This document shows positions 1-64,000 of a stretch of DNA of 64,000 nucleotides, piece by piece; the first letter of the stretch is position 1, and every line of letters begins with the position of its first letter. A model generated the notes under the pieces. That model worked only from the letters and a program-made list of their open reading frames with translations, ran no database searches and had not been told where the DNA came from. The translations under genes were made by a program, and so were the position numbers. This DNA is from Dichetophora obliterata (lineage: Eukaryota > Arthropoda > Insecta > Diptera > Sciomyzidae), in assembly GCA_963920525.1 (NCBI GenBank), contig OY986437.1, forward strand, positions 26,616,363 through 26,680,362, written 5' to 3'.

Positions 1-33
1 TTTTGAGGACTTTTAAGAATAAATGACACTAAC

Positions 34-296
34 TTATAGCTGGCAAGGATTCATAGGGACCCGAGTTCAACATACAAGAATCGTGTCTTAGAACCCAGGA
101 CTTATGGTTGGCAAGGATTCATAGGGACCTGAGCCCAACACACAAGACGTAGCTTCAATAAGGATGAGACTGACACTAGCTTATAGTTGGCAAGGATGCA
201 TAGGGACCCAAGCCCAACATACAAGAATCGTGTCTTTAAAACCAGGACTTATGGTTGGCAAGGATGCATAGGGATCCGAGCCCAACACACAAGACT
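34..296. repeat. Four copies of a ~46-bp motif in two tandem pairs
   Basis: A 46-bp motif with core GGCAAGGATTCATAGGGACC followed by AGCCCAACACACAAGA recurs at about 34, 102, 181 and 249. Copies 1+2 and 3+4 form a larger ~147-bp unit present twice, separated by CTTCAATAAGGA-type linkers. No coding potential is seen. It could be part of a long terminal repeat or untranslated leader cut by the window edge, but no polypurine tract or primer-binding site was found to support that. Confidence 0.8.
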
Positions 297-2360
297 TAGT
301 TTCAATAAGGACTAACTACTAAAGACCACTTATCTAATACGGATGTCTGCTCACGACTCGAGCTCACAGCCCAAAAAGCCTCGAATTCTAATCTGCGTGC
401 CCTTTTATAGCTGCCAAACGAAAGCATTGTTCCGCACAATGTTCGCAGTTTCCATATTGCTTGCTTCCTTTCTCGCTCTTACACATGTATTGCTCACTGT
501 ATTACTGCATATCAATTTGTAGCTTTACTCTCACACATATGCTGCTTCCTTTGTGTTAGTGTGTTGTCGCGTACCATATTTGTAGTTTTACTTATGCTGC
601 TAATGTTGTACTAATATTGTCTCGCCTCTGTACATATACTCTGTGTTCAGACCTGCACCTGTCTCGTTAATGCCATACAAGGGTATGTTCCGCAAAAGTA
701 TTTTTCTGGCACTGCCAAGAAATAAAATACCTTAGTAATTGTCATTAATAGAAGTTTTAGTGTAATTTATTTAACTTATATTAATTTAAAACTAATTTAT
801 ATTAAGAAATATTTAATAAAGGAAACTAAAAGTATTAATTTATAAGAATAAAGAAAGGACAAAAAAATGCATAACTTCATGTTAACACCACTTATATAAT
901 AATCTTAAATAATACCAAAAGATATATATATACATATAAAATGTTACGGCCAAAATACGCCGCTATTATGGGCCTCACAGTACATACTTATATATTAAGC
1001 AAATAGTCAGTAAGGTTAACATACCATTGATTAAATAAATAAAAAATAAATAAATAAATTCGACCTATTTTAACAATTGGTTTTCACTCATAGTTTTATA
1101 TCTCTCCATCATATATGGAAACACTGAAATTTATGGAAGAAAAAATCTTTTATATGAAATATATATTTTAAATGAAATACTAGAATAAAATAATTCAAAT
1201 GCAACAAGAACTAACAATTTTTTTCTTAAATTGAATAATAAATCATACAGTAAGAAGCTTTGAATGTACAGAAAAATTTTTAATTTTGTCTCATATTACT
1301 TGAAAGTGGAATTTTTACATAGTACAATATGCATATAGCAATTATAATAAATGCATAGAATGTGACACCTATGCCCTTGTTATGTCTGAATAGTAATGGA
1401 TTAATACAAAATGAAATTGACATTCCCCTGTTGCTAATAATAAAGCGATTAATTGCAATTTTAATTGGCAACATTCAATTTGAGACAGGAATTTTCTACG
1501 AAGATCAAAAACGGTATTCACGCAAACTTAAAGAAAAATAAAATATTGCTGGCTAACCTAATAACGTTAACGTATATTATCAAAGTACATCAGGAATATA
1601 CATTATAATTTACGCACACTTTTTCAGAAATGATAAAAATTTTCTGGGCCGATTGTAGATTTTTTCGAATACGAGATGGTTTAGGAAAAAATTATATTGT
1701 CACACCCCCTTATTTCGCTCAAAAATTGGTAAACAATAATATAAATTTCGTGGGGTACGTAAACGTTGATCTGTCAAAAATATTTGCTTATCTCTCAACT
1801 AAAGAATTTAACAATGTCAATATAAATGTAAAGTTTTAATACACATTTTTTTTTCCAACTATGAAAATGTATAAGAATTTTCTGTGCAAAAAAAAAATAA
1901 TTTATAACATTGATACATATTAATACAAATTGCTTTACTTGAGTACTACTCGTACAAGCATATGAGTTTGTGTATTAAATTAACATATTTTGAACTGTTT
2001 GTTTGCTTAAAGCATTTTTTTGTTTATTTTATCTTAGAAACGTTTGAAATTTTATACTGACAACTTTGGGGCACACTTTTGGATCGACTATCTTCCGCAC
2101 GCATTTCTGTTTCAGACTTGAAGGCATTTTTGGATGCCTTAAAATTTATTCCAAACAAGCAAAATATTTAAAAAATTTTTTGTTAAAAGTTTAATGTTGT
2201 TAGCTTTTGTTGCGTGTTCACTTTAAGTTTATGGCTTTTCGTATGTACTTTATGGCCGTAAAAAATTCAAAAGTTGATATTTTATTTTACTGTATACAGC
2301 GGCCTTAAACAAGTTTCCAGCAAAAATTACATTTGTTTTAATTAAGTCAAATAGCGAAGA
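297..2360. other. AT-rich stretch without recognisable gene
   Basis: Nothing is recognisable beyond a moderately GC-richer stretch (330-680) that contains CCTTTTATAGC and reads like the rest of a repeat or leader, and AT-rich DNA after it. A 69-codon open frame at 1630-1839 has no family features and no codon signal that sets it apart from chance. Confidence 0.5.
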
Positions 2361-2650
2361 TCAGCGTCTTAATGCTCCCTCATTGGGTATGAAGAGATGG
2401 AGAGGAAAAAAACTCCATATAAATTCCAACCCGAGTAAAAATATTATCGTTCGAACATGAGCCACATGGCCGAACAAGGGTCGAACATGGCCAAAAACAA
2501 TCCAAAAAACTAGTGACCGAAAGTTGGGTCGAACAAGGATCGTACAAATTATAGAACAGGACCGCCTGAAATAAGTTGTACGGCCGCTGAAAATGTGTGC
2601 CAGCAAATTTTTCAAATCTCTTTTTCAGCAAACGCAGCAACAAAAGCAAG
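2361..2650 (-). repeat. GTACGGCC-rich dispersed repeat, copy A
   Basis: Read on the minus strand this segment is dense in CGGCCGTACA, GTTCGACCC, GTTCGGCC and GTACGATCC words and contains TTTTTACTCGGGT, which also occurs in copy C near 62160. The GGCC words are spaced irregularly, every 10-30 bp. The overlapping open frames here in two phases are most likely a by-product of the composition. Confidence 0.6.
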
Positions 2651-3079
2651 CCTCACTGGCGTTACGTTACTTAAATATCCATTATAGTTCAAGTGGGTAA
2701 ATAAGTAATTAGGTAGTTAAGTAATTATGTAGTTTAGTAACTAAAAACCAAACATAATGTATTTTTCTTTCCTTGCCTCAACCATACTTTCATTATATTT
2801 ATGAAGCCTTTCATTTTTGCAAAAACAAAAAAATTTACTAAACATTTACGAAACATTTACGAAAAAGAAAAGCTGCATTTGTGAATGAATATATGTATAA
2901 ATTGCTTAAATTAATAAAATTAAAAGCTCTCTCTTAGATAATATAAAATAATTAGTTTTAAATAAGTTTTAATTTTTTTATCACGATAGACTTTTCTGTG
3001 GATATGCCCGTATAAATATTGAATTTATTTCAACATGAAGTTCCAATTTTTATTGAAAAGCTGCTCATTTTCATTGTAG

Positions 3080-3225
3080 AAAATTCACTGTTCGGCCAAT
3101 GTACGGCCGCTGTACGCTGGTTTTACAACCGAGACTATTTCAAAACGGCCTCTGTACGGCCTTATGCAAACGATCCTTGTATATCCCAAAAAAATATTTA
3201 AAATTAGGCCTTGTTCGGCCTTAGC
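3080..3225 (+). repeat. GTACGGCC-rich dispersed repeat, copy B
   Basis: Contains GTACGGCCGCTGTACGC, ACAACCGAGACTATT, CTCTGTACGGCC and then AATATTTAAAATTAGGCC and GTTCGGCCTTAGC. The same words in the same order are present in copy C at 61920-62150, so the two are homologous and not just alike in composition. Confidence 0.75.
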
Positions 3226-4110
3226 TAAAAAGTTTTATTTTTAATCAGAGACAATTCGTTCTGAATTGATCAATGAATGAATTGATGCCATACCAACACT
3301 AAGAACATAACAGATACTGTTCAATAAATTTCGACCCTAAGCGAACAATTCCGTGTTTTCGTGCAAATCCACGTTTTTTCATAAGTTAATAGTTTATTTT
3401 TATGAATTTTTTATTAAGTGTCATAACATGTTTTTGCTATAAGCCCTTAAGTTAATTAATAGAGGGTAAGAAAATTTAAAATCGAAGTGGTTCCGTCATA
3501 ATATCGAATTTTACCTAAGTTTTGCCTACATTTGGTTGCTCAAATTTTAAAAAATATTTCGGTAGGGCTAAATTTCATATAGTTTATTCAACAAATAACT
3601 CAATAATAATAAAGAGCTGAAAAAATATAAAATTTTGTGCTACATTTTTTAACCGAATCGTTCGTTTCAAAATGTGCGAGAACGTTTTCGAAAATCGAAA
3701 ACATTTAAAAAAACCCTTAACCCATGATTTAATTATAAAAGGTTATTCGTATTTTTTGGCGTATGCTTCATTTATATAAACAAAAATAATTAAATAATCT
3801 GTCAACAGTGTTTCGTGATGTTGGAAAAGAAAGGTATGTTTCAGTGTTTCGTTGTGTAGTTTTCTATGGTAGTGTAAAAAGTAGTTTCTCAATGATTTCT
3901 TGCCAAGTTAATGAGAAAACAAATATGTAGGTGGTGCGTCAAGTGTATGCTTGGAATTTAGAAAGTGACTTTGCAAATTCGAAAGTTATTTTTGTCATTG
4001 CTCAAATAAGTGTATTTTTTTAATTGAACGTGTAATTAAGAAGAAAGTGAGTATTGACAAAAAGCAAATAAGAAAGAAGCAGAAAAAAGAACCTTTCTGT
4101 TGCAGCCGCA
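3226..4110. other. AT-rich spacer, nothing recognised
   Basis: No gene, long repeat or inverted ends were found between the second GTACGGCC repeat and the CAGTGCGC element. Confidence 0.45.
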
Positions 4111-4201
4111 CAGTGCGCTTTTTTCGATTTTAGGATGGCATTTGCATTATCTTAGAAACTAATAACTAAATATAATACAAATATAAAACATATATATACA
4201 T

Positions 4202-4595
4202 TAGGGCGGGTCGATTTATTTTTCGACAATTTAACTATGATTTCCGTATTCTATGGGTTATTCCATGAAAATTTGCCAAAGGAACCATACCTCTATCATT
4301 AAAATCGAGTCCCCTACTTTTTGTTGGTAGATTTTTTCCCAAATTGACGTTCGTATGAAATATACCTACACGTTCACATCCATAACTCAAAAACTATCGA
4401 TCAAGTTTAATCGCCAGTAGGCGCGTTGGAAAGGTGAGCTCATTTTAATCAATTTACAAACATCTCCAACATTGGTCCAACGGTTCAAAAGTGACGGGCA
4501 TTTTTGTCCAAATTTTGGAGCATTTTTCCATTTTTTTCACGATTTTGTCCAAGAATATTACTTTCATGGCCATTTTTTTGGCTCAATTTTTTTGA
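4202..4595 (+). repeat. Left terminal inverted repeat of the hAT-like element
   Basis: Shares with the complement of 7445-7696 the blocks TATGATTTCCGTATTCTA, GGAACCATACCTCTATC, AAAATCGAGTCCCCTAC and, further in, GGGCATTTTTGTCCAAATTT and ATTACTTTCATGGCCATTTT. The left copy has about 150 extra bases (near 4332-4487) that are missing on the right. Confidence 0.85.
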
Positions 4596-4909
4596 CTTAC
4601 GAAGCTTACGAACCTTACGTTACGACTGGACTGATTTGCGCTTTACATTATTGGCATATTTTTTCACAGGGTGCACACCCTGTGTTATGTTTGTTTATTT
4701 CTTTTTGTTTTTAGTTTCTTTATAGACTTCTTTATTTTTGTTTGTTTATAATATTCCAGTGTATGCTAGTTTTGTTTGAGCGTCATTTCAGTGAAGTTTT
4801 ACTTAAAATAACTAACAAATAATCAAACTATTTTGAAATTTAGAAAAGATTTAAAGGTAAGTGTAAAAATATTGCTAACTATTATAGTTAATAGTTATAT
4901 TATTATTCT

Positions 4910-7202
4910 ATGAAAAGCATATTTAATTCTTTTAGTGACGGTTTAAAAAATGGATTGGATTCAGAGCCTGGTTCATCGCAAAATCCAACAGATACCCAAC
5001 GCAGTAGTTTGCAACATTTGGTCTCTCATGATGTTTTTTCTTTTGGCGTGGCCTGTGAATTACCTGATATTAATCTGTCAACTAAACGAGATATATTGAA
5101 GTACTATTTTTTCTTGGCCGAACGTTCAGAAGCCGAAAGCAAAATGTTTTCCTATAAAACATTTACTCCCCAAGTAGCAGACAGATTGTTAGAAATTTGA
5201 AATCAACTTAATATTAAACTTATACTCAAAGGTAGCATCATTAGAAAATAGAATAATTTGCTTTACGCATATAGTAATGCAGATAAACAACGAGTAAAAT
5301 GCGCAACAGAATTCAAAAAATTCGTGGAATCAACAAACCAATTATTCAACATTGGAAAATGTAAATGCAACTTGAAAGAAAACGACTGCTCATGTGGATC
5401 TATCCCAGAAAACTTAAAAGATTTCATGCGCGATCAATATAATGACAGAATACAAACGATACCGGAACACGATAGTGGAAGTGAAGAGACGATACCAACG
5501 ACTATACCAACAATCCCAGTGAGCAACGATCCTACATACGAACCACATTATGACGAAATGGAAGTTGATGTGAGAGGAGGTTCAGATTTAGTTCTACCAC
5601 CACAAACATACACTCCCAGATACAATACTAAAAACTATGCAATGATGTGTGACAGATTTGGTGTGCATGACAGAATGGGATCAGCATTGGCAACAGCTCT
5701 GATGGAAGACCGTGGCGTAAAAGATGCTCATGACAATCTTGTCATCATGGATAAAAGTAAACTTCGTAGAGAAAGAGAAAAATGGAGACAAGACGCACTT
5801 CGTAAGCGGTATGATGGCTCGAATATGATATCATTTTCATTCGACGGCAGCAAAAATGATGCTCTAACTGTAGAAAAAATTGATGAGAAGTTGCATCCAA
5901 GGATGGTTAAAGAACCTCATCTTTTTTTTTTTTTGAGGGAACCAAAATCTCAATTGATAGGCTACACAAAACTAGAAAGTGCAACTGCGGCAAGCAAAGT
6001 CAACAAATTGATCGAATTCTTCCAAGAAAAACAATTGTCTCTCGATTCATTAATTGCCATATGCGCTGATGGTGAACCAACAAATACTGGCGTACACGGT
6101 GGAATTTTGCGACTATTCGAAAAACAGTTAAAGAGACCACTTCACTGGTTTGTGTGTCTGCTGCACTTTAACGAGCTTCCGTTTAGACATTTGTTTGACA
6201 CTTTAGACAAATCAACCACCACTGGACCACGATCAACTACCGAAAAGTTGAGCTCAAAAATTGCTGATTGTGAAAATCTTCCGGTATGTAATTTTTATAG
6301 CTGATTCTTTACCATTTTTCATTCTATTTTTTAGCTTTTATGTTTTCTTTTCAGGTGGTAACCGATTTTGAGGAAATCGCTTTGGAAAATATGCCTCCTG
6401 GTGATTTAAATCCAGAAGAATTATCTACCGATTCGAGGTACTTGATGTTAATGGCCAATGCAATTTCTAATGGTGTGGTTCCTGCGGATTTGTCTCACAT
6501 AAAACCAGGGCCAATTGCACATTCTCGTTGGCTGACCAAAGCCAATAGATTATTACGGTTGTATGTAACAACTAATAATCCAACTGAAAATTTAAAAATT
6601 CTGGCTAACTATATAATAAAAGTATACACGCCAATGTATTTCAATGTTAAGTATTATAGCTCTGCCGCATACGGTAGTACATTACTTTTTAAATTAATTA
6701 CTTGGACACGATTTTTACCACCGAATTTACTTGGAGTTGTAAATACAGTAATTCAAGATAATCCATATTTTGCACACTCAGAAAATATCTTGCTATCTAT
6801 GTTGTTTGATGATAGAATGGAAAAACGAAGCATTGCTATAAAGAAGATTTTACCAACGACCCAACGGAGCTTAGAGTTTATAAAAAATCTCTTATAAACT
6901 TTAATTGTACGGAATATACAAATATGATTGATTTAAATGACGATACCATTTTATTCGAACCACCGTTTACGCAAAGTTATTCGTATGAACATTTGGAGGG
7001 ATATTTAAATTACGAAGTGCCACCGTTCGATGATCCACAAATTCCTTTACACATTCAAGGAACGGAAAGACATGTCCAATTGCTGGCTGCCACTGCTAAA
7101 CGAGTTGCAGGAAAGAATGTAGAAGGCGCTATGGCGACGACATTAGAGAGCCGTACGAAAACACCAAGACTTGAAAGCAAACAAGACTTTCAGAAAAAAT
7201 AA
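4910..7202 (+). pseudogene. Transposase-like gene of the hAT-like element (RNase H-fold candidate), broken
   Basis: The reading runs through three open blocks: 4910-5197, 5258-6283 and 6355 onward. The first two are in the same phase but separated by in-frame TGA (5198) and TAG (~5249). A 71-bp intron (6284-6354, GTATGT...TTTTCAG) joins block two to ENLP|VVTDF in phase 0. A frameshift near 6850 moves the reading into the phase that ends at 7202. In the second block are a cysteine cluster CKCNLKENDCSCG (residues 35-46), a likely first acidic site SFDGSKND (D196), a likely second ADGEPTNTG (D271) and a C-x2-H motif VCLLH (C300, H303). C-x2-H next to the second acidic residue is typical of the hAT/MULE/Kolobok/P group of DDE/D transposases. 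I recall similar unnamed predicted proteins in arthropods but cannot name the family. The stops and the frameshift indicate an inactive copy. Confidence 0.7.
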
Positions 7203-7444
7203 TGTTTTTATTCACATTTTGTCTTTTACTGCACTCAAAATGAATTTTTTTTTTGATAATGGGTTGATAGATACTTTATTATCTCTTAATTTGAATTTTT
7301 GTAGAAAAAAAATAAAAAGGGAAAAAAAAATCAAAAAGTTGGTTTTATGTGTTATTTTGTTTTAGCAATATCGCATGAATTAATCAACCGAATTCGATAA
7401 ATTTGGGCTTAAACTCTTCGTTTTGAATTGTAAATTGAATTAAA

Positions 7445-7696
7445 AAATGGATTGAGCCAAAAAAATGGCCATGAAAGTAATATTCTTGGACAAAATCATG
7501 AAAAAAATTGAAAAATGGTCCAAAATTTGGACAAAAATGCCCGTAACTTTTGAAATTTTTACCAACAAAAAGTAGGGGACTCGATTTTAACGATAGAGGT
7601 ATGGTTCCTTCGGCAAATTTTCGGCAAACCCGTAGAATACGGAAATCATAGGGAAATTGGTGAATTTTTTCACTCCCTACAAATCGACCCGCCCTA
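7445..7696 (-). repeat. Right terminal inverted repeat of the hAT-like element
   Basis: This is the inverted partner of 4202-4595 and ends AAATCGACCCGCCCTA at 7696. The very long ends are unusual for hAT elements, which mostly have ends of 10-30 bp. Confidence 0.85.
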
Positions 7697-7914
7697 ATAT
7701 ACATATATATACAAATAAATTAAACTAGCCTTAATTAATTAAAATAAATTAGCCTAAATTAAGTAACAGCACAAAAAATTAGAATTCTAGGTAAATCGCA
7801 TCGCCTACTTCCCATACAAACCATATATTTTTAATAAAAAAAATACCCGCATAAAATTCCTAATTTGTGTTTTTAAAGAGTAAATTTTATAGGAGAGTAA
7901 GTTTTTAAGAGTAA

Positions 7915-8061
7915 GTTTTATAGGAGATATATCTAAAAGTTATTCGATTTGAAATGTTTTTAGCATGACGTTTGAGTGAAGTTAAATAAACGAACTTCAC
8001 TCAAACGTCATGCTAAAAACATTTCAAATCGAATAACTTTTAGATATATCTCCTATAAAAC
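7915..8061. repeat. Perfect 69-bp inverted repeat with 9-base loop
   Basis: The arm 7915-7983 is the exact reverse complement of 7993-8061, with a loop of only nine bases (AAATAAACG). Short direct repeats of the arm end (TTTTATAGGAGA and AGTAAGTTTT) lie just upstream at 7880-7915. RNA from either strand would form an almost uninterrupted 69-bp stem. The perfect match points to recent origin, gene conversion or an assembly fold-back. Confidence 0.95.
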
Positions 8062-8767
8062 ACTACTACCAAATTAACGAAATTAAATTTTTTTTTAAAA
8101 TGGTTGCTCATAAAATAAGGTCACAACTTTTTTTAAATTATGAATTCTATTTAATTTTTTTTTTACTGATTTGTAAGAGTACCCACAAATTGTCTTGGAA
8201 ATCAGTGCAGTTTAGTGCAAAATTTGATTTTGAAGACTTTTTTCAAATTAAGCGGTTTTTCTTAATAGCAGCTAGATGCAGCAGGTTTTTACAGAAACAG
8301 AAGGTAAATGTACGATATTTTATGATAGTTATAGTCTGCGACTGAAATGATGCTCAATTATCTAGATAATTTCTACTTAATTTTACTTAAATTTTCATTC
8401 CTTGAAAAATTTACAGTCATATTTCAACGATTTTTCTATTTTTATTTATTAACATTTTTATTGTATTTTATATTAAAATGCGATTAAGGCATAAAAAAGT
8501 CCAAAAAACAAAAATTTGAAATATACTTTGCGCTCAAAATTATTATAGTTTCAACTTGACTTTATTTTTTGGGTTTTATTAAACTTATTTATTTTAAAAA
8601 TGTTTTCACTTTAACGAATTTTATAAAAAAAACCATACAATACATCAAGTTTTTAATACCATATTTATGAAACATGTTTTATAATCTGACAAATAAAAAT
8701 ATTTTCTTAAAAAATTCAACAAAACAAAAAACCCAAATGTCATCCTTAAATTAAAAAAAGCGCACTG

Positions 8768-9800
8768 TCCGTCGTCACGAAAAACAACCGAGCAGTACAA
8801 ATTCTGTAAAAACATTATTTTTTATTTTTTTTCTTTCTAACTGTTTGTTATACTTTGTTTTCAAACATAATTAACTCATAATCACATATATATACTTTAC
8901 CTTTTTTGTACAAAAATAACGGATTAGAGCAAATTAACGTAGACAGACTGGTTAGCGACAGTTTTGATAAAAATGAAGTTAAGTTCATTTGCAGCGCAGT
9001 TACAATTAATTTTAGAGATCTACTCGTTCGCTTATATTTTGGCCAACAATTTTTTTTTATTTTTCTCTAGCTTAGTAGAGCTATAAATTGAAAATAAATA
9101 AAAAAATAGACTGTTTCACTTAATTGACTACTACACTTTGATTTGAGCAGCACTCAATTTAAATATTTACTAATATTATAAATATGTTTATTAAAATTAA
9201 CCAAACAAATTATTTAATTTTTATATTTGTATTAGTTCTATATTTATTTAATAAATTTTCATTAAAGTTAAGTAAGTAAAAATAGTTTATTTATTTTTTA
9301 ATGCACTTAGAAATCGGAGCATTAAAAGTACTAAAAAAAAAATAATGACAGACAATTTAGTACCAAATATTATGATATTTAGGCAACCGTGTGCATTTTT
9401 CGCTCTAATGACATTGCTCTCATGCTCTCATTTTCAAGTTGGAGAAAACTTCAAAAATACGAATAACCTTTAAATAATTAAAATATGACTTAACCATAAA
9501 ATTTTAAATTTTATATATTTGAAGCCAAAGGACTTTAATACATCAGATATAAAATGTGGTTACGGGAGCACATTTCGGTTGTTGCCTAGTGTAATAACTC
9601 TTTGACTCATCATATTTATTTTTTCAACTGTCATGTTTAAAAAAGTAATTTCAATTAATTGAATTTTTTCATTCATATCGATTTGTTTGACTTGCCAAAT
9701 GATTAAATTATTTTATTTCAAATTCTTTTATTCTCAATTATAAGCTACGAAATGTGGTTGCAATAAAAATGTGCAACATTTAAATTATTTTCTCACACGC
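8768..9800. other. AT-rich stretch, nothing recognised
   Basis: Extremely A+T-rich with homopolymer runs. No open frame with family features, no repeat pair and no inverted ends were noticed. Confidence 0.45.
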
Positions 9801-9854
9801 AAGGTTTAAAGTCATCCATCGGTTATTGGTCGTGGTTGACTCACCGGTCAGTGT

Positions 9855-10075
9855 CAGCAGGTGGTATATAAAAATTATTGCTGCATCGGCAACAAAAATA
9901 AATAACAATAGCAGCAGTATCAGTAGACAAGCTTTAATCGTCGAACTGGTTAACATAATTCTTAATTAAATTTTCCGCCTGAAGTTGTTCTTTCACTTTT
10001 TAGAACTCAGTTTGAAACGTTGTGGCAGTCACGTAGACCACAAAACTGCTTGCAACATGCGCTGCAGTGAGGCAA
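9855..10075 (+). promoter_or_regulatory. Possible TATA-type promoter and 5' leader
   Basis: Base composition rises sharply here compared with its surroundings. GGTATATAAAAA (about 9861) is a good TATA box, followed by an initiator-like TCAGTAG about 55 bases on and an ATG at 10056 in GCAACATGCGC context with GTGAGG, a possible splice donor, close behind. The TATA-to-initiator distance is longer than the usual ~30 bp. This is suggestive only; transcript data would settle it. Confidence 0.25.
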
Positions 10076-10430
10076 AAACGAAATATTTATAAATACTACA
10101 GCTAAAAGTGCTATAAATATACTAAATACCAATTCTTCTTCAGTTATTTCATTTATTAAACTAGTTTTCACCTAACTATTTATTGTATAGGTATATATTT
10201 AATTCCATTTAGTCCCAAAAAGTACTAAAATTAATTTTTTTAATATTTGTAAAACTCATTCGTTGGCACAACTAACAGCTGTAAATCCGATATTATTTGT
10301 AGTGCAAGTATAAATCAATTATAAACTTTAAATAAATAGTTGTCAGACTTAATTAAAAAAATTAAAAAACTGCACACTTTGCTTTTTGAAATATTCACGT
10401 TTTTTGCTTAGGCAGAGGATAGATACATAC

Positions 10431-11398
10431 GGCCATATTCATTACATTTGCTATGCACTCGTTAAAAACTGTTTTAGTTAGAACACAAACTATCCCTTAA
10501 AATGCTGTTTATGCATAAACGTATTTTAAGAGCATTTTAAGCAATATGGGAATTTTTTAAAAACAGTAAGCAACACTTCATCAGCTGACAGCTTAACGAA
10601 AGAACTTGACGAAAAACAGACTTTTTGTCGCCAGAAAGTGCCCTGTTACGGTGGCGGTCATAGGCTCATCATGGTCATGCATTGTTGTTGTTTCAATGTA
10701 TATTAACAATTTGAGAGCGAGAGCAAGAGAGTATATTTTCACCACCACGGTCACCAAATGATTTGACAAAAACATGAAATCATGGGATCAAACCAGTGTT
10801 GCGTTGTGAACTTATTCACAATATTTGTGTTTATGCACGAAAATAGTACACATTTAGTATAAAATGTATGAAAGCAGTAATGAAACCTGCTTAATACCAA
10901 CACGTCGGTTGTAAAAATACCAAAAGTAGCAAAAAGTGTACTGGTGCTTAGGCATCATATGACCACCAGCATAGCATACTTTCGTCACACAGCTCATCAA
11001 ACGAAAAAAGAGAGGAAAAAGTGTCATGACCAGAGATCATATGACGACCACCGTAACAACACCCATAGCTGATTTTGACAAGTTATGTTAGGCATTAAAA
11101 AAGCAAAAAAAGTGAAATGAAAAGTAAACAAAAATATAAAAGCAATGGACATGTTCAATATTTTGATTATCTGCACTTTAGTGGAAGAAGGATCCTTTTC
11201 CAAAGCGCCGAAAAATGTATAGAGCAAGGATCAATCCCTTTGAACAAAACAACGACGAGGAACGAGTAGGAACGATGTTCAGAATGATTTTAACGATAGT
11301 TAAAATACACTTAGAACGTTGATGATAATATACGTTTATGCATAACAAAATGTTTTTCACTGTATAACTATCGCTAAAACAGGTTTATGAATACGGGG
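10431..11398. mobile_element. Candidate short inverted-ended element
   Basis: GGCCATATTCATTACATTTG at 10431 faces the complement of 11360-11398 (CCGTATTCATAAACCTGTTT), and subterminal blocks around TTATGCATAAACGTAT occur near both ends (10511 and 11330, inverted). Both flanks contain GATAGAT, but not at matching distances, so the boundaries and target duplication remain uncertain. It contains one copy of the dispersed repeat described at 10838-11055. Confidence 0.4.
10838..11055 (-). repeat. Dispersed repeat, inverted relative to 16431-16668
   Basis: Contains GTAGCAAAAAGTGTACTGGT, CATATGACCACCAGCATA, ACTTTCGTCACACAGCTCAT and AAAGTGTCATGACCAGAGAT, all of which recur inverted in the same order at 16431-16668. 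No coding potential. Confidence 0.8.
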
Positions 11399-11399
11399 G

Positions 11400-12240
11400 A
11401 TAGATTGTATCAAACCCAATACCTGTTCCAAGCATTCATTAAATCATTTTAATAACTTTTTATCAAAACCTCCTTTTAAGGCGCCATGTTTAAGAAGCAT
11501 CTTATTATTTATATTCAATGAAGTAAACTAAATGCTATGCAAATTACAGCTTATAAAAAAGCAGCTATTATTAATTTAGCAATTAATTAAATTTATATGT
11601 TTTAACAAAAAATGCTGACGAGCAGCAAAAAAACACAAAGGAGAGAAATTAAAAACAAACTTAAATGAGCTATTAGCAATTTTTAAAAGCCAATTAATTA
11701 ACGGTTTAATAAATAAAAGTAGCATGTGTATATTCATTTAAAAAGTATGCAGTATGAGAATATGATATCGAAACGAGACCACAACGAATATGGCTTGAAT
11801 GATACTTGAATGACAAAACAGAACACAGAAGTAAACTGTGCAATTTAAAAAAAAAACACATTGATATTTAAAAGTGCCGCAAGTGACTTTAAAGTTGAAG
11901 ATCTAACTTTGAATCCAATTAATTTTTCTTCAAAATGAGTTGTTTAACAAGAAAATGAGGCCAAAACTACTAGAATTGTAATTTTTTAATTTTCGAAATA
12001 ATATCGAAAAAATCCAGATTTGACAATGTTTCAATAAAATGCATTGAAAATTTTTTTTTAAACAACCTAGCAAAATTTTTGATGCAAATATGACATGCAT
12101 TCTTATTTACACTGCTTCCATAAGACATTCTATAGATCAAACTGTGCTTTACTTATAAAGAAGTTCTTTCAAGAGGCATTCTTATAATCTACTTCTAGAA
12201 GACATCCAAATGGTATTTAAATTCAATTAAAGTAAAAAAA
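11400..12240. other. AT-rich spacer, nothing recognised
   Basis: No gene or repeat pair was noticed between the inverted-ended candidate and the foldback element. Confidence 0.4.
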
Positions 12241-12252
12241 ATTATATAAAAT

Positions 12253-12637
12253 GTCGATTGTATATGATTTAAATACAAATTCTAAATGTTTGATAGTTTA
12301 AATCATACTTGATTTAAAATACAAATTCTAGTTGTTTGATAGTTTAAAATCGTTTATTGAGCTTTAGGTCAAAGTTAGAACAATTAATTGTTCTAACGAA
12401 TCTTTTTCAAAGAAACAACAAAATCAACAACGTTTTTTCAATATAAAAATGGAAAAATTACTAGATGATTTTATTGCAATTTCGGCCCTGCTAAAGGCTT
12501 CATCAGAAATCTTTGTGATATCCGTGCGACTTAAAACGATTTTAAACTATCAAACAACTAGAATTTGTATTTAAAATCAGGGATGATTCAAACAATTAAA
12601 CATTTAGAATTTGTATTTAAATCATATAAAATCAACA
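12253..12637. repeat. Foldback element, copy 1
   Basis: Each arm holds two tandem sub-repeats: an outer one (ATGATTTAAATACAAATTCT through AAATGTTTGATAGTTTAAAT) and an inner one (CTAGTTGTTTGATAGTTTAA through TCGTTTATTGAGCTTTA). The arms face each other around a short centre. Copy 2 lies at 21648-22044. A Tc3-like transposon landed just past the right arm, so the element's right tail (AACAAGGTCATTTAGAAAA) is now found at 14119. Confidence 0.85.
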
Positions 12638-12639
12638 TA

Positions 12640-12667
12640 CACTCCTCGCCACTTGAATAGGACACCC
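12640..12667 (+). repeat. Outer left end repeat of the Tc3-like element
   Basis: The core CGCCACTTGAATAGGACA starts at 12647. It is matched at 14088-14115 in inverted orientation over all 28 bp. Confidence 0.95.
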
Positions 12668-12851
12668 TGTACAATCTATATACAACTGCTCATAGCTCGA
12701 AAGCATAATGATAAGACAATGGTATTTTTACCGTTATCTTTTTGCAACTATCTTCTTCTTTCTCTGTGACAAATTGCAAGTTCTGGAAAAGAGCAGTTAT
12801 CGGTTTTTTTTCCACTTTACGTTAGCATTCGTTGAAATTGAAACAATTTTT

Positions 12852-12871
12852 TGCGCCACTTGAATAGAACA
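12852..12871 (+). repeat. Inner left end repeat of the Tc3-like element
   Basis: TGCGCCACTTGAATAGAACA repeats the core of the outer end in the same orientation, 207 bp further in. Two direct repeats per end is the arrangement known for Tc3 and for Sleeping Beauty-type elements, where they serve as transposase binding sites. Confidence 0.9.
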
Positions 12872-12971
12872 TGCATTTAGTTTCATCGTTATCTTCGGCA
12901 CGTGCATTCATATTTTTTGTTGATCGAATTTTTTTGTTAATTTCGACTATTTAATTAAAAAAAGAAATAAA

Positions 12972-13883
12972 ATGGGACGAGGAACAACATTAACCGAGGC
13001 GGAAAAAGGAAAAATTAAAGCTTATAAGGACGCTGGCTTATCTATTGCCAAAATAGCTAAAAAAATCGAGAGAAGCCGACACGTTATATCAACATTTTTA
13101 AGTGATGAATTAAAATATGGAAAAAACATGAAAGATCGCACACAGAGTGTGCTTACTAATGCGAAAAGGCGACTTATATTAAGAAAAGCGTCAAATTCTC
13201 ACAACTCTTTGGCAAAAATCAGGAAAAAATGTGGTATCAAGGCAAGTCTCACAACTATGCGTCGTGTTATTTCAAAAGCTAAGTATATAAAAAGACTAAA
13301 AATCAAGAAGAAACCACCCCTTATCTCGATTCGAAAACAGCAACGCCTCAGTTTTTGTCGTGAACATGTGACTTGGACTTCGGAGTGGCATCGAGTGGTC
13401 TTCTCCGACGAAAAAAAATATAATTTGGAAGAGCCCGATGGCTACAGTTACTATTTCAACGACCTTCGCAAAGAAACTCATCATTTGGACAGGCTGCATA
13501 GCAGAGCTGGAGGTGTTATGGTGTGGGGGGCCATTTCTTTTTATGGCACCTGCAAACTACATTTTATGTCCACCACAATGAATGCGTTGTCTTACAATGG
13601 AATATTGAAAGAGGCCTTTCCATACTTTCAAACCCTTTTTGGACCTCTGCGGTGGATTTATCAACACGATAATGCGCCAATACATACAGCACGGGTAGTT
13701 AAAAAGTATATACAGAGCCAAAATGTGGAGGTACACTTCCAAACCGGATGTGTACAGTTTTGGAGCAGAAAGGCGGCTCAACACACTATTAAAACAATTT
13801 TTTTAATCTTAAATACTAAAATTATCTTCAACTTAAGAAGTAATAAAATTAATCATAAAATTCTTAAAAGTTTTTTTTATTAA
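12972..13883 (+). pseudogene. Tc3-like transposase, C-terminus lost
   Basis: A 303-codon open frame starts MGRGTTLTEAEKGKIKAYKD in AAATAAAATGG context. The N-terminal ~60 residues form a helix-turn-helix (SIAKIAKKIERSRHVISTFL), and a second winged-helix-like part follows to ~110. The first catalytic Asp is in VVFSDEKKYNLEEPDG (~residue 142), with VMVWGAISFYG and the second catalytic Asp in YQHDNAPIHTA. The expected WPxxSPDLNPIENLW block with the third acidic residue is absent: after QNVEV the reading continues as unrelated Lys/Ile-rich sequence to the stop, consistent with a deletion or frameshift. Family members are usually ~330-350 residues. The N-terminal and central parts are otherwise open, so inactivation is fairly recent or single-event. 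Confidence 0.9.
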
Positions 13884-13885
13884 CG

Positions 13886-13905
13886 TGTCCTATTCAAGTG
13901 GCGCA
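13886..13905 (-). repeat. Inner right end repeat of the Tc3-like element
   Basis: TGTCCTATTCAAGTGGCGCA is the inverted partner of the inner left repeat, 205 bp from the outer right repeat. It begins just after the stop codon of the transposase frame. Confidence 0.9.
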
Positions 13906-14087
13906 AAATTAGAACCATGCATTTTGCAGGATTTTTATTAATAATTGATTGGTAATACTTCAAGCTTTAGCATAAAGCCTTTCTTTTGGCCAAATAATAA
14001 CAATCAAATGACCTTTAATTTAAAAAAAAAATTAAGCCTCTAGCATGCTTGGCTTGGGAGCAATGGGCTATAAAAACAATACCTTAA

Positions 14088-14115
14088 GGGTGTCCTATTC
14101 AAGTGGCGAGGAGTG
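14088..14115 (-). repeat. Outer right end repeat of the Tc3-like element
   Basis: GGGTGTCCTATTCAAGTGGC continuing to GAGGAGTG, the exact inverted copy of 12640-12667. Confidence 0.95.
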
Positions 14116-14119
14116 AATA

Positions 14120-14740
14120 ACAAGGTCATTTAGAAAAAACTTTAATTAGATATAATTATAATTTATGTTTTAGATATTTTCCGTGGGATTTTTTAAACCC
14201 CCAATTAAACCCGACCACTTACTACTTCCAACACCAAAATACTTCGGAAATCAGGAAAAAGGATATTTTACGTGGAATTTTTTTTAACCTTCAACAAAAC
14301 CCAAACACTTCTTATTTCCATCACCAAAATCGCGAGAATGTCGGGAAAAGGGATATTTTCCCCATTCCATAGAATGCTTCAGAAACCATTCCATTTCATG
14401 GAATGCTTTTTTCTTCTGCAAAACACCTACTGGAATCCTTTCATTGAAGGGCTCAAAGAAATCTTCAATTGAAAAACTTCTGGAAACACTTCTAGAGAAG
14501 ATTTAGGAAAGCAATCCTCCCAATGACATGCATATGTTAAAAGAATGCCTTCTGGGTATGAAAGTGGAAGGGATGGAATTCAAGACTTTCCCTTCCAATA
14601 TGCTTCTTTTGGAAGCACTTTTTTTGCTGGGAATGGCTAATATTCACACAAATTATGCGATTGCGTTTAATAAACTAATCGTTATGATAGTTTTGCCTAG
14701 AAGTTAACCTTTTTGTTAAGTTCGAGTTTGAGTATTTTTA
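14120..14740. other. Low-complexity and diverged repeat sequence
   Basis: The first bases are the displaced right tail of foldback copy 1. The rest has imperfect internal repetition (GATATTTT...GTGGGATTTTTT and ATTCCATAGAATGCTT / TTTCATGGAATGCTT) but no recognisable gene. Confidence 0.4.
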
Positions 14741-14744
14741 CTTA

Positions 14745-14877
14745 GGCTGCCCGCAGAGTAAACGCCGAAGCAGGCAGGCAGGCCCTGCGAAGAAACAAGA
14801 TGGAAATAACTTTTTTCTCTCTTGTTCACATAGTTTTCCTGTGCCTGTCTGCTTCGGCGTTTACTCTGCAGGCAACC
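14745..14877. mobile_element. 133-bp PIF/Harbinger-type MITE
   Basis: The inverted ends are GGCTGCCCGCAGAGTAAACG and, on the complement of the right side, GGTTGCCTGCAGAGTAAACG, continuing with CCGAAGCAG for about 40 bp with few mismatches. It is flanked by the 3-bp duplication TTA (14742-14744 and 14878-14880), as expected for PIF/Harbinger insertions. No coding capacity. Confidence 0.8.
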
Positions 14878-15190
14878 TTAAAAATTATTACCAAAAATGC
14901 AAAAATGTAAAAAATATCGCGGGTTGTTATAACATAGTCTTGAGCAGTTTTTTGCAAAAAATTAAAAAACCAAACTTCAAAAATGGTTAAAGCGTTAAAA
15001 ATTGCCTTTTTTTAAATCCTTAAAGCGGCCTTTCCGGCATATCAAACACAAAAAAAAAATCATTAAAAATCGGAAGAAAATTAAAAATTTTTTTAATAAC
15101 TTGTAAATTTTCCATGATTTTAATTGTGAGCTTTAAATCAAGCAAGATTTTTAAGAGTGCAACAACAACAACTCTGTATAGAGTCACTCA

Positions 15191-16428
15191 CTTAGCTGAC
15201 TAGACAGCCTGTTTCGAAAATCGATGCATATCCTCTTCAGTAGTCTTCGAGTGATTAAGCTGTGATCAACTCAATCTTAAAGTCGCATTTCACATTTGGT
15301 TGTGAAAATAACCACCTCTCAGTTAAAAATACTAGCCTTCTAGCGAAGCAAAAACCCGTTTCAATTCTATGGTGCATTTCGACAAATTTTCGAACAACGA
15401 ATAATATTGAAATAAATAAGAAGCAACTAGAACAGATGGCAACCTTGGTAGAGTTGATAGCTGTGATGGATAAATAGCTTACTGCTTTAAAATGTCATAT
15501 GATTAACAGCATCTTTAGGTAAAACGTAGCCTTCGTCTTAAGCTTCGTTCGTTTTCCGACGATATCGGACAAAATTGGCTTGATGTATTTTTTCCTTGCG
15601 TCGTCGTATTGTTTTACAGATTGTAAATGTTCATCATTTTGCGTAAAACTGACAAAAACCATAAATATTTTATACTTATTCCAAGCAATATTTAATAGGT
15701 GGCATCATTTTTTGCATCAGCTGTTTCGTTTGTTTTGTTTTTTGTTTTTTTGACATATATGATTAATTTTTGCTGCAAATTTGATCATAGTGAAAAGTTT
15801 TGTGAAAATTAATAATTATAATGTTTTCCGCGATCGCTTTATACATTTTGAATGAATCGGATGCGAAGCACGTAAGGCAGGCAAATCTGCAAAGCAGGTA
15901 AAACTCCAAGATCCAATCCAACTCCAAATTGCTCGGTTGTGGTTTTTTTTTGTGTGCTAAGTATAAATTAATTGACTCTAAATTCTTGCAATTGTTAATA
16001 AAATAATACTTACGATTTATTTTCAGCAACCTCCATGTCAACAAATTTCCAAACGATAAGAAAATTTTCATCATCTAAATTTGACGTTTCGTTTCAAATT
16101 TTTTTAATACATCAAGCCAAATTTTCACTACAGTTACGTTGTCGTTCATTTCTGAATCAGCTGTTCTCGTTGGGCTAAGAAGTTATTTTTACATCAAGCA
16201 AAAACAGCTGACATTCGGCTTTTGAACTAAGCCTTCGTGAAATGCACGTTACGTTCGTTTTACAGATGCTTTAAGTGGCCGATTTGAACGTAAAATTCAG
16301 AACAATTTGTTCATACATGTTTGAAATCATATACGACTTTAACAACGAGTTGATCACAACTTAAATACTCGAAGACTACTGAAGAGGAAATGTAGAGATT
16401 GCCAAAACAGACTGTCTAGTCAGCTAAG
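15191..16428. mobile_element. Inverted-ended repeat with a nested TTAA element
   Basis: The ends CTTAGCTGACTAGACAGCC (15191) and GACTGTCTAGTCAGCTAAG (ending 16428) are inverted, and similarity continues inward for ~90 bp (TCCTCTTCAGTAGTCTTCGA on the left, its complement on the right). A second copy at 35180-35545 lacks the interior 0.76 kb. No transposase is visible. Confidence 0.8.
15507..16270. mobile_element. 764-bp element flanked by TTAA, nested
   Basis: It is flanked by TTAA at 15503-15506 and 16271-16274. Its ends read cAGCATCT and AGATGCT, with further subterminal inverted similarity (GTAAAACG and AATTGGCTTGATGTATT facing its complement near 16110). The homologous repeat at 35.4 kb reads straight through (GTCATATGATCAAGTGGCCG), which looks like the unoccupied site. 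TTAA duplication is shared by piggyBac and Kolobok elements; the ends do not begin CCC, so the superfamily is open. Confidence 0.7.
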
Positions 16429-16430
16429 GG

Positions 16431-16668
16431 TGTTGTTATGGTGCTAGTCATATGATCCCTGGTCATGACACTTTTTACTCTCTTTTTTCGTTTGATGAGC
16501 TGTGTGACGAAAGTATGTTATGCTGGTGGTCATATGATTCCTGATCACCAGTACACTTTTTGCTACTTGTAGTATTTTTTCAACCTATGAGTGTTGCTAT
16601 TTAGCAGGTTTCCTTACTGCTTTCATACATTTCGTACTAAAAGTGTACTATTTTCATGCCTAACAGTC
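16431..16668 (+). repeat. Dispersed repeat, inverted relative to 10838-11055
   Basis: Shares TCATATGAT, GGTCATGACACTTTTT, CGTTTGATGAGCTGTGTGAC and AGTACACTTTTTGCTA with the other copy, in inverted order. It abuts the inverted-ended repeat to its left with only two bases between. Confidence 0.8.
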
Positions 16669-16944
16669 AAACCTTAATCAGAGCGGAAGCGTTTTTTATG
16701 TGTCAAAAATTTCTCATGCCCATACGATTTATATGAAGCAAACCATAATAACGCGGCGGCAACGCTCAGCGGTTGGAAACTCCAATTTTGACAGAGCGTT
16801 AGAAAATAAAGTTGGCTAATCAGAACTTTAACCAGCAGTTAGCAAAAAAGCCCTTTCTCAATGTTCGGTTAAGGTTGAACTGTCAGTTAAGTGCTGATTA
16901 AGTTAACGGCAAATTGTGGTTTCGGTTAGCGCCATTTTAGGGTA

Positions 16945-17360
16945 AATGATTTCGAAGATGCTGTCAAACTTTAAAATTTAAGATGGCGGATAGAGTTGCC
17001 ATCTAGATTTTTTTTATTTTTGCGAATTCTTGTAATTTTGAAATTCTGACAACGGATTTGATTTCGAATATAATGTCACAGTTTTAAAATTTAAGATGGA
17101 GGTTAGGGTTGCCACCTAAATTTTTACCACAGTATTGCCACCTAATAATATGTCTTTTTAAAAGTTTTAAACGTCATTCATCAGTGTTAAGGGGTCGCTG
17201 ATTTTGAATCTAAAGTCAGAATTTTAAAATTCAAGATGGTGGATAGGGTTGCCACCTTAATTTTTTGTAGTTTTGTTGATTCGGAGCTGGCAAAAAAAAA
17301 TGATGTACCAAAAATGGGTCGTTGAATCCGAATCCGATGTCAGAATTTCAAAATTCTAAA
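16945..17360. repeat. Diverged tandem repeat around a GGGTTGCCACCT motif
   Basis: Blocks made of AAAATTTAAGATGG, then GATAGGGTTGCCACCT and an A/T run recur at about 16970, 17085 and 17230, with a further partial copy at ~17340 (GTCAGAATTTCAAAATT). Spacing is 115-150 bp. Confidence 0.75.
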
Positions 17361-17865
17361 AATTTTCTCCGCTTACAAATTATATTTTCTAAAAAGCGTC
17401 AAAGTCTCATCATCGACTACTTAGAATAAGTTTTAATAATATATTGTGATATGAATCATAGAACATGATTTTGAATACATAAATAGGCGTAGGAAAAACA
17501 GTTCGGTACCATTTTCTTCCATGTTTCTCAACCGATTTGGATAATTTTTCTTTGAAAAGAATAAGAGTAGGGAGAAGGAGTGCACAGAATACTTTTTGTG
17601 ATCTTTGACCTGTAATATAAGAGCTCAAAACAGAATTTCTTAAATAAAAGCTAAGCTATAAGAGGAGGAAGAAAACGGTGTAAGAGGAAATTTTAGACAT
17701 TGCTGATATGTACAAAATATATATCAGACATTTCTCACTATCTCTTACGGATACCCTACAATAAGCATTTTTTTATGTAAGATAAGCGAATATATGTATT
17801 GGGAGTGTAAAAATTTTTACAAACAGTAAACTTTGAAAAATTCCCGTTTTCTTTACCCTAAAATT

Positions 17866-18071
17866 AAGACGATATCTCGAAAACTGTAGCTTTTCTCAGT
17901 ACAACGTATTTTTGTATGAAAAGCTATTTGTTGACTTTTATACGGTATACGAAAGCTTTTTTTGGTAATATTTTTCACGGATAGTATCAAAATTATTATT
18001 AACATCAAAATTATTGCGATATCTCGAAAACTGTAGATTTCCTCAGTAGAAAGTATTTTTGTATGAAAAGT
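17866..18071. repeat. Two copies of a CGATATCTCGAAAACT unit
   Basis: GATATCTCGAAAACTGTAG followed by TCAGTA and GTATTTTTGTATGAAAAG is present at 17870 and 18010. A weaker relative (CGATATCTCAAGAACTATTC) lies at 63311. Confidence 0.75.
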
Positions 18072-18335
18072 CGTTGGTTAGCTCTGAGCGGCAAAGTGAA
18101 AATAGAAATAGATTATTTTTTAACCTTTTTCTACGGTCATCTGAGAACGAAAGCGATTTCATATCACAGTGTAGTTGGAATGTCACAGTGAAAAGGTCGA
18201 ACTTCGACCACTGGCGATTTATGGTTAAGATAATTATCTGTTGAAGGTAATAAAATAATTTTTGCATTTGTTACACTATTTTTCAATAAACTTCATGGAT
18301 ATTTTAATTAATTTGGAAATATTATGAATTTAGAC

Positions 18336-19059
18336 CAGGGCTGGGCATTCTAACACAGTCACATTTTATTTTGTCTTATTGGTATTGGTATTGGTGCGCT
18401 CTCGAATAGTGCACACTGAGCGAAATAGTTGTCAAAATTATCTGGATTTGCAAGTTTGTATGTTATATTATTGTATGTGTTTATTTTTTATTTTATGTTT
18501 TTATTTTTAGCCATCGGTAGTGATCAATATTTCTTTTATGGTAACATCAAAGCTCCAGCATTTTATTCTAAGTAAATAAATTATATTATTTTGCTTGCAG
18601 TGGAAAATTAAACATTCTGCTTCGCCGGAAAAATTATCTGCGGAAAAGAAATCAATTTCCAATTCAGAGTTAAACATTTTGTAGGTTTTTTTGTTGTTGT
18701 TGTTTTGTTTTTATTTTAATATTATAAAATCTTTACATATACGAATAATTAAAATTATAATCAAGAACTCAAAAAATTAAGCATCAGAAAATCAATATAA
18801 ATAATATAAATTAATTATTTAAATAACTTTATACGGATAATATGAAATTCTCCGAAATAAAAAATATATGCACATATTATGAATGTTCAAATCAAAAAGT
18901 TAGTTTTTTTAAGAGTGCACATAAAATTTGCGACATAGGTTCTCACAGCATCACCGTCAGCGAACGACTGAATTATATTCTCTTCTGTTGTGAGCTATGT
19001 GTACATGTGAAATGTTACGCTCGGAGAGCGCTCAGTGAGCTATGGGGCGCCCAGCGCTG
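18336..19059. mobile_element. Non-autonomous hAT element, 724 bp, with 8-bp duplication
   Basis: The ends are CAGGGCTGGGC and, on the complement of the right side, CAGCGCTGGGC. It is flanked by a perfect 8-bp duplication, ATTTAGAC (18328-18335 and 19060-19067). GCGCTCTC/CACTGAGCG subterminal motifs face each other near 18395 and 19020. Inside is a 27-codon open stretch after TTGCTTGCAG (18600) that ends in TAG and may be an exon scrap, but no transposase motif is recognised. A 72-codon frame at its right end appears fortuitous. Confidence 0.88.
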
Positions 19060-19391
19060 ATTTAGACCATTTTTGTTACTGCATAAGCAAAAAGTATGCA
19101 GCATATTTCTTGCAAAGGCTTTTGCACATATTTTGCATAAAATTTACATATCATAGATATGGAGTAATATATGCATTAATGAAGTCAAAATCAATACAAT
19201 CCAAAACTTGACTTTATTCAGACTGAAAATAAATTTTGCATATTATTCCGCTGTCTAGTTATAATAAAAATAGAATTGGGAATTTATAAAATATTTTTTT
19301 TTATAATTATTGACAAAAACAATGAATTGAAATTTGAACGTTGCTATTTTCATTGTCCTTTCATATCGAAATCTTTAGAAATTCACAAAGT

Positions 19392-20240
19392 TTATCCATT
19401 TAAAGGTTCTTGCCACTCTTGAAAAGTAGAACCTGAGCATCTGGTCCATTGTGCTGACACCTTTTTTCTTTTCGTTGTAATCCAGAAATTTATAAGGCTT
19501 GTTTTTCCGAAAGGAAAAACTTTATTTTCTAATTTTATAGTAGTCAAAAACCTGTCCTCAGTGAGCTGCTGCCGGTCTGTCTGATAATTTTGGTTATCAG
19601 CTGAAATATCAGCTGAAGTCTGTTTAAATATATTGACATATCCCCAGTGACTGTATTGTACATCAATACGAGACAAAGCGACGAAGAGTAATTGCAAGGA
19701 ATGCTTTTTGTCATATTCGTAATCAATCTGCAAATGATGCACCCTGTGACTTATGAATAGTTATAGTCATTGCAGGAATTAATGGAAAATGATTTCTAGT
19801 AACTGTGTTTGTTTTATTTATATTAAGAGGTATGCTACTATTTTTTTCGTAGTATTGGCACAGCTCTTTTTCCAACTTGAATCGATTGAGCGTCAGCAGA
19901 CGCTCTTTTTCCAGCTTTATTTCTTGTTTTCAGACCAATTTTAGACTCATCGAATTTCAACCAAACTTGTTTAACCTGGTCATTCTGGTCAATTTCAATG
20001 TGCACTAGTTTACCATTAGCCCCATTTGCCAAACCATCGCTAACATTAATATTTGTTGTTATTAGATAATGTTTATTGATAACAAAAACAATTACAGAAG
20101 GTAAACCACCTGCATCGATGACTTTCAAATAATACAATTTTTGTTTAAATTCTTGTAATTGATCATTATTTTTACATCTACTAATGTTATGTATTGCAGA
20201 GGAATGTTATCTATTATCTAATTTTGTTGTGTTCTATTGT
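19392..20240 (-). pseudogene. Helitron helicase C-terminal relic (Pif1-like)
   Basis: Read on the minus strand from about 20240, the first part (to 19838) contains YYLKVIDAGGLPSVI and NKHYLITTNINVSDGLANGA followed by NGKLVHIEID, the arrangement seen just before the final helicase motifs of Pif1-like helicases in Helitrons. Around 19800-19740, partly in another phase, is AMTITIHKSQG (helicase motif V type), then QLLFVALSRI (motif VI type). Phase changes and a stop between the two parts show decay. No Helitron 5' TC or 3' CTRR hairpin end was found, so the limits of the element are unknown. A real Pif1 host gene is less likely, since only the C-terminus is present and it lies among transposons. 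Confidence 0.85.
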
Positions 20241-20979
20241 GCGTAAGATAGAATTATTAAATAAATCTACAGAAGAATTACTAAAAAATTAATCTTATTC
20301 CATTGGGGCACAGGCGGCTGGCAGTTTCTTTCATGAAAAATCGACTCTATTAAATGTAACTGGTTTTGCTCAAGTTTTTTACCATCACCAATCTTCGTTA
20401 GCAATGACGAAAACTGTTTATTACTTTGACGCATAACTTGTGTCAATTCATAAAATTTAAGTTCCAGCAGTTTTTGAAGTTAGTTCGGGAACAGACTATT
20501 CTCATCAACAAAAGAAAACACGTACTTCGCGATGTAAATGACAACGGTAGTAAGAAGAGGCAACATTTGTTTTGTTATATTTTTTGCTGATTTTGTTGTT
20601 TGGATAGCCAATACACAATCCTTTTATATAATAGATTATTGTGATCTGCACTATAGCTGCACGCATTCAAATGTAGGATAGCTAATGCACGATCCTTTTA
20701 TAGATTCTTGTCATCTATGCAACATAGCTTCAGTTAATACTTAGGCCCTTATTATGAGCTGCGTTCGATCTTCGACTGTAGTCGAAAGGCCTGATCGAAC
20801 GAATTTGCATTTAGTATTATAACGTGCTTTCGACAAAGATTAGCGCTATTGTGAATTTCGTTCATATTGTTTGTTCACGGTAGTATATTTCTATCAGGTC
20901 ATCGTTGTGTTATTTCAACTAAATACGATTGGTTTGAAAGTTGATTGCAAAAAATAAGACAAAAAAAGTTATGACTATG

Positions 20980-21304
20980 ACGAAAATAATCTCCATACGA
21001 TTCGACGCTTCGTCAGGAGAGGATGAAAGCTTGACGGAACTGGCTAGAAGTAGAAAACTGTTGAGCAATGCTTTTGACGTAGAATTACGTCTTACAGCGC
21101 GGTTTGTATGGGGGTCATTTTCACGAATTTTTTCAAAGTGATATTTGACACTTTGGGGTATGCCTACAGCCTTTAATATTCATCGTACAAAAAAAAATGC
21201 CAAAATATCAGTTTTAGAAAGAATAAAACGAATATCTAATAAAATAGCTAAATCTAAGGAGATGAAAAATTTATATATTCGTATGAGTAATGCACAAGCT
21301 GCTT
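20980..21304 (+). pseudogene. Possible Harbinger transposase remnant
   Basis: The plus strand gives SSGEDESLTELARSRKLLSN at about 21010-21070, an acidic patch followed by an R/L-rich segment of the kind found at the N-terminus of HARBI1-like nucleases. A second phase further on gives SVLERIKRISNKIAKSKEM. No DDE catalytic block is present. The assignment rests mainly on position inside the Harbinger ends. Confidence 0.35.
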
Positions 21305-21309
21305 AGCTG

Positions 21310-21500
21310 CAGTAGCTGCTTATGCTGTTTTTAAGGTTGTTGTTGTTGTTGTGTATATGTTTTACATACATATATAAATATATTAATTAATAAAAACAAC
21401 AACAACAAAAGCAGCACAACAACGAACGACGTAATAACGAACCACACAAGCAAACATATGTTGCAAATGTAAAACATATACATACATATATAAATACACA
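21310..21500. repeat. Microsatellite-rich segment (GTT)n / (CAA)n
   Basis: GTTGTTGTTGTTGTTG at ~21336 and AACAACAACAACAAAAGC at ~21395 flank CATATATAAATA-type sequence. This is simple sequence; long frames across it are composition artefacts. Confidence 0.75.
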
Positions 21501-21647
21501 TGAGTTGCTTTTTTTTCCCAGATAGCCAATTGGCTTGGTTGAAAACGGTGTGCACTTTTAAAAACACTGAAGCGGACCGTTTCGTTGTCAGCAAACTATG
21601 CATTGTTGTTTCATATAAGCGTGCCATTTATTAAGTTGTATATTAAT

Positions 21648-22044
21648 GTTGATTTTCTATGATTTAAATACAAATTCTAAATGTTTGATAGTTTAAATCA
21701 TTATTGATTTTAAATACAAAATCTAGTTGTTTGATAGTTTAAAATCGTTTATTGAGCTTTAGATCAGGTTAGACCAATTAATTGCTCTAACGAATTTTTT
21801 TCAAAGAAACAACAGCAACAACACTTTCAATATGAAAAGAAAAAAAACATCACTAGCTGATTAATTAGTTAGCTGATTGATTAACTAGTTTAACCTGACC
21901 TAAAGCTCAATAAACGATTTTAAACTATCAAACAACTAGAATTTGTATTTAAAATCAAGAATGATTTAAACTATCAAACAATTAGAATTTATATTAAAAT
22001 CATAGAAAATCAACACAAAAAATAACAAGGTCATTTAGAAAACT
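21648..22044. repeat. Foldback element, copy 2, flanked by 17-bp direct repeats
   Basis: It has the same two-part arms as copy 1 at 12253, with outer ends GTTGATTTTCTATGATTTAA facing their complement, which ends GAAAATCAAC near 22014. A tail of about 27 bases (AATAACAAGGTCATTTAGAA...) follows the right arm, as in copy 1. A 17-bp direct repeat, TTAAGTTGTATATTAAT, lies at 21631-21647 and 22045-22061 and looks like a target duplication. That is long for a cut-and-paste element. Confidence 0.85.
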
Positions 22045-23033
22045 TTAAGTTGTATATTAATTTTATTTGTTGTTAAACAGTTGTAACTTTTTCTTAAAAA
22101 ATTTTTTATTAAGTTGCAACAATAAGCTAAACAATAAACGGCAACTCAACTGCACTACCTTGATTTCAATACAAGGGTGAAAAAAAGGGAAAAAAGACAA
22201 GAACAAACGTCACATCAAGCGAATATGACATAAATTTCAATTCGATTCTTGATAAATATAAAAAAGGACTTTACAATTATATAGAGAATAGTTTAAAGGT
22301 ACAAAAACTTGTCATTTTTATACCAGCAAATCAGACGCTGCCGTTTTAAGTACCGTTTAGCTGGCACAGTAACATTCATGGCTTGTTGGGTTGTAATGCA
22401 ATAGAGAATACAGATGCATGTAGCTAGAGAGCCAGTATGTGGCTACAAAAAAATGTACTACTACTAGCCAAGGTTGCCAGTTAAAATTTAAAACAATCCG
22501 ACAAAAAGTTACTTTTTTCACAATAACATAAATTAATACAACAAAAATTACCATTGTAAAGAAAAACAAAAAATTTCTACCGCAATAAAAAAATATCAAA
22601 AAAATCTCACGATCATTAAAAATTACCACACAAATACCACGCGTTTTAAAAAAAGGCACAGTTTCGAAAGTATCGTAAGTATAGACGTAGAATTCCTTTT
22701 TATATAGTAATAGAGAAATATTTTGTTTTTTTCATTCATATTTTTAAAAACTATTTAAAAACATTTCATCTTCTAAATAAAAATTATTCAAAAACAAATT
22801 TGTTGTTTTTGTTGCCTTCTAAACTTACTTGATCTAAAAAGCTCACAATTAAATTCATGTAAAAATTTGTTTTGTTTTATAAAAAGTTTTCGTTTGATAT
22901 TTTTAGTGATGAATTTGTTGTTAATTTTTTATGTTTGTTACAACTAAATGTAATTCAAAGTTACGTTTAATAAATGGAAATAAAATCGATAAAATTTAAA
23001 TTATTTATTTTTCCTGTAGAAAAGAGCATTAAC

Positions 23034-23079
23034 CTATATATATATATATACAATATATATATATATAACAATATATATA
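23034..23079. repeat. (TA)n microsatellite in the inverted-repeat loop
   Basis: Three TATATATATA tracts separated by CAA/ACAA interruptions. Confidence 0.9.
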
Positions 23080-23186
23080 TCAAACGAAAAGTTTTTATAA
23101 AACAAAACAAATTTTATTATGAATTTAATTGAGAGCTTTTTAGATCAAGTTAGTTTGAAGAAGGCAACAACAACAACAACAACAAA

Positions 23187-23735
23187 CTTGATAAGCTTAC
23201 CATTTGGCTTGAAAAGTGGAAAATTGTTGTCAATTCCGATAAATCAACACATGTAACTTTCGCTTTAAGAAGAGGTGACTGCCCACCTGTTAGCATCAGC
23301 GGTGAAAGCATTCCAAAAAGTGACTCAGTAAAGTATCTTGGGCTTACTTTAGACAAACGAATGACTTGGAAACCACACATCAAGGCCAAACGCACACAGT
23401 TGAACATGAAAAATCGAAAACTCTATTGGCTTCTAGGTCGACACTCGCAGCTTTCTCTCAATAACAAGGTGCGAATTTATAATGCCATTTTAAAGCCGGT
23501 TTGGACCTACGGAATACAATTATGGGGAACTGCCAGCAACTCAAATGTAGAAATTCTAGAGAGATACCAATCAAAAACTCTTAGGCTCTTAACAAACGCA
23601 GCGTGGTTTATATCCAACAAAACTATTAATAGAGACCTTAACGTCGTACCTGTAAAAGAAGAAATCAGCAGATTTAGCACCAAATATTTGCAAAGGCTCA
23701 GCGACCATTCAAATGGCGATATCCTTATTGGATGA
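23187..23735 (+). pseudogene. Jockey-type ORF2 C-terminal fragment
   Basis: The frame is open for 182 codons from the truncation point to TGA. It starts within the thumb region (LTIWLEKWKIVVNSDKST), then has VKYLGLTLDKRMTWKPHI, LYWLLGRHSQLSLNNKVRIY, ILKPVWTYGIQLWGTASNSN and ILERYQSKTLRLLTNA. The YLGLxLD block and the WTYGIQLWG block are strongly diagnostic of the Jockey clade. Only the end of ORF2 is present, as is usual for 5'-truncated copies. The absence of stops suggests this is among the younger insertions in the window. Confidence 0.93.
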
Positions 23736-23925
23736 CAGCGAAGAAACGAGAAGACTGAAGCGGAAGCATGTTTTAGATTTACCTTTTCTAAACTAAATCT
23801 TTACAACTAGTGCATAATACCTTGTCGTGTATTTCAATGGAAATGTACGACTTTATGTCAATTTAGCATAATCATCTTGTTTGCTTATTGTTTATTATAA
23901 TAAACAGATTGCAAATATAAATAAA

Positions 23926-23962
<37 letters not shown>
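23187..23962 (+). mobile_element. 5'-truncated Jockey-clade non-LTR insertion with poly(A) tail
   Basis: It begins abruptly after a (CAA)n tract and ends with about 35 A (23928-23962) preceded by AATAAA-like signals. It lies inside the right arm of an inverted repeat, so it is younger than that repeat. It holds the C-terminal part of a reverse transcriptase ORF plus about 190 bp of 3' untranslated sequence. Confidence 0.9.
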
Positions 23963-23964
<2 letters not shown>

Positions 23965-24088
23965 AGATGAAATGTTTTAAAATAGTTTTGAAAAATATAA
24001 ATAAAAAACAAGAATTTTTCTCTATTACTGTATAAAAAAGAATTCTACGCCTGCACTTGCGATACTATTGAAACTGTGTCTTTTTTTA

Positions 24089-24264
24089 GCTAATCTTAAG
24101 CCACTTTGCTGTTGTTCTAACTGGTGGTCCTAAGCAATTTAATTCTGGCATGAGTTCTTCCCATTTCTTTTTCGCCTGAACTTTGGAACAAATATCCATT
24201 GCAGTCAAAGTTTGCCTCCATCAATGAGACCAGTTTTTCTAACTGCGATTTGTTGCTTAGATCT
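24089..24264 (-). pseudogene. Myb/SANT-like DNA-binding protein relic of the Harbinger element
   Basis: The minus strand gives SQLEKLVSLMEANFD (about 24245-24200) and, in a second phase, KKKWEELMPELNCLGPPVRT followed by KW. The EKLVxxMExNxD ... WxELxxxLNxLGPPxR pattern is the Myb/SANT-like domain of the second protein of PIF/Harbinger elements, which binds DNA and helps the transposase enter the nucleus. A frameshift splits the two halves. The start is not preserved. Confidence 0.8.
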
Positions 24265-24554
24265 GCATATAATTTACAAAAACAGTTCAATATTAGTTTT
24301 TAGTCTTTAAAAATGAAAATACAATCACAAAATACGTAAATTTTTAACAATTTTTGCTCAGCATGCATCGCATCGAAAGCAAAATTCTATTAGACTGAAA
24401 TTTCGATGAGCAACGAACATTTCGATAGGGTTGCACTGCTCATAATAAGAATTTAACGTTGAATACTCGTTGTTCGATAACCAGCGAAGATCGAACGTCG
24501 AAAACAACTCATAATAAGGGCCTTAATATCAAATAAACTTTCATAGTCAACGAA

Positions 24555-24623
24555 GGTTTTTGGATCAGTTGGTAGTGTATAGTACTATCAATCTAAAGGA
24601 TTATGAGTTCGATTATCAATGCT
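24555..24623 (+). other. tRNA-like sequence, possible SINE head
   Basis: GGATCAGTTGGTAGTG resembles an A-box/D-arm, CTATCAATCTAAAGG an anticodon loop and variable region, and GAGTTCGATTA a B-box. The T-stem does not pair cleanly and no acceptor stem forms, so this is a pseudogene or the 5' part of a tRNA-derived SINE, not a working tRNA. It starts about 30 bp outside the Harbinger element. Confidence 0.5.
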
Positions 24624-24639
24624 AAAAAAGAAGATATTT

Positions 24640-27360
24640 TTATTAATTTTATATTCTCTTGTTGCAATCGACACAAAAAGCAATAACAATTCTAAGGAAA
24701 AGGTGTATGGAAAATGTGTCGTTTTTCAGATTTCACTCAAGCAAATCACAAAACGAGGCGTAAAAAGCTTCGTTTCAAAAATTTACACCTTCTCAAAGTC
24801 AAAATGGGCCTCGAAAAGCCCAATCGCACATCCTAGGGTTAATGAAGGCAATTTTAAACGTTTTTTTTCTTCTTCGTAAAACACTGATTCACAAGTATAT
24901 GTTTGCTACCATACAAAATGCTTCCATTTCGTCAAATCTTATCCAATTTTGGTCATTTTAAACTCGTTGGAAAGTTTTGTTTGGTCTTAGAAAATTTCTG
25001 CAAATGGTTCTTGTAATTTTCTAGCGGTAATTAAATCATGTAAAATGAAAGAATAGATCACAATTAATTACGAAAATATAAATTACTTATGTTTGAAGAA
25101 GTATATATTGACTCGTCAATATACCCAAGAATTTGATTTATTATTCACAAAAAGCCCAACAGAAGTTCCACTTAAAATTTTTTTTATTCGCAATACATGT
25201 TGATCGAAGTAATTTACAATCTGAAATGAAAAATTTATATGAGACATTTAAATAACTGGTATCATGCTAATTTTATATTGGTATTTTTATAGAAACTATT
25301 GTAGCTACAGTCAATTCAAAGAAATATAAATTGAATTGAAATGGGAAAATTTAGTATATGATAATTCTACTTAGCAAGCAGCAGCAGCGAGGTTATACAT
25401 GCATATGCATTATATTTATATCTTTTAATTATGTCTTCACGTGTCTGTTGCAATAACACTAACCTCTGGAACGATCCAGCAGAAATTTAGTTATTTCATA
25501 TGTATATTTGTATTAGGTCAATGCAATAGAAGTAGAGTAAAAGTGAAGTGGACACGTTTTCAGTTTAAATTTTTTTTTTTAAGTAGGAATCACAAAGCAC
25601 CACTTTTTAAGCCTAGCACAAGCTCATTTATAGTAAAGATAATTATTATGGATTCTATGCAATTCCGTGTTACTGTGCTGAGAAAAAACGTGATGAATAT
25701 TATTATTGCAATGCCAATGGTTGCTTTCATACACTTTTCTACAGATTTTTTTTTTCTCTGCAAAGATACATTATTAATATATTAAATATTCAACAACTTT
25801 GTAGTATTTGCATTAAATAAAAAATAAAATAAAAACAATAAAATGTTATCTATGAAAAGCATTCAGCTAATTCAAAAAGATGTTGATGAGACGAACACGT
25901 GTGCAGATAGACAGGTTAACAGACAACAATTCAATATTTTTCATGAAATATTTTCCAAAAAAAAGTAAACAGCAAAGAAATAATGTATATCAAGTAAAAC
26001 AGCATAACAATCTTTTTGTAATGGCAAGCAAAAATTAAAGCAATGCAGCCATTCATAAATTTTCTTAGAGCCGCCATGATGTGTTTGAAATTTGTCTAGA
26101 ACTCAAAGAAAACAATGAAATTTGTTTTGCATATTAATGCCATAGGATCATTTTAAAATTACTCAAATAATTTTGTGCAAAAGTTTAACAAAATCAATAA
26201 AGCAACTGTTCCAAGGCTTTACAGTTATTGCAATCTGCCTCCTGACCGTATTTCCAAAAATTTTGCCCACTTCTCAACCATTTAAATGCTTAGACATGCT
26301 TCCACCAGTGAATGTAGTAGGTGTGTTATTATAAATTTCAAGTTAATTATTTATTGCTGTCTTGGCGGATTGTAGCCATTTGTAATCCATATTAATTATT
26401 AAGAAGACGCTAAGAATTCCATTAACTAATGATAAGGATAATTGTACAAGTGGGCTGTTAATGTTTCAAATACTCAGCAATAGCTATCTAAATATGTAGC
26501 TAAAAAAGCACTTTGAGCTTTTTGAAGGTCAGCGAAACGGTTAAATTATTGAAGAAGTAAAGGAAATACATTAGGCTAAAGTATTTTCAGGGCTTAAAAA
26601 CATTGATTAGTATATAACTACGAATCAATGAGAGACAGCCCAGGCCCAAGTGCCTCAGGGCTTAGACACATTAATGTTTCGCTAAGGTCCAGCAATAATT
26701 ACATAAAAACAATCCGAAAATGTCTTTCATTAATTTGTTGTACATAAATATTAAATTACATTCATTTAGTTCATTGATTGCTGATTATAATAAGAGCAAA
26801 GCGAGAAAATCTATGTTCTGTCTGAAGTGATTTTAGTTGTTGTTTAGTTGGTTCTTTCTTTTTTTTTTGCTATTCATCTTGACTTATATACAAAGCACTT
26901 GATATTCAATATAACGTGATGTGTTCAAAGTCGACTTGCTTATGTTGTCAAGGTAAAAATTATTTATTCTCGGACGACTAAACACAATTCGTGCTATTCA
27001 TACAAGTTGATTGACAAAGTAAATGATAGATGGCATTAAATTTCTACACACTCAATAATGTTTATTTAATATATATTCGGTTTAAGCTTTACTATATTTT
27101 GAGGGCGAAAATTGTAGTTGGATTCTATTGAAAAGTGATAGTTTAACCCAGTGCCATATGTAGATTTTATTTTAGCGGGGGATTTCAAGCATGTTTTATA
27201 TACAAAGTTTAAAATTAGTCTCTTAGCAAAATGGCGCAATCATGTTTGTCAATTCAATTTTTATTATTTAAGATATTTTAAGAACAAATTCATAAAGATG
27301 TTTATTGATTTTGTTTTATTGAAGTGTTATTCAATTTTACTCAAGGCAAATTTTGTTTAA
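24640..27360. other. Long stretch with no recognised gene
   Basis: Open frames at 24619-24879, 25441-25785 and 27151-27360 have no family features. Short AGCAGCAGC and CATATGCAT tracts appear near 25380-25410. No inverted ends or tandem arrays were noticed, so this may be old intronic or intergenic DNA. Confidence 0.45.
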
Positions 27361-27364
27361 TTAA

Positions 27365-30105
27365 CCCTTAAATGCATAGAATTTCTTCCCATGTCGGAAC
27401 GAGGGCAGTTTTTGGTTGAAAAAAAGCTTTTAGCTCACACTGATTTAAAGCTTTCGTTTTTCTCCAACGGCAACACTTACAGAACTCAGCTGACTGAACT
27501 ATTTGCCGCCAAAGTAAATAAACGCTGCTTGCAAAATAAAGATCAGAAGAGTACTTCAATAAATAAAATAAAATAAAATAGTTAAGTGTATATTTCGCCT
27601 AAAAAAAAAACCAAGTAAGTTACATAGTCTATAATTTACACATATTTATCGTTAGATCAGAGTTTTATGTTTTTTGGTGCCCCCAACGAACAAAAGCATA
27701 ATTGTGCCTTATATGGCACATCATGCACTAAGCGCACTTCGTCCTAAAAGCCGTTTATGTAAATTTTTTGTATATCATATTTGAAATCGCTGGCTTTATT
27801 TGTTTTTCTTTGCTTTATTGTTTTAGTTGCTTTACTTGCTTTTTTTTTTTGTTGTTGCGTATTACGATTCGTTTACAGGCACTGAAACATTCGTAAATTC
27901 AGAAATGAATCTGATATAAAGGAGTATATCTAGGAACTTATAGATTTAGAGCACAGCGAGGATGGTAATATTAATGAAGATGATTCTGCTGATGATATAA
28001 TTTAAAATAGGGGATAATAAGCATACACAGTTAGTGGCTGGTGACAACAAGACAGATGATGATGATGAGGATGAAGAGACTCATGTCGTAAAATGCAACA
28101 ATGGTTTGGTAACAGATCTTGAAGTATTGATGCAAACGCATTGACAAATATCGGTGTAGCTTTAACAAGTATTGATGCAGTCGCATCTACAAGTATTGAT
28201 CCAATTGCATCAACGATTGCAATAAACAATCCTTGGGCCGAATTTCTGTCCTTATCCAATAATATTGTAGTAGACAAGGATGCTAATAATTTTAAAAATG
28301 TAAAGTGGCAAAAAAAAATTTGATACTGAACAATTACCAAATAATGTTCCACGGCAACGACGATGTATCTAAATTTTCTGATGAATTATTTACACCTTAC
28401 CAGTTTTTAAATTTTATGCTGAGTGATGACATCTTAAATCACATTGTCAGTCACACGCTTTTATACGCGTATCAAAAAAATTAACCAAAATTTGCATTTG
28501 ATATCCCAGAGCTTAAAATCTCGTAGGTATTCCTAACTATATGGCACTTTATGAAGTCCGTAATTACTAGTGGACTGATGGTCCCCAAATCATAAAAGAA
28601 ACAATGACTACCAACCGTTTCCACAAAAAATTCCATCAGTGCTTCATTTCAACAACAATCTTGAAGCTCCTACTCATTTGACTACCATATCAGATCGTTT
28701 GTTCAAGATTCGGCCCATAGTAGATATGCTAAATAGAAACTTTTCAAAGGAGGCAATGTCTAGCCGTTTGTGAGTTGATGAGCAAATGTGTGCTACTTAA
28801 ATGCGTCACTATATGAGACAGTATTTACCTTTGAAACCAAATAAATGGGGCTTTAAACTACTTTTACTGTGCGACGAATTAGGCTTTTATTACACTTTCG
28901 AGATATTCACAGGTGCTAATAACACGACATTACCACGCGAACCAGATCTTGGATCTTGTGCAAACATTGTCGTTCGTTTGGCCAGAGGCATACCTCGCAA
29001 TGTTAACCATGTACTTTTCTTTGACAATTTTTATATCACAATTCCCTTGGCTGTATACTTACGGACACAGGGTATCTACACACTTGACACTGTTCGTCGC
29101 ATTCGAATTCCAAACTGTAAACTGCCAAATGAAAACGAATTGAAGAAGTATGATGTGGTCGCAGCTCCGAGTTTGTAGCAAACATCACTGGAATTGACAT
29201 CACCTTGCTGGCATGGAAAGACAATAAAGTTGTCTATTTATTGTCATCTTATGTAGGTGAAAAGTCATTCGAAGTTATTCAGCCTGCTCACAACATTATG
29301 GCTTATGGCGGCACCTGTTGTTAGAAATGAATCCACAGTCAAACTGTTTTGCAGGAAAAACAAAACGACCATTGAAATTCCTTGTCCAAATGTTGTAAAG
29401 GAATACAACAAGCATATGGGAGGTGTTGATTTGCAGGATTCGTTCATGGGCTGTCGATGTGGCCATGATAAATGCATGGGTCTTTTATAATCGGGTAAAT
29501 AAGACAAGAAAGTATCCACTACAATATTTTAAGCTTAACGAATTTCGAAGAGAGGTTGCAGAGGTACTTAGTAAATAGTGCTTAGCCAAAAGTTTTTGTT
29601 ATAATTATTACTTTCTTTAGCTAAAAAAGGTCGTTCATCAAGAACTTTGGAAGCAGAACAGCACCAAAGGTCAAAGAAACCGAATGCAGCCCGCATACCA
29701 ACTAAGGAAATCCGTATGGACGCTATCGGTCACTGGCCCATGTACGATTCGAAGCGTCAACGCTGCTAATTGCCATCTTGCGATAAAATCATTTATATAT
29801 TGCTCAAAATGCGGAACACACCTATGCCTGAACGCTACCACTAATTGTTTTTATGATTTTCATAATAATTAAATAAATTTTTTAGATAATTCATAAATTT
29901 TTCTAACCTTTCTTTAAATTATATATATACAACTTAGAGTTACCTATGCTGCATGGTGTGCCATATGTGGCACAACCAGGTTAATGCAGTTAACACAGAA
30001 GTTAAAAGTTTGATTGAAAAATTAATAGCATATTCGTTTTTGGAATAACGACATACATATAGGCAATTTTTTTTATGAAAATCGCTAAGGTCATGCATTT
30101 TAGGG
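27365..30105 (+). mobile_element. piggyBac-family transposon, 2741 bp, degenerate
   Basis: It is flanked by TTAA at 27361-27364 and 30106-30109. The ends read CCCTTAAATGCAT and, on the complement of the right side, CCCTAAAATGCAT: 13-bp inverted ends starting CCC, as in piggyBac. Subterminal palindromic blocks around TATATGGCACA (27712) and GTGCCATATGTGGCACA (29956) occur near both ends. A decayed transposase occupies the middle. Confidence 0.93.
27940..29872 (+). pseudogene. piggyBac transposase relic
   Basis: An acidic N-terminal segment (EDGNINEDDSADDI, ~27957) is followed by KWQKK (28305), RLFKIRPIVDMLNRNFS (~28700), then VDEQM (28775), which holds the first expected catalytic Asp. MRQYLPLKPNKWGFKLLLLC (28810) and HVLFFDNFYITIPLAVYL (~29010; second Asp) follow, then IPCPNVVKEYNKHMGGVDLQ (~29380; third Asp). 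The C-terminal cysteine-rich end is CSKCGTHLC...NCF..FH (29800-29865). All three DDD positions are therefore visible, but stops (for example TAA at 28798 and TAG at 29176), frameshifts and a poorly preserved 28.35-28.7 kb segment make it non-functional. The family normally encodes ~550-600 residues. Confidence 0.92.
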
Positions 30106-30109
30106 TTAA

Positions 30110-30766
30110 CTAATTTTATTCAAACTAAAATACTGCCAGTCTTATAGTTTCTGGTTTTCTAACATAAATGGAGAGAACAAATTAAGCATTATATCCTTAA
30201 ACCTGACAGGAAAACCATCGGCTTAATTCAAGCCGATTCTTCATTATTATTCTTATATCGAGAAAATATCACATAAAATGTTTTAGTTTTAAAAGAAATT
30301 GTTTTGTCCCAGAAACTTTTTCTAAAAACAAAACTATAGTATAGCTTTTATTACTGCACTGTATCTATTATTTACGCCTTTCAAATGAATAACTTGAAAT
30401 TTTGCTCATAGCTCTGGTCGCAAAAGATTCCCATAAAATTGAAATTTCTCAAAATCAAATTAAAACTTCACCTACCCCCCGATACAAAGTTATTTCTAAA
30501 AAGTGGTCAAATCTCTTGAACCCACCCTGTGACCACTATATTTCTATGACGATTTCGTTCAAGCTATATTTTCACCCTTTTAGAGACATCTTTTAACTCT
30601 AATTTTGTTTTTTTGCTTTAGTTTATGGTTTAAATGAAAGAATAGAGAAGGTTAAGGTTTTGTTCAAAAATATTTGTACAGTTATGTGCAATTAATTTTG
30701 GAACAACCAAAAATGAACATTTTTTACTTTTTAATAAAAAATTAATATCGCTGGCCCTAGCTTATA
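30110..30766. other. Spacer between two piggyBac-type elements
   Basis: No feature recognised; the 64-codon frame at 30402-30596 is probably fortuitous. Confidence 0.4.
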
Positions 30767-30827
30767 TTAACCCTTTCAATGGCTATGCTGAACTAAGAAC
30801 AAAATATATTTTTTAAGGTAATATTCC

Positions 30828-33800
30828 CAGGCCCGCCGAGAGGGGGGAACGGGGTGTTTCCCCCCGGGCCCGGAGTTTTGAGGGGGCCCGGATTGGCGGG
30901 TAAGTAAAGCAACAAAAAGCTGATTTTTGATTATTAAAAAATGTTTTTTGAAAAATTGTTTGACCAAAATAGCCTACTTAGATGACTACATACTGAAAAG
31001 CTTGATTGGTTGTTAAAGAAGAGAGTTTTAAGAGGGCCCGGATTGGTGGACTAGTAAAGTAACAAAAAGCTGATTTTTGATAGTTAAAAATTTTTTTTCA
31101 ACAAATGGTTTGATCAAAATAGCCCACATAGATGACAACATCCTGAAAAGCTGGTTGGTTGTAAAGAAGAGAGTTTTAAGGGGGCCCAGATTGGTGGATT
31201 AGTAAAGAAACAAAAAGCTGATTTTTGATTATTACACAATATTTTTTTCAAAAAACTGTTTGACCAAAATAGCCCATATAGATGACAACATACTAAAAAG
31301 CTGATTTGTTGTTGAAAGAGAGAAGTGCTTTTGTTTCTTATTCTTCATATTTCTTACTTTCCTTTGTATGTATCATAACGAAAATTTCTTAGAAACATTA
31401 TTAAAACAAAGCAAACAAAAAAAAAAAAGTTTAATTCATATAATAAAGACAGCTATCTATCTAGATATAATCGATGGTATGAAAGAATAAATGTTAGTCA
31501 CACATTTTTATTAGAGAGAGAGATATTGGTGTTATTTTTTCACATATATTAGTTTTGAGACTTGGCTATTTTATAAAAATATATATACAAGATTTTGGAA
31601 TAAATATATTTGGCCGAGACATCTTGATATTTGGATGACAAAAGCAGTTTAACAATTTATGCAAATCAAATGGAAGAAATTTTGCAAAGGAGGTTAGGGA
31701 AATTATTTATGGTAGTAAGAAATGCAATTTTTACTTGTTTTTATTTTTACCACAAAATCAAGATTTAGTTATGTTTTTAAAAAAGTTCAATATATATAAT
31801 ATTCAAGTCTCAATCAATATTCAAATATATATCGTCGTGGAATTGCTAAATTTTTCTGAAGGTTTTACTTCTACCGAGCGAGTTGGCAACATATATACTT
31901 TTCTATTTATTTTTGTTTAATCTTGAACACCTTCCTTTGCTCGAATTTCAAAATTACATGCTTCATTTTATTTTAGAAATATGTTTTCATTTCCTATTGG
32001 GGCACAACGTTAAAAGTAATGAAAACATTCATAAGAACTTAATATACTTAAAGCTCAAAGCTGATCACAGTGGAATATTTGACAAATAAAATGCGTATAT
32101 TTCTTATGTGAAAGTTTGAAAAGTTATCCATTATATAAAATATAAAGTTTATTTTAAACTAATATAAAATATTAGCTATCAGAAATTATTCATATCAAAT
32201 AGCTAATATTTTAAAAAAGTATTTACAAATTTGTAAATGTTTTTACAAATAAAAATTATTCAAAATATTCTATTGCGATATGTTATGAAGATCATGAAAA
32301 TGTGTTTGCTATGTTATCCTTATTCAATTAAACATTGAAAACGTATGAGTACATTTTACCATGTATGGATAAATTTTATACGTAGAACTTTTATTCTAGT
32401 ATCTGCAAGTTTGACACACTGTATATTGCGTTCAAGGTTAACTTTAAAACGACTCATCCAATAAAATACCATTGCATCAGTTGAGTTATTTTTAAATAGA
32501 GTTGCCATGTTTTATTTAAAACATTCCTCTTTAACTTACGAATAAATGAAGGATTTCACTGATGTATAAACTATATCATTATTATAAGATACAAAAATAA
32601 TATATCCTTGTTAACTTACTTAAAAAATTTGCAACAATTTTTTATTAAAGTAGCAAACTCTTCAAAAAATTAATTTCAAAATGTCTACCTTATTTCTTGT
32701 CATTCTTACCTATCTCATCAAAAATAAACGTTTTTGTTTTTGGCTAAAAACACAAGTCTTGCATGTTTCATTATTGTTGTCAGCTTTAGGTTTTATCAAG
32801 GCCTTAATTTCTGCTGAGTATGTAATATTGCGAGTGAATATTACAATATGCAAGAAAAAACAGATCCCAGAAATCGAAAATGTTCGAGAAAAGGACTGCA
32901 GTTAATTGTTTTTGTTGTAATTTTGAGTGGCTTAAAAAATTGAGTTATTCGACTCGAAAATCTAGTAGAAGTTTACTATTCGTGCTGTGCTGACAAGAAT
33001 ATTTGTCGAAAAAATAAGTTCAATACAAAACCAACTTCCGTTTATTTAGAGGTAAGTTTTTTCTTTATTTATACGACAAAAATATTGGCATTAGTTCAAT
33101 TTCGAAATAATAAAAGCTACGTTTTTTTTAAACGTTGAAGATGTCTAGTACATAGTATTCTGTATGGTATAAAATTTTTAGAAAATTGCTTAAATATTTC
33201 TGATCGTATGAAGATACTTATGTATATAATCATTGAAATTTGTTAATGATAAAAATGAACCTTCAAATGATGTTAGTGTCAATTTGACACTATTTGTAAA
33301 AATAACTTTTTTTATGGTTAAATTCTCTATAGCGTAGAAACCAATGGTAAATTTTTTTGAAAAATAAAATTCCAATAGATAAATCCATTTGTTTTAGTGA
33401 CAAGTTTCTATATAATTACCCAAATTTACATTTATTATATTTTTAAAATTTCTTAAATTTTTTTACAAATAGGTGTAGCATTTTAAAGTGTTTGATTATT
33501 TTGGTAATTTTATTACTGTAGAAGAGCAGTTTCTTAAAATCCGCAATACGAGTATATTTACATAGTTCAAATTATATATATAAAACACCTTTTGTATTTT
33601 ATTAAAAAACAGTTTTTTTGGACATATAACAGAAATTTCTGGTTATAAGCATACCAAATATCTTTTACGTTACAAAAAATTTAAATCGTTTGAAGGTAAA
33701 ATTATTCGATCATCAACTAATTTTAAAAATTTTGTAAAAGTTACAGAAAATTTTATGTACAGAGCCCGAGTTAGCAAAAAAATTAAATTTTAATGTAATT

Positions 33801-34193
33801 ATTGATTGTTTTGTCTCTGCCAAAGCAAGAAAAATAAATTTGAATAAATAAGAAGAATAAAAACGCAGAATAAAAATATTGTTATAATAACACAAATATT
33901 CAGTAGATTTAAATTATTTGGAGTGTCACATAGAAACGTTAGATAGAGACAATTAATACAACAACAACGACAATAGAATATGTTTCACTTGTCATGGTGC
34001 ATGGCTTAAAGATAACTATGGAAAATAAATAATAGCTTAGATAAATTAAATACATTTATAAATTTTAATTTTAAATAAATAAATTTTCGCCATGATTTAT
34101 TTTCTTATTAATTTTTTTTTTGTGTTAAAAACATTTTCAGAGGGGCCCGTATGCTGTAACCCCCGGGCCGGAACTGGGTTCTCTGCGGGCCTG
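30828..34193. mobile_element. hAT element, 3366 bp, nested, no recognisable transposase
   Basis: The ends are CAGGCCCGCCGAGAG and, on the complement, CAGGCCCGCAGAGAA. It is flanked by the perfect 8-bp duplication AATATTCC (30820-30827 and 34194-34201). The GC-rich ends stand out against a very AT-rich interior. Short frames (31735-31920, 31883-32089, 32681-32905) show no hAT dimerisation or RNase H motifs, so the element is either deeply decayed or filled with unrelated sequence. Confidence 0.9.
30873..31322. repeat. Three tandem ~150-bp units inside the hAT left end
   Basis: Units start at 30873, 31024 and 31171. Each runs from AGTTTT(G/A)AG(G/A)GGGCCCGGATTGG through AAAAAGCTGATTTTTGATTA to TTGACCAAAATAGCC and ATGACAACATACTGAAAAGC. 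The first unit overlaps the GGGCCCGG terminal motif, so each unit carries a copy of subterminal hAT sequence. Confidence 0.9.
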
Positions 34194-34440
34194 AATATTC
34201 CTATTATTTAGCTCGTAAAAAGATGAAAAAAGCATACCTTTGATCTTTACCTGCGCTACTTACGTTTTGCAAGCTTGTACAAAGAAAAAATTGTTGCGCT
34301 CCTGTTCGGCCTAAAAATTTTTTTTTGTAATCCCTTGAAGGTTTTTAAGCCTTTATATATTCTATTAATATTCTTTTTATTAAAAAAATAAAAGAGGAAA
34401 AACCATAAATTTGATTTTTTTTCGGTTGTTTTTTTTTATA

Positions 34441-34740
34441 AAATAGGCCAAACAAATTTTTTTTGCTTTTCTTCGGCACAAAATCGAAAATCCAACTCAC
34501 TTCCATGTCAAATATCTCTCTCGAAATTTATTTTTATCATGTTGGTTTATCTTTTTTTTCATAGAAACAAATGATTGTCCAATTGATTTTTTTCTTATAA
34601 AATAGGCCAACAAATTCGTTTGCTTTTATTCGACACTAAATAGAAAATCCAACTAAGTTTTATGTCGAATATCTCTCTAAATTTTTCTCTCTATCATGTT
34701 GGTTCATCGTTTTTTACAGATCCAAACGATTTGATTTAAA
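34441..34740. repeat. Tandem duplication, ~160-bp unit, two copies
   Basis: AAATAGGCCAAACAAATT through AAATCCAACT, ATGTCAAATATCTCTCT and TATCATGTTGGTT recurs at 34601 with scattered differences. Confidence 0.85.
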
Positions 34741-35179
34741 AAGAAAAGTGTTGCAAAATAAATATTTAAATTACTTTCTGACGTCTCCAATATATTGGGC
34801 AAATCCACTGAAAGGGTTAAGAAGAAATGCTCTATGCAATTTTACTTGATATATCTATAAGTCTTTCAAAAAAATCTGCCTAAATTTGACTACAAAAACC
34901 ATAATTAGTTCGCCACCAAAAAAATTACCTTTTATTTGGGGTAAAAAAAATTTAAAAAGTTCAAGTATCTATAGAAAAAACATCGTCTTCAGAGTATTTA
35001 ATGACCCTACGCATCATGTGCTAGATATCTATGACAAAATATAAAAGATTTCAAAGAATAGATCACAATTTATTAGCAAAATCAATGGTAGAGCCCGACC
35101 AAATAAGTTTAATTAATGTCAAATTAAAAAAAATCTGAAATAATTGATCGATTTCGGTCAAGGTCATAAATAATTGAAC

Positions 35180-35545
35180 ATTTGGTTGTGCACATAGCAA
35201 CCTTTCAGTTAAAACACTAGCTTCTAGCGAAACAAAATTCGTTTCAATTCTATGGTGCATTTTGGCAGACTCGTCGAACTCCAATGAATATCGAAAAAAA
35301 AGAATCAACTATAATAGACGGCAACCCTGGTAGAGTTAAAGGCTTGAACCAAAAATAGCTACTGCTTTGATGTCATATGATCAAGTGGCCGAAGAGAACG
35401 TTAAAATTCTTACGAATTTGTTCAAACAGGTGTCAAATCATATAAAACTTTAACAGTGGGTTGGTCACAGCTGAATCACTCAATACTACTGAAGAGGAAA
35501 TGTAGCAATTTCCGAAACAGGCTGTCTAGTCTGCTAGCATTTTCT
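35180..35545 (+). repeat. Second copy of the 15.2-16.4 kb repeat, without the nested element
   Basis: CATTTGGTTGTG, TTTCAATTCTATGGTGCAT, TGGTAGAGTTAAAG and ACTACTGAAGAGGAAATGTA, ending GGCTGTCTAGTCTGCTAGC, align in order with 15290-15505 joined to 16271-16428. The left terminal repeat is missing. The sequence across the 15507 insertion point is continuous here (GATCAAGTGGCCG). Confidence 0.85.
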
Positions 35546-35814
35546 TAAACGCCATCGCGACTATTTGCTATAACTTCATTAATATTTTGATTTTTTGATC
35601 TGAATTTTGTACAGTATATTGTTCTTTTAAAATACATTAAGAAAAAGAAATTAAGTGAAACTAGAACACCAGACTACATGCTTAAGCAAAACTTTTTCTA
35701 AATACAAAAATATTGTTTCTTGATGTGTCCGCAGTGTATGCTTGCATTAAGAATTTATTGCCTCAATTTCAGTTTTGCTTCAGCTACTATAAGTTGACCA
35801 TAAAAAAACGAAAC

Positions 35815-37108
35815 CAGGCTTACACTAAATGGAAAAGATTGCCGACAGACTTGTACTGGGAAGCATAAAAGACAGCTCGAAATGAGGCCAATTCGGTTGT
35901 AAAGGATGCCAAGAAAAATTTCTACAAGTCAAAACATAACATAACGCTTTCCTCCAAGCAACTTTGGAAAAATTTAAAATAAATTGGAGTGTGCAACAAA
36001 CAGTTGCCTAAGTGTCAGATTGACCCAGATGCTCTTAATGACTTTTTTGTCTCTGACTCACAGCCCGTTGTAAACTGTAATCAAAACAGAGCGAATTCTG
36101 TCAATATTATAAGCAATTTTGAGTTTTCCAGCGTATCGGAATAAGAAGTAGCCAGGTCTATAATGAGAATTAAATCCAGTGCTCTTGGAGAAGATGGTAT
36201 AAATATAAGGTTTATAAAAATGATTTTGCCTTACATTTTGAGTCCGTTAACGCACATCATTAACCACTGCTTTACTAGCTCGTCCTATCCTAAAATGTGG
36301 AAAGTAGCAACAATTATTCCCATTGTAAAAAAAGCTAGAGCATCTAAACCATCTGATTTTCGACCTATAAGCTTGTTATCATCTCTTTCTAAAGTCTGTG
36401 AGTCACTAATGGCAGATCAGGTCTCAGCGAATGAAGACCTAGATGCAATTAATAAGTGGGCGATAAGTAACAAGCTCAAACTAAATCCATTAAAATCTTT
36501 CGTGTTGCCAATATCAAAAAGTCGTTATTCAGTTGAAGATATTCCTGCCGTATATATAAGTACTACACCACTAAAGTCTGTTGAAAAGATAACCAACCTT
36601 GGATATCGGATTAACACATCACTTTCATGTGTAGACCATATTAACTATGTTGTAAGCAAAATATACTTTGTCTTAAGAAATCTGCGAATGACTGCTCAGA
36701 TCACACCAACAGAAACTCGTCGTAAGCTAGTAATACAATTTACATAAACTGCAAGTGGCGTTAAACTATGCGGGCCGTTATGTGTATGGTCTCAGAAGAT
36801 TTAGCCATGTTACTGGTCTAAGCACCCGAATTCTGGGATGCAATGTGGAACATTATTTAAAGGCGAGAAATTACATATTCCTGCATAAGCTGATACACTC
36901 AAAAACTCCAAACTATCTATATTCTAAACTTCAGTTTTGTTTATCAGCCAGAAGCTTAAATTTGGTAGTTCCTCCCTTTAAATATTTAAATTCCTCAAGA
37001 CTTTTTTTCGTAAGCACCATTAGATTGTGGAACTCCTTGCCGAGGTACCTTAAATCTATTTCCAACGCACAAAACTTCAAGCAATTAATATCTGCACATT
37101 TTTCTTGA
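35815..37108 (+). pseudogene. Non-LTR reverse transcriptase relic with internal deletion
   Basis: The order is that of a non-LTR pol ORF. First AYTKWKRLPTDLYWEA, then (after stops) KDAKKNFYKSKHNITLSSKQ at ~35905, a pre-RT linker. The fingers of the RT follow: SSALGEDGINIRFIKMIL, then MWKVATIIPIVKKAR and SDFRPISLLSSLSKVCE (36290-36405). The frame then jumps to LDAINKWAISNKLKLNPLKS and TNLGYRINTSLSCVDHINYV, so the RT core with the YxDD box is deleted. A further phase change at ~36750 leads to the C-terminus, RYVYGLRRFSHVTGLSTRIL to TIRLWNSLPRYLKSIS, ending at 37108. Clade is not certain (CR1/Jockey supergroup). The ~350 bp after the stop may be its 3' region. Confidence 0.85.
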
Positions 37109-37464
37109 ATTCTCGTTTCTCTTTTACTTTCTCTCTTCTTCTCATTTAACTCTTTTTTATTTAATTATTCATTAGATATAAGTTTTTGTTGATTTTATTA
37201 TTTTAATTAAACTACTTTTAGAATTTAACTTAAGTGATTTTTAAATATAAATTTAATATCTGTTTGTCTCTTTTTCATTCTGATCTTATGTTTGTTCGAG
37301 ATATATTATATCTACTATTTTATTGTGCGCAAAAGAATAACTATTTCTTATGTACTAATATATGAAAAAAGCCAAATTACAAATTACTAGAATGAAGGAA
37401 TTATCGTTTATCATCATTATTCTAGTTTCAATAAATCATAATTAAACTGATTATTACAAAAATA

Positions 37465-38316
37465 TATATTAGATTATTGGTAGTTAAACGAGCTATAGGT
37501 CAGATTTTTTTTTTTTCTTAATTTATTTAATATAAATTTAAATTCCAATATTTCGTTTTTCGTTGAAAAACATCATCAGGGAAAACACTAAAAAATATAC
37601 AATAATTACAAATTACAATATAATCACATAACATAATATTTAAAATACATGAACTTACAAAAATTAAATAAATATACTGAATTTACATTGATTTTTTAAA
37701 AAAACATTTGAGAAACGATATGACAAAAAACATAAGAACATCTAGCCTGAATAAACAACACTTGACGACGGACTTTGATGACTAATTATTGTTAGTTTTG
37801 TCTTATAATGTTTTGTTTATTTGTTTGCTCTTTATTTATTAGGTGTCTGTAGATGTGAGCGCAATTGTCCGTGTCAGTCTTAAAATTCAATCTCAATTGT
37901 TTAGGGACGTTAATAATGTGTAGCATTTCAAGCATGTATCGTCTCCTATAATTTTTCTCTTGTTGCAGAACTTTTGTTTTGTCAAAATCAGGAGCGTGTC
38001 CAGACTTCGTACAATGGGCTGCTAATGCTGTTTTTTGTTCTAAAGGTTTGTCCAGTGCTTTAAAGTCTGACTTATGTCCTGCTCAAAATCAATGTAAATT
38101 CAGTATATTTATTTAATTTTTGTAAGTTCATGTATTTTAAATATTATGTTATGTGATTATATTGTAATTTGTAATTATTGTATATTTTTTAGTGTTTTCC
38201 CTGATGATGTTTTTCAACGAAAAACGAAATATTGGAATTTAAATTTATATTAAATAAATTAAGAAAAAAAAAAAAATCTGACCTATAGCTCGTTTAACTA
38301 CCAATAATCTAATATA
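37465..38316 (-). mobile_element. Penelope-like element fragment between ~231-bp inverted arms
   Basis: The arms 37465-37695 and 38085-38316 are reverse complements, nearly perfect apart from a one-base length difference. They enclose 389 bp that encode, on the minus strand, the C-terminus of a Penelope-type endonuclease. Head-to-head terminal repeats are a known product of Penelope insertion. The outermost bases TATATTAGATTATTGG form part of both arms, so no simple target duplication is visible. Confidence 0.8.
37792..38088 (-). pseudogene. Penelope GIY-YIG endonuclease C-terminal fragment
   Basis: The minus strand is open for ~98 codons to TAA at 37792. It contains HKSDFKALDKPLEQKTALAA, HCTKSGHAPDFDKTKVL, then QQEKNYRRRYMLEMLHIINV and RLNFKTDTDNCAHIYRHL. 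TALAAHxxxxGHxxDF, the RxxLEMxHI block and LNxxTDxxxxxxIYxxL are the order seen after the GIY-YIG core in Penelope-like elements. The GIY-YIG signature itself and the whole reverse transcriptase are missing because the right arm begins upstream. The open frame suggests modest age. Confidence 0.85.
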
Positions 38317-38319
38317 AAA

Positions 38320-38867
38320 AAGGTCAAAAATTTAATAAATTAAAAATATATATTTCTTATTAAAACTATTTTCTAATTAGTTTTATTTGCAGAATCCAAG
38401 TAAATTTGATTGATTTGACATAATCTTGAATCAAGAAAAATTATTTTTCAATATAAGAGAATTATTTTTTTTCGTGAACCCTCTCTTCCTTTTTTATTTG
38501 CATTCAGAAATTTGTAAGTATAACCTACACCTTTCCATACTAAAAACAACATATTGTTTATGTTTTGAAATTGAACGTGATTTTCCTTTTCTTCATTTTG
38601 ATTTAATCATTTAAGAAAAGCTCTGGCAAATTCCAGAACTTTTATAAGAAATTTTTTAAGAAGAAATAAGAGAACTTTTTGTAAACGAAAAAATTTGGGT
38701 AAGTTTTGAAAGTTGTGCTGCATTCACTGTTCGTTCAAAAAAGAAATATGTAGACTTCTTAAGAAATTGTTTTGAAAATATCCTCTTGAAACATTTGTGA
38801 AACAAAGTTTTTAAAAAAAGTATAAAATTGGAGCATTCAAAAAAATTTCGAATTGAAATAAGTATAA
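38320..38867. other. AT-rich spacer, nothing recognised
   Basis: Short frames only, without family features. Confidence 0.4.
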
Positions 38868-38870
38868 TCA

Positions 38871-39085
38871 GGCAAGTTCTGCATTTTACTTCCGAGTGAA
38901 AGTGAAATTGAATCATTATTAAATTCGATATTCAATGGTCTAAATATCACTATTTTCGTTAAAACAACTTATTATAGTAATAAATTCAATAAATAAATTA
39001 ATACAAAACGAAAAAAGTGATATCTAGACCACATAATATCGGATTCAACTTCACTTTTACTCGGAAATGAAATGCAGCACCTGCC
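38871..39085. mobile_element. 215-bp MITE-like inverted repeat
   Basis: The arms begin GGCAAGTTCTGCATTT and, on the complement of the right side, GGCAGGTGCTGCATTT. They continue as CTTCCGAGTGAAAGTGAA... for ~85 bp around a ~45-bp centre. TCA flanks both sides (38868-38870 and 39086-39088) and may be a 3-bp target duplication. Confidence 0.75.
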
Positions 39086-39089
39086 TCAA

Positions 39090-40560
39090 TGGAAGAAGAA
39101 AAAAGATAAAATAATATTTTAATATTTTTTTAATAATAAATAAGAAAAACAAAAGGCATCCAATTGTTATAGTATAAAAGTTATTGCCAATTTTACCGGT
39201 TTCAAAGCAGACAATTTTAAAAAATGTCTACAAAAATGTTTTATAGATAATAAACAAAATATGATTTTTCTCAAAAATAAAGAAATAATTCTAAAATCAA
39301 ATATGCTGAACAGAAATTGAATATAAATGCTTACATATAAAAAAAAGATTGTTTCTAATTTGTCTTAAATTATGATATAAATATAAATTCTAAAAAGCAA
39401 TTAACAACACTATTCGATAAATTTATGCATGTTGATTACATCCTGAAAATATAATAAAGGTAAAATACAAAAAATATTACCATCTATATCATTAAGTCTT
39501 CATAAGTCGTTTTTTTTTTATACATAAACAAAAAAAAAATCAGGACAAATAAGGCATTCATAATTTTCAACATGAAAGAATAAAGCAAAAATAAAAACAA
39601 ACTATAGTTCACTGAACTGCACTACAGTTGTTTGGTCATCATTTTGGCTTCTCTTCCAAAATGGTCTACTTTCAAAAATAGTGACTCGTATTTTAACAAA
39701 TTATCATAGTAACAACAAAACACCTATCGTGCTGACACTTTAAAAACATCCGTCCCGCCACACGTCATCGAAATTCCATAGCAAAATTTCTACATGGTAC
39801 AAAACCATTTCATTGTAAACTTAAAGCCTCTTATGGTCAACATTCAGCCTACCATCGTCGTAGGCTTCTTCATATCATGAAGCGTGCCAAATCTTTGTTT
39901 ACATGGCGCTAGCCACACCGGCTTCTGCGACTTGGTAGACCGCATGTGACGCATACCTAGCAACAACATACCTAGCAGAGAAGCTATGTTTAAAAGAGAC
40001 CAAAGAAAAAATGTTGACCCTCAGCAATGTCAGGGTTGCACTTGAGTTTAGCTGCAGGTAGAAGTAGTAGTTATAATAGACATAGTAGTCATTGCACTCA
40101 AATCAAATTAAAATTTAAAGTTACCAACCAAACAAACTGTTTATTATAACTGTTTATTTTTGAAGATATTTATGTCAATTTCCGGCTGGTCTTAAAAGTA
40201 TTTCAAGTTTAAGGTCGCCTAGCATTAATTTGTTTCTTGTTTTTTTCTCCAAACTTCCGCTATAGACGTTGGTGTGTGAATTTTAAGTATCATTTGTGAA
40301 ATGTTATTTTAGATGATTAAAATATTTTAAAAATCTATTAAAACATGCTCGTGCATAGGAGCCACGCAGAGCACCAGTTGCTAAAGTTCATTTTTATTTA
40401 TTTTGAGATATTTAGATGTTTGCAAAAATCCTTATGTAAAATTCAAGGAATTAATTACAACTTTTGTTCAGAAAAAAGATAATAAGCAAAGAAAAAGTTA
40501 TTTATACATCTTAACACAATACATTTATTTCCAAAAAAGGTCAAGAAAATGGCTTACTTG
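39090..40560. other. No gene recognised; complexity rises at 39600-40050
   Basis: Mostly AT-rich DNA. The 39600-40050 part is clearly less AT-rich (for example CATCCGTCCCGCCACACGTC), but no open frame, promoter or inverted ends could be tied to it. Confidence 0.4.
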
Positions 40561-40571
40561 TACAAAGGCTT

Positions 40572-41180
40572 GGACTTACGTAGTTTATGTTGCATGCGAA
40601 CTTTTTAAAAATTTTCGCTTTTTAGCTTGTCTTAGATTATGGAAAGCTTTTTAAAATGTTCGATTTTTAGCTAACTTTAGATTATGGAAAGCTTTTTTCC
40701 TAATTTGTTATTTTCTTAATTTTTGTTTTGCTTATAAAAGCAGAAAAATTATCATTTGGCGATTTCCTTCAGAAATACCCAGTCTGTAGTAATTTTGGAC
40801 TTACGTTGTTTGTGCTTTAAACTTCTTTTAGAAATTTTGCTTTTCAGCCTATTTAAGATCATGGAAAGCGTTTCCCATAATATTTTTATTTGAAATTTTT
40901 TAGTTTTGCTTATAAAAGTAAAACGAATTAATCCTTTGGCGATTTCCTTACGAAATGCCCTGTCTGTAGTAATTGTGGACTTACGTTGTTTGTGCTCCAA
41001 ACAAATTTGAGAATAAGTCAAAGCAAAAACAAAGTATTGCATATTATTCATAGATAATGAAACGTTACAGTTTCCAACTCGGATACCTCAAAAAATTTTA
41101 TTTTGTTGTTCACATTTATGCTTATAACTCCATTAAGGAAAAAATTGGACTTACGGCACTTATGCTCTGCGCAGCAGATA
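40572..41180. repeat. Diverged tandem repeats of ~170-225 bp
   Basis: GGACTTACGTTGTTTGTGCT-like blocks start at about 40570, 40797, 40978 and 41150, with shared intervening words ATTATGGAAAGC / GATCATGGAAAGCG, TTTGCTTATAAAAG and TTTGGCGATTTCCTT. Overlapping minus-strand frames arise from the repetition. Confidence 0.8.
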
Positions 41181-41459
41181 TGAGAAGCAGCACAACAAAA
41201 CCGGATAAATCCACTTTTAGCCCAAGCTAAAAGCTTTTATTTCTATTCGGCATTCTAACCATCACTATGTATGGTAATATCAATAAATATTGACGCATGG
41301 TAAAACATCATAGCCAGGTCTAGGAACTCGATGACATGACATCTTTTTTCTGCTGCTTCTAAGACATTTCCTGGTTGTTTAGAACGTCCATTTACGTTTC
41401 CTAAATTCCAAATATGAAAAGTTTTAAGATAATTTTTGTCATTTTTCATCGTTTTTTAT

Positions 41460-41640
41460 CGGTTTTAGATTTCAGGTAATTTTTACTAGATTTAGGGCAT
41501 TTTTTAGTAATTTGTAGATATTTTAAGTTATTTTATTTTCATATATGGACAATTTTAATTTTTAGAACATTTTTCGGGTTTTCAGTTTATTTTAGTGTAA
41601 TTTTAAAAAATAAAATTTTTCGTTGTTTTCGTACTAAGAA
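41460..41640. repeat. TTTTTAG/GTAATTTT-rich simple sequence
   Basis: Short variants of GGTAATTTTT and TTTTAGTAATTTG recur here and again at 42350-42470, probably one old simple-sequence array interrupted by the palindrome at 41898. Confidence 0.55.
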
Positions 41641-41897
41641 ATGTAAAAATGCAAATGTAAAATGCAAAACATTATCTCTCGAAAATGAAGTTGCTTTCTT
41701 TATAGACCTCTATGAAAAAAAGCTTTGCGCGTGGTGAAACTGAAGAAAGGGTATGTAGAAAGATGAAACAAGTATTAGATAAAAACTCAGGATATGCTAC
41801 TTTTTATTAACTCTATTTTTATGCTATATTATGCTGAAACATTGAAGGGTAAAAATTTTAATACAATGTAATTAGAAGAGAATCTTACATCCGAGGA

Positions 41898-42143
41898 CAT
41901 ATCGAGCCATATCTGCACAAAAAGCATAAGCGCCATTTAGAAAACTTTACTGAAGAAGGTTTTCTTAATTATCTTTGTTGTATTAACTGGTATTTATGTG
42001 GAATTCAGTATATAAGTAACTGTTATATACCTTATTTCCACATAAATACCATTTAATACAACAGAGATAATTAAAAAATACCATCTTCTGTAAAATTTTC
42101 TTAATGGCGCTTAAGCTTTTTGTGCGGATATGGCTCGATATTG
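41898..42143. repeat. 246-bp palindrome
   Basis: The left half begins CATATCGAGCCATATCTGCA and the right half is its complement, TGCGGATATGGCTCGATATT. The pairing extends inward through AAGCGCCATT, AATTATCT and TGGTATTTATGTGGAA to a small loop (GTATATAA-GTAACTG-TTATATAC). There are scattered mismatches. Confidence 0.88.
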
Positions 42144-42149
42144 TCTAAA

Positions 42150-43730
42150 ATATGTTCCTCACGTCAGTGCAGAAGTAGAAAAAAGTTTTTTTTTGTCTAC
42201 AAAAACATTTTGCCGGATAGTCGACGTTCTTCCAATTTTAATGACTTAAAAAATGTCCCTGTGTATACTGTAATGATATGTATAAAAATTATATAAAATC
42301 AGTTTTAGGTTTAATAATGTTTTATTTTTGAAGTTTTTTTTTATTTTTTTTTTTTATTTTTAATGTAATTTTTTGAGCTTTTAGGCAATTTTTGTAATTT
42401 TTTTGGTATTTTTGCAGTTTTTAGGTAATTTTTGTCATTTTTTGAGGTAATTTTTTGCAGTTTTTTTGGTCATCAAAATCCGAAGCCTGATCATAAAAAT
42501 AAAAAAAAACTCTGTCGAAACACTCATGCTTAACAGTATCTTTCCCGCAACTCCTTTTCCATATTTAAATAAGCTAACAATGCTCGGTTCGAAGATTCTA
42601 TCGCCATGTTTGAGGCGTCGTAAAATTTATAAAATTTTCGCTCGCTGAATAAATATTTCCTCATTTTTCTATAAGCGTGTTTTTTGCATTACTGCGCTTT
42701 TGCTTTACTTTTTTAAAACAAGTATATTAGCGCAGTAACGCATTTAGGTGCTTCAACTCAAAAGCGCAACGCAGCGCAGCGTTGCCCATGTCTACTGCAA
42801 CCACCCCTTAGAACCACAAACTGGAAAACGTTAATATTTTCAATAAAATTTGCTACAATGTCGTCTTTTCGGCTTATTAACACAGTTTTCTTCTCGAAAT
42901 GAGTTCAGGAGATAAGGCGCGAGTTGAACGCAGTATTTAGAAACAAAAAAATGTCCAAACGCTCCACTATACTGCATCCATCAACTATAACAAAAATACG
43001 AATTAAAAATAAAAATTCATGAAAATAAAGTAGTTACACTTTGAGCTCTCCTGTTAAATTTTCGAGATTAATCCGATTTTGTTCTGCTGCTCCTTATATT
43101 TAATTTGCTTAACTCAATAAATGAGACTGATAGATTTAGTGGTTAAGCCTTACATTAAGCAGCGACTAATTAAACCACTTGAGATATCCACTTATATTTC
43201 TCTTATTGAAAGAAATCATTATATTTTACTTTTGTTATTGTTTGTGATTATAAAAAGCAGAATATTTAATAAAATAAAATCTGAAAATAAGCAAAAATAA
43301 TTAATCCATCCAGATGAAGTGTCTGAAATTCTTGATGAGTTTTCCAAAGCAATTAATTTAAGTAAGTAGATTTACAGCATATCTAATAAATATTTCATGA
43401 AGCTCGAAGTTAAGCTACATAATTATACAAAACAATCATATTTGTTAACAGATTTTATCCGGTATTAAACATGTTTTTAACTAAAACTCTGCTTAAAATA
43501 TAATTTTTAGCCAGGTCAGGGAACTTCGCCTCGATTCTGCTCCAATTTTATCAATTTGATTCATCTACACTGAGCAAATAACTAGTTTGGTTTCATTAAG
43601 AAATGTATTGAGTTGAAGAAGCCTGTAACAATATTTATTGATTATTAACAAGCTTAAGTAAATATTACCAAGTAAAGTCGTAGCTTTTAAAACTCATGTA
43701 GGTTTTGATGATTTATGTTGGCATATTGCT
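42150..43730. other. AT-rich stretch, nothing recognised
   Basis: A slightly GC-richer part near 42730-42800 (GCGCAACGCAGCGCAGCG) stands out, but no gene or terminal repeat was identified. Confidence 0.4.
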
Positions 43731-43779
43731 TTGACTCTTATTCTTTTTCTGACACAAAAATTCAAACTGTGTCTTCATA

Positions 43780-44388
43780 TTGAGACCTCGGTGTTATTTT
43801 CTATGCAAAGTTTTCATGTCATGACCACGTCAACTTCCTAACTCCTAAGGCCTACTCTCTACTTGCGTTTATCCGAAGAAATTGCAATGACTTTTCTGAT
43901 CCACATACCGTAATAATGTTATTAAATGCGTTTGTGAGGTCTAGATTGGAGTATGCATCCATTGTTTGGAGCCCATATTATATGTCTACCTCTTTTAGAC
44001 TGGAAAGAATACAAAAAACTTCACGAGGTTTACCCTGAGGTCAATTAACTTTTGTGACCCACCCTATAACTCTCGTTTAATGCTCTTAGGACTTAAATTG
44101 CTTGATTCCAGGCGGAAAATTGCATCATTGATGATTATATATAATATTATCTCTGGATTAATTGACTTTCAATCTCTCTTGGAACTTATACCTTTTCATA
44201 TTCCATTAAGAAATCTAAGAATTTCCAAATTATTTTATGTAAAATATTGTAGAACTAACTATGTCTTAAATGAGCCAATTACAAGAGCCTTGTTACTGTT
44301 CAATAAATTGAATGAATCTAATGACTTTGATCTCTTTGTTCCGAAACAAAAGTTTGAGAATTTTGTCAATAGTATTTACTTAAACTAG
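43780..44388 (+). pseudogene. Non-LTR reverse transcriptase C-terminal relic
   Basis: The first part reads DLGVIFYAKFSCHDHVNFL, AYSLLAFIRRNCNDFSDPHT and LNAFVRSRLEYASIVWSPYY, then, after a stop at ~44036, YNSRLMLLGLKLLDSRRKIA and RTNYVLNEPITRALLLFNKL to the end at 44388. LGVxFxxxLxxxxH, RSRLEYASIVWSPYY and LLxLxxLxxRR are the thumb/post-RT blocks of Jockey/I-group non-LTR elements. It differs in sequence from both the 23.2-kb and the 36-kb relics, so three separate families are present. A short (CTAAA)n-like 3' tail lies at 44503-44525. Confidence 0.85.
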
Positions 44389-45019
44389 TCTTAAGATTAT
44401 ATCTTTACTATAAATTTTTAATTTTAGTTTCTTATGGGATAAATTTATATTCTAAATTTATATAGCCTATACGAATTTTTGCATTCACAGACTGCCAAAT
44501 AAACTAAACTATACTAAACTAAACATATCTTAAATTCCAATATTTTAGCTTTAGTATTTATTAAAAATATTAATTTATAATTTCTTAATCATAACCCAAC
44601 TCAGCTAATAAAACAATTGAATATAACTTGAGTTCAACAACAATTTAGACTTTATATTTCAGGGTAACCTTTTCACTTCAAGGTTAAATATGTATATCTA
44701 AGATAGTATGATATCCCAGTAGAGGAAGAAATCATTACTGAACTAGTTATATAATGATTACTTGGTAGTGGGAGGTGGTTTCCAAGTGGGCAATTGTAGG
44801 AGTCCAAAGGCGTTCAAGCAGGCCTGCGTTAGGTTTTAAAAGGCCTTCCACACTCCTTACAAACACCGTTTTATTGCTTGTATGAAATGGGAAAATTTGT
44901 CAAACTTCCGCTGTCCTTGCTCAAAAGAAACCTGCCAGAAGCGCTCTTTCGAGAAGTCATGTAAGAAAGAAAAGCAATATAAAAATCAACTTGAAATAAA
45001 AAATGACTAACAATTTCAG

Positions 45020-45085
45020 ATTTGAACCATGGTCCTCTCATGTGGCGGTCCGACATCTTACCTTTCCTTAACGTCTACCGTGGTT
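45020..45085 (-). other. tRNA-like sequence, possible SINE part
   Basis: On the minus strand, GGTAAGATGTCGGACCGCCA is followed by GAGAGGACCATGGTTCAAAT, the latter containing a good B-box (GGTTCAAATC). A stem ATGT...ACAT sits at the anticodon-arm position. No complete cloverleaf. Confidence 0.45.
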
Positions 45086-45128
45086 GTTAAAAATCAATTG
45101 CTTATTTTGCGTCAATACAAATGAAAGT

Positions 45129-45480
45129 AGACTTTTGGGAGCCCGGGTTCGAGACACAACTCAGAAAAAAAAATTTTTGTTTTTTTTTAAATCTAAATTT
45201 TTTTTACAAACTGTTTTGTGTATTTAAAATTATTTTTAATTTTTTTATAAATTTTCTTCATACAAAAATATAAGAAAAGACTTGGAGTTTTTTCATATAT
45301 TTTCATATAATTTAATATGTAATGTGATAGTTTTCGGGAGCCTGGGTTCGAAACCCAACTCGAGAAAAAAAAATTTTGTTGTTTTCTTTAAATCTACATT
45401 TTTTTACAAACTGTTCTGTGTATTTAAATTTTTTTTTAAGTTTTTTTGTCAATTTTTTCACATAAAATAATATGAAAAGA
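45129..45480. repeat. Tandem duplication (~213 bp) starting with a B-box-like motif
   Basis: Two copies begin at ~45137 and ~45350: GGGAGCCCGGGTTCGAGAC and GGGAGCCTGGGTTCGAAAC. Both run on through CAACTC(A/G)GAAAAAAAA, CAAACTGTT(T/C)TGTGTATT and T-rich sequence to ATAATATGAAAAGA-like words. GGTTCGARAC is a B-box-type sequence, suggesting a tRNA-derived origin. Confidence 0.75.
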
Positions 45481-45699
45481 ATCAGAATCTTCAAAAGGTA
45501 GGCCTTACAGAAGTACTCATCAATGCTGTGATCATGGAAGGTGTATTGACGCTAATAATAGCAGTGCTAGCGTGCCTTCTTTTGCGGATCACTCGCTAAA
45601 ATGCCCACTGGGTCTCTGCTAGATTACAACACACACAAATATGGCATTTTTTAACATGGGCTTGTCATAGGAGGTAATGTGTGGTGCTTACATCCAGCA

Positions 45700-45970
45700 T
45701 TACTTATAAGTCAAAGGTGAACTAATTATATACAATATTACCAATAATTCAGAGTATTACTAGTTACTATCTGCATTACCTATAAGTCAAAGGTCAACTT
45801 ATTGCCACCTGCATTGCCCATAAGTCAGAGATCAACTACTTACCACCTCCATTACCCATAACTCAGAGGTCAAATCCTTACCTCCAGTATTACCTATACG
45901 TCAGAGGATAACACATTACCTCTCATGTTGCTTGTGTGTCAGAATGTAACCCATTACCTCCAGTATAACT
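45700..45970. repeat. Minisatellite, ~38-48-bp unit, about six copies
   Basis: Units follow the pattern CATTACCTATAAGTCAGAGG, then TCAAC...TTACCACCT. Recognisable units begin near 45699, 45772, 45810, 45850, 45886 and 45924. They decay into CAAAGAGTAACTACTT words at 45970-46035. Confidence 0.85.
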
Positions 45971-46593
45971 CAAAGAGTAACTACTTCTACTACAAGACAA
46001 ACTACAAGAGTAATTACCTCAAAGAGTAACTACTTAGATTTATTTCTGCTAAAAAGAGTGCACGTTGTTTTGTTTTGATTCAGTTGAAATTAATTTTTTA
46101 TTAATACATTATGCCTAGACACATATAGAATTAAATCAAAAAATTTTTAAAAAATAAAAAAAAATAAAGTTTAATACAAAATCTTAAAAAATTAAAAAAA
46201 ATCCAAAAATGCATTTTTATATTAAGAAATTTCAAATTTTTAAATAGATCATAAAAAAAAATTAAAAGTCATTAAACATCTCAATTACAAATTAATAAAA
46301 GCTAGTCTTATTTTAATGAAGCATTTTTTTTTTTGATACTTTGATTTTTAATGAAAACAGTTTTATAATTTTTGAAGCCCCTTTTTAGTTATATTTCAAA
46401 TTTCTCCTTTGTATAGCCCTCCTTTAAAAGTGTACCTGTAATTAAATATATGTAACACTAATTTCGAAGAAATCATTTGAGTTGACATTGCACGTTGAAA
46501 AAAAAGTAATAAACATCCACCCAGTAAACTTGAAGCAATTGTTGCCATAAAGCACTTGGACTTCGATTTTGAGATCCCTGAACTTGTCTTTAA

Positions 46594-46876
46594 CCCTAGA
46601 AAGATAATCTGCGTCAAATTTACGCATGCGTGTACGAATTATTTTTGTTACTTATAGAAGAGGTTTGAAGTTTTTGTTTTTTTTTTTTAATGAATAAATA
46701 AATATAAACACATAAATTGTGATATTTATTGTTATACCTATGTGCACATATATAAAAATGGTCCATTTATTCAAATCAATAAATAAGGCTTGACGTTGTA
46801 GCTAGTTAAAACGCATGCGTCAATTTGACGCATGATTATCTTTTACGTACATCACAATATGATTATCTTTCTAGGG
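46594..46876. mobile_element. 283-bp piggyBac-derived MITE
   Basis: It is flanked by TTAA (46590-46593 and 46877-46880). Both ends start CCCTAGAAAGATAATC. Just inside the left end is GCGTCAAATTTACGCATG; inside the right end (complement) are ATATTGTGATGTACGT, AGATAATCATGCGTC and TTGACGCATG. These match, base for base over most of their length and in the same asymmetric order, the terminal and internal repeats I know from the original Trichoplusia piggyBac. The remaining interior (TTTATTTATT..., CTTCTATAAGTAACAAAA) also resembles that element's 3' sub-terminal sequence. No transposase. Confidence 0.92.
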
Positions 46877-47589
46877 TTAATGGATAATTTTAAAAAGAAA
46901 ATTTATAATTTCTACAATTCATAAATTTTCAGAAACTTCTGAGAAATTACTAGTGTCTGCGGAAAGCTTCAAAATATATATTTTTCTTAACTTGTCGAAC
47001 TAAATTTCTTTTGCGTATGCCATTATTATAATAGTAAACAAATAATTATTTATTTTATAAAAAGATATAAAAATAATTTTATTTTAGTTTTCCAATTACA
47101 CTTACCATATTTATTTTTGTTAAAATGTTTTTTTTTTATTTCGCTTTATGGTATAAACTTGATCAACCGAACGCATGGAAATCACTTTGAGCACTAAAGA
47201 TCTAGAAATTGCACTTTGCGCATCGAAACCGGTCTCAAAACAGAGCAATAATTGAAAGCGCATTTTTTTACTCTCTTATTTTTGTTGTTTTTGTTTTGAA
47301 GAGACAAAAAACATTTTTTAAGTTTGAAAACATGAGGTAACATAACAAAAAAAAAAGTATTTTTGTTGTTAAATTATTAGCTTAGGTTATTTATTTTCAA
47401 ATCGTAAGCGAGGACCTAAGATTTTGAGTTGATAGGCTACATTCACGACTGTTGTTACGGGGCATTTTATTTGGCATTATTTATTTACAAATTGTAAGCG
47501 AAGGCGTAATGACATATGCTTACAGGATAACTACTTACTGAGCTAGTTATGGCAGTAAGGACTTCTCATTTTCCCACTGGGATATTACC

Positions 47590-49480
47590 ATATAAAACTA
47601 CTTTATAAAAGATAATTTCAAAATAAAAAAAACAAAAAAAAAACAGAAAAAAATTAAGGCAATATATGAGTCGATTATTTTGAAGATTAGTTTGAAAGAA
47701 TTATGAAATGACTGCAGTTTTTATTTTAAAGCTACTTCTTACTATATCGTAAAACTCTTTTGTGGTATTTAAAGACAATAATGTGCAAGTTTTGGCAAGC
47801 TGTTTCCTTGAAAATATCAAAATCCCTGCCAAATTTCTGATTTAATGCTCTTATTATTCTAATGACCGCTTTTTAAAATATCTTGAGCTACACAGATTAA
47901 ATTCATTTACTTGGCCTTCCACTTTCGTAACGTTAGAAAATGCAATAAGTGTGGATCAAGTTACATATTGCTGAAAAATTTTTCCATAACATCTTTCCTT
48001 GAACACAGTTCAAGCATTGTAAGGACGTTTATATAATTCTGCTCTGCCAGTTTCTTGACGAATTTTAAACTTATACTTTGTATACTAATACTTTATATAT
48101 TATTACGATGTCAATTCTTTCTATTGCCTTTTTTAATTTTGTCTAGCGTTTGACGTTGCTTATAAAAGCATTATTTTCTAATAATTAATCAAATTCTTGA
48201 ATCAAGCAAAATAATGTTTCAATAAAAGAAAATTATTTCGCTTCGTGTAAGGATAAAAATATCAAAAGCTTCCCTAATCATGGCATTTTTTACATCTCTT
48301 TCAGTAACTAATGGCAAATAGTTAAGCTACTCTGAGTAGGATTCCCAGATCAGAAGAATTTTGCTTACGTGGCAAAAACATTCAAACTTATCTGAATTTT
48401 TTGTTACATAATCGTGACTCAACAATAAGTAAGGCAATTATCAAAATAGCCCTTAGTGTTTTTTTTTTAAGTTTTAGCATTTAAATGGTTATCACTCAGG
48501 ATTATCGCTTGCATCCATATTTTCAATGTACTAGAATTTTTTTCTTAATTAATATCTGAGTTTCATGTTTATATATATTTTTTTCAAGAGTGATTTTCAT
48601 CAGTTTTTTTATTACATTTGTTAATTTTTTTACATGTATAGAGGATTTTATTGCATAAGCTGCACCATGGTTCTTTTTTTTTTTTTTTGTAGAGTACTTA
48701 AAATGATTTTTAATGGTGTAGCTGTCGATGATGTTGTTCTTCATTATTATGAAAAAATTTTTGTATATTTCATGATTCTATAGAACGCATGTACATTTAA
48801 AAATGTATATTAAAAAAGTTCAACAAAACAAAACAAAACTCAATCCAATGTCAACACAAAAAACTCGAAAATTTGCATGTCAAGTTTGAAATCAGTTAAA
48901 AAAAATAGCAGGCTTGGCATGATAACCAGCCAACCCCGCAAGCCAACACGAAGACGATGAAGAGCAAGCGAAGAATAACAGTGAAATACACAAGAGCAAG
49001 TCACTGCCAAGTCCATTACTAGGTCATAGCCAGGCTAAGGAAAAAATGATTATTTTTTAATATATATTTTCTTGTTTTAAATTTACTATGTATTTAGTAC
49101 ACACCACAAAAACATTAAAAAGCCTACAAAGATGCTGTTTAAAAGGTCAGAAATAAAAGCACCAGAAATAAAAAAAAAATAAGAATAACAACGACTTTAA
49201 CACATCAACATCAGGGCTCGATTTGTGGACCTCATCAGGTACTCAATGCAAGCAGGTGCAAAAGCAGCAACACACATAATTGCAATAAAAGCATTGCAGC
49301 AATAATAAATGCATTTTTAAATTGCTGTTGATTTACTTTTTCAACCTGCCTTAGTTTTTGCTCTTAACTGAAAGAAACATTACCACATGAGCCTTTTTTT
49401 TCTTTCTGCCAAGACTTATTTACATGCATTCGAAAATAAATGTTGATAAATTATTTTATTATTATTTTTTTTTTTTGCCA
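47590..49480. other. AT-rich stretch, nothing recognised
   Basis: Poly-T runs near 48670 and small, unrecognised frames. The 48900-49030 part (CCAGCCAACCCCGCAAGCCA) is less AT-rich, but without open frame or repeats. Confidence 0.4.
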
Positions 49481-49601
49481 CTCCTCGCAGTCTCTGTGTC
49501 GAGTTCAAGTTGTTTCCGGTGTTGCTGCTGCCGGTGACGATAATATCGGTATATCACCGATATCAAGGCATCAATAAATCCTTCAATAAACAGTTAACAA
49601 A

Positions 49602-49664
49602 ATGCTGCGTTCGACACGGTTACAACACATAGCATTCGGTCATTGGCTTAAATTTTGGTTGAAG
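49602..49664 (+). CDS. Candidate first coding exon of an unidentified host gene
   Basis: ATG in AACAAAATGC context, a good fly start context, opens a 21-codon frame (MLRSTRLQHIAFGHW...). It ends exactly at AAG|GTAACA, a plausible phase-0 splice donor. The ~120 bp upstream are markedly GC-richer than the surroundings (GTTGCTGCTGCCGGTGACG), as expected for a transcribed leader. The peptide is basic at the start with a Trp/Phe-rich end and could be the beginning of a signal anchor. No downstream exon is recognisable in this window, so the rest would be far away or the call is wrong. Gene identity unknown. Confidence 0.4.
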
Positions 49665-49669
49665 GTAAC

Positions 49670-50430
49670 ATGCTACGCTTTTGTAAGGATATGTAAAGTT
49701 TTACTTGAATTATTGAATATATCAATTTGTTTAAGTCATAAAGAAGCAATGAAGTGTTCTTGAAAATATAGGTCACTGTGCTTTTTTAACATTCACATTC
49801 TATGTCTGAGAATAATTTACATTCTCTTCTGTGACATTGAAAACTCAAAAAACATATGGAGTTTTATGCATTAAACAAAGTTTTAACTTTTAATTATTTA
49901 TTTAAACTCTCGGATAACTTATTTTATTGTTTATAAATACACAAATTGTAGGTAGCATTGCAAAAATGATTATATTGTATTATTGGCACTTACGAACGTG
50001 ACAGGAGTACGAAAGCGAAACATGCAAATAATTACCCATTGTAATCTATTGAGCAATGTTTTAAAGGAAATGAACTGATTTTTGAGATATAAAAAAAAAA
50101 TTATTTTTGATTGATGAGAAGTTTGGTGTCTACAATTTCTCAAAACACATACCCTGTTATTCGAATTATTTTAATTTTGAACATTTTTACGTGTGGCGTT
50201 AAAACGCCAAAATTAAACATACCTAGATTTTATTTTAAGCTATTGAATAGATTTTTGCAATATACGCGATATGTTATAATATGATTCGACAAAGTTAAGC
50301 GCCTTTATTTTACAGAAGCTGTCAAATTCTGTAAAATAAAACCACAAAAATTTTACTTAAGTACACCCTTACACCTGATACATAATTGTTTAAGGGTTGT
50401 ATAGTCAAGGACAATTGTAAATAGAAATAA
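49670..50430. other. AT-rich stretch, nothing recognised
   Basis: If the candidate exon at 49602 is real, this would be the start of its first intron. A small inverted pair lies at 50310-50345 (ATTTTACAGAAGCTGTCAAA / TTCTGTAAAATAAAA). Confidence 0.35.
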
Positions 50431-50444
50431 ATGTTACGTGACTA

Positions 50445-53079
50445 AGGGCGCGCTTATAGTGCCAGCTGGTTGCTGGGCCGGACTGAGCTGGAAACGCGTC
50501 CTGCCAAAAGCAGCTGGAAGTGCGTATAGTGCGCGCTTGTCGCTGGTGACTTGTTTCAGCTGGTTTTTGACTATTTTAGGATTGTTTGTATGTATATTAG
50601 TTTTTTTTTTTTTTTGTTAATTTTTGCAACCGAAGTTTAAAAAAAGCCACATGATTTCGTTCATTCATTTTGCTTTCCTCAAACCAGCGGATAACAAGTG
50701 CAGAGACGAAAATGCGAAAAACACTGCTAAAACGCACTTCCTGCAACTTCAAGTCGTTGCAAGTCACTTGAGGTACCAGCTTGTTTCGACTTTTTTCTCA
50801 AGTGTTTTCTGCTTGTATTTTTATTTCAAATTTTTTTTAGACAAAAAGAAAGATCGTAGAAAGAACGCACATTAAAAAAACGTACATCAGCTGCTGGCCC
50901 TGATTTTTTGATGCTATGACTCAGCTAAAACGCACTTCAAGCCGCATGAAGCCACTTGATCATCCAACTGGTTTAAACTTTTTTAAATTTTTTCTTTAGG
51001 TTTTGTTTTTGTTGTATTCTTTTTGATTTTGCAACAAAGCAAAACAAAACTAATCTAAACAAAGTTGTTACCATGTTGCTGCTATTTTTGTTTGTGCACA
51101 AAATTAAATGGAAATTGTGCACTATTCCGCACATAAAAAAATTTGATAATCTTCGATTCTCTGTTTTAAATGAAACGCACTTGCAGCCGCTAATCGACAA
51201 ATTGCTCCACCGGCTGGTTTGGCTTTTTTCACTATTTCTCTTTTTGTTTTCTGTGTGCAACAGTTGATGGAAATTTATATTCGTTTCTTCTTTATAATGC
51301 TGTAGCTTCTGTGCGTATTTTTTGCAGGCAAGAAAATACAGCATAACAACCAGGGCTGCTGATGATCAATTTAACCCATTTTGCAACCGACTCCCCCCAA
51401 AAAATATATTTCCTAAAAACAGTCTTTATTCAGTAAACATTGTAATAAGTAAGATTTTTAAGCCCATATGCAAACATTTACAAAAAATTTGACAAAACAT
51501 TTTTAAAAAATAACATGAAAACATAATATGAAATAAGTTATTAGAAACGACTAGAATAAATCCTTTTAAAAGTTAATTATAAACATGTTTTAAAATGGTT
51601 TACTTCTTCTTAAAGCATTTCAAGCATTTTTGTATTATTGACTTTTTTATTAAAGCTATACACATTAAGGGTGCCTTTATTTTTCTAAATTACTTTTCTT
51701 AAGATGGATGGCAGAAAAATCGTTCCTTTTGATGTTAAAACAATAAAAATATCAAATTGTAAGTATTAGGAAATTATTTATCCGACCATCAAAGCGATTT
51801 AAATTTGAAATTGAAAAACATATGAACATTTTTTTTTACTTTTTACATATTACTCGATTGTTTGCACATAAAACCTTATTTTGTGCCTAGAACTGATATG
51901 CACTTTGTTTGTTATTAAATTGTAAAAAATTTTTATTTTTCTTGTTGTAGGAAAACAAACTTTAAAATTCATTTTTAAAAACATTGCCATAAAATGCTGT
52001 CGAAATGTTTTCAGAAAAAAATTTAATTAAAATACAAAAAATTGTGTGATTACATTGAATAACTTGGTCGTTAGGAAATTTTTTGCTAGAAGTGTAACAT
52101 TTTGTAAATTTCGAGTTTAGGTATTTTTACGAAAAAAATCCTAAAAAATCCAAAAATGCTGAGTTTAAAAAAACGGGTGACTCTGGCATAGTCAAGCTAT
52201 TTTGTGCAAAAAACTACAAAAACCAAAATTCGGATGAAAAAGTTATAGCCGTTGAAACTTGATTTTTTGATTGATTCCCAGAGTTCCTATTTTAAAAACG
52301 GAGTGACAAAGTTAATATAGCCATTACGCAGTACGCGTGGGGATTAAAAAAAAGTAAACTTCTTGTAATCACTTCTTGTGATCGTAAATTAGCTGATTAA
52401 ATCAGTCAAAGCGAATGCCAAAAATGCAAAGCTGAAGAAATGCATGTTGCCAACAAAGGTTTTTGATCCAATGGGAATGTTCAGCAATAAAGAAACTTAG
52501 CAAAAGTTTCTTAGCATATTATAACAGAAAATTTTGAATTTGCTATGATTTTTAAATGAATTTAGAAACAGAAGTAAAATTGAACTAGTTCCCCCCAAAA
52601 ATTAACTCATTCCCCCACTCCCCCCGAGTTGGCAACTCTGATAACAACTAAGCGCAATTTCGAGTTCTTGTGTGTTTATTACTTTTCTTGTTGGTATTCT
52701 TTGTTGCTATCATGCCTTCTTTGTTTCCTTGAATGAATGAATTCAAGAAAATACAGAATCGATAGCGATGCTTGCAGTCAAGTGTGCTCATAGTTGCAAA
52801 TTGTTTTCCTTGTTTTTTTTTTCCATTTCATGTTATTTAACGAAAGTAATAAGCAAGCAACGTGTAAAATGAATCAAAACACATGCAAATCGTGCGAGCG
52901 AGCGAGAAAGCAACATTCGGGAAGATGGAAACCAGCGCACAAGTCACTTGAAGTTGCCAGCTCGGCTGGCAATATACGCACTTTGAGCTTGTTACATATG
53001 ATTGTATGTGCAGCGTTTTGCAGCTTTCCTTCTCGGTTCGGTTCGGTCCAGCAACAAGTCGCCACTATAAACGCGCCCT
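50445..53079. mobile_element. Element with AGGGCGCG inverted ends and repeated subterminal blocks
   Basis: AGGGCGCGCTTATAGTG (50445) faces the complement of the right end (AGGGCGCGTTTATAGTG, 53079), continuing with GTTGCTGG(G/A)CCG. A second inverted pair, GTGCGTATAGTGCGCG and GCAATATACGCAC, lies ~70-100 bp in. AAACGCACTT-plus-CCAGCTGG/CAACTGG blocks recur at about 50500, 50730, 50930 and 51175, forming diverged subterminal repeats. Without the nested hAT element it is ~1.34 kb. No target duplication was identified. Confidence 0.75.
51351..52640. mobile_element. Non-autonomous hAT element, 1290 bp, nested, with 8-bp duplication
   Basis: The ends CAGGGCTGCTGATG and, on the complement, CAGAGTTGCCAACTC are flanked by the perfect 8-bp duplication ATAACAAC (51343-51350 and 52641-52648). 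Unusual CCCCCC runs (ACTCCCCCCAAAAAA at 51390, TTCCCCCCAAAAATT and ACTCCCCCCGAG near 52590-52625) lie near both ends. No coding capacity was recognised. It lies inside the AGGGCGCG element and is therefore younger. Confidence 0.9.
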
Positions 53080-53089
53080 AAAGCTTTGT

Positions 53090-53925
53090 ACAGATTATAT
53101 ATTGTCTTAATTTTATAACATACCACACATAAAATAAAGATAAGCAATTTGTTGAGTCTGTCCTTAGCGATGATTACGAACGAAACCATGAACAAAAAAA
53201 TGTACAGATTCCATTCAATGTTGCAGAGGTATCTGCTTATTGAGCATGATTATGATTTGATTCTTATGAATATTATAACCTGCAAGTTTTATAAAAAATG
53301 TTTTAAGAAATGTGAAGAGTGCTGCATATTAAAAATGCCCTTTCAAAAGAAAATAGGTGTTTATGACATTTTTACCCCTACTTCATTGGTTGTTTTAATT
53401 GTTGTTTTATTGAGACTTCAATCAATATAATCATAAGCCTGGTTCATTTTCCCTAAACGTTGAAATTTTAAAGGACGTGCCGCTTTTCTTAAACTATTAA
53501 ATCCAAATTGAAAACTAATCCTCGAAAATTTAATAATTGTCATGGATGTCCGCAGGATGTGTTCTAGGGAAGGGTAAAGACATAAAGGAGTCTAGAATGC
53601 ACGTAAAGAAAATGTTACCTGTCTTTGAAGATTATTGGTACTAATTTTGTACGAAATATTTTTAAATTTAATTTTATTTTTTGTCATGTAATTTATTTTA
53701 ATAATTTTTTTTCAAAAGCAAATATTCTTAGTAGTTTAGTAAATTAAATAATGTAAGGTCTCCTATACCTTAAAATGAAATCGCATCAATTACTATTGAG
53801 CCCCCAAGTGTTCAACTTCTCAAATAAGAACACAAAAATTTCCCTTCAACTTAAATTTTGAACTGAATTGAGACCTATGCTTCGATAATATAATGATATA
53901 GATAATAAGGATATAGATAATATAA
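53090..53925. other. AT-rich stretch, nothing recognised
   Basis: The 93-codon frame at 53149-53430 is Cys/Lys-rich but matches no family I know. Confidence 0.4.
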
Positions 53926-53926
53926 G

Positions 53927-54058
53927 GACTTCGGCATAGATTGCGATTTTATGTTCGGACAGGGTTACGATGGTGCGGCTGTCATGAATGGTACACTACA
54001 AGGAGCACAAGCGTATGTAGCGGAAGAAAAGCTGCAGGATGCTGTTATTAAAGCTTAA
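53927..54058 (+). pseudogene. hAT transposase fragment (ZMYM/DUF4371-type)
   Basis: A 43-codon open stretch contains DCDFMFGQGYDGAAVMNGTL and QGAQAYV. GQGYDGAAxMxGxxxGxQA is the conserved block around the second catalytic Asp of hAT transposases of the DUF4371 group, where the usual lead-in is L-x-G-Q-G-Y-D. The expected downstream H/C motif is missing, and the frame ends at TAA 54056-54058. No inverted ends were found nearby. Confidence 0.8.
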
Positions 54059-54189
54059 GACATTGCAACCGAATTTCGAAATGCCATAATGTCGCCTCTC
54101 GCATTTCAATTTATAAAAACAATAAAAACTTTTGATTTTCAAATCGGTATTTATGTGGTCGCAGTTCCAACTAAAAACATTAGTGATCA

Positions 54190-55880
54190 ATATTGTCCAT
54201 TTACATTCTTTGTTGTTTTTCCCAAAAATTAATAAATCGTAAATAATAAACAGAAAAATTTCATAAGCGTATTAAGCACTAGTTTAGTAACGTCAATTAA
54301 AACGTTTAACAGTTGTATTTCACTTTGGTTATATTGTAGACTTGCTATTTTAAAATATTTAAAATTACTTTATAAATTAGTACTGAATTTTTTTTAAAAA
54401 GAAAATCAGAAATATTTTTAAAATAATTTTAAATGATATATATAGTTTTTTAAATTTCTTTTGATTTTATTTTTTTTTTTTTTTGTTTCAAATGCCCACA
54501 CACAGGCACTTTGAGGAGTTTTGAAAAAACATCAAGTTTCAACAGCTATACAGTTTTGATCCGTGTTTTGTTTTTTGTAATTTTTTTCACAAAATAGCTA
54601 AAGACTATGCCCCCATTATGTCGTTTTTTTTTTTATTTTGCATTTTCGTATATTTGGGTATTCTGGGATTTTGGTGTCTGTTCAAAAAAGCTTATTTCGA
54701 CATTGTATGAAATTAAAGAAAACTGAAAAATGTTTCGTTTTTGTTGTGTGTAGCATGGATAAAAAAATATTAATGGTTTCAAAGTTATAGAGATTTCAAA
54801 TTTTAAAAGATGTCCTTTTGTGCAGTCACTGAAGAAAAAGGAAGTTTTGATTAGGTTTTTAAGCATTTTATAAAATAAACACCACAATAAAATATACATA
54901 AGAAGTTTTCACATAAATAATTAATTCACTAAACGCGGAAGTGCCCTATGTCGGGCTCAATACGTTCACATTTTTCATCGTAATGAGGATTGTCTTAATA
55001 GGGATTCATTGAGGACTTTCATTCATTGAATAAACAGTTTCTTAACTGAAAGAGAACTTATAATTGAGTCTTTAAAAATATTTGATAAGACCGTTTGATT
55101 AATTATTGTACAAAAACTAAAACCTTGTATGGAAATTAGTCACTTTTGTTCAAATATCATCAAAAGCAATTTTTCAGTATGCATATTTATTCCCTTTTGA
55201 ACAGAAACATAAACTTTTATGCACAAAATATTGGAAAATTTACGATTTTCTTAATTTTTTATTTTGTGCAAATGATAGGATAAAATATTTTAAGTGCCAA
55301 ACCATAGTAAAAACAGCTTTTTTCAAAAATGTTAAATAGGAACTTTTCAACAGACACTCCTCATTTGTATTAAGTGTTGTTTCAGAAAATATTTCTACAA
55401 CATTTCTTTGCAATTGCTGAAATTTGGATTTTTTTACAATTTTTTTTTTTTAAATAAAATATTGAAAAGAGAAATAAAATAACATGTTTCGAAAAGTATA
55501 ATATCACAACTCTGGTACTTTTAATCCAATTTTTATGTTTGTTAACTCATTTTAAAGATCAATTACATTAAAAATCATATGTATACCTGTTTTTTTAAAA
55601 AAAAATTACTTCAAGAGGTGTATTGAATTCTTGTAAAACGCTTCTCCAGTTTTAGGTCTCTTGAGCTAGTATTAAAAGTCTATCAATCGGCACAAAACTT
55701 TATAGATTTTATTTTTATATCAAAGCGACTATTTCTAGACTAGGTTTCAACAGTTTGATCTATGGGGAGGAAACATTTAATTAACATATAAAAATACCTT
55801 TTGATTTATCGATGTCAAAAACTATCAATATTTTTTTTAATCAAAACCCACCATTGGGTAAATCCTGGCTACGGGTCTGA
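54190..55880. other. AT-rich stretch, nothing recognised
   Basis: Long homopolymer-rich DNA. The minus-strand frame at 54633-54899 has no family features. Confidence 0.4.
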
Positions 55881-55890
55881 CGTACATGTA

Positions 55891-57479
55891 CTCTGACAAG
55901 CAAAAGTGGAACACTTAACTGACTTAAGAAAGCTCTTCTTTAAAAAATGTTATTCTCAAGACGTCTGGCTCAAAAGTTTTTATGAGGAATATTACTTGCT
56001 CTCTTGCTTAAAAAAAAATTTGAGAGATATGAAACTTGTTCGCTCTCCTACATAGAGGTGGATTTGTTTGTGTTAGTTGTCATAAATGTTCCACTTTTGC
56101 ACTCCACGTAGTTTTTCTCTATTTTAACCGTTATTTTAATATTTATTGGTATTTCTATAAAAGTTTTAATGTCAGTCTTAGTGTGCACATCTTTGCTTGA
56201 CAATCGATTAAAATGTTACTTCCAAAGAACGTGAAATCTCAAATTTATTAGAAACGGATGTTTCAATTAGAAATATTGCAAAAAAACACAATATTAGCCA
56301 TACGACGGTACAAAGGTTGAAAAAAAATACAAACTTTCAAAATCTAAGTCAAAATTAGGACGTCCAAAAAAAATTGATGATCGAACTTGCAGCCATATTG
56401 CGAATTTGGTGACAAGCGATAATGGTGTTTGTCCGGCTGAAGCAGCAAAAATTCTTGGAGTTGATGCAACTGAGTAGACTGTACGTAGAAGTCTACGCGG
56501 CACAGGTTTAAAAGCTACAGAGAAAAAGAAGAAACCATATATTTTAGCAAAAAACTTAAAAATGAGGAAGAAATTCGTCAAACAGTATGTAAACTGGACT
56601 ACATCAGACTGGGAAAAGGTAGTTAAAAAAGTGATGTTTCAAATTTTTTTTATCAAGTTTTGTAATACTTTTGTAGGTTATATGGTGCGAGGAGACTAAA
56701 ATAAACCATTTTGAGTTGGATAGACGATCGTGGTATTGGACCAGCGAACCCAGCGTATTGACTCCAAACCAAGTCAAACAAACCATGAAACATGGCGGTG
56801 GATCTATCATGGTTTGGGGTTATATAATAGGGAATGGCGTGGGACCCTTGAAGAAAATAGAAGGAAACATGAATGAAGAACAGTACCTATCCATTCTACA
56901 AAATAATTTGCCAGCCGCTATAGAAAAAACGGGTCTTTCGTCTGAAAAAGTGATTTTTCAGCACGATAATGACCCTAAGTATACCGCTAAAATAGTGACA
57001 AAATGGCTGCAGGAGCAAAAGTTTTCGGTTTTAAAGTGGCCTCCACAATTGCCCGATATGAACCTTATCGAAAATTTTTGGAGTCATGTCAAGTCCAAAT
57101 TGGCAAAATACCCTGAAGCCCCAAAAGGTGTTCACGAACTTTGGGAACGTGTATTAGAACTTTGTCTGGCAGGCAATTCCGGATGAAATGGTATCAAATT
57201 ATTGCAGTAACATGCCTTCACGCATCAAGCAACTTAAAGAAGCTAAAGGTTATTGGACAAAATATTAATATTTACTGTTTAATATGATTCTGTTGTTTGA
57301 GAGCGAAATTGGAACATTTGTTACATGAAATGAATTTGTTAAATTTTTTATTTTTTGATCATCATAATAATTGTATAAAAACAAAATAAAATTTATAATA
57401 ATCTCTTTTAAGGAAGACTTAAAATATCTGTTTTTTTTTGTGAGATTTAAGTGATGTGTTCCATTTATGCTCGTTACTG
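55891..57479 (+). mobile_element. Tc1-family transposon, ~1.59 kb, degenerate
   Basis: The ends are CTCTGACAAGCAAAAGTGGA (55891) and, on the complement, CAGTAACGAGCATAAATGGA. They align over 24 bases with 7 mismatches and both continue into ACAC. The flanks are TA (55889-55890 and 57480-57481). Size and contents fit Tc1. Confidence 0.85.
56218..57268 (+). pseudogene. Tc1 transposase relic with a candidate 58-bp intron
   Basis: The N-terminal helix-turn-helix reads ISNLLETDVSIRNIAKKHNI, then SHTTVQRLKK. After a phase change in an A-run (~56322) come the conserved GRPKKIDDR linker motif, NGVCPAEAAKILGVDATE, a TAG stop (~56476), TVRRSLRGTGLKA and NWTTSDWEK. Then comes VIWCEETKINHFELDRRSWY, where the usual first catalytic Asp of SDETKI is Glu. 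GGSIMVWGYI, VIFQHDNDPKYTA (second Asp) and LPDMNLIENFW (third site, normally SPDLNPIENLW) follow. Another phase change at ~57165 precedes the last ~30 codons, ending at TAA 57266. Between DWEK and VIWC lies 56619-56676 (GTAGTTAAAA...TTTTGTAG), which interrupts the alignment in phase 0 and has intron-like ends. Confidence 0.9.
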
Positions 57480-57489
57480 TATATAGGAT

Positions 57490-58285
57490 AGGTTTTGGGT
57501 TACATACATTTTCTTAACATATTCCAGAACCCCCAAGGCTTGGTTCTGAGTCCTGGATGTAATAGAAGCACGTGACGCGCAAAAAAGTACAGAGATTTTT
57601 CAAACTAGGATTTAATATTTACGTTGATAATATTTTAGTTGAAAATAAAAACTCAATTTTTACCCGACGTTTGATATTTCTTATTATTTTTTAATACACT
57701 GTAAATAAGCTAACGAAAATGTTTGTTATTGAAAATTGCTCTTCTTCTCACATTTAATTTTAGTCAAAAAATTATGAAATTATTTCGGTAACTTTGAATG
57801 CACATTTAATTGATCTAAAAATAACACATTGCAAATTTATTTGTATCATTTATTTCAATTGTGTTTTTTATTGCCAAGAATGTCATAAAACCAGTTTTGT
57901 CATTTATTTAAAGTAGATTTTAAAACTAACTTATAACTGGTTTATTGCCAAAATGCATCCATGACGCTGCTAGCTAGCGGCTTATTATAGTATGTGACAG
58001 ATTAATTTTTCCAGTCTTGAGAGTCGGAGACGATGTTCTGACTACATTGTTGTACAAAAGCAAGTTCAAATCAGAAACTTGTTACGAATATATTAAAAAT
58101 TGTTACCACTGGAATCTTTATATCTTCGTTATAAATGCAAACTGCAGCTTTAATTAACCTTTAGTTTGCCTCAAAACGAAAACCGGAAAGTACATATGGC
58201 TCAAATAAAATTAAATCTAAACAAACTATTAAACAAAAAAAAAATAAAACGAGTAAAATAAGTGCGCTAAACAAAAATACAACAT
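57490..58285. other. AT-rich stretch, possible 5' leader at its end
   Basis: No transposon ends were seen. The last ~90 bp (A-rich, few T) resemble a 5' untranslated leader before the candidate exon at 58290. Confidence 0.35.
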
Positions 58286-58289
58286 TAAA

Positions 58290-58322
58290 ATGGCTGCAAG
58301 CAGTTACAATCGCTCGGATGAA
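58290..58322 (+). CDS. Candidate first coding exon of an unidentified host gene
   Basis: ATG in ATTAAAATGG context opens 11 codons (MAASSYNRSDE). They end at GAA|GTAAGTCA, a near-consensus splice donor in phase 0. An A-rich, T-poor leader precedes it, as in many fly 5' UTRs. The peptide is too short to identify a family. It has the same strand as the candidate exon at 49602, so both could be alternative starts of one gene, but nothing in the sequence links them. Confidence 0.45.
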
Positions 58323-58429
58323 GTAAGTCATCTAAAAAGTTTGGCAAACAAAGCAAGTCAAAGACGTTTAAAGCCAGCTTGAAGCAGTAAGAATTTGTGA
58401 TTCTTAGCTTTTAGACTTTTGTTATAACA

Positions 58430-58620
58430 ATTTCGATTTCTTTTGTTTTGCTGAAAATATTTGCATAAGAGTCACTTTCGTTTTTGTTTGTTTATTTATT
58501 TACATTTTTTTGTTTTCTTTAAAAAAGATTTTACCAGATTTGTAAATATTTAGAATAAACAAAAAAAGGGTTTGCTTTTCTACACTTTCAATAATTTGCA
58601 TGCTGCCTACGCTAAGGTCA
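58430..58620. repeat. Diverged copy of the 60.2-60.8 kb repeat
   Basis: ATATTTGCATAAGAGTCACT, T-rich sequence, and TTTGTAAATATTTAGAATAA then ACAAAAA align with 60465-60585 (GTTTGCATACGAGTCACTGC, TTTGTAAATATTTAGAATAA). Confidence 0.7.
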
Positions 58621-58980
58621 ACCCAGTGTACCCAAACTATCTTTTTTTGAATACATGCTAGAAAAGTACGATTTTGGCATTCAGAATTAACCCCTTTTGA
58701 ATCATTCGTCGGAATAAAATTTTTCTCAAAAATTAATCTGTCATTAATTCGGAAATTAGCTATAAAAAGACCATATGGTGAATTTTTTCTCTTTAACGTT
58801 ACATTCGAACGCATATTTCTGCAAATATATTGCAAATATTTCATGAAACCAAAAAATGTTGTATGCATATATGAAAGTAGTAGGCCTCAAGACTTGCATT
58901 TTATATAAACAAACTTTTCTTCTAACTTTTGTTGTTTCGAAAATATAACCCGTTCTTAAATAACGTTATATTTTAACGTT

Positions 58981-59355
58981 ACATTTTTTAGAAGTGAGTT
59001 TCGAGGTAGATCTGCATTTTAAAAAAATTAGCGAAATTGGGAATGAAAAAAACCTAAAATAAAATACTATATCAGAGAAGAGGGATCAAGTAAACAACTA
59101 AAATCTAAATAATGAACAAAAAATGTTGTCTTGCACTTTTCTAAAGAGCCAAAAGATGTGGTCAAAGTTACACATCTTTTCGAAGTGAGTTTCGAGGTAG
59201 GTCTACATTTCTTCAAAAATTACCGAAGTTGGCAATGAAAACAGCTAAATAAAAAAACCATATCGAAAAAGAGGAATTAAATAAACGACTAAAATCGAAA
59301 TAATGAAAAAATGATGTCTTGCACTTCTTCTAGGAGCTAAAATGTGTGGTCTTTA
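58981..59355. repeat. Tandem duplication, ~188-bp unit
   Basis: GAAGTGAGTTTCGAGGTAG starts both units (~58991 and ~59180). They share AAATTGGGAATGAAAA / AAGTTGGCAATGAAAA, ATATC(A/G)(G/A)A(G/A)AAGAGG and ATGTCTTGCACTT. Confidence 0.85.
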
Positions 59356-60208
59356 CTGTTACATTTTGTTCCTTTTTGTTCCCATCTAAATTTTTTTCAA
59401 ATTCGATCTGGTGCTCGACACATTCGAAATGAACGTATCTGCATGAAGCGTGACAAAAGCACACTGGTTTGATATTTTTGTTTTGCGATGGTATGGTTTA
59501 TAAATGAATGGAATGTAGATACAGAGCAAAATTATTTTTTCGGCCGTTGCTCGTACAGAAAAAAATTAACTATATAGAAAAGTTCGTTTTCTCAGAATTT
59601 AACTCTTTTTCAATAATTTGCCCAGTTAAATTTTCTCCCAAAAACGAACTTAAATACAATCTAAAATGTAAACAAAATATTGCTATATTGCGGTAAAACG
59701 AAAAAAAAAAACAACATATCGATGCGGGGAAATGAGCTCGCGTCCTCTCTGCTAATAGTTAAAAGTTATCAGTGCAACGATTTATTAAACATATTCTTAA
59801 ACGTATGAAAAAAGGTGCAAATTTGTATATATTTCAGAACTCGTTGACGTACAAAAAAGATTTATTTCTGAAATCATTTTTGAAACACAACTGAATTTAT
59901 TTATGGTTAATTTTTTTCACGTTTATTAATATTTTAAAACAGTTTCATTCAAGCTTATTTTCTAAACACGTTTAATTAAAAAACTTAATGTTTTTTATAT
60001 TAAACTAATAGATCATTAAACCTTTGTTAAAGGGATGGAAACATTTTATGAGATTGTGTTTAATTGCTTTCTTTAATATTTTGAAACAACACAAGCAATC
60101 TTCAAATTCAATAACAAAAATGTACTGAATAAAAGTATCAACCCAAAAACATTTGCAAAACTCTCACTTTTCACTGTACCTTTCTTACGGTTCAGTGGGT
60201 AAGCTCGG

Positions 60209-60830
60209 TGTGACTTCTCGACGACTCGCAAGTATCGCTCGCGACTATACACTAAAGAATTACACTCTGGGCATCAATGAATGCTTTGATAAAAGTTTAG
60301 AAAAATCATTTGCATAGCAACTTTTAAGTTCTATAGATGTAAATGTAGTTTTCACACTTGGGTTTGATTGAATATTATTTTTGTAGCTATAATTGTAGAA
60401 CAGTTAGAACTTCGCAAAATTTTAGCTATAAAACTGATATACAAGAATTTCGAATTTTTTGTTTCGTTCAAATTGTTTGCATACGAGTCACTGCCGTTTG
60501 GTTTTTTTTTTTTTTTCTTATTTGTTTGTCTTTAAACAAGTTCCTGACAGCTTTGTAAATATTTAGAATAAACAAAAAGGTTTCAGCTGTTCTCTATTTT
60601 CCATAATTAAGTTAAGCTAAAAGTAAAGTCTGCCGTGACTTCACGAGCACTTGTGAGTATAGCTAGTGGCTATACACTTAAGAAATAGATTCTGGGCATT
60701 ATCGAATGCTTCTATAAACTTTTATAAAAATCATTTGCATAACGACTTTAATACTTTATCAACTAAAATTTTATTCCCACGCTTGGGTTTGATTGAATTT
60801 TATTTTTGTTGCTGTTCAAATGTTTATTTA
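60209..60830. repeat. Tandem repeat with ~426-bp period
   Basis: GTGACTTCTCGACGACTCGC at 60209 and GTGACTTCACGAGCACTTGT at 60635 start two units. Shared blocks are ACTATACACT(A/T)AAGAA, TCTGGGCAT, AAAATCATTTGCATA and CTTGGGTTTGATTGAAT. The TTTGTAAATATTTAGAATAA block closes the first unit. Frames within both units are by-products. Confidence 0.85.
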
Positions 60831-60834
60831 ATCT

Positions 60835-61330
60835 CGGCGCCAACCATTGACGAGTTCCTGATTCCAAGATAAACAAAAAATTTATTAACAGAAGCTTATC
60901 GATCAGTTGGTCAGTAGTTAAGAGTTCCAGTGAAGAGCGTTTTTTTTAATTAGTGGTTTGAGGCTAAGTTTATTGTGTGGGTGCCAGTAGATGTTGTTGT
61001 TATGGTTCTAACATTAAAATTCTGTACAAGTCAGAGTGCAGCTTATCTGATTACTTAATGACTCAGATATTACAAATTTTATGTTTTATTAAGAGCACAC
61101 TAAAAAATAAATAATTTTTAAAATTCTCGTAACTAGTATCTGAATGGAAAAATTAACAACATATTAAAATGCTAAAAAAAAAATTCTATGTTACTCATTT
61201 TATATGTTGAGAAGTCAAAGTAATTATGTTAATTGGCAAGTCAAAGTATTTCTGGGAGCCAAAAGTTCTGACCTATATTTGGAATAAAATGTTATTTTAA
61301 TGTAATGCATTTCATCAAAATCTGAAAATA
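60835..61330. other. AT-rich spacer, nothing recognised
   Basis: No gene, repeat pair or terminal structure noticed. Confidence 0.4.
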
Positions 61331-61607
61331 AATAATGGGTTGATTTTTTTCTTGCACTTTTTATTTTTAAATGTAATCCTAATCAATGTGTCTGCGGGCA
61401 CAAGGCATAATGACTTAACTCAAAATATCGTAAAAAAGCGATATGGAATTTACTTTATTGCCAATTTTTGGAAGTATGCAGATATCCATTTTTTGCCCAG
61501 AATTGATCTTCACTCATGTCTGCACATATTTTGTTTGTAACGGTTCATATATTTCGTGCAATTAAAATATCGTTTTTACGATACTTTTATTTTAGCCGTT
61601 ATTCCTT

Positions 61608-61955
61608 GTGACCGCAGATATTTGCGAAGGAGGAAAAAAGCTCTATAAGACTGCTCAACAAAATTGCAACTTTTGTCTGATGAATGACTTTTATCACTTG
61701 ATGTTTACTAATTTGACGCGCAAGGACAAATTTACAATAGATATAATTGTTGAGCTGTACATTAAATTTCCCTCAAACGATGTTCAGTGTCAAATTGACA
61801 CTAAGCTAAAAAAAACGCAAAGAAAAAATAAAATTCTTATAAAACACTTACATATATATATCTACAGTAAAAATATGAGCGGGGGAACTGCGGCAAAAAA
61901 AAAACGCAGCGGCCAAAAGTTGGATCGAACAACGGGTCAACAAGGCCTAAATTAA
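61608..61955 (+). CDS. Unrecognised 115-codon open frame
   Basis: Starts MTADICEGGKKLYKTAQQNC and has a hydrophilic, Lys-rich second half that runs into the GTACGGCC repeat (GTAAKKKRSGQKLDRTTG). No signal peptide, membrane segment or known motif is visible apart from a C-x11-C-x2-C spacing near the start. Upstream sequence TTTATTTTAG could serve as a splice acceptor (61590-61599). It may be an exon of a transposon-borne gene or chance; I cannot decide. Confidence 0.2.
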   Translation: MTADICEGGKKLYKTAQQNCNFCLMNDFYHLMFTNLTRKDKFTIDIIVELYIKFPSNDVQCQIDTKLKKTQRKNKILIKHLHIYIYSKNMSGGTAAKKKRSGQKLDRTTGQQGLN

Positions 61956-62160
61956 GTTGTACGGCCGTTTTACAGCCGAGATTATTGAAAAAAGCCTTAG
62001 TACGGCCGCTGTACAGCCGAGATTATTGACAAATGGCCTCTAAATGGCCAAAAAGTCCTACAAACGACTCTTGTACGACCCTCGTACGGCAGAGAAAAAT
62101 ATTTAAAATTAGGCCTTGTACATACGGCCGCTGTTTGGCCTTAGCAAAATAAGTTTTCAT
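61905..62160 (+). repeat. GTACGGCC-rich dispersed repeat, copy C
   Basis: Dense in TACGGCC(G), ACAGCCGAGATTATTGA (twice, at ~61970 and ~62013), AATATTTAAAATTAGGCC and GTTTGGCCTTAGC. It matches copy B in order and copy A in its TTTTTACTCGGGT end. Confidence 0.8.
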
Positions 62161-62394
62161 TTTTACTCGGGTGAAACCCGCTGCTGCAACAGTGGAATGA
62201 GCCCATATTTTTTAAACGATCAAAAAACCAAGGCATGCGCTTTATACAAACAAGGTGTGGTCTTTGAACCTGAAAGGAAAAGGATGGATTATTTAGAGGA
62301 ATGTATTGCAACCATACGTGAATTATTGATGAGGCAAAACAACCGCGAAAGACAATTTGAATTGCTTTTAACCGAGGCTAGTTTTATGCCATAA
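62116..62394 (+). CDS. Unrecognised open frame downstream of the GTACGGCC repeat
   Basis: The likely coding part is the last ~65 codons, from MSPYFLNDQKTKACALY. KRMDYLEECIATIRELLMRQ and ERQFELLLTEA form a continuous charged heptad-like helix, ending FMP-stop at 62394. The first part is only the repeat read in frame. It looks like the C-terminal coiled-coil end of a larger protein, perhaps transposon-encoded, but no family is recognised. Confidence 0.3.
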   Translation: MYIRPLFGLSKISFHFYSGETRCCNSGMSPYFLNDQKTKACALYKQGVVFEPERKRMDYLEECIATIRELLMRQNNRERQFELLLTEASFMP

Positions 62395-62514
62395 ATTCGG
62401 CAAGCATTTCCAGCCCTTAGTTGTTCCTGTCCATTAATTTCCAAAATTTAGCCGTGGATTTTTAGTTTTCCATAATTCTAATATGTAGGAAAGAATAAAG
62501 AATGTGAAAATAAC

Positions 62515-62600
62515 CATGCCCGAACCCAGATTCGAACCAGGGACCTCTGGGTTGATAGTCTTGCGCACTCTTCACTAGACTACAAAGACCGACAACATCC
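62515..62600 (-). other. tRNA-like sequence, possible SINE head or tRNA pseudogene
   Basis: On the minus strand, TAGTCTAGTGAAGAGTGCGC fits an A-box/D-arm, GACTATCAACCCAGAG an anticodon arm, and CCTGG-TTCGAAT-CTGGG a fully pairable T-arm with a B-box. The following TTCGGGCA would be a 3' acceptor strand, but no matching 5' strand is present. Its anticodon-loop sequence CTATCAA is the same as in the 24.6-kb tRNA-like sequence. Confidence 0.55.
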
Positions 62601-62604
62601 GTAG

Positions 62605-64000
62605 TTTGAAAACCGAATACGAAATTGCTATGATTTTTTTTTCCCCAATATATTGGGAATATTGTCATAAACATCAATGTAGAGTCCCCACCAAGCGTTG
62701 CACCGACTGTAGTATCCTTGTTAATTACTTATACCTGAAGCGTTTCAAAATTGCTATTGGAAATGACTGTCTTAAAGCCAGTTAGTTATTACTTAAACGT
62801 TGCATGTATTCACTTTTCGCTCCATATAGTTCTTTATGTCCGCACAAAAACCATTTATCTTATCTTTATTTGCATTGCTGCAAAGTTTTTAGAATGCTTT
62901 AAGGCCAAATCACAAAGTTGCGTTCTGTCTGTTGGTTTTCGATCGTACTTTGATCGACTTTGTAGTAAAGTAACTGGATGAACTGTCACGAATTATAATT
63001 TTGCGTTAGTAGGTAATGCGTCTATCACTCAGATGTTGCCACTGTAATCAACTACACAAAAAATCCCCCTAAAATTTTTTTTTAAATTTCCAAGTTCGCA
63101 TGAAATTCGACCAAAGAACTCAGTTATTTCTTTAATTTTTCGATAGCTTATGATGTGAAGAATATGTTCCCAAAGCGGTCGATAACGCTTGCATAAAAAG
63201 TTATCGCATACGAAAGGAACCCATATTTTCATAAACGCACTAGAAAAAATTATTAACCAAATCTTAAAACGCGTTTCCAAAAAAAATCATGCTTTTTAAA
63301 CTAGTCTTCACGATATCTCAAGAACTATTCTATAGATTGACTTGGGTTTATTTTTATTTTAAAGGTAAATAAAATTGATTGGATCCTAAACCTAAATTTT
63401 GATAAAATTTATATATATATTTTATAATATATTTAAAGAGCGAAAAATGTGAAAAAAGCGGTACTAAAAATTCGCATGGCCGCCATTTCTGTAATCTTCA
63501 ACTATTTATTGATATTATAAGTTCAAGCTCGAATAAATATAATATAATTTATAAAATAAGTTGGTTTTTTATATCAGATGGCATAAACGTGGTATGCGAT
63601 GGTACCTTTTTTTTCAATGTGACATTTTACGGCGTATTGTCACTTCACATTACACTTTTATGCATTAAAAAAATATTTTCCTACACTTTAAGAATTAATA
63701 AATAACTGCAAAAAAACTCAAGATGTTCATTTGCTTCCTTCTACGAAAAAAAAATCAAGAACATTACTGTGATTCGGGCGTCTTGAACATTAATTACATG
63801 AGAACTTAAGGCTTTAATTAGATTTGTTTTAAAAATTTATTGAGGAAATAATTTTATAAGATTTCATTTTCAAATTTATTAATGCAATTTAGTAAGCCAG
63901 GGTGCGGAAAGCAATCAAAATGCGCTCCCGCTCTTCTGAGTTATCTTTGCTATGAGTTTATCATTATAAAATATTCAGAGCGTATGCGGATAAAACATTC
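62605..64000. other. AT-rich end of window, nothing recognised
   Basis: Contains one diverged CGATATCTCAAGAACTATTC unit (63311), related to the pair at 17.9-18.1 kb. The frames at 62751-62981 and 63029-63280 (minus) have no family features. Confidence 0.4.

Follow-up and report, generated by a model that had tools for sequence, protein, structure and literature searches.

The question raised by this locus is whether its transposon belongs to a known superfamily. Within the window, the 64,000-nucleotide stretch of Dichetophora obliterata DNA that was analysed, the feature is very probably a single degraded copy of a hAT-type cut-and-paste DNA transposon, because the predicted fold, the residue register, the duplication length, the target pattern and the termini agree.

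Ends and target-site duplications of the element

The boundaries and ends of the element in the window are as follows.

4202–7696: element, a decayed transposon copy, flanked on both sides by ATATACAT
4194–4201: left target-site duplication, ATATACAT, its 8-bp length confirmed on other copies
7697–7704: right target-site duplication, ATATACAT
4202–4217, forward strand: left terminal 16 bp, perfect terminal inverted repeat (TIR), TAGGGCGGGTCGATTT, with exact matches throughout the host genome
7681–7696, reverse strand: right terminal 16 bp, perfect TIR
4202–4593, forward strand: left long inverted end, ∼392 nt
7442–7696, reverse strand: right long inverted end, 255 nt

The coordinates given in the initial annotation, 4202–7696, are exact, and the perfect 8-bp duplication, the TAGGG termini and the inverted ends of 250–390 bp that it described were all recovered. 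Perfect over its first 16 bp, the TIR continues inwards as a long inverted repeat whose left arm measures ∼392 nt and whose right arm measures 255 nt; these lengths count the well-matched part and exclude a further gapped alignment into AT-rich sequence. Inside the termini the repeat is made up of two blocks of 103 and 113 nt (91% and 94%, respectively), and ∼150 nt of the left arm (around 4330–4483) are without a counterpart in the right arm. One source gives 10–25 bp for the TIRs of hAT elements (PMC3942097), which these long ends, described at first as atypical for hAT, far exceed. With up to three mismatches allowed, the terminal 16-mer occurs twice in the window against 0.14 expected, and two occurrences were reached in 2 of 100 shuffles. 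From the window alone the duplication can be read as 8, 6 or 4 bp, owing to complementarity between the outer bases of ATATACAT.

A different duplication length in other copies had been named beforehand as grounds for abandoning the initial reading; the length found was 8 bp. The host genome (1.31 Gb in 76 contigs) was searched and 40 of 568 candidates were scored, all 40 of which matched, the window's own copy included; the other 39 loci were fetched. Eleven of these, two of them (L020 and L021) identical to each other, had at least one terminus missing within two mismatches and were left out, so that the count covers 28 loci with both termini and the window, or 29 copies. An exact 8-bp duplication is present in 23 of the 29, and in 15 it is the only length between 3 and 14 that fits. 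Nine of these 15 duplications, by a count over the listed sequences, have non-complementary outer bases, which bars an outward shift of the termini there. Among the remaining 14 copies, eight lie in AT repeats, where the length is indeterminable, and in six the two flanks differ at one or two positions. The other copies thus settle the duplication length as 8 bp. All 15 unambiguous duplications combine a T in second place with an A in seventh, compared with 12.6% of 7,050 flanking words, and a 5'-nTnnnnAn-3' target preference is given for Hermes in one report (PMC10368747).

The element is multicopy, keeps its ends, 8-bp duplications and target pattern, and has internally deleted copies

Exact matches to the 16-bp terminus number 1,638 and 1,637 on the two strands of the whole genome, against 0 for a backward control. 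The first 100 terminus places listed include 24 facing pairs less than 5 kb apart, 20 of which span 0.83–1.03 kb. From the 22 pairs shorter than 1.7 kb among these 100, 20 short copies were fetched; an exact duplication is present in 16 of the 20, and one (L066) has no duplication at all. Where only 8 bp fits (15 short copies), T occupies position 2 in 14 and A position 7 in 12; 11 match nTnnnnAn, against a background of 12.6–12.7%, and four do not. One short copy, L058, is an internal deletion that joins element positions 1–476 to 2980–3495, and four others that were compared retain mainly the ends.

The best-matching copies in the host genome are ∼98% identical, with a median pairwise identity over exon 1 of 98.2% among the 40 best-scoring copies, a value that leans high because it is these that were sampled. 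Exon 1 is open from the ATG in 8 of the 39 loci of the window's subfamily. Loci L020 and L021 are identical over 4,161-bp stretches ∼90 kb apart on C2, by recent duplication or as an assembly effect.

When the host genome was searched with P0007, an annotated protein of Contarinia nasturtii, 61 of the 5,220 candidates were scored and yielded 122 matches. These include a subfamily ∼70% identical, with several stop-free frames, which has inverted ends of ∼260–330 bp and TAGGC/TAGGG-type termini in eight of nine loci; 8 bp fits in five of the nine, one of them unambiguous. The third subfamily (53–54% identical) has TAGAG ends and inverted ends of ∼255–265 bp. Two of its three loci carry the duplications ATATAGAT and GTGAGCAT, both fitting nTnnnnAn, and neither an inverted repeat nor a duplication was found at the other (L079). 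Three additional loci of the window's type have 8-bp duplications, all fitting nTnnnnAn, and in two of them the scan also gave a chance inner inverted pair.

The transposase gene and its family

The gene runs on the forward strand and carries the following features.

About 4950–6283, forward strand: exon 1 of the transposase gene, ATG at 4950
6284–6354, forward strand: intron, GT-AG, phase 0, 71 bp
6355–7202, forward strand: exon 2, with a frameshift near 6860 and the stop TAA at 7200–7202
5360–5395, forward strand: CxC(6)CxC cluster (CKC..CSC), Cys codons at 5360, 5366, 5387 and 5393, near the end of the N-terminal helical domain
5843–5845, forward strand: predicted first catalytic Asp (FDGSKND), aligned with Hermes D180
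6068–6070, forward strand: predicted second catalytic Asp (ADGEPTNTG), aligned with Hermes D248
6155–6166, forward strand: CxxH motif (CLLH), aligned with Hermes C265/H268
6526–6531, forward strand: RW motif (HSRW), aligned with Hermes R318/W319
7065–7067, forward strand: predicted catalytic Glu (GTERH), aligned with Hermes E572, behind the frameshift

The gene had been placed at 5258–6283 and is in fact longer, at about 4950–7202. Its intron was correctly recognized: the GT-AG interval 6284–6354 is read across by P0007 and by a second annotated protein, P0015 of Rhagoletis zephyria. The CKC..CSC, FDGSKND, ADGEPTNTG and C-x2-H (CLLH) motifs were likewise all found. The window copy is broken by a 5-bp shift, two stops and the frameshift near 6860. 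The extra 5 bp lie directly after the ATG at 4950, which they put out of frame with the rest of the gene, and are missing from the other copies looked at; the in-frame stops in exon 1 are a TGA at 5198, present in none of the 39 other loci, and a TAG at 5249, present in one of the 39.

Family members were collected in 102 clusters by one search and in 126 by a profile search, 120 of the latter being listed, and the two listings combined give at least 165 distinct clusters. Tracing the CxC cluster in other arthropods, as had been suggested, led to the 18 of the 165 listed clusters that carry an organism name, all of them from insects (Diptera, Thysanoptera, Lepidoptera, Hemiptera and Coleoptera). 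Conserved features are the CxC-CxC cluster (in most members), FDGRK, DGxxxNTG, CLLHxNELP, RWxT and HTQxxER. A precomputed Pfam domain is present in one of the 165 listed clusters, P0126, in which an OTU protease domain is fused in front of the transposase. None of the names of the 18 organism-labelled clusters says transposase, and two Frankliniella fusca members (P0098 and P0100) are named glycine-tRNA ligase and TPR protein, apparently by wrong transfer.

Profile searches of described families, proposed in the initial annotation, captured the family in none of them. When 25 members were scanned against Pfam and NCBIfam, the matches were scattered, nearly all of them in single members, and no transposase family rose above noise; the hAT model DUF4371 was touched by one of the 25, at E 0.097. 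The 25 members gave no Pfam match to the hAT dimerisation domain PF05699, despite which the equivalent of the hAT C-terminal Glu block is present. By Pfam, neither a BED zinc finger nor a THAP domain was found in the members scanned, and KDZ (Kyakuja-Dileera-Zisupton) or CxC families are absent among the 22 families listed for the 25 members at E up to 1. The BED zinc finger is not universal in hAT. Against Hermes-type hATs, hmmsearch matched 0 of 57 and 1 of 165, the latter at E 7.3, and hhalign gave E of about 0.03 with a probability below 2%, its margin over the best shuffle being small (26.38 versus 26.2). Under the Repbase rule, as described in one source, superfamily membership is convergence in an iterated profile search at E below 0.005 (PMC4455052); in comparisons with Hermes-type hATs only, with Pfam as the wider test, such convergence was not found.

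These searches bear on novelty. That the element is a conventional member of some hAT group which Repbase or Dfam contains and Pfam does not cover is compatible with the hAT reading, and we give it somewhat less than an even chance. The element is abundant in insects, arthropods are described as widely covered by Repbase (PMC4455052), and the termini and duplications are hAT-like. Against it, although they do not bear on Repbase itself, are the 164 of 165 listed clusters without a precomputed Pfam domain, the names of the 18 organism-labelled clusters, and literature searches on this kind of element, which found none among the entries listed.

Predicted fold, relationships and proposed mechanism

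The transposase model, built from 25 sequences with a pTM of 0.65, is predicted to have an RNase H fold with a large all-helical insertion, as in Hermes. Fold prediction had been suggested as a check, and by VIA-align Hermes is the best match (16.7 at an rmsd of 4.7), well above other folds. Foldseek ranks ISCth4 first, Hermes second and third, and the P element fifth, at E 2.4e-5 to 1.3e-3 with TM-scores of at most 0.40 for the target. The alignment places seven residues in exact register with Hermes (D180, D248, C265/H268, R318/W319 and E572), and we presume the D, D, E, CxxH and RW residues in this register to have the corresponding roles in the transposase. The protein had been thought to lack the hAT blocks; the CxxH, RW and catalytic Glu blocks are present in divergent form, the last behind the frameshift. 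No good PDB match was found for the N-terminal domain.

Between a divergent hAT lineage and a convergent superfamily, the two readings first considered, the former is supported by fold, catalytic register, 8-bp duplications and the nTnnnnAn pattern. A separate RNase H superfamily, unrelated to hAT and converged on 8-bp duplications and TAGGG ends, would be consistent with the lack of sequence convergence with Hermes-type hATs, the lack of a match to a curated transposase family in Pfam or NCBIfam, the long inverted ends and the unmatched N-terminal domain. We regard it as very improbable, because the fold (with Hermes well above others by VIA-align), the seven-residue register and the target pattern shared with Hermes would all have to converge.

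The long ends also recall Galileo and the P superfamily, which share with the window family an RNase H fold, duplications of 7–8 bp and occurrence in insects. Unlike the window family, Galileo and P elements have a THAP domain, and Galileo has a GTANTAC target with a 7-bp duplication. Membership of the P superfamily is extremely improbable given the lack of a THAP match, 8-bp duplications with a pattern unlike GTANTAC and the poorer fit of the P element (9.3 at an rmsd of 8.7 by VIA-align). KDZ transposases carry N-terminal CxC cysteine clusters, as does the window family, but the latter has no KDZ or CxC Pfam match and its best fold match is Hermes. Kolobok elements, whose duplication is TTAA, were rejected as candidates, the duplications here being 8 bp.

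Hermes and the Ac family of hAT resemble the window family in fold, in the D-D-E, CxxH and RW register, in the 8-bp nTnnnnAn duplication and in size (∼3.2–3.7 kb). The window element also shares the TAGGG-type end consensus of hAT. The family differs from Hermes and hAT in having no profile-accepted sequence similarity, no BED or PF05699 match, a CxC-CxC N-terminal domain and inverted ends of ∼250–390 bp. Since the Repbase convergence was not obtained with the Hermes-type set, we regard it as branching deeply within hAT or as a sister group, rather than as an established member. A survey of RNase H-like proteins from 2014 assigns P elements to the same clade as the hAT families, and describes P elements alone in that clade as being without the hAT dimerisation domain (PMC3985635); the window family would be a further group of this clade without a PF05699 match. 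It is possible, if rather unlikely, that under the Repbase rule the family forms a superfamily of its own beside hAT, as its sister, with the same active-site architecture and target pattern, a new kind of CxC-CxC N-terminal DNA-binding domain, long inverted ends as a binding platform, a range of at least five insect orders and activity recent enough to have left the best-matching copies of the host genome ∼98% identical.

For the preferred hAT reading, we propose that a helical CxC-CxC domain at the N terminus of the transposase, in place of a BED finger, would bind the long inverted ends. The D-D-E site of the RNase H fold, split by the large helical insertion like that of Hermes, would cut at the TAGGG termini, probably by hairpin chemistry, and joining of the ends would span 8 bp of target DNA, of which the second base is usually T and the seventh usually A. 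hAT excision leaves hairpins on the flanking DNA. The short copies that retain only the ends may have been moved in trans by a full-length enzyme, which is their simplest explanation.

This abundant insect transposon lineage is without a curated protein family in the databases searched (Pfam and NCBIfam), and its genes are filed publicly as uncharacterised or apparently misnamed proteins; a family model would improve the annotation of insect genes and repeats. The family would extend hAT, or its sister group, past the reach of sequence profiles. It also lends itself to testing what determines the 8-bp nTnnnnAn pattern, which persists here alongside a different DNA-binding domain and different ends.

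Elsewhere in the window, two open frames (12924–13883 and 56677–57186) look by eye, from their translations, like Tc1/mariner-type transposases, and two others (23154–23735 and 36145–36747) resemble pieces of non-LTR reverse transcriptase. A 147-bp palindrome (7915–8061, 95%) lies directly to the right of the element, and other long palindromes are at 21647–22015, 22800–23179 and 41899–42141. An inverted or repeated pair of 232 bp at 37465–37695 and 38085–38316, with 99.6% identity, perhaps represents the ends of another recent element.
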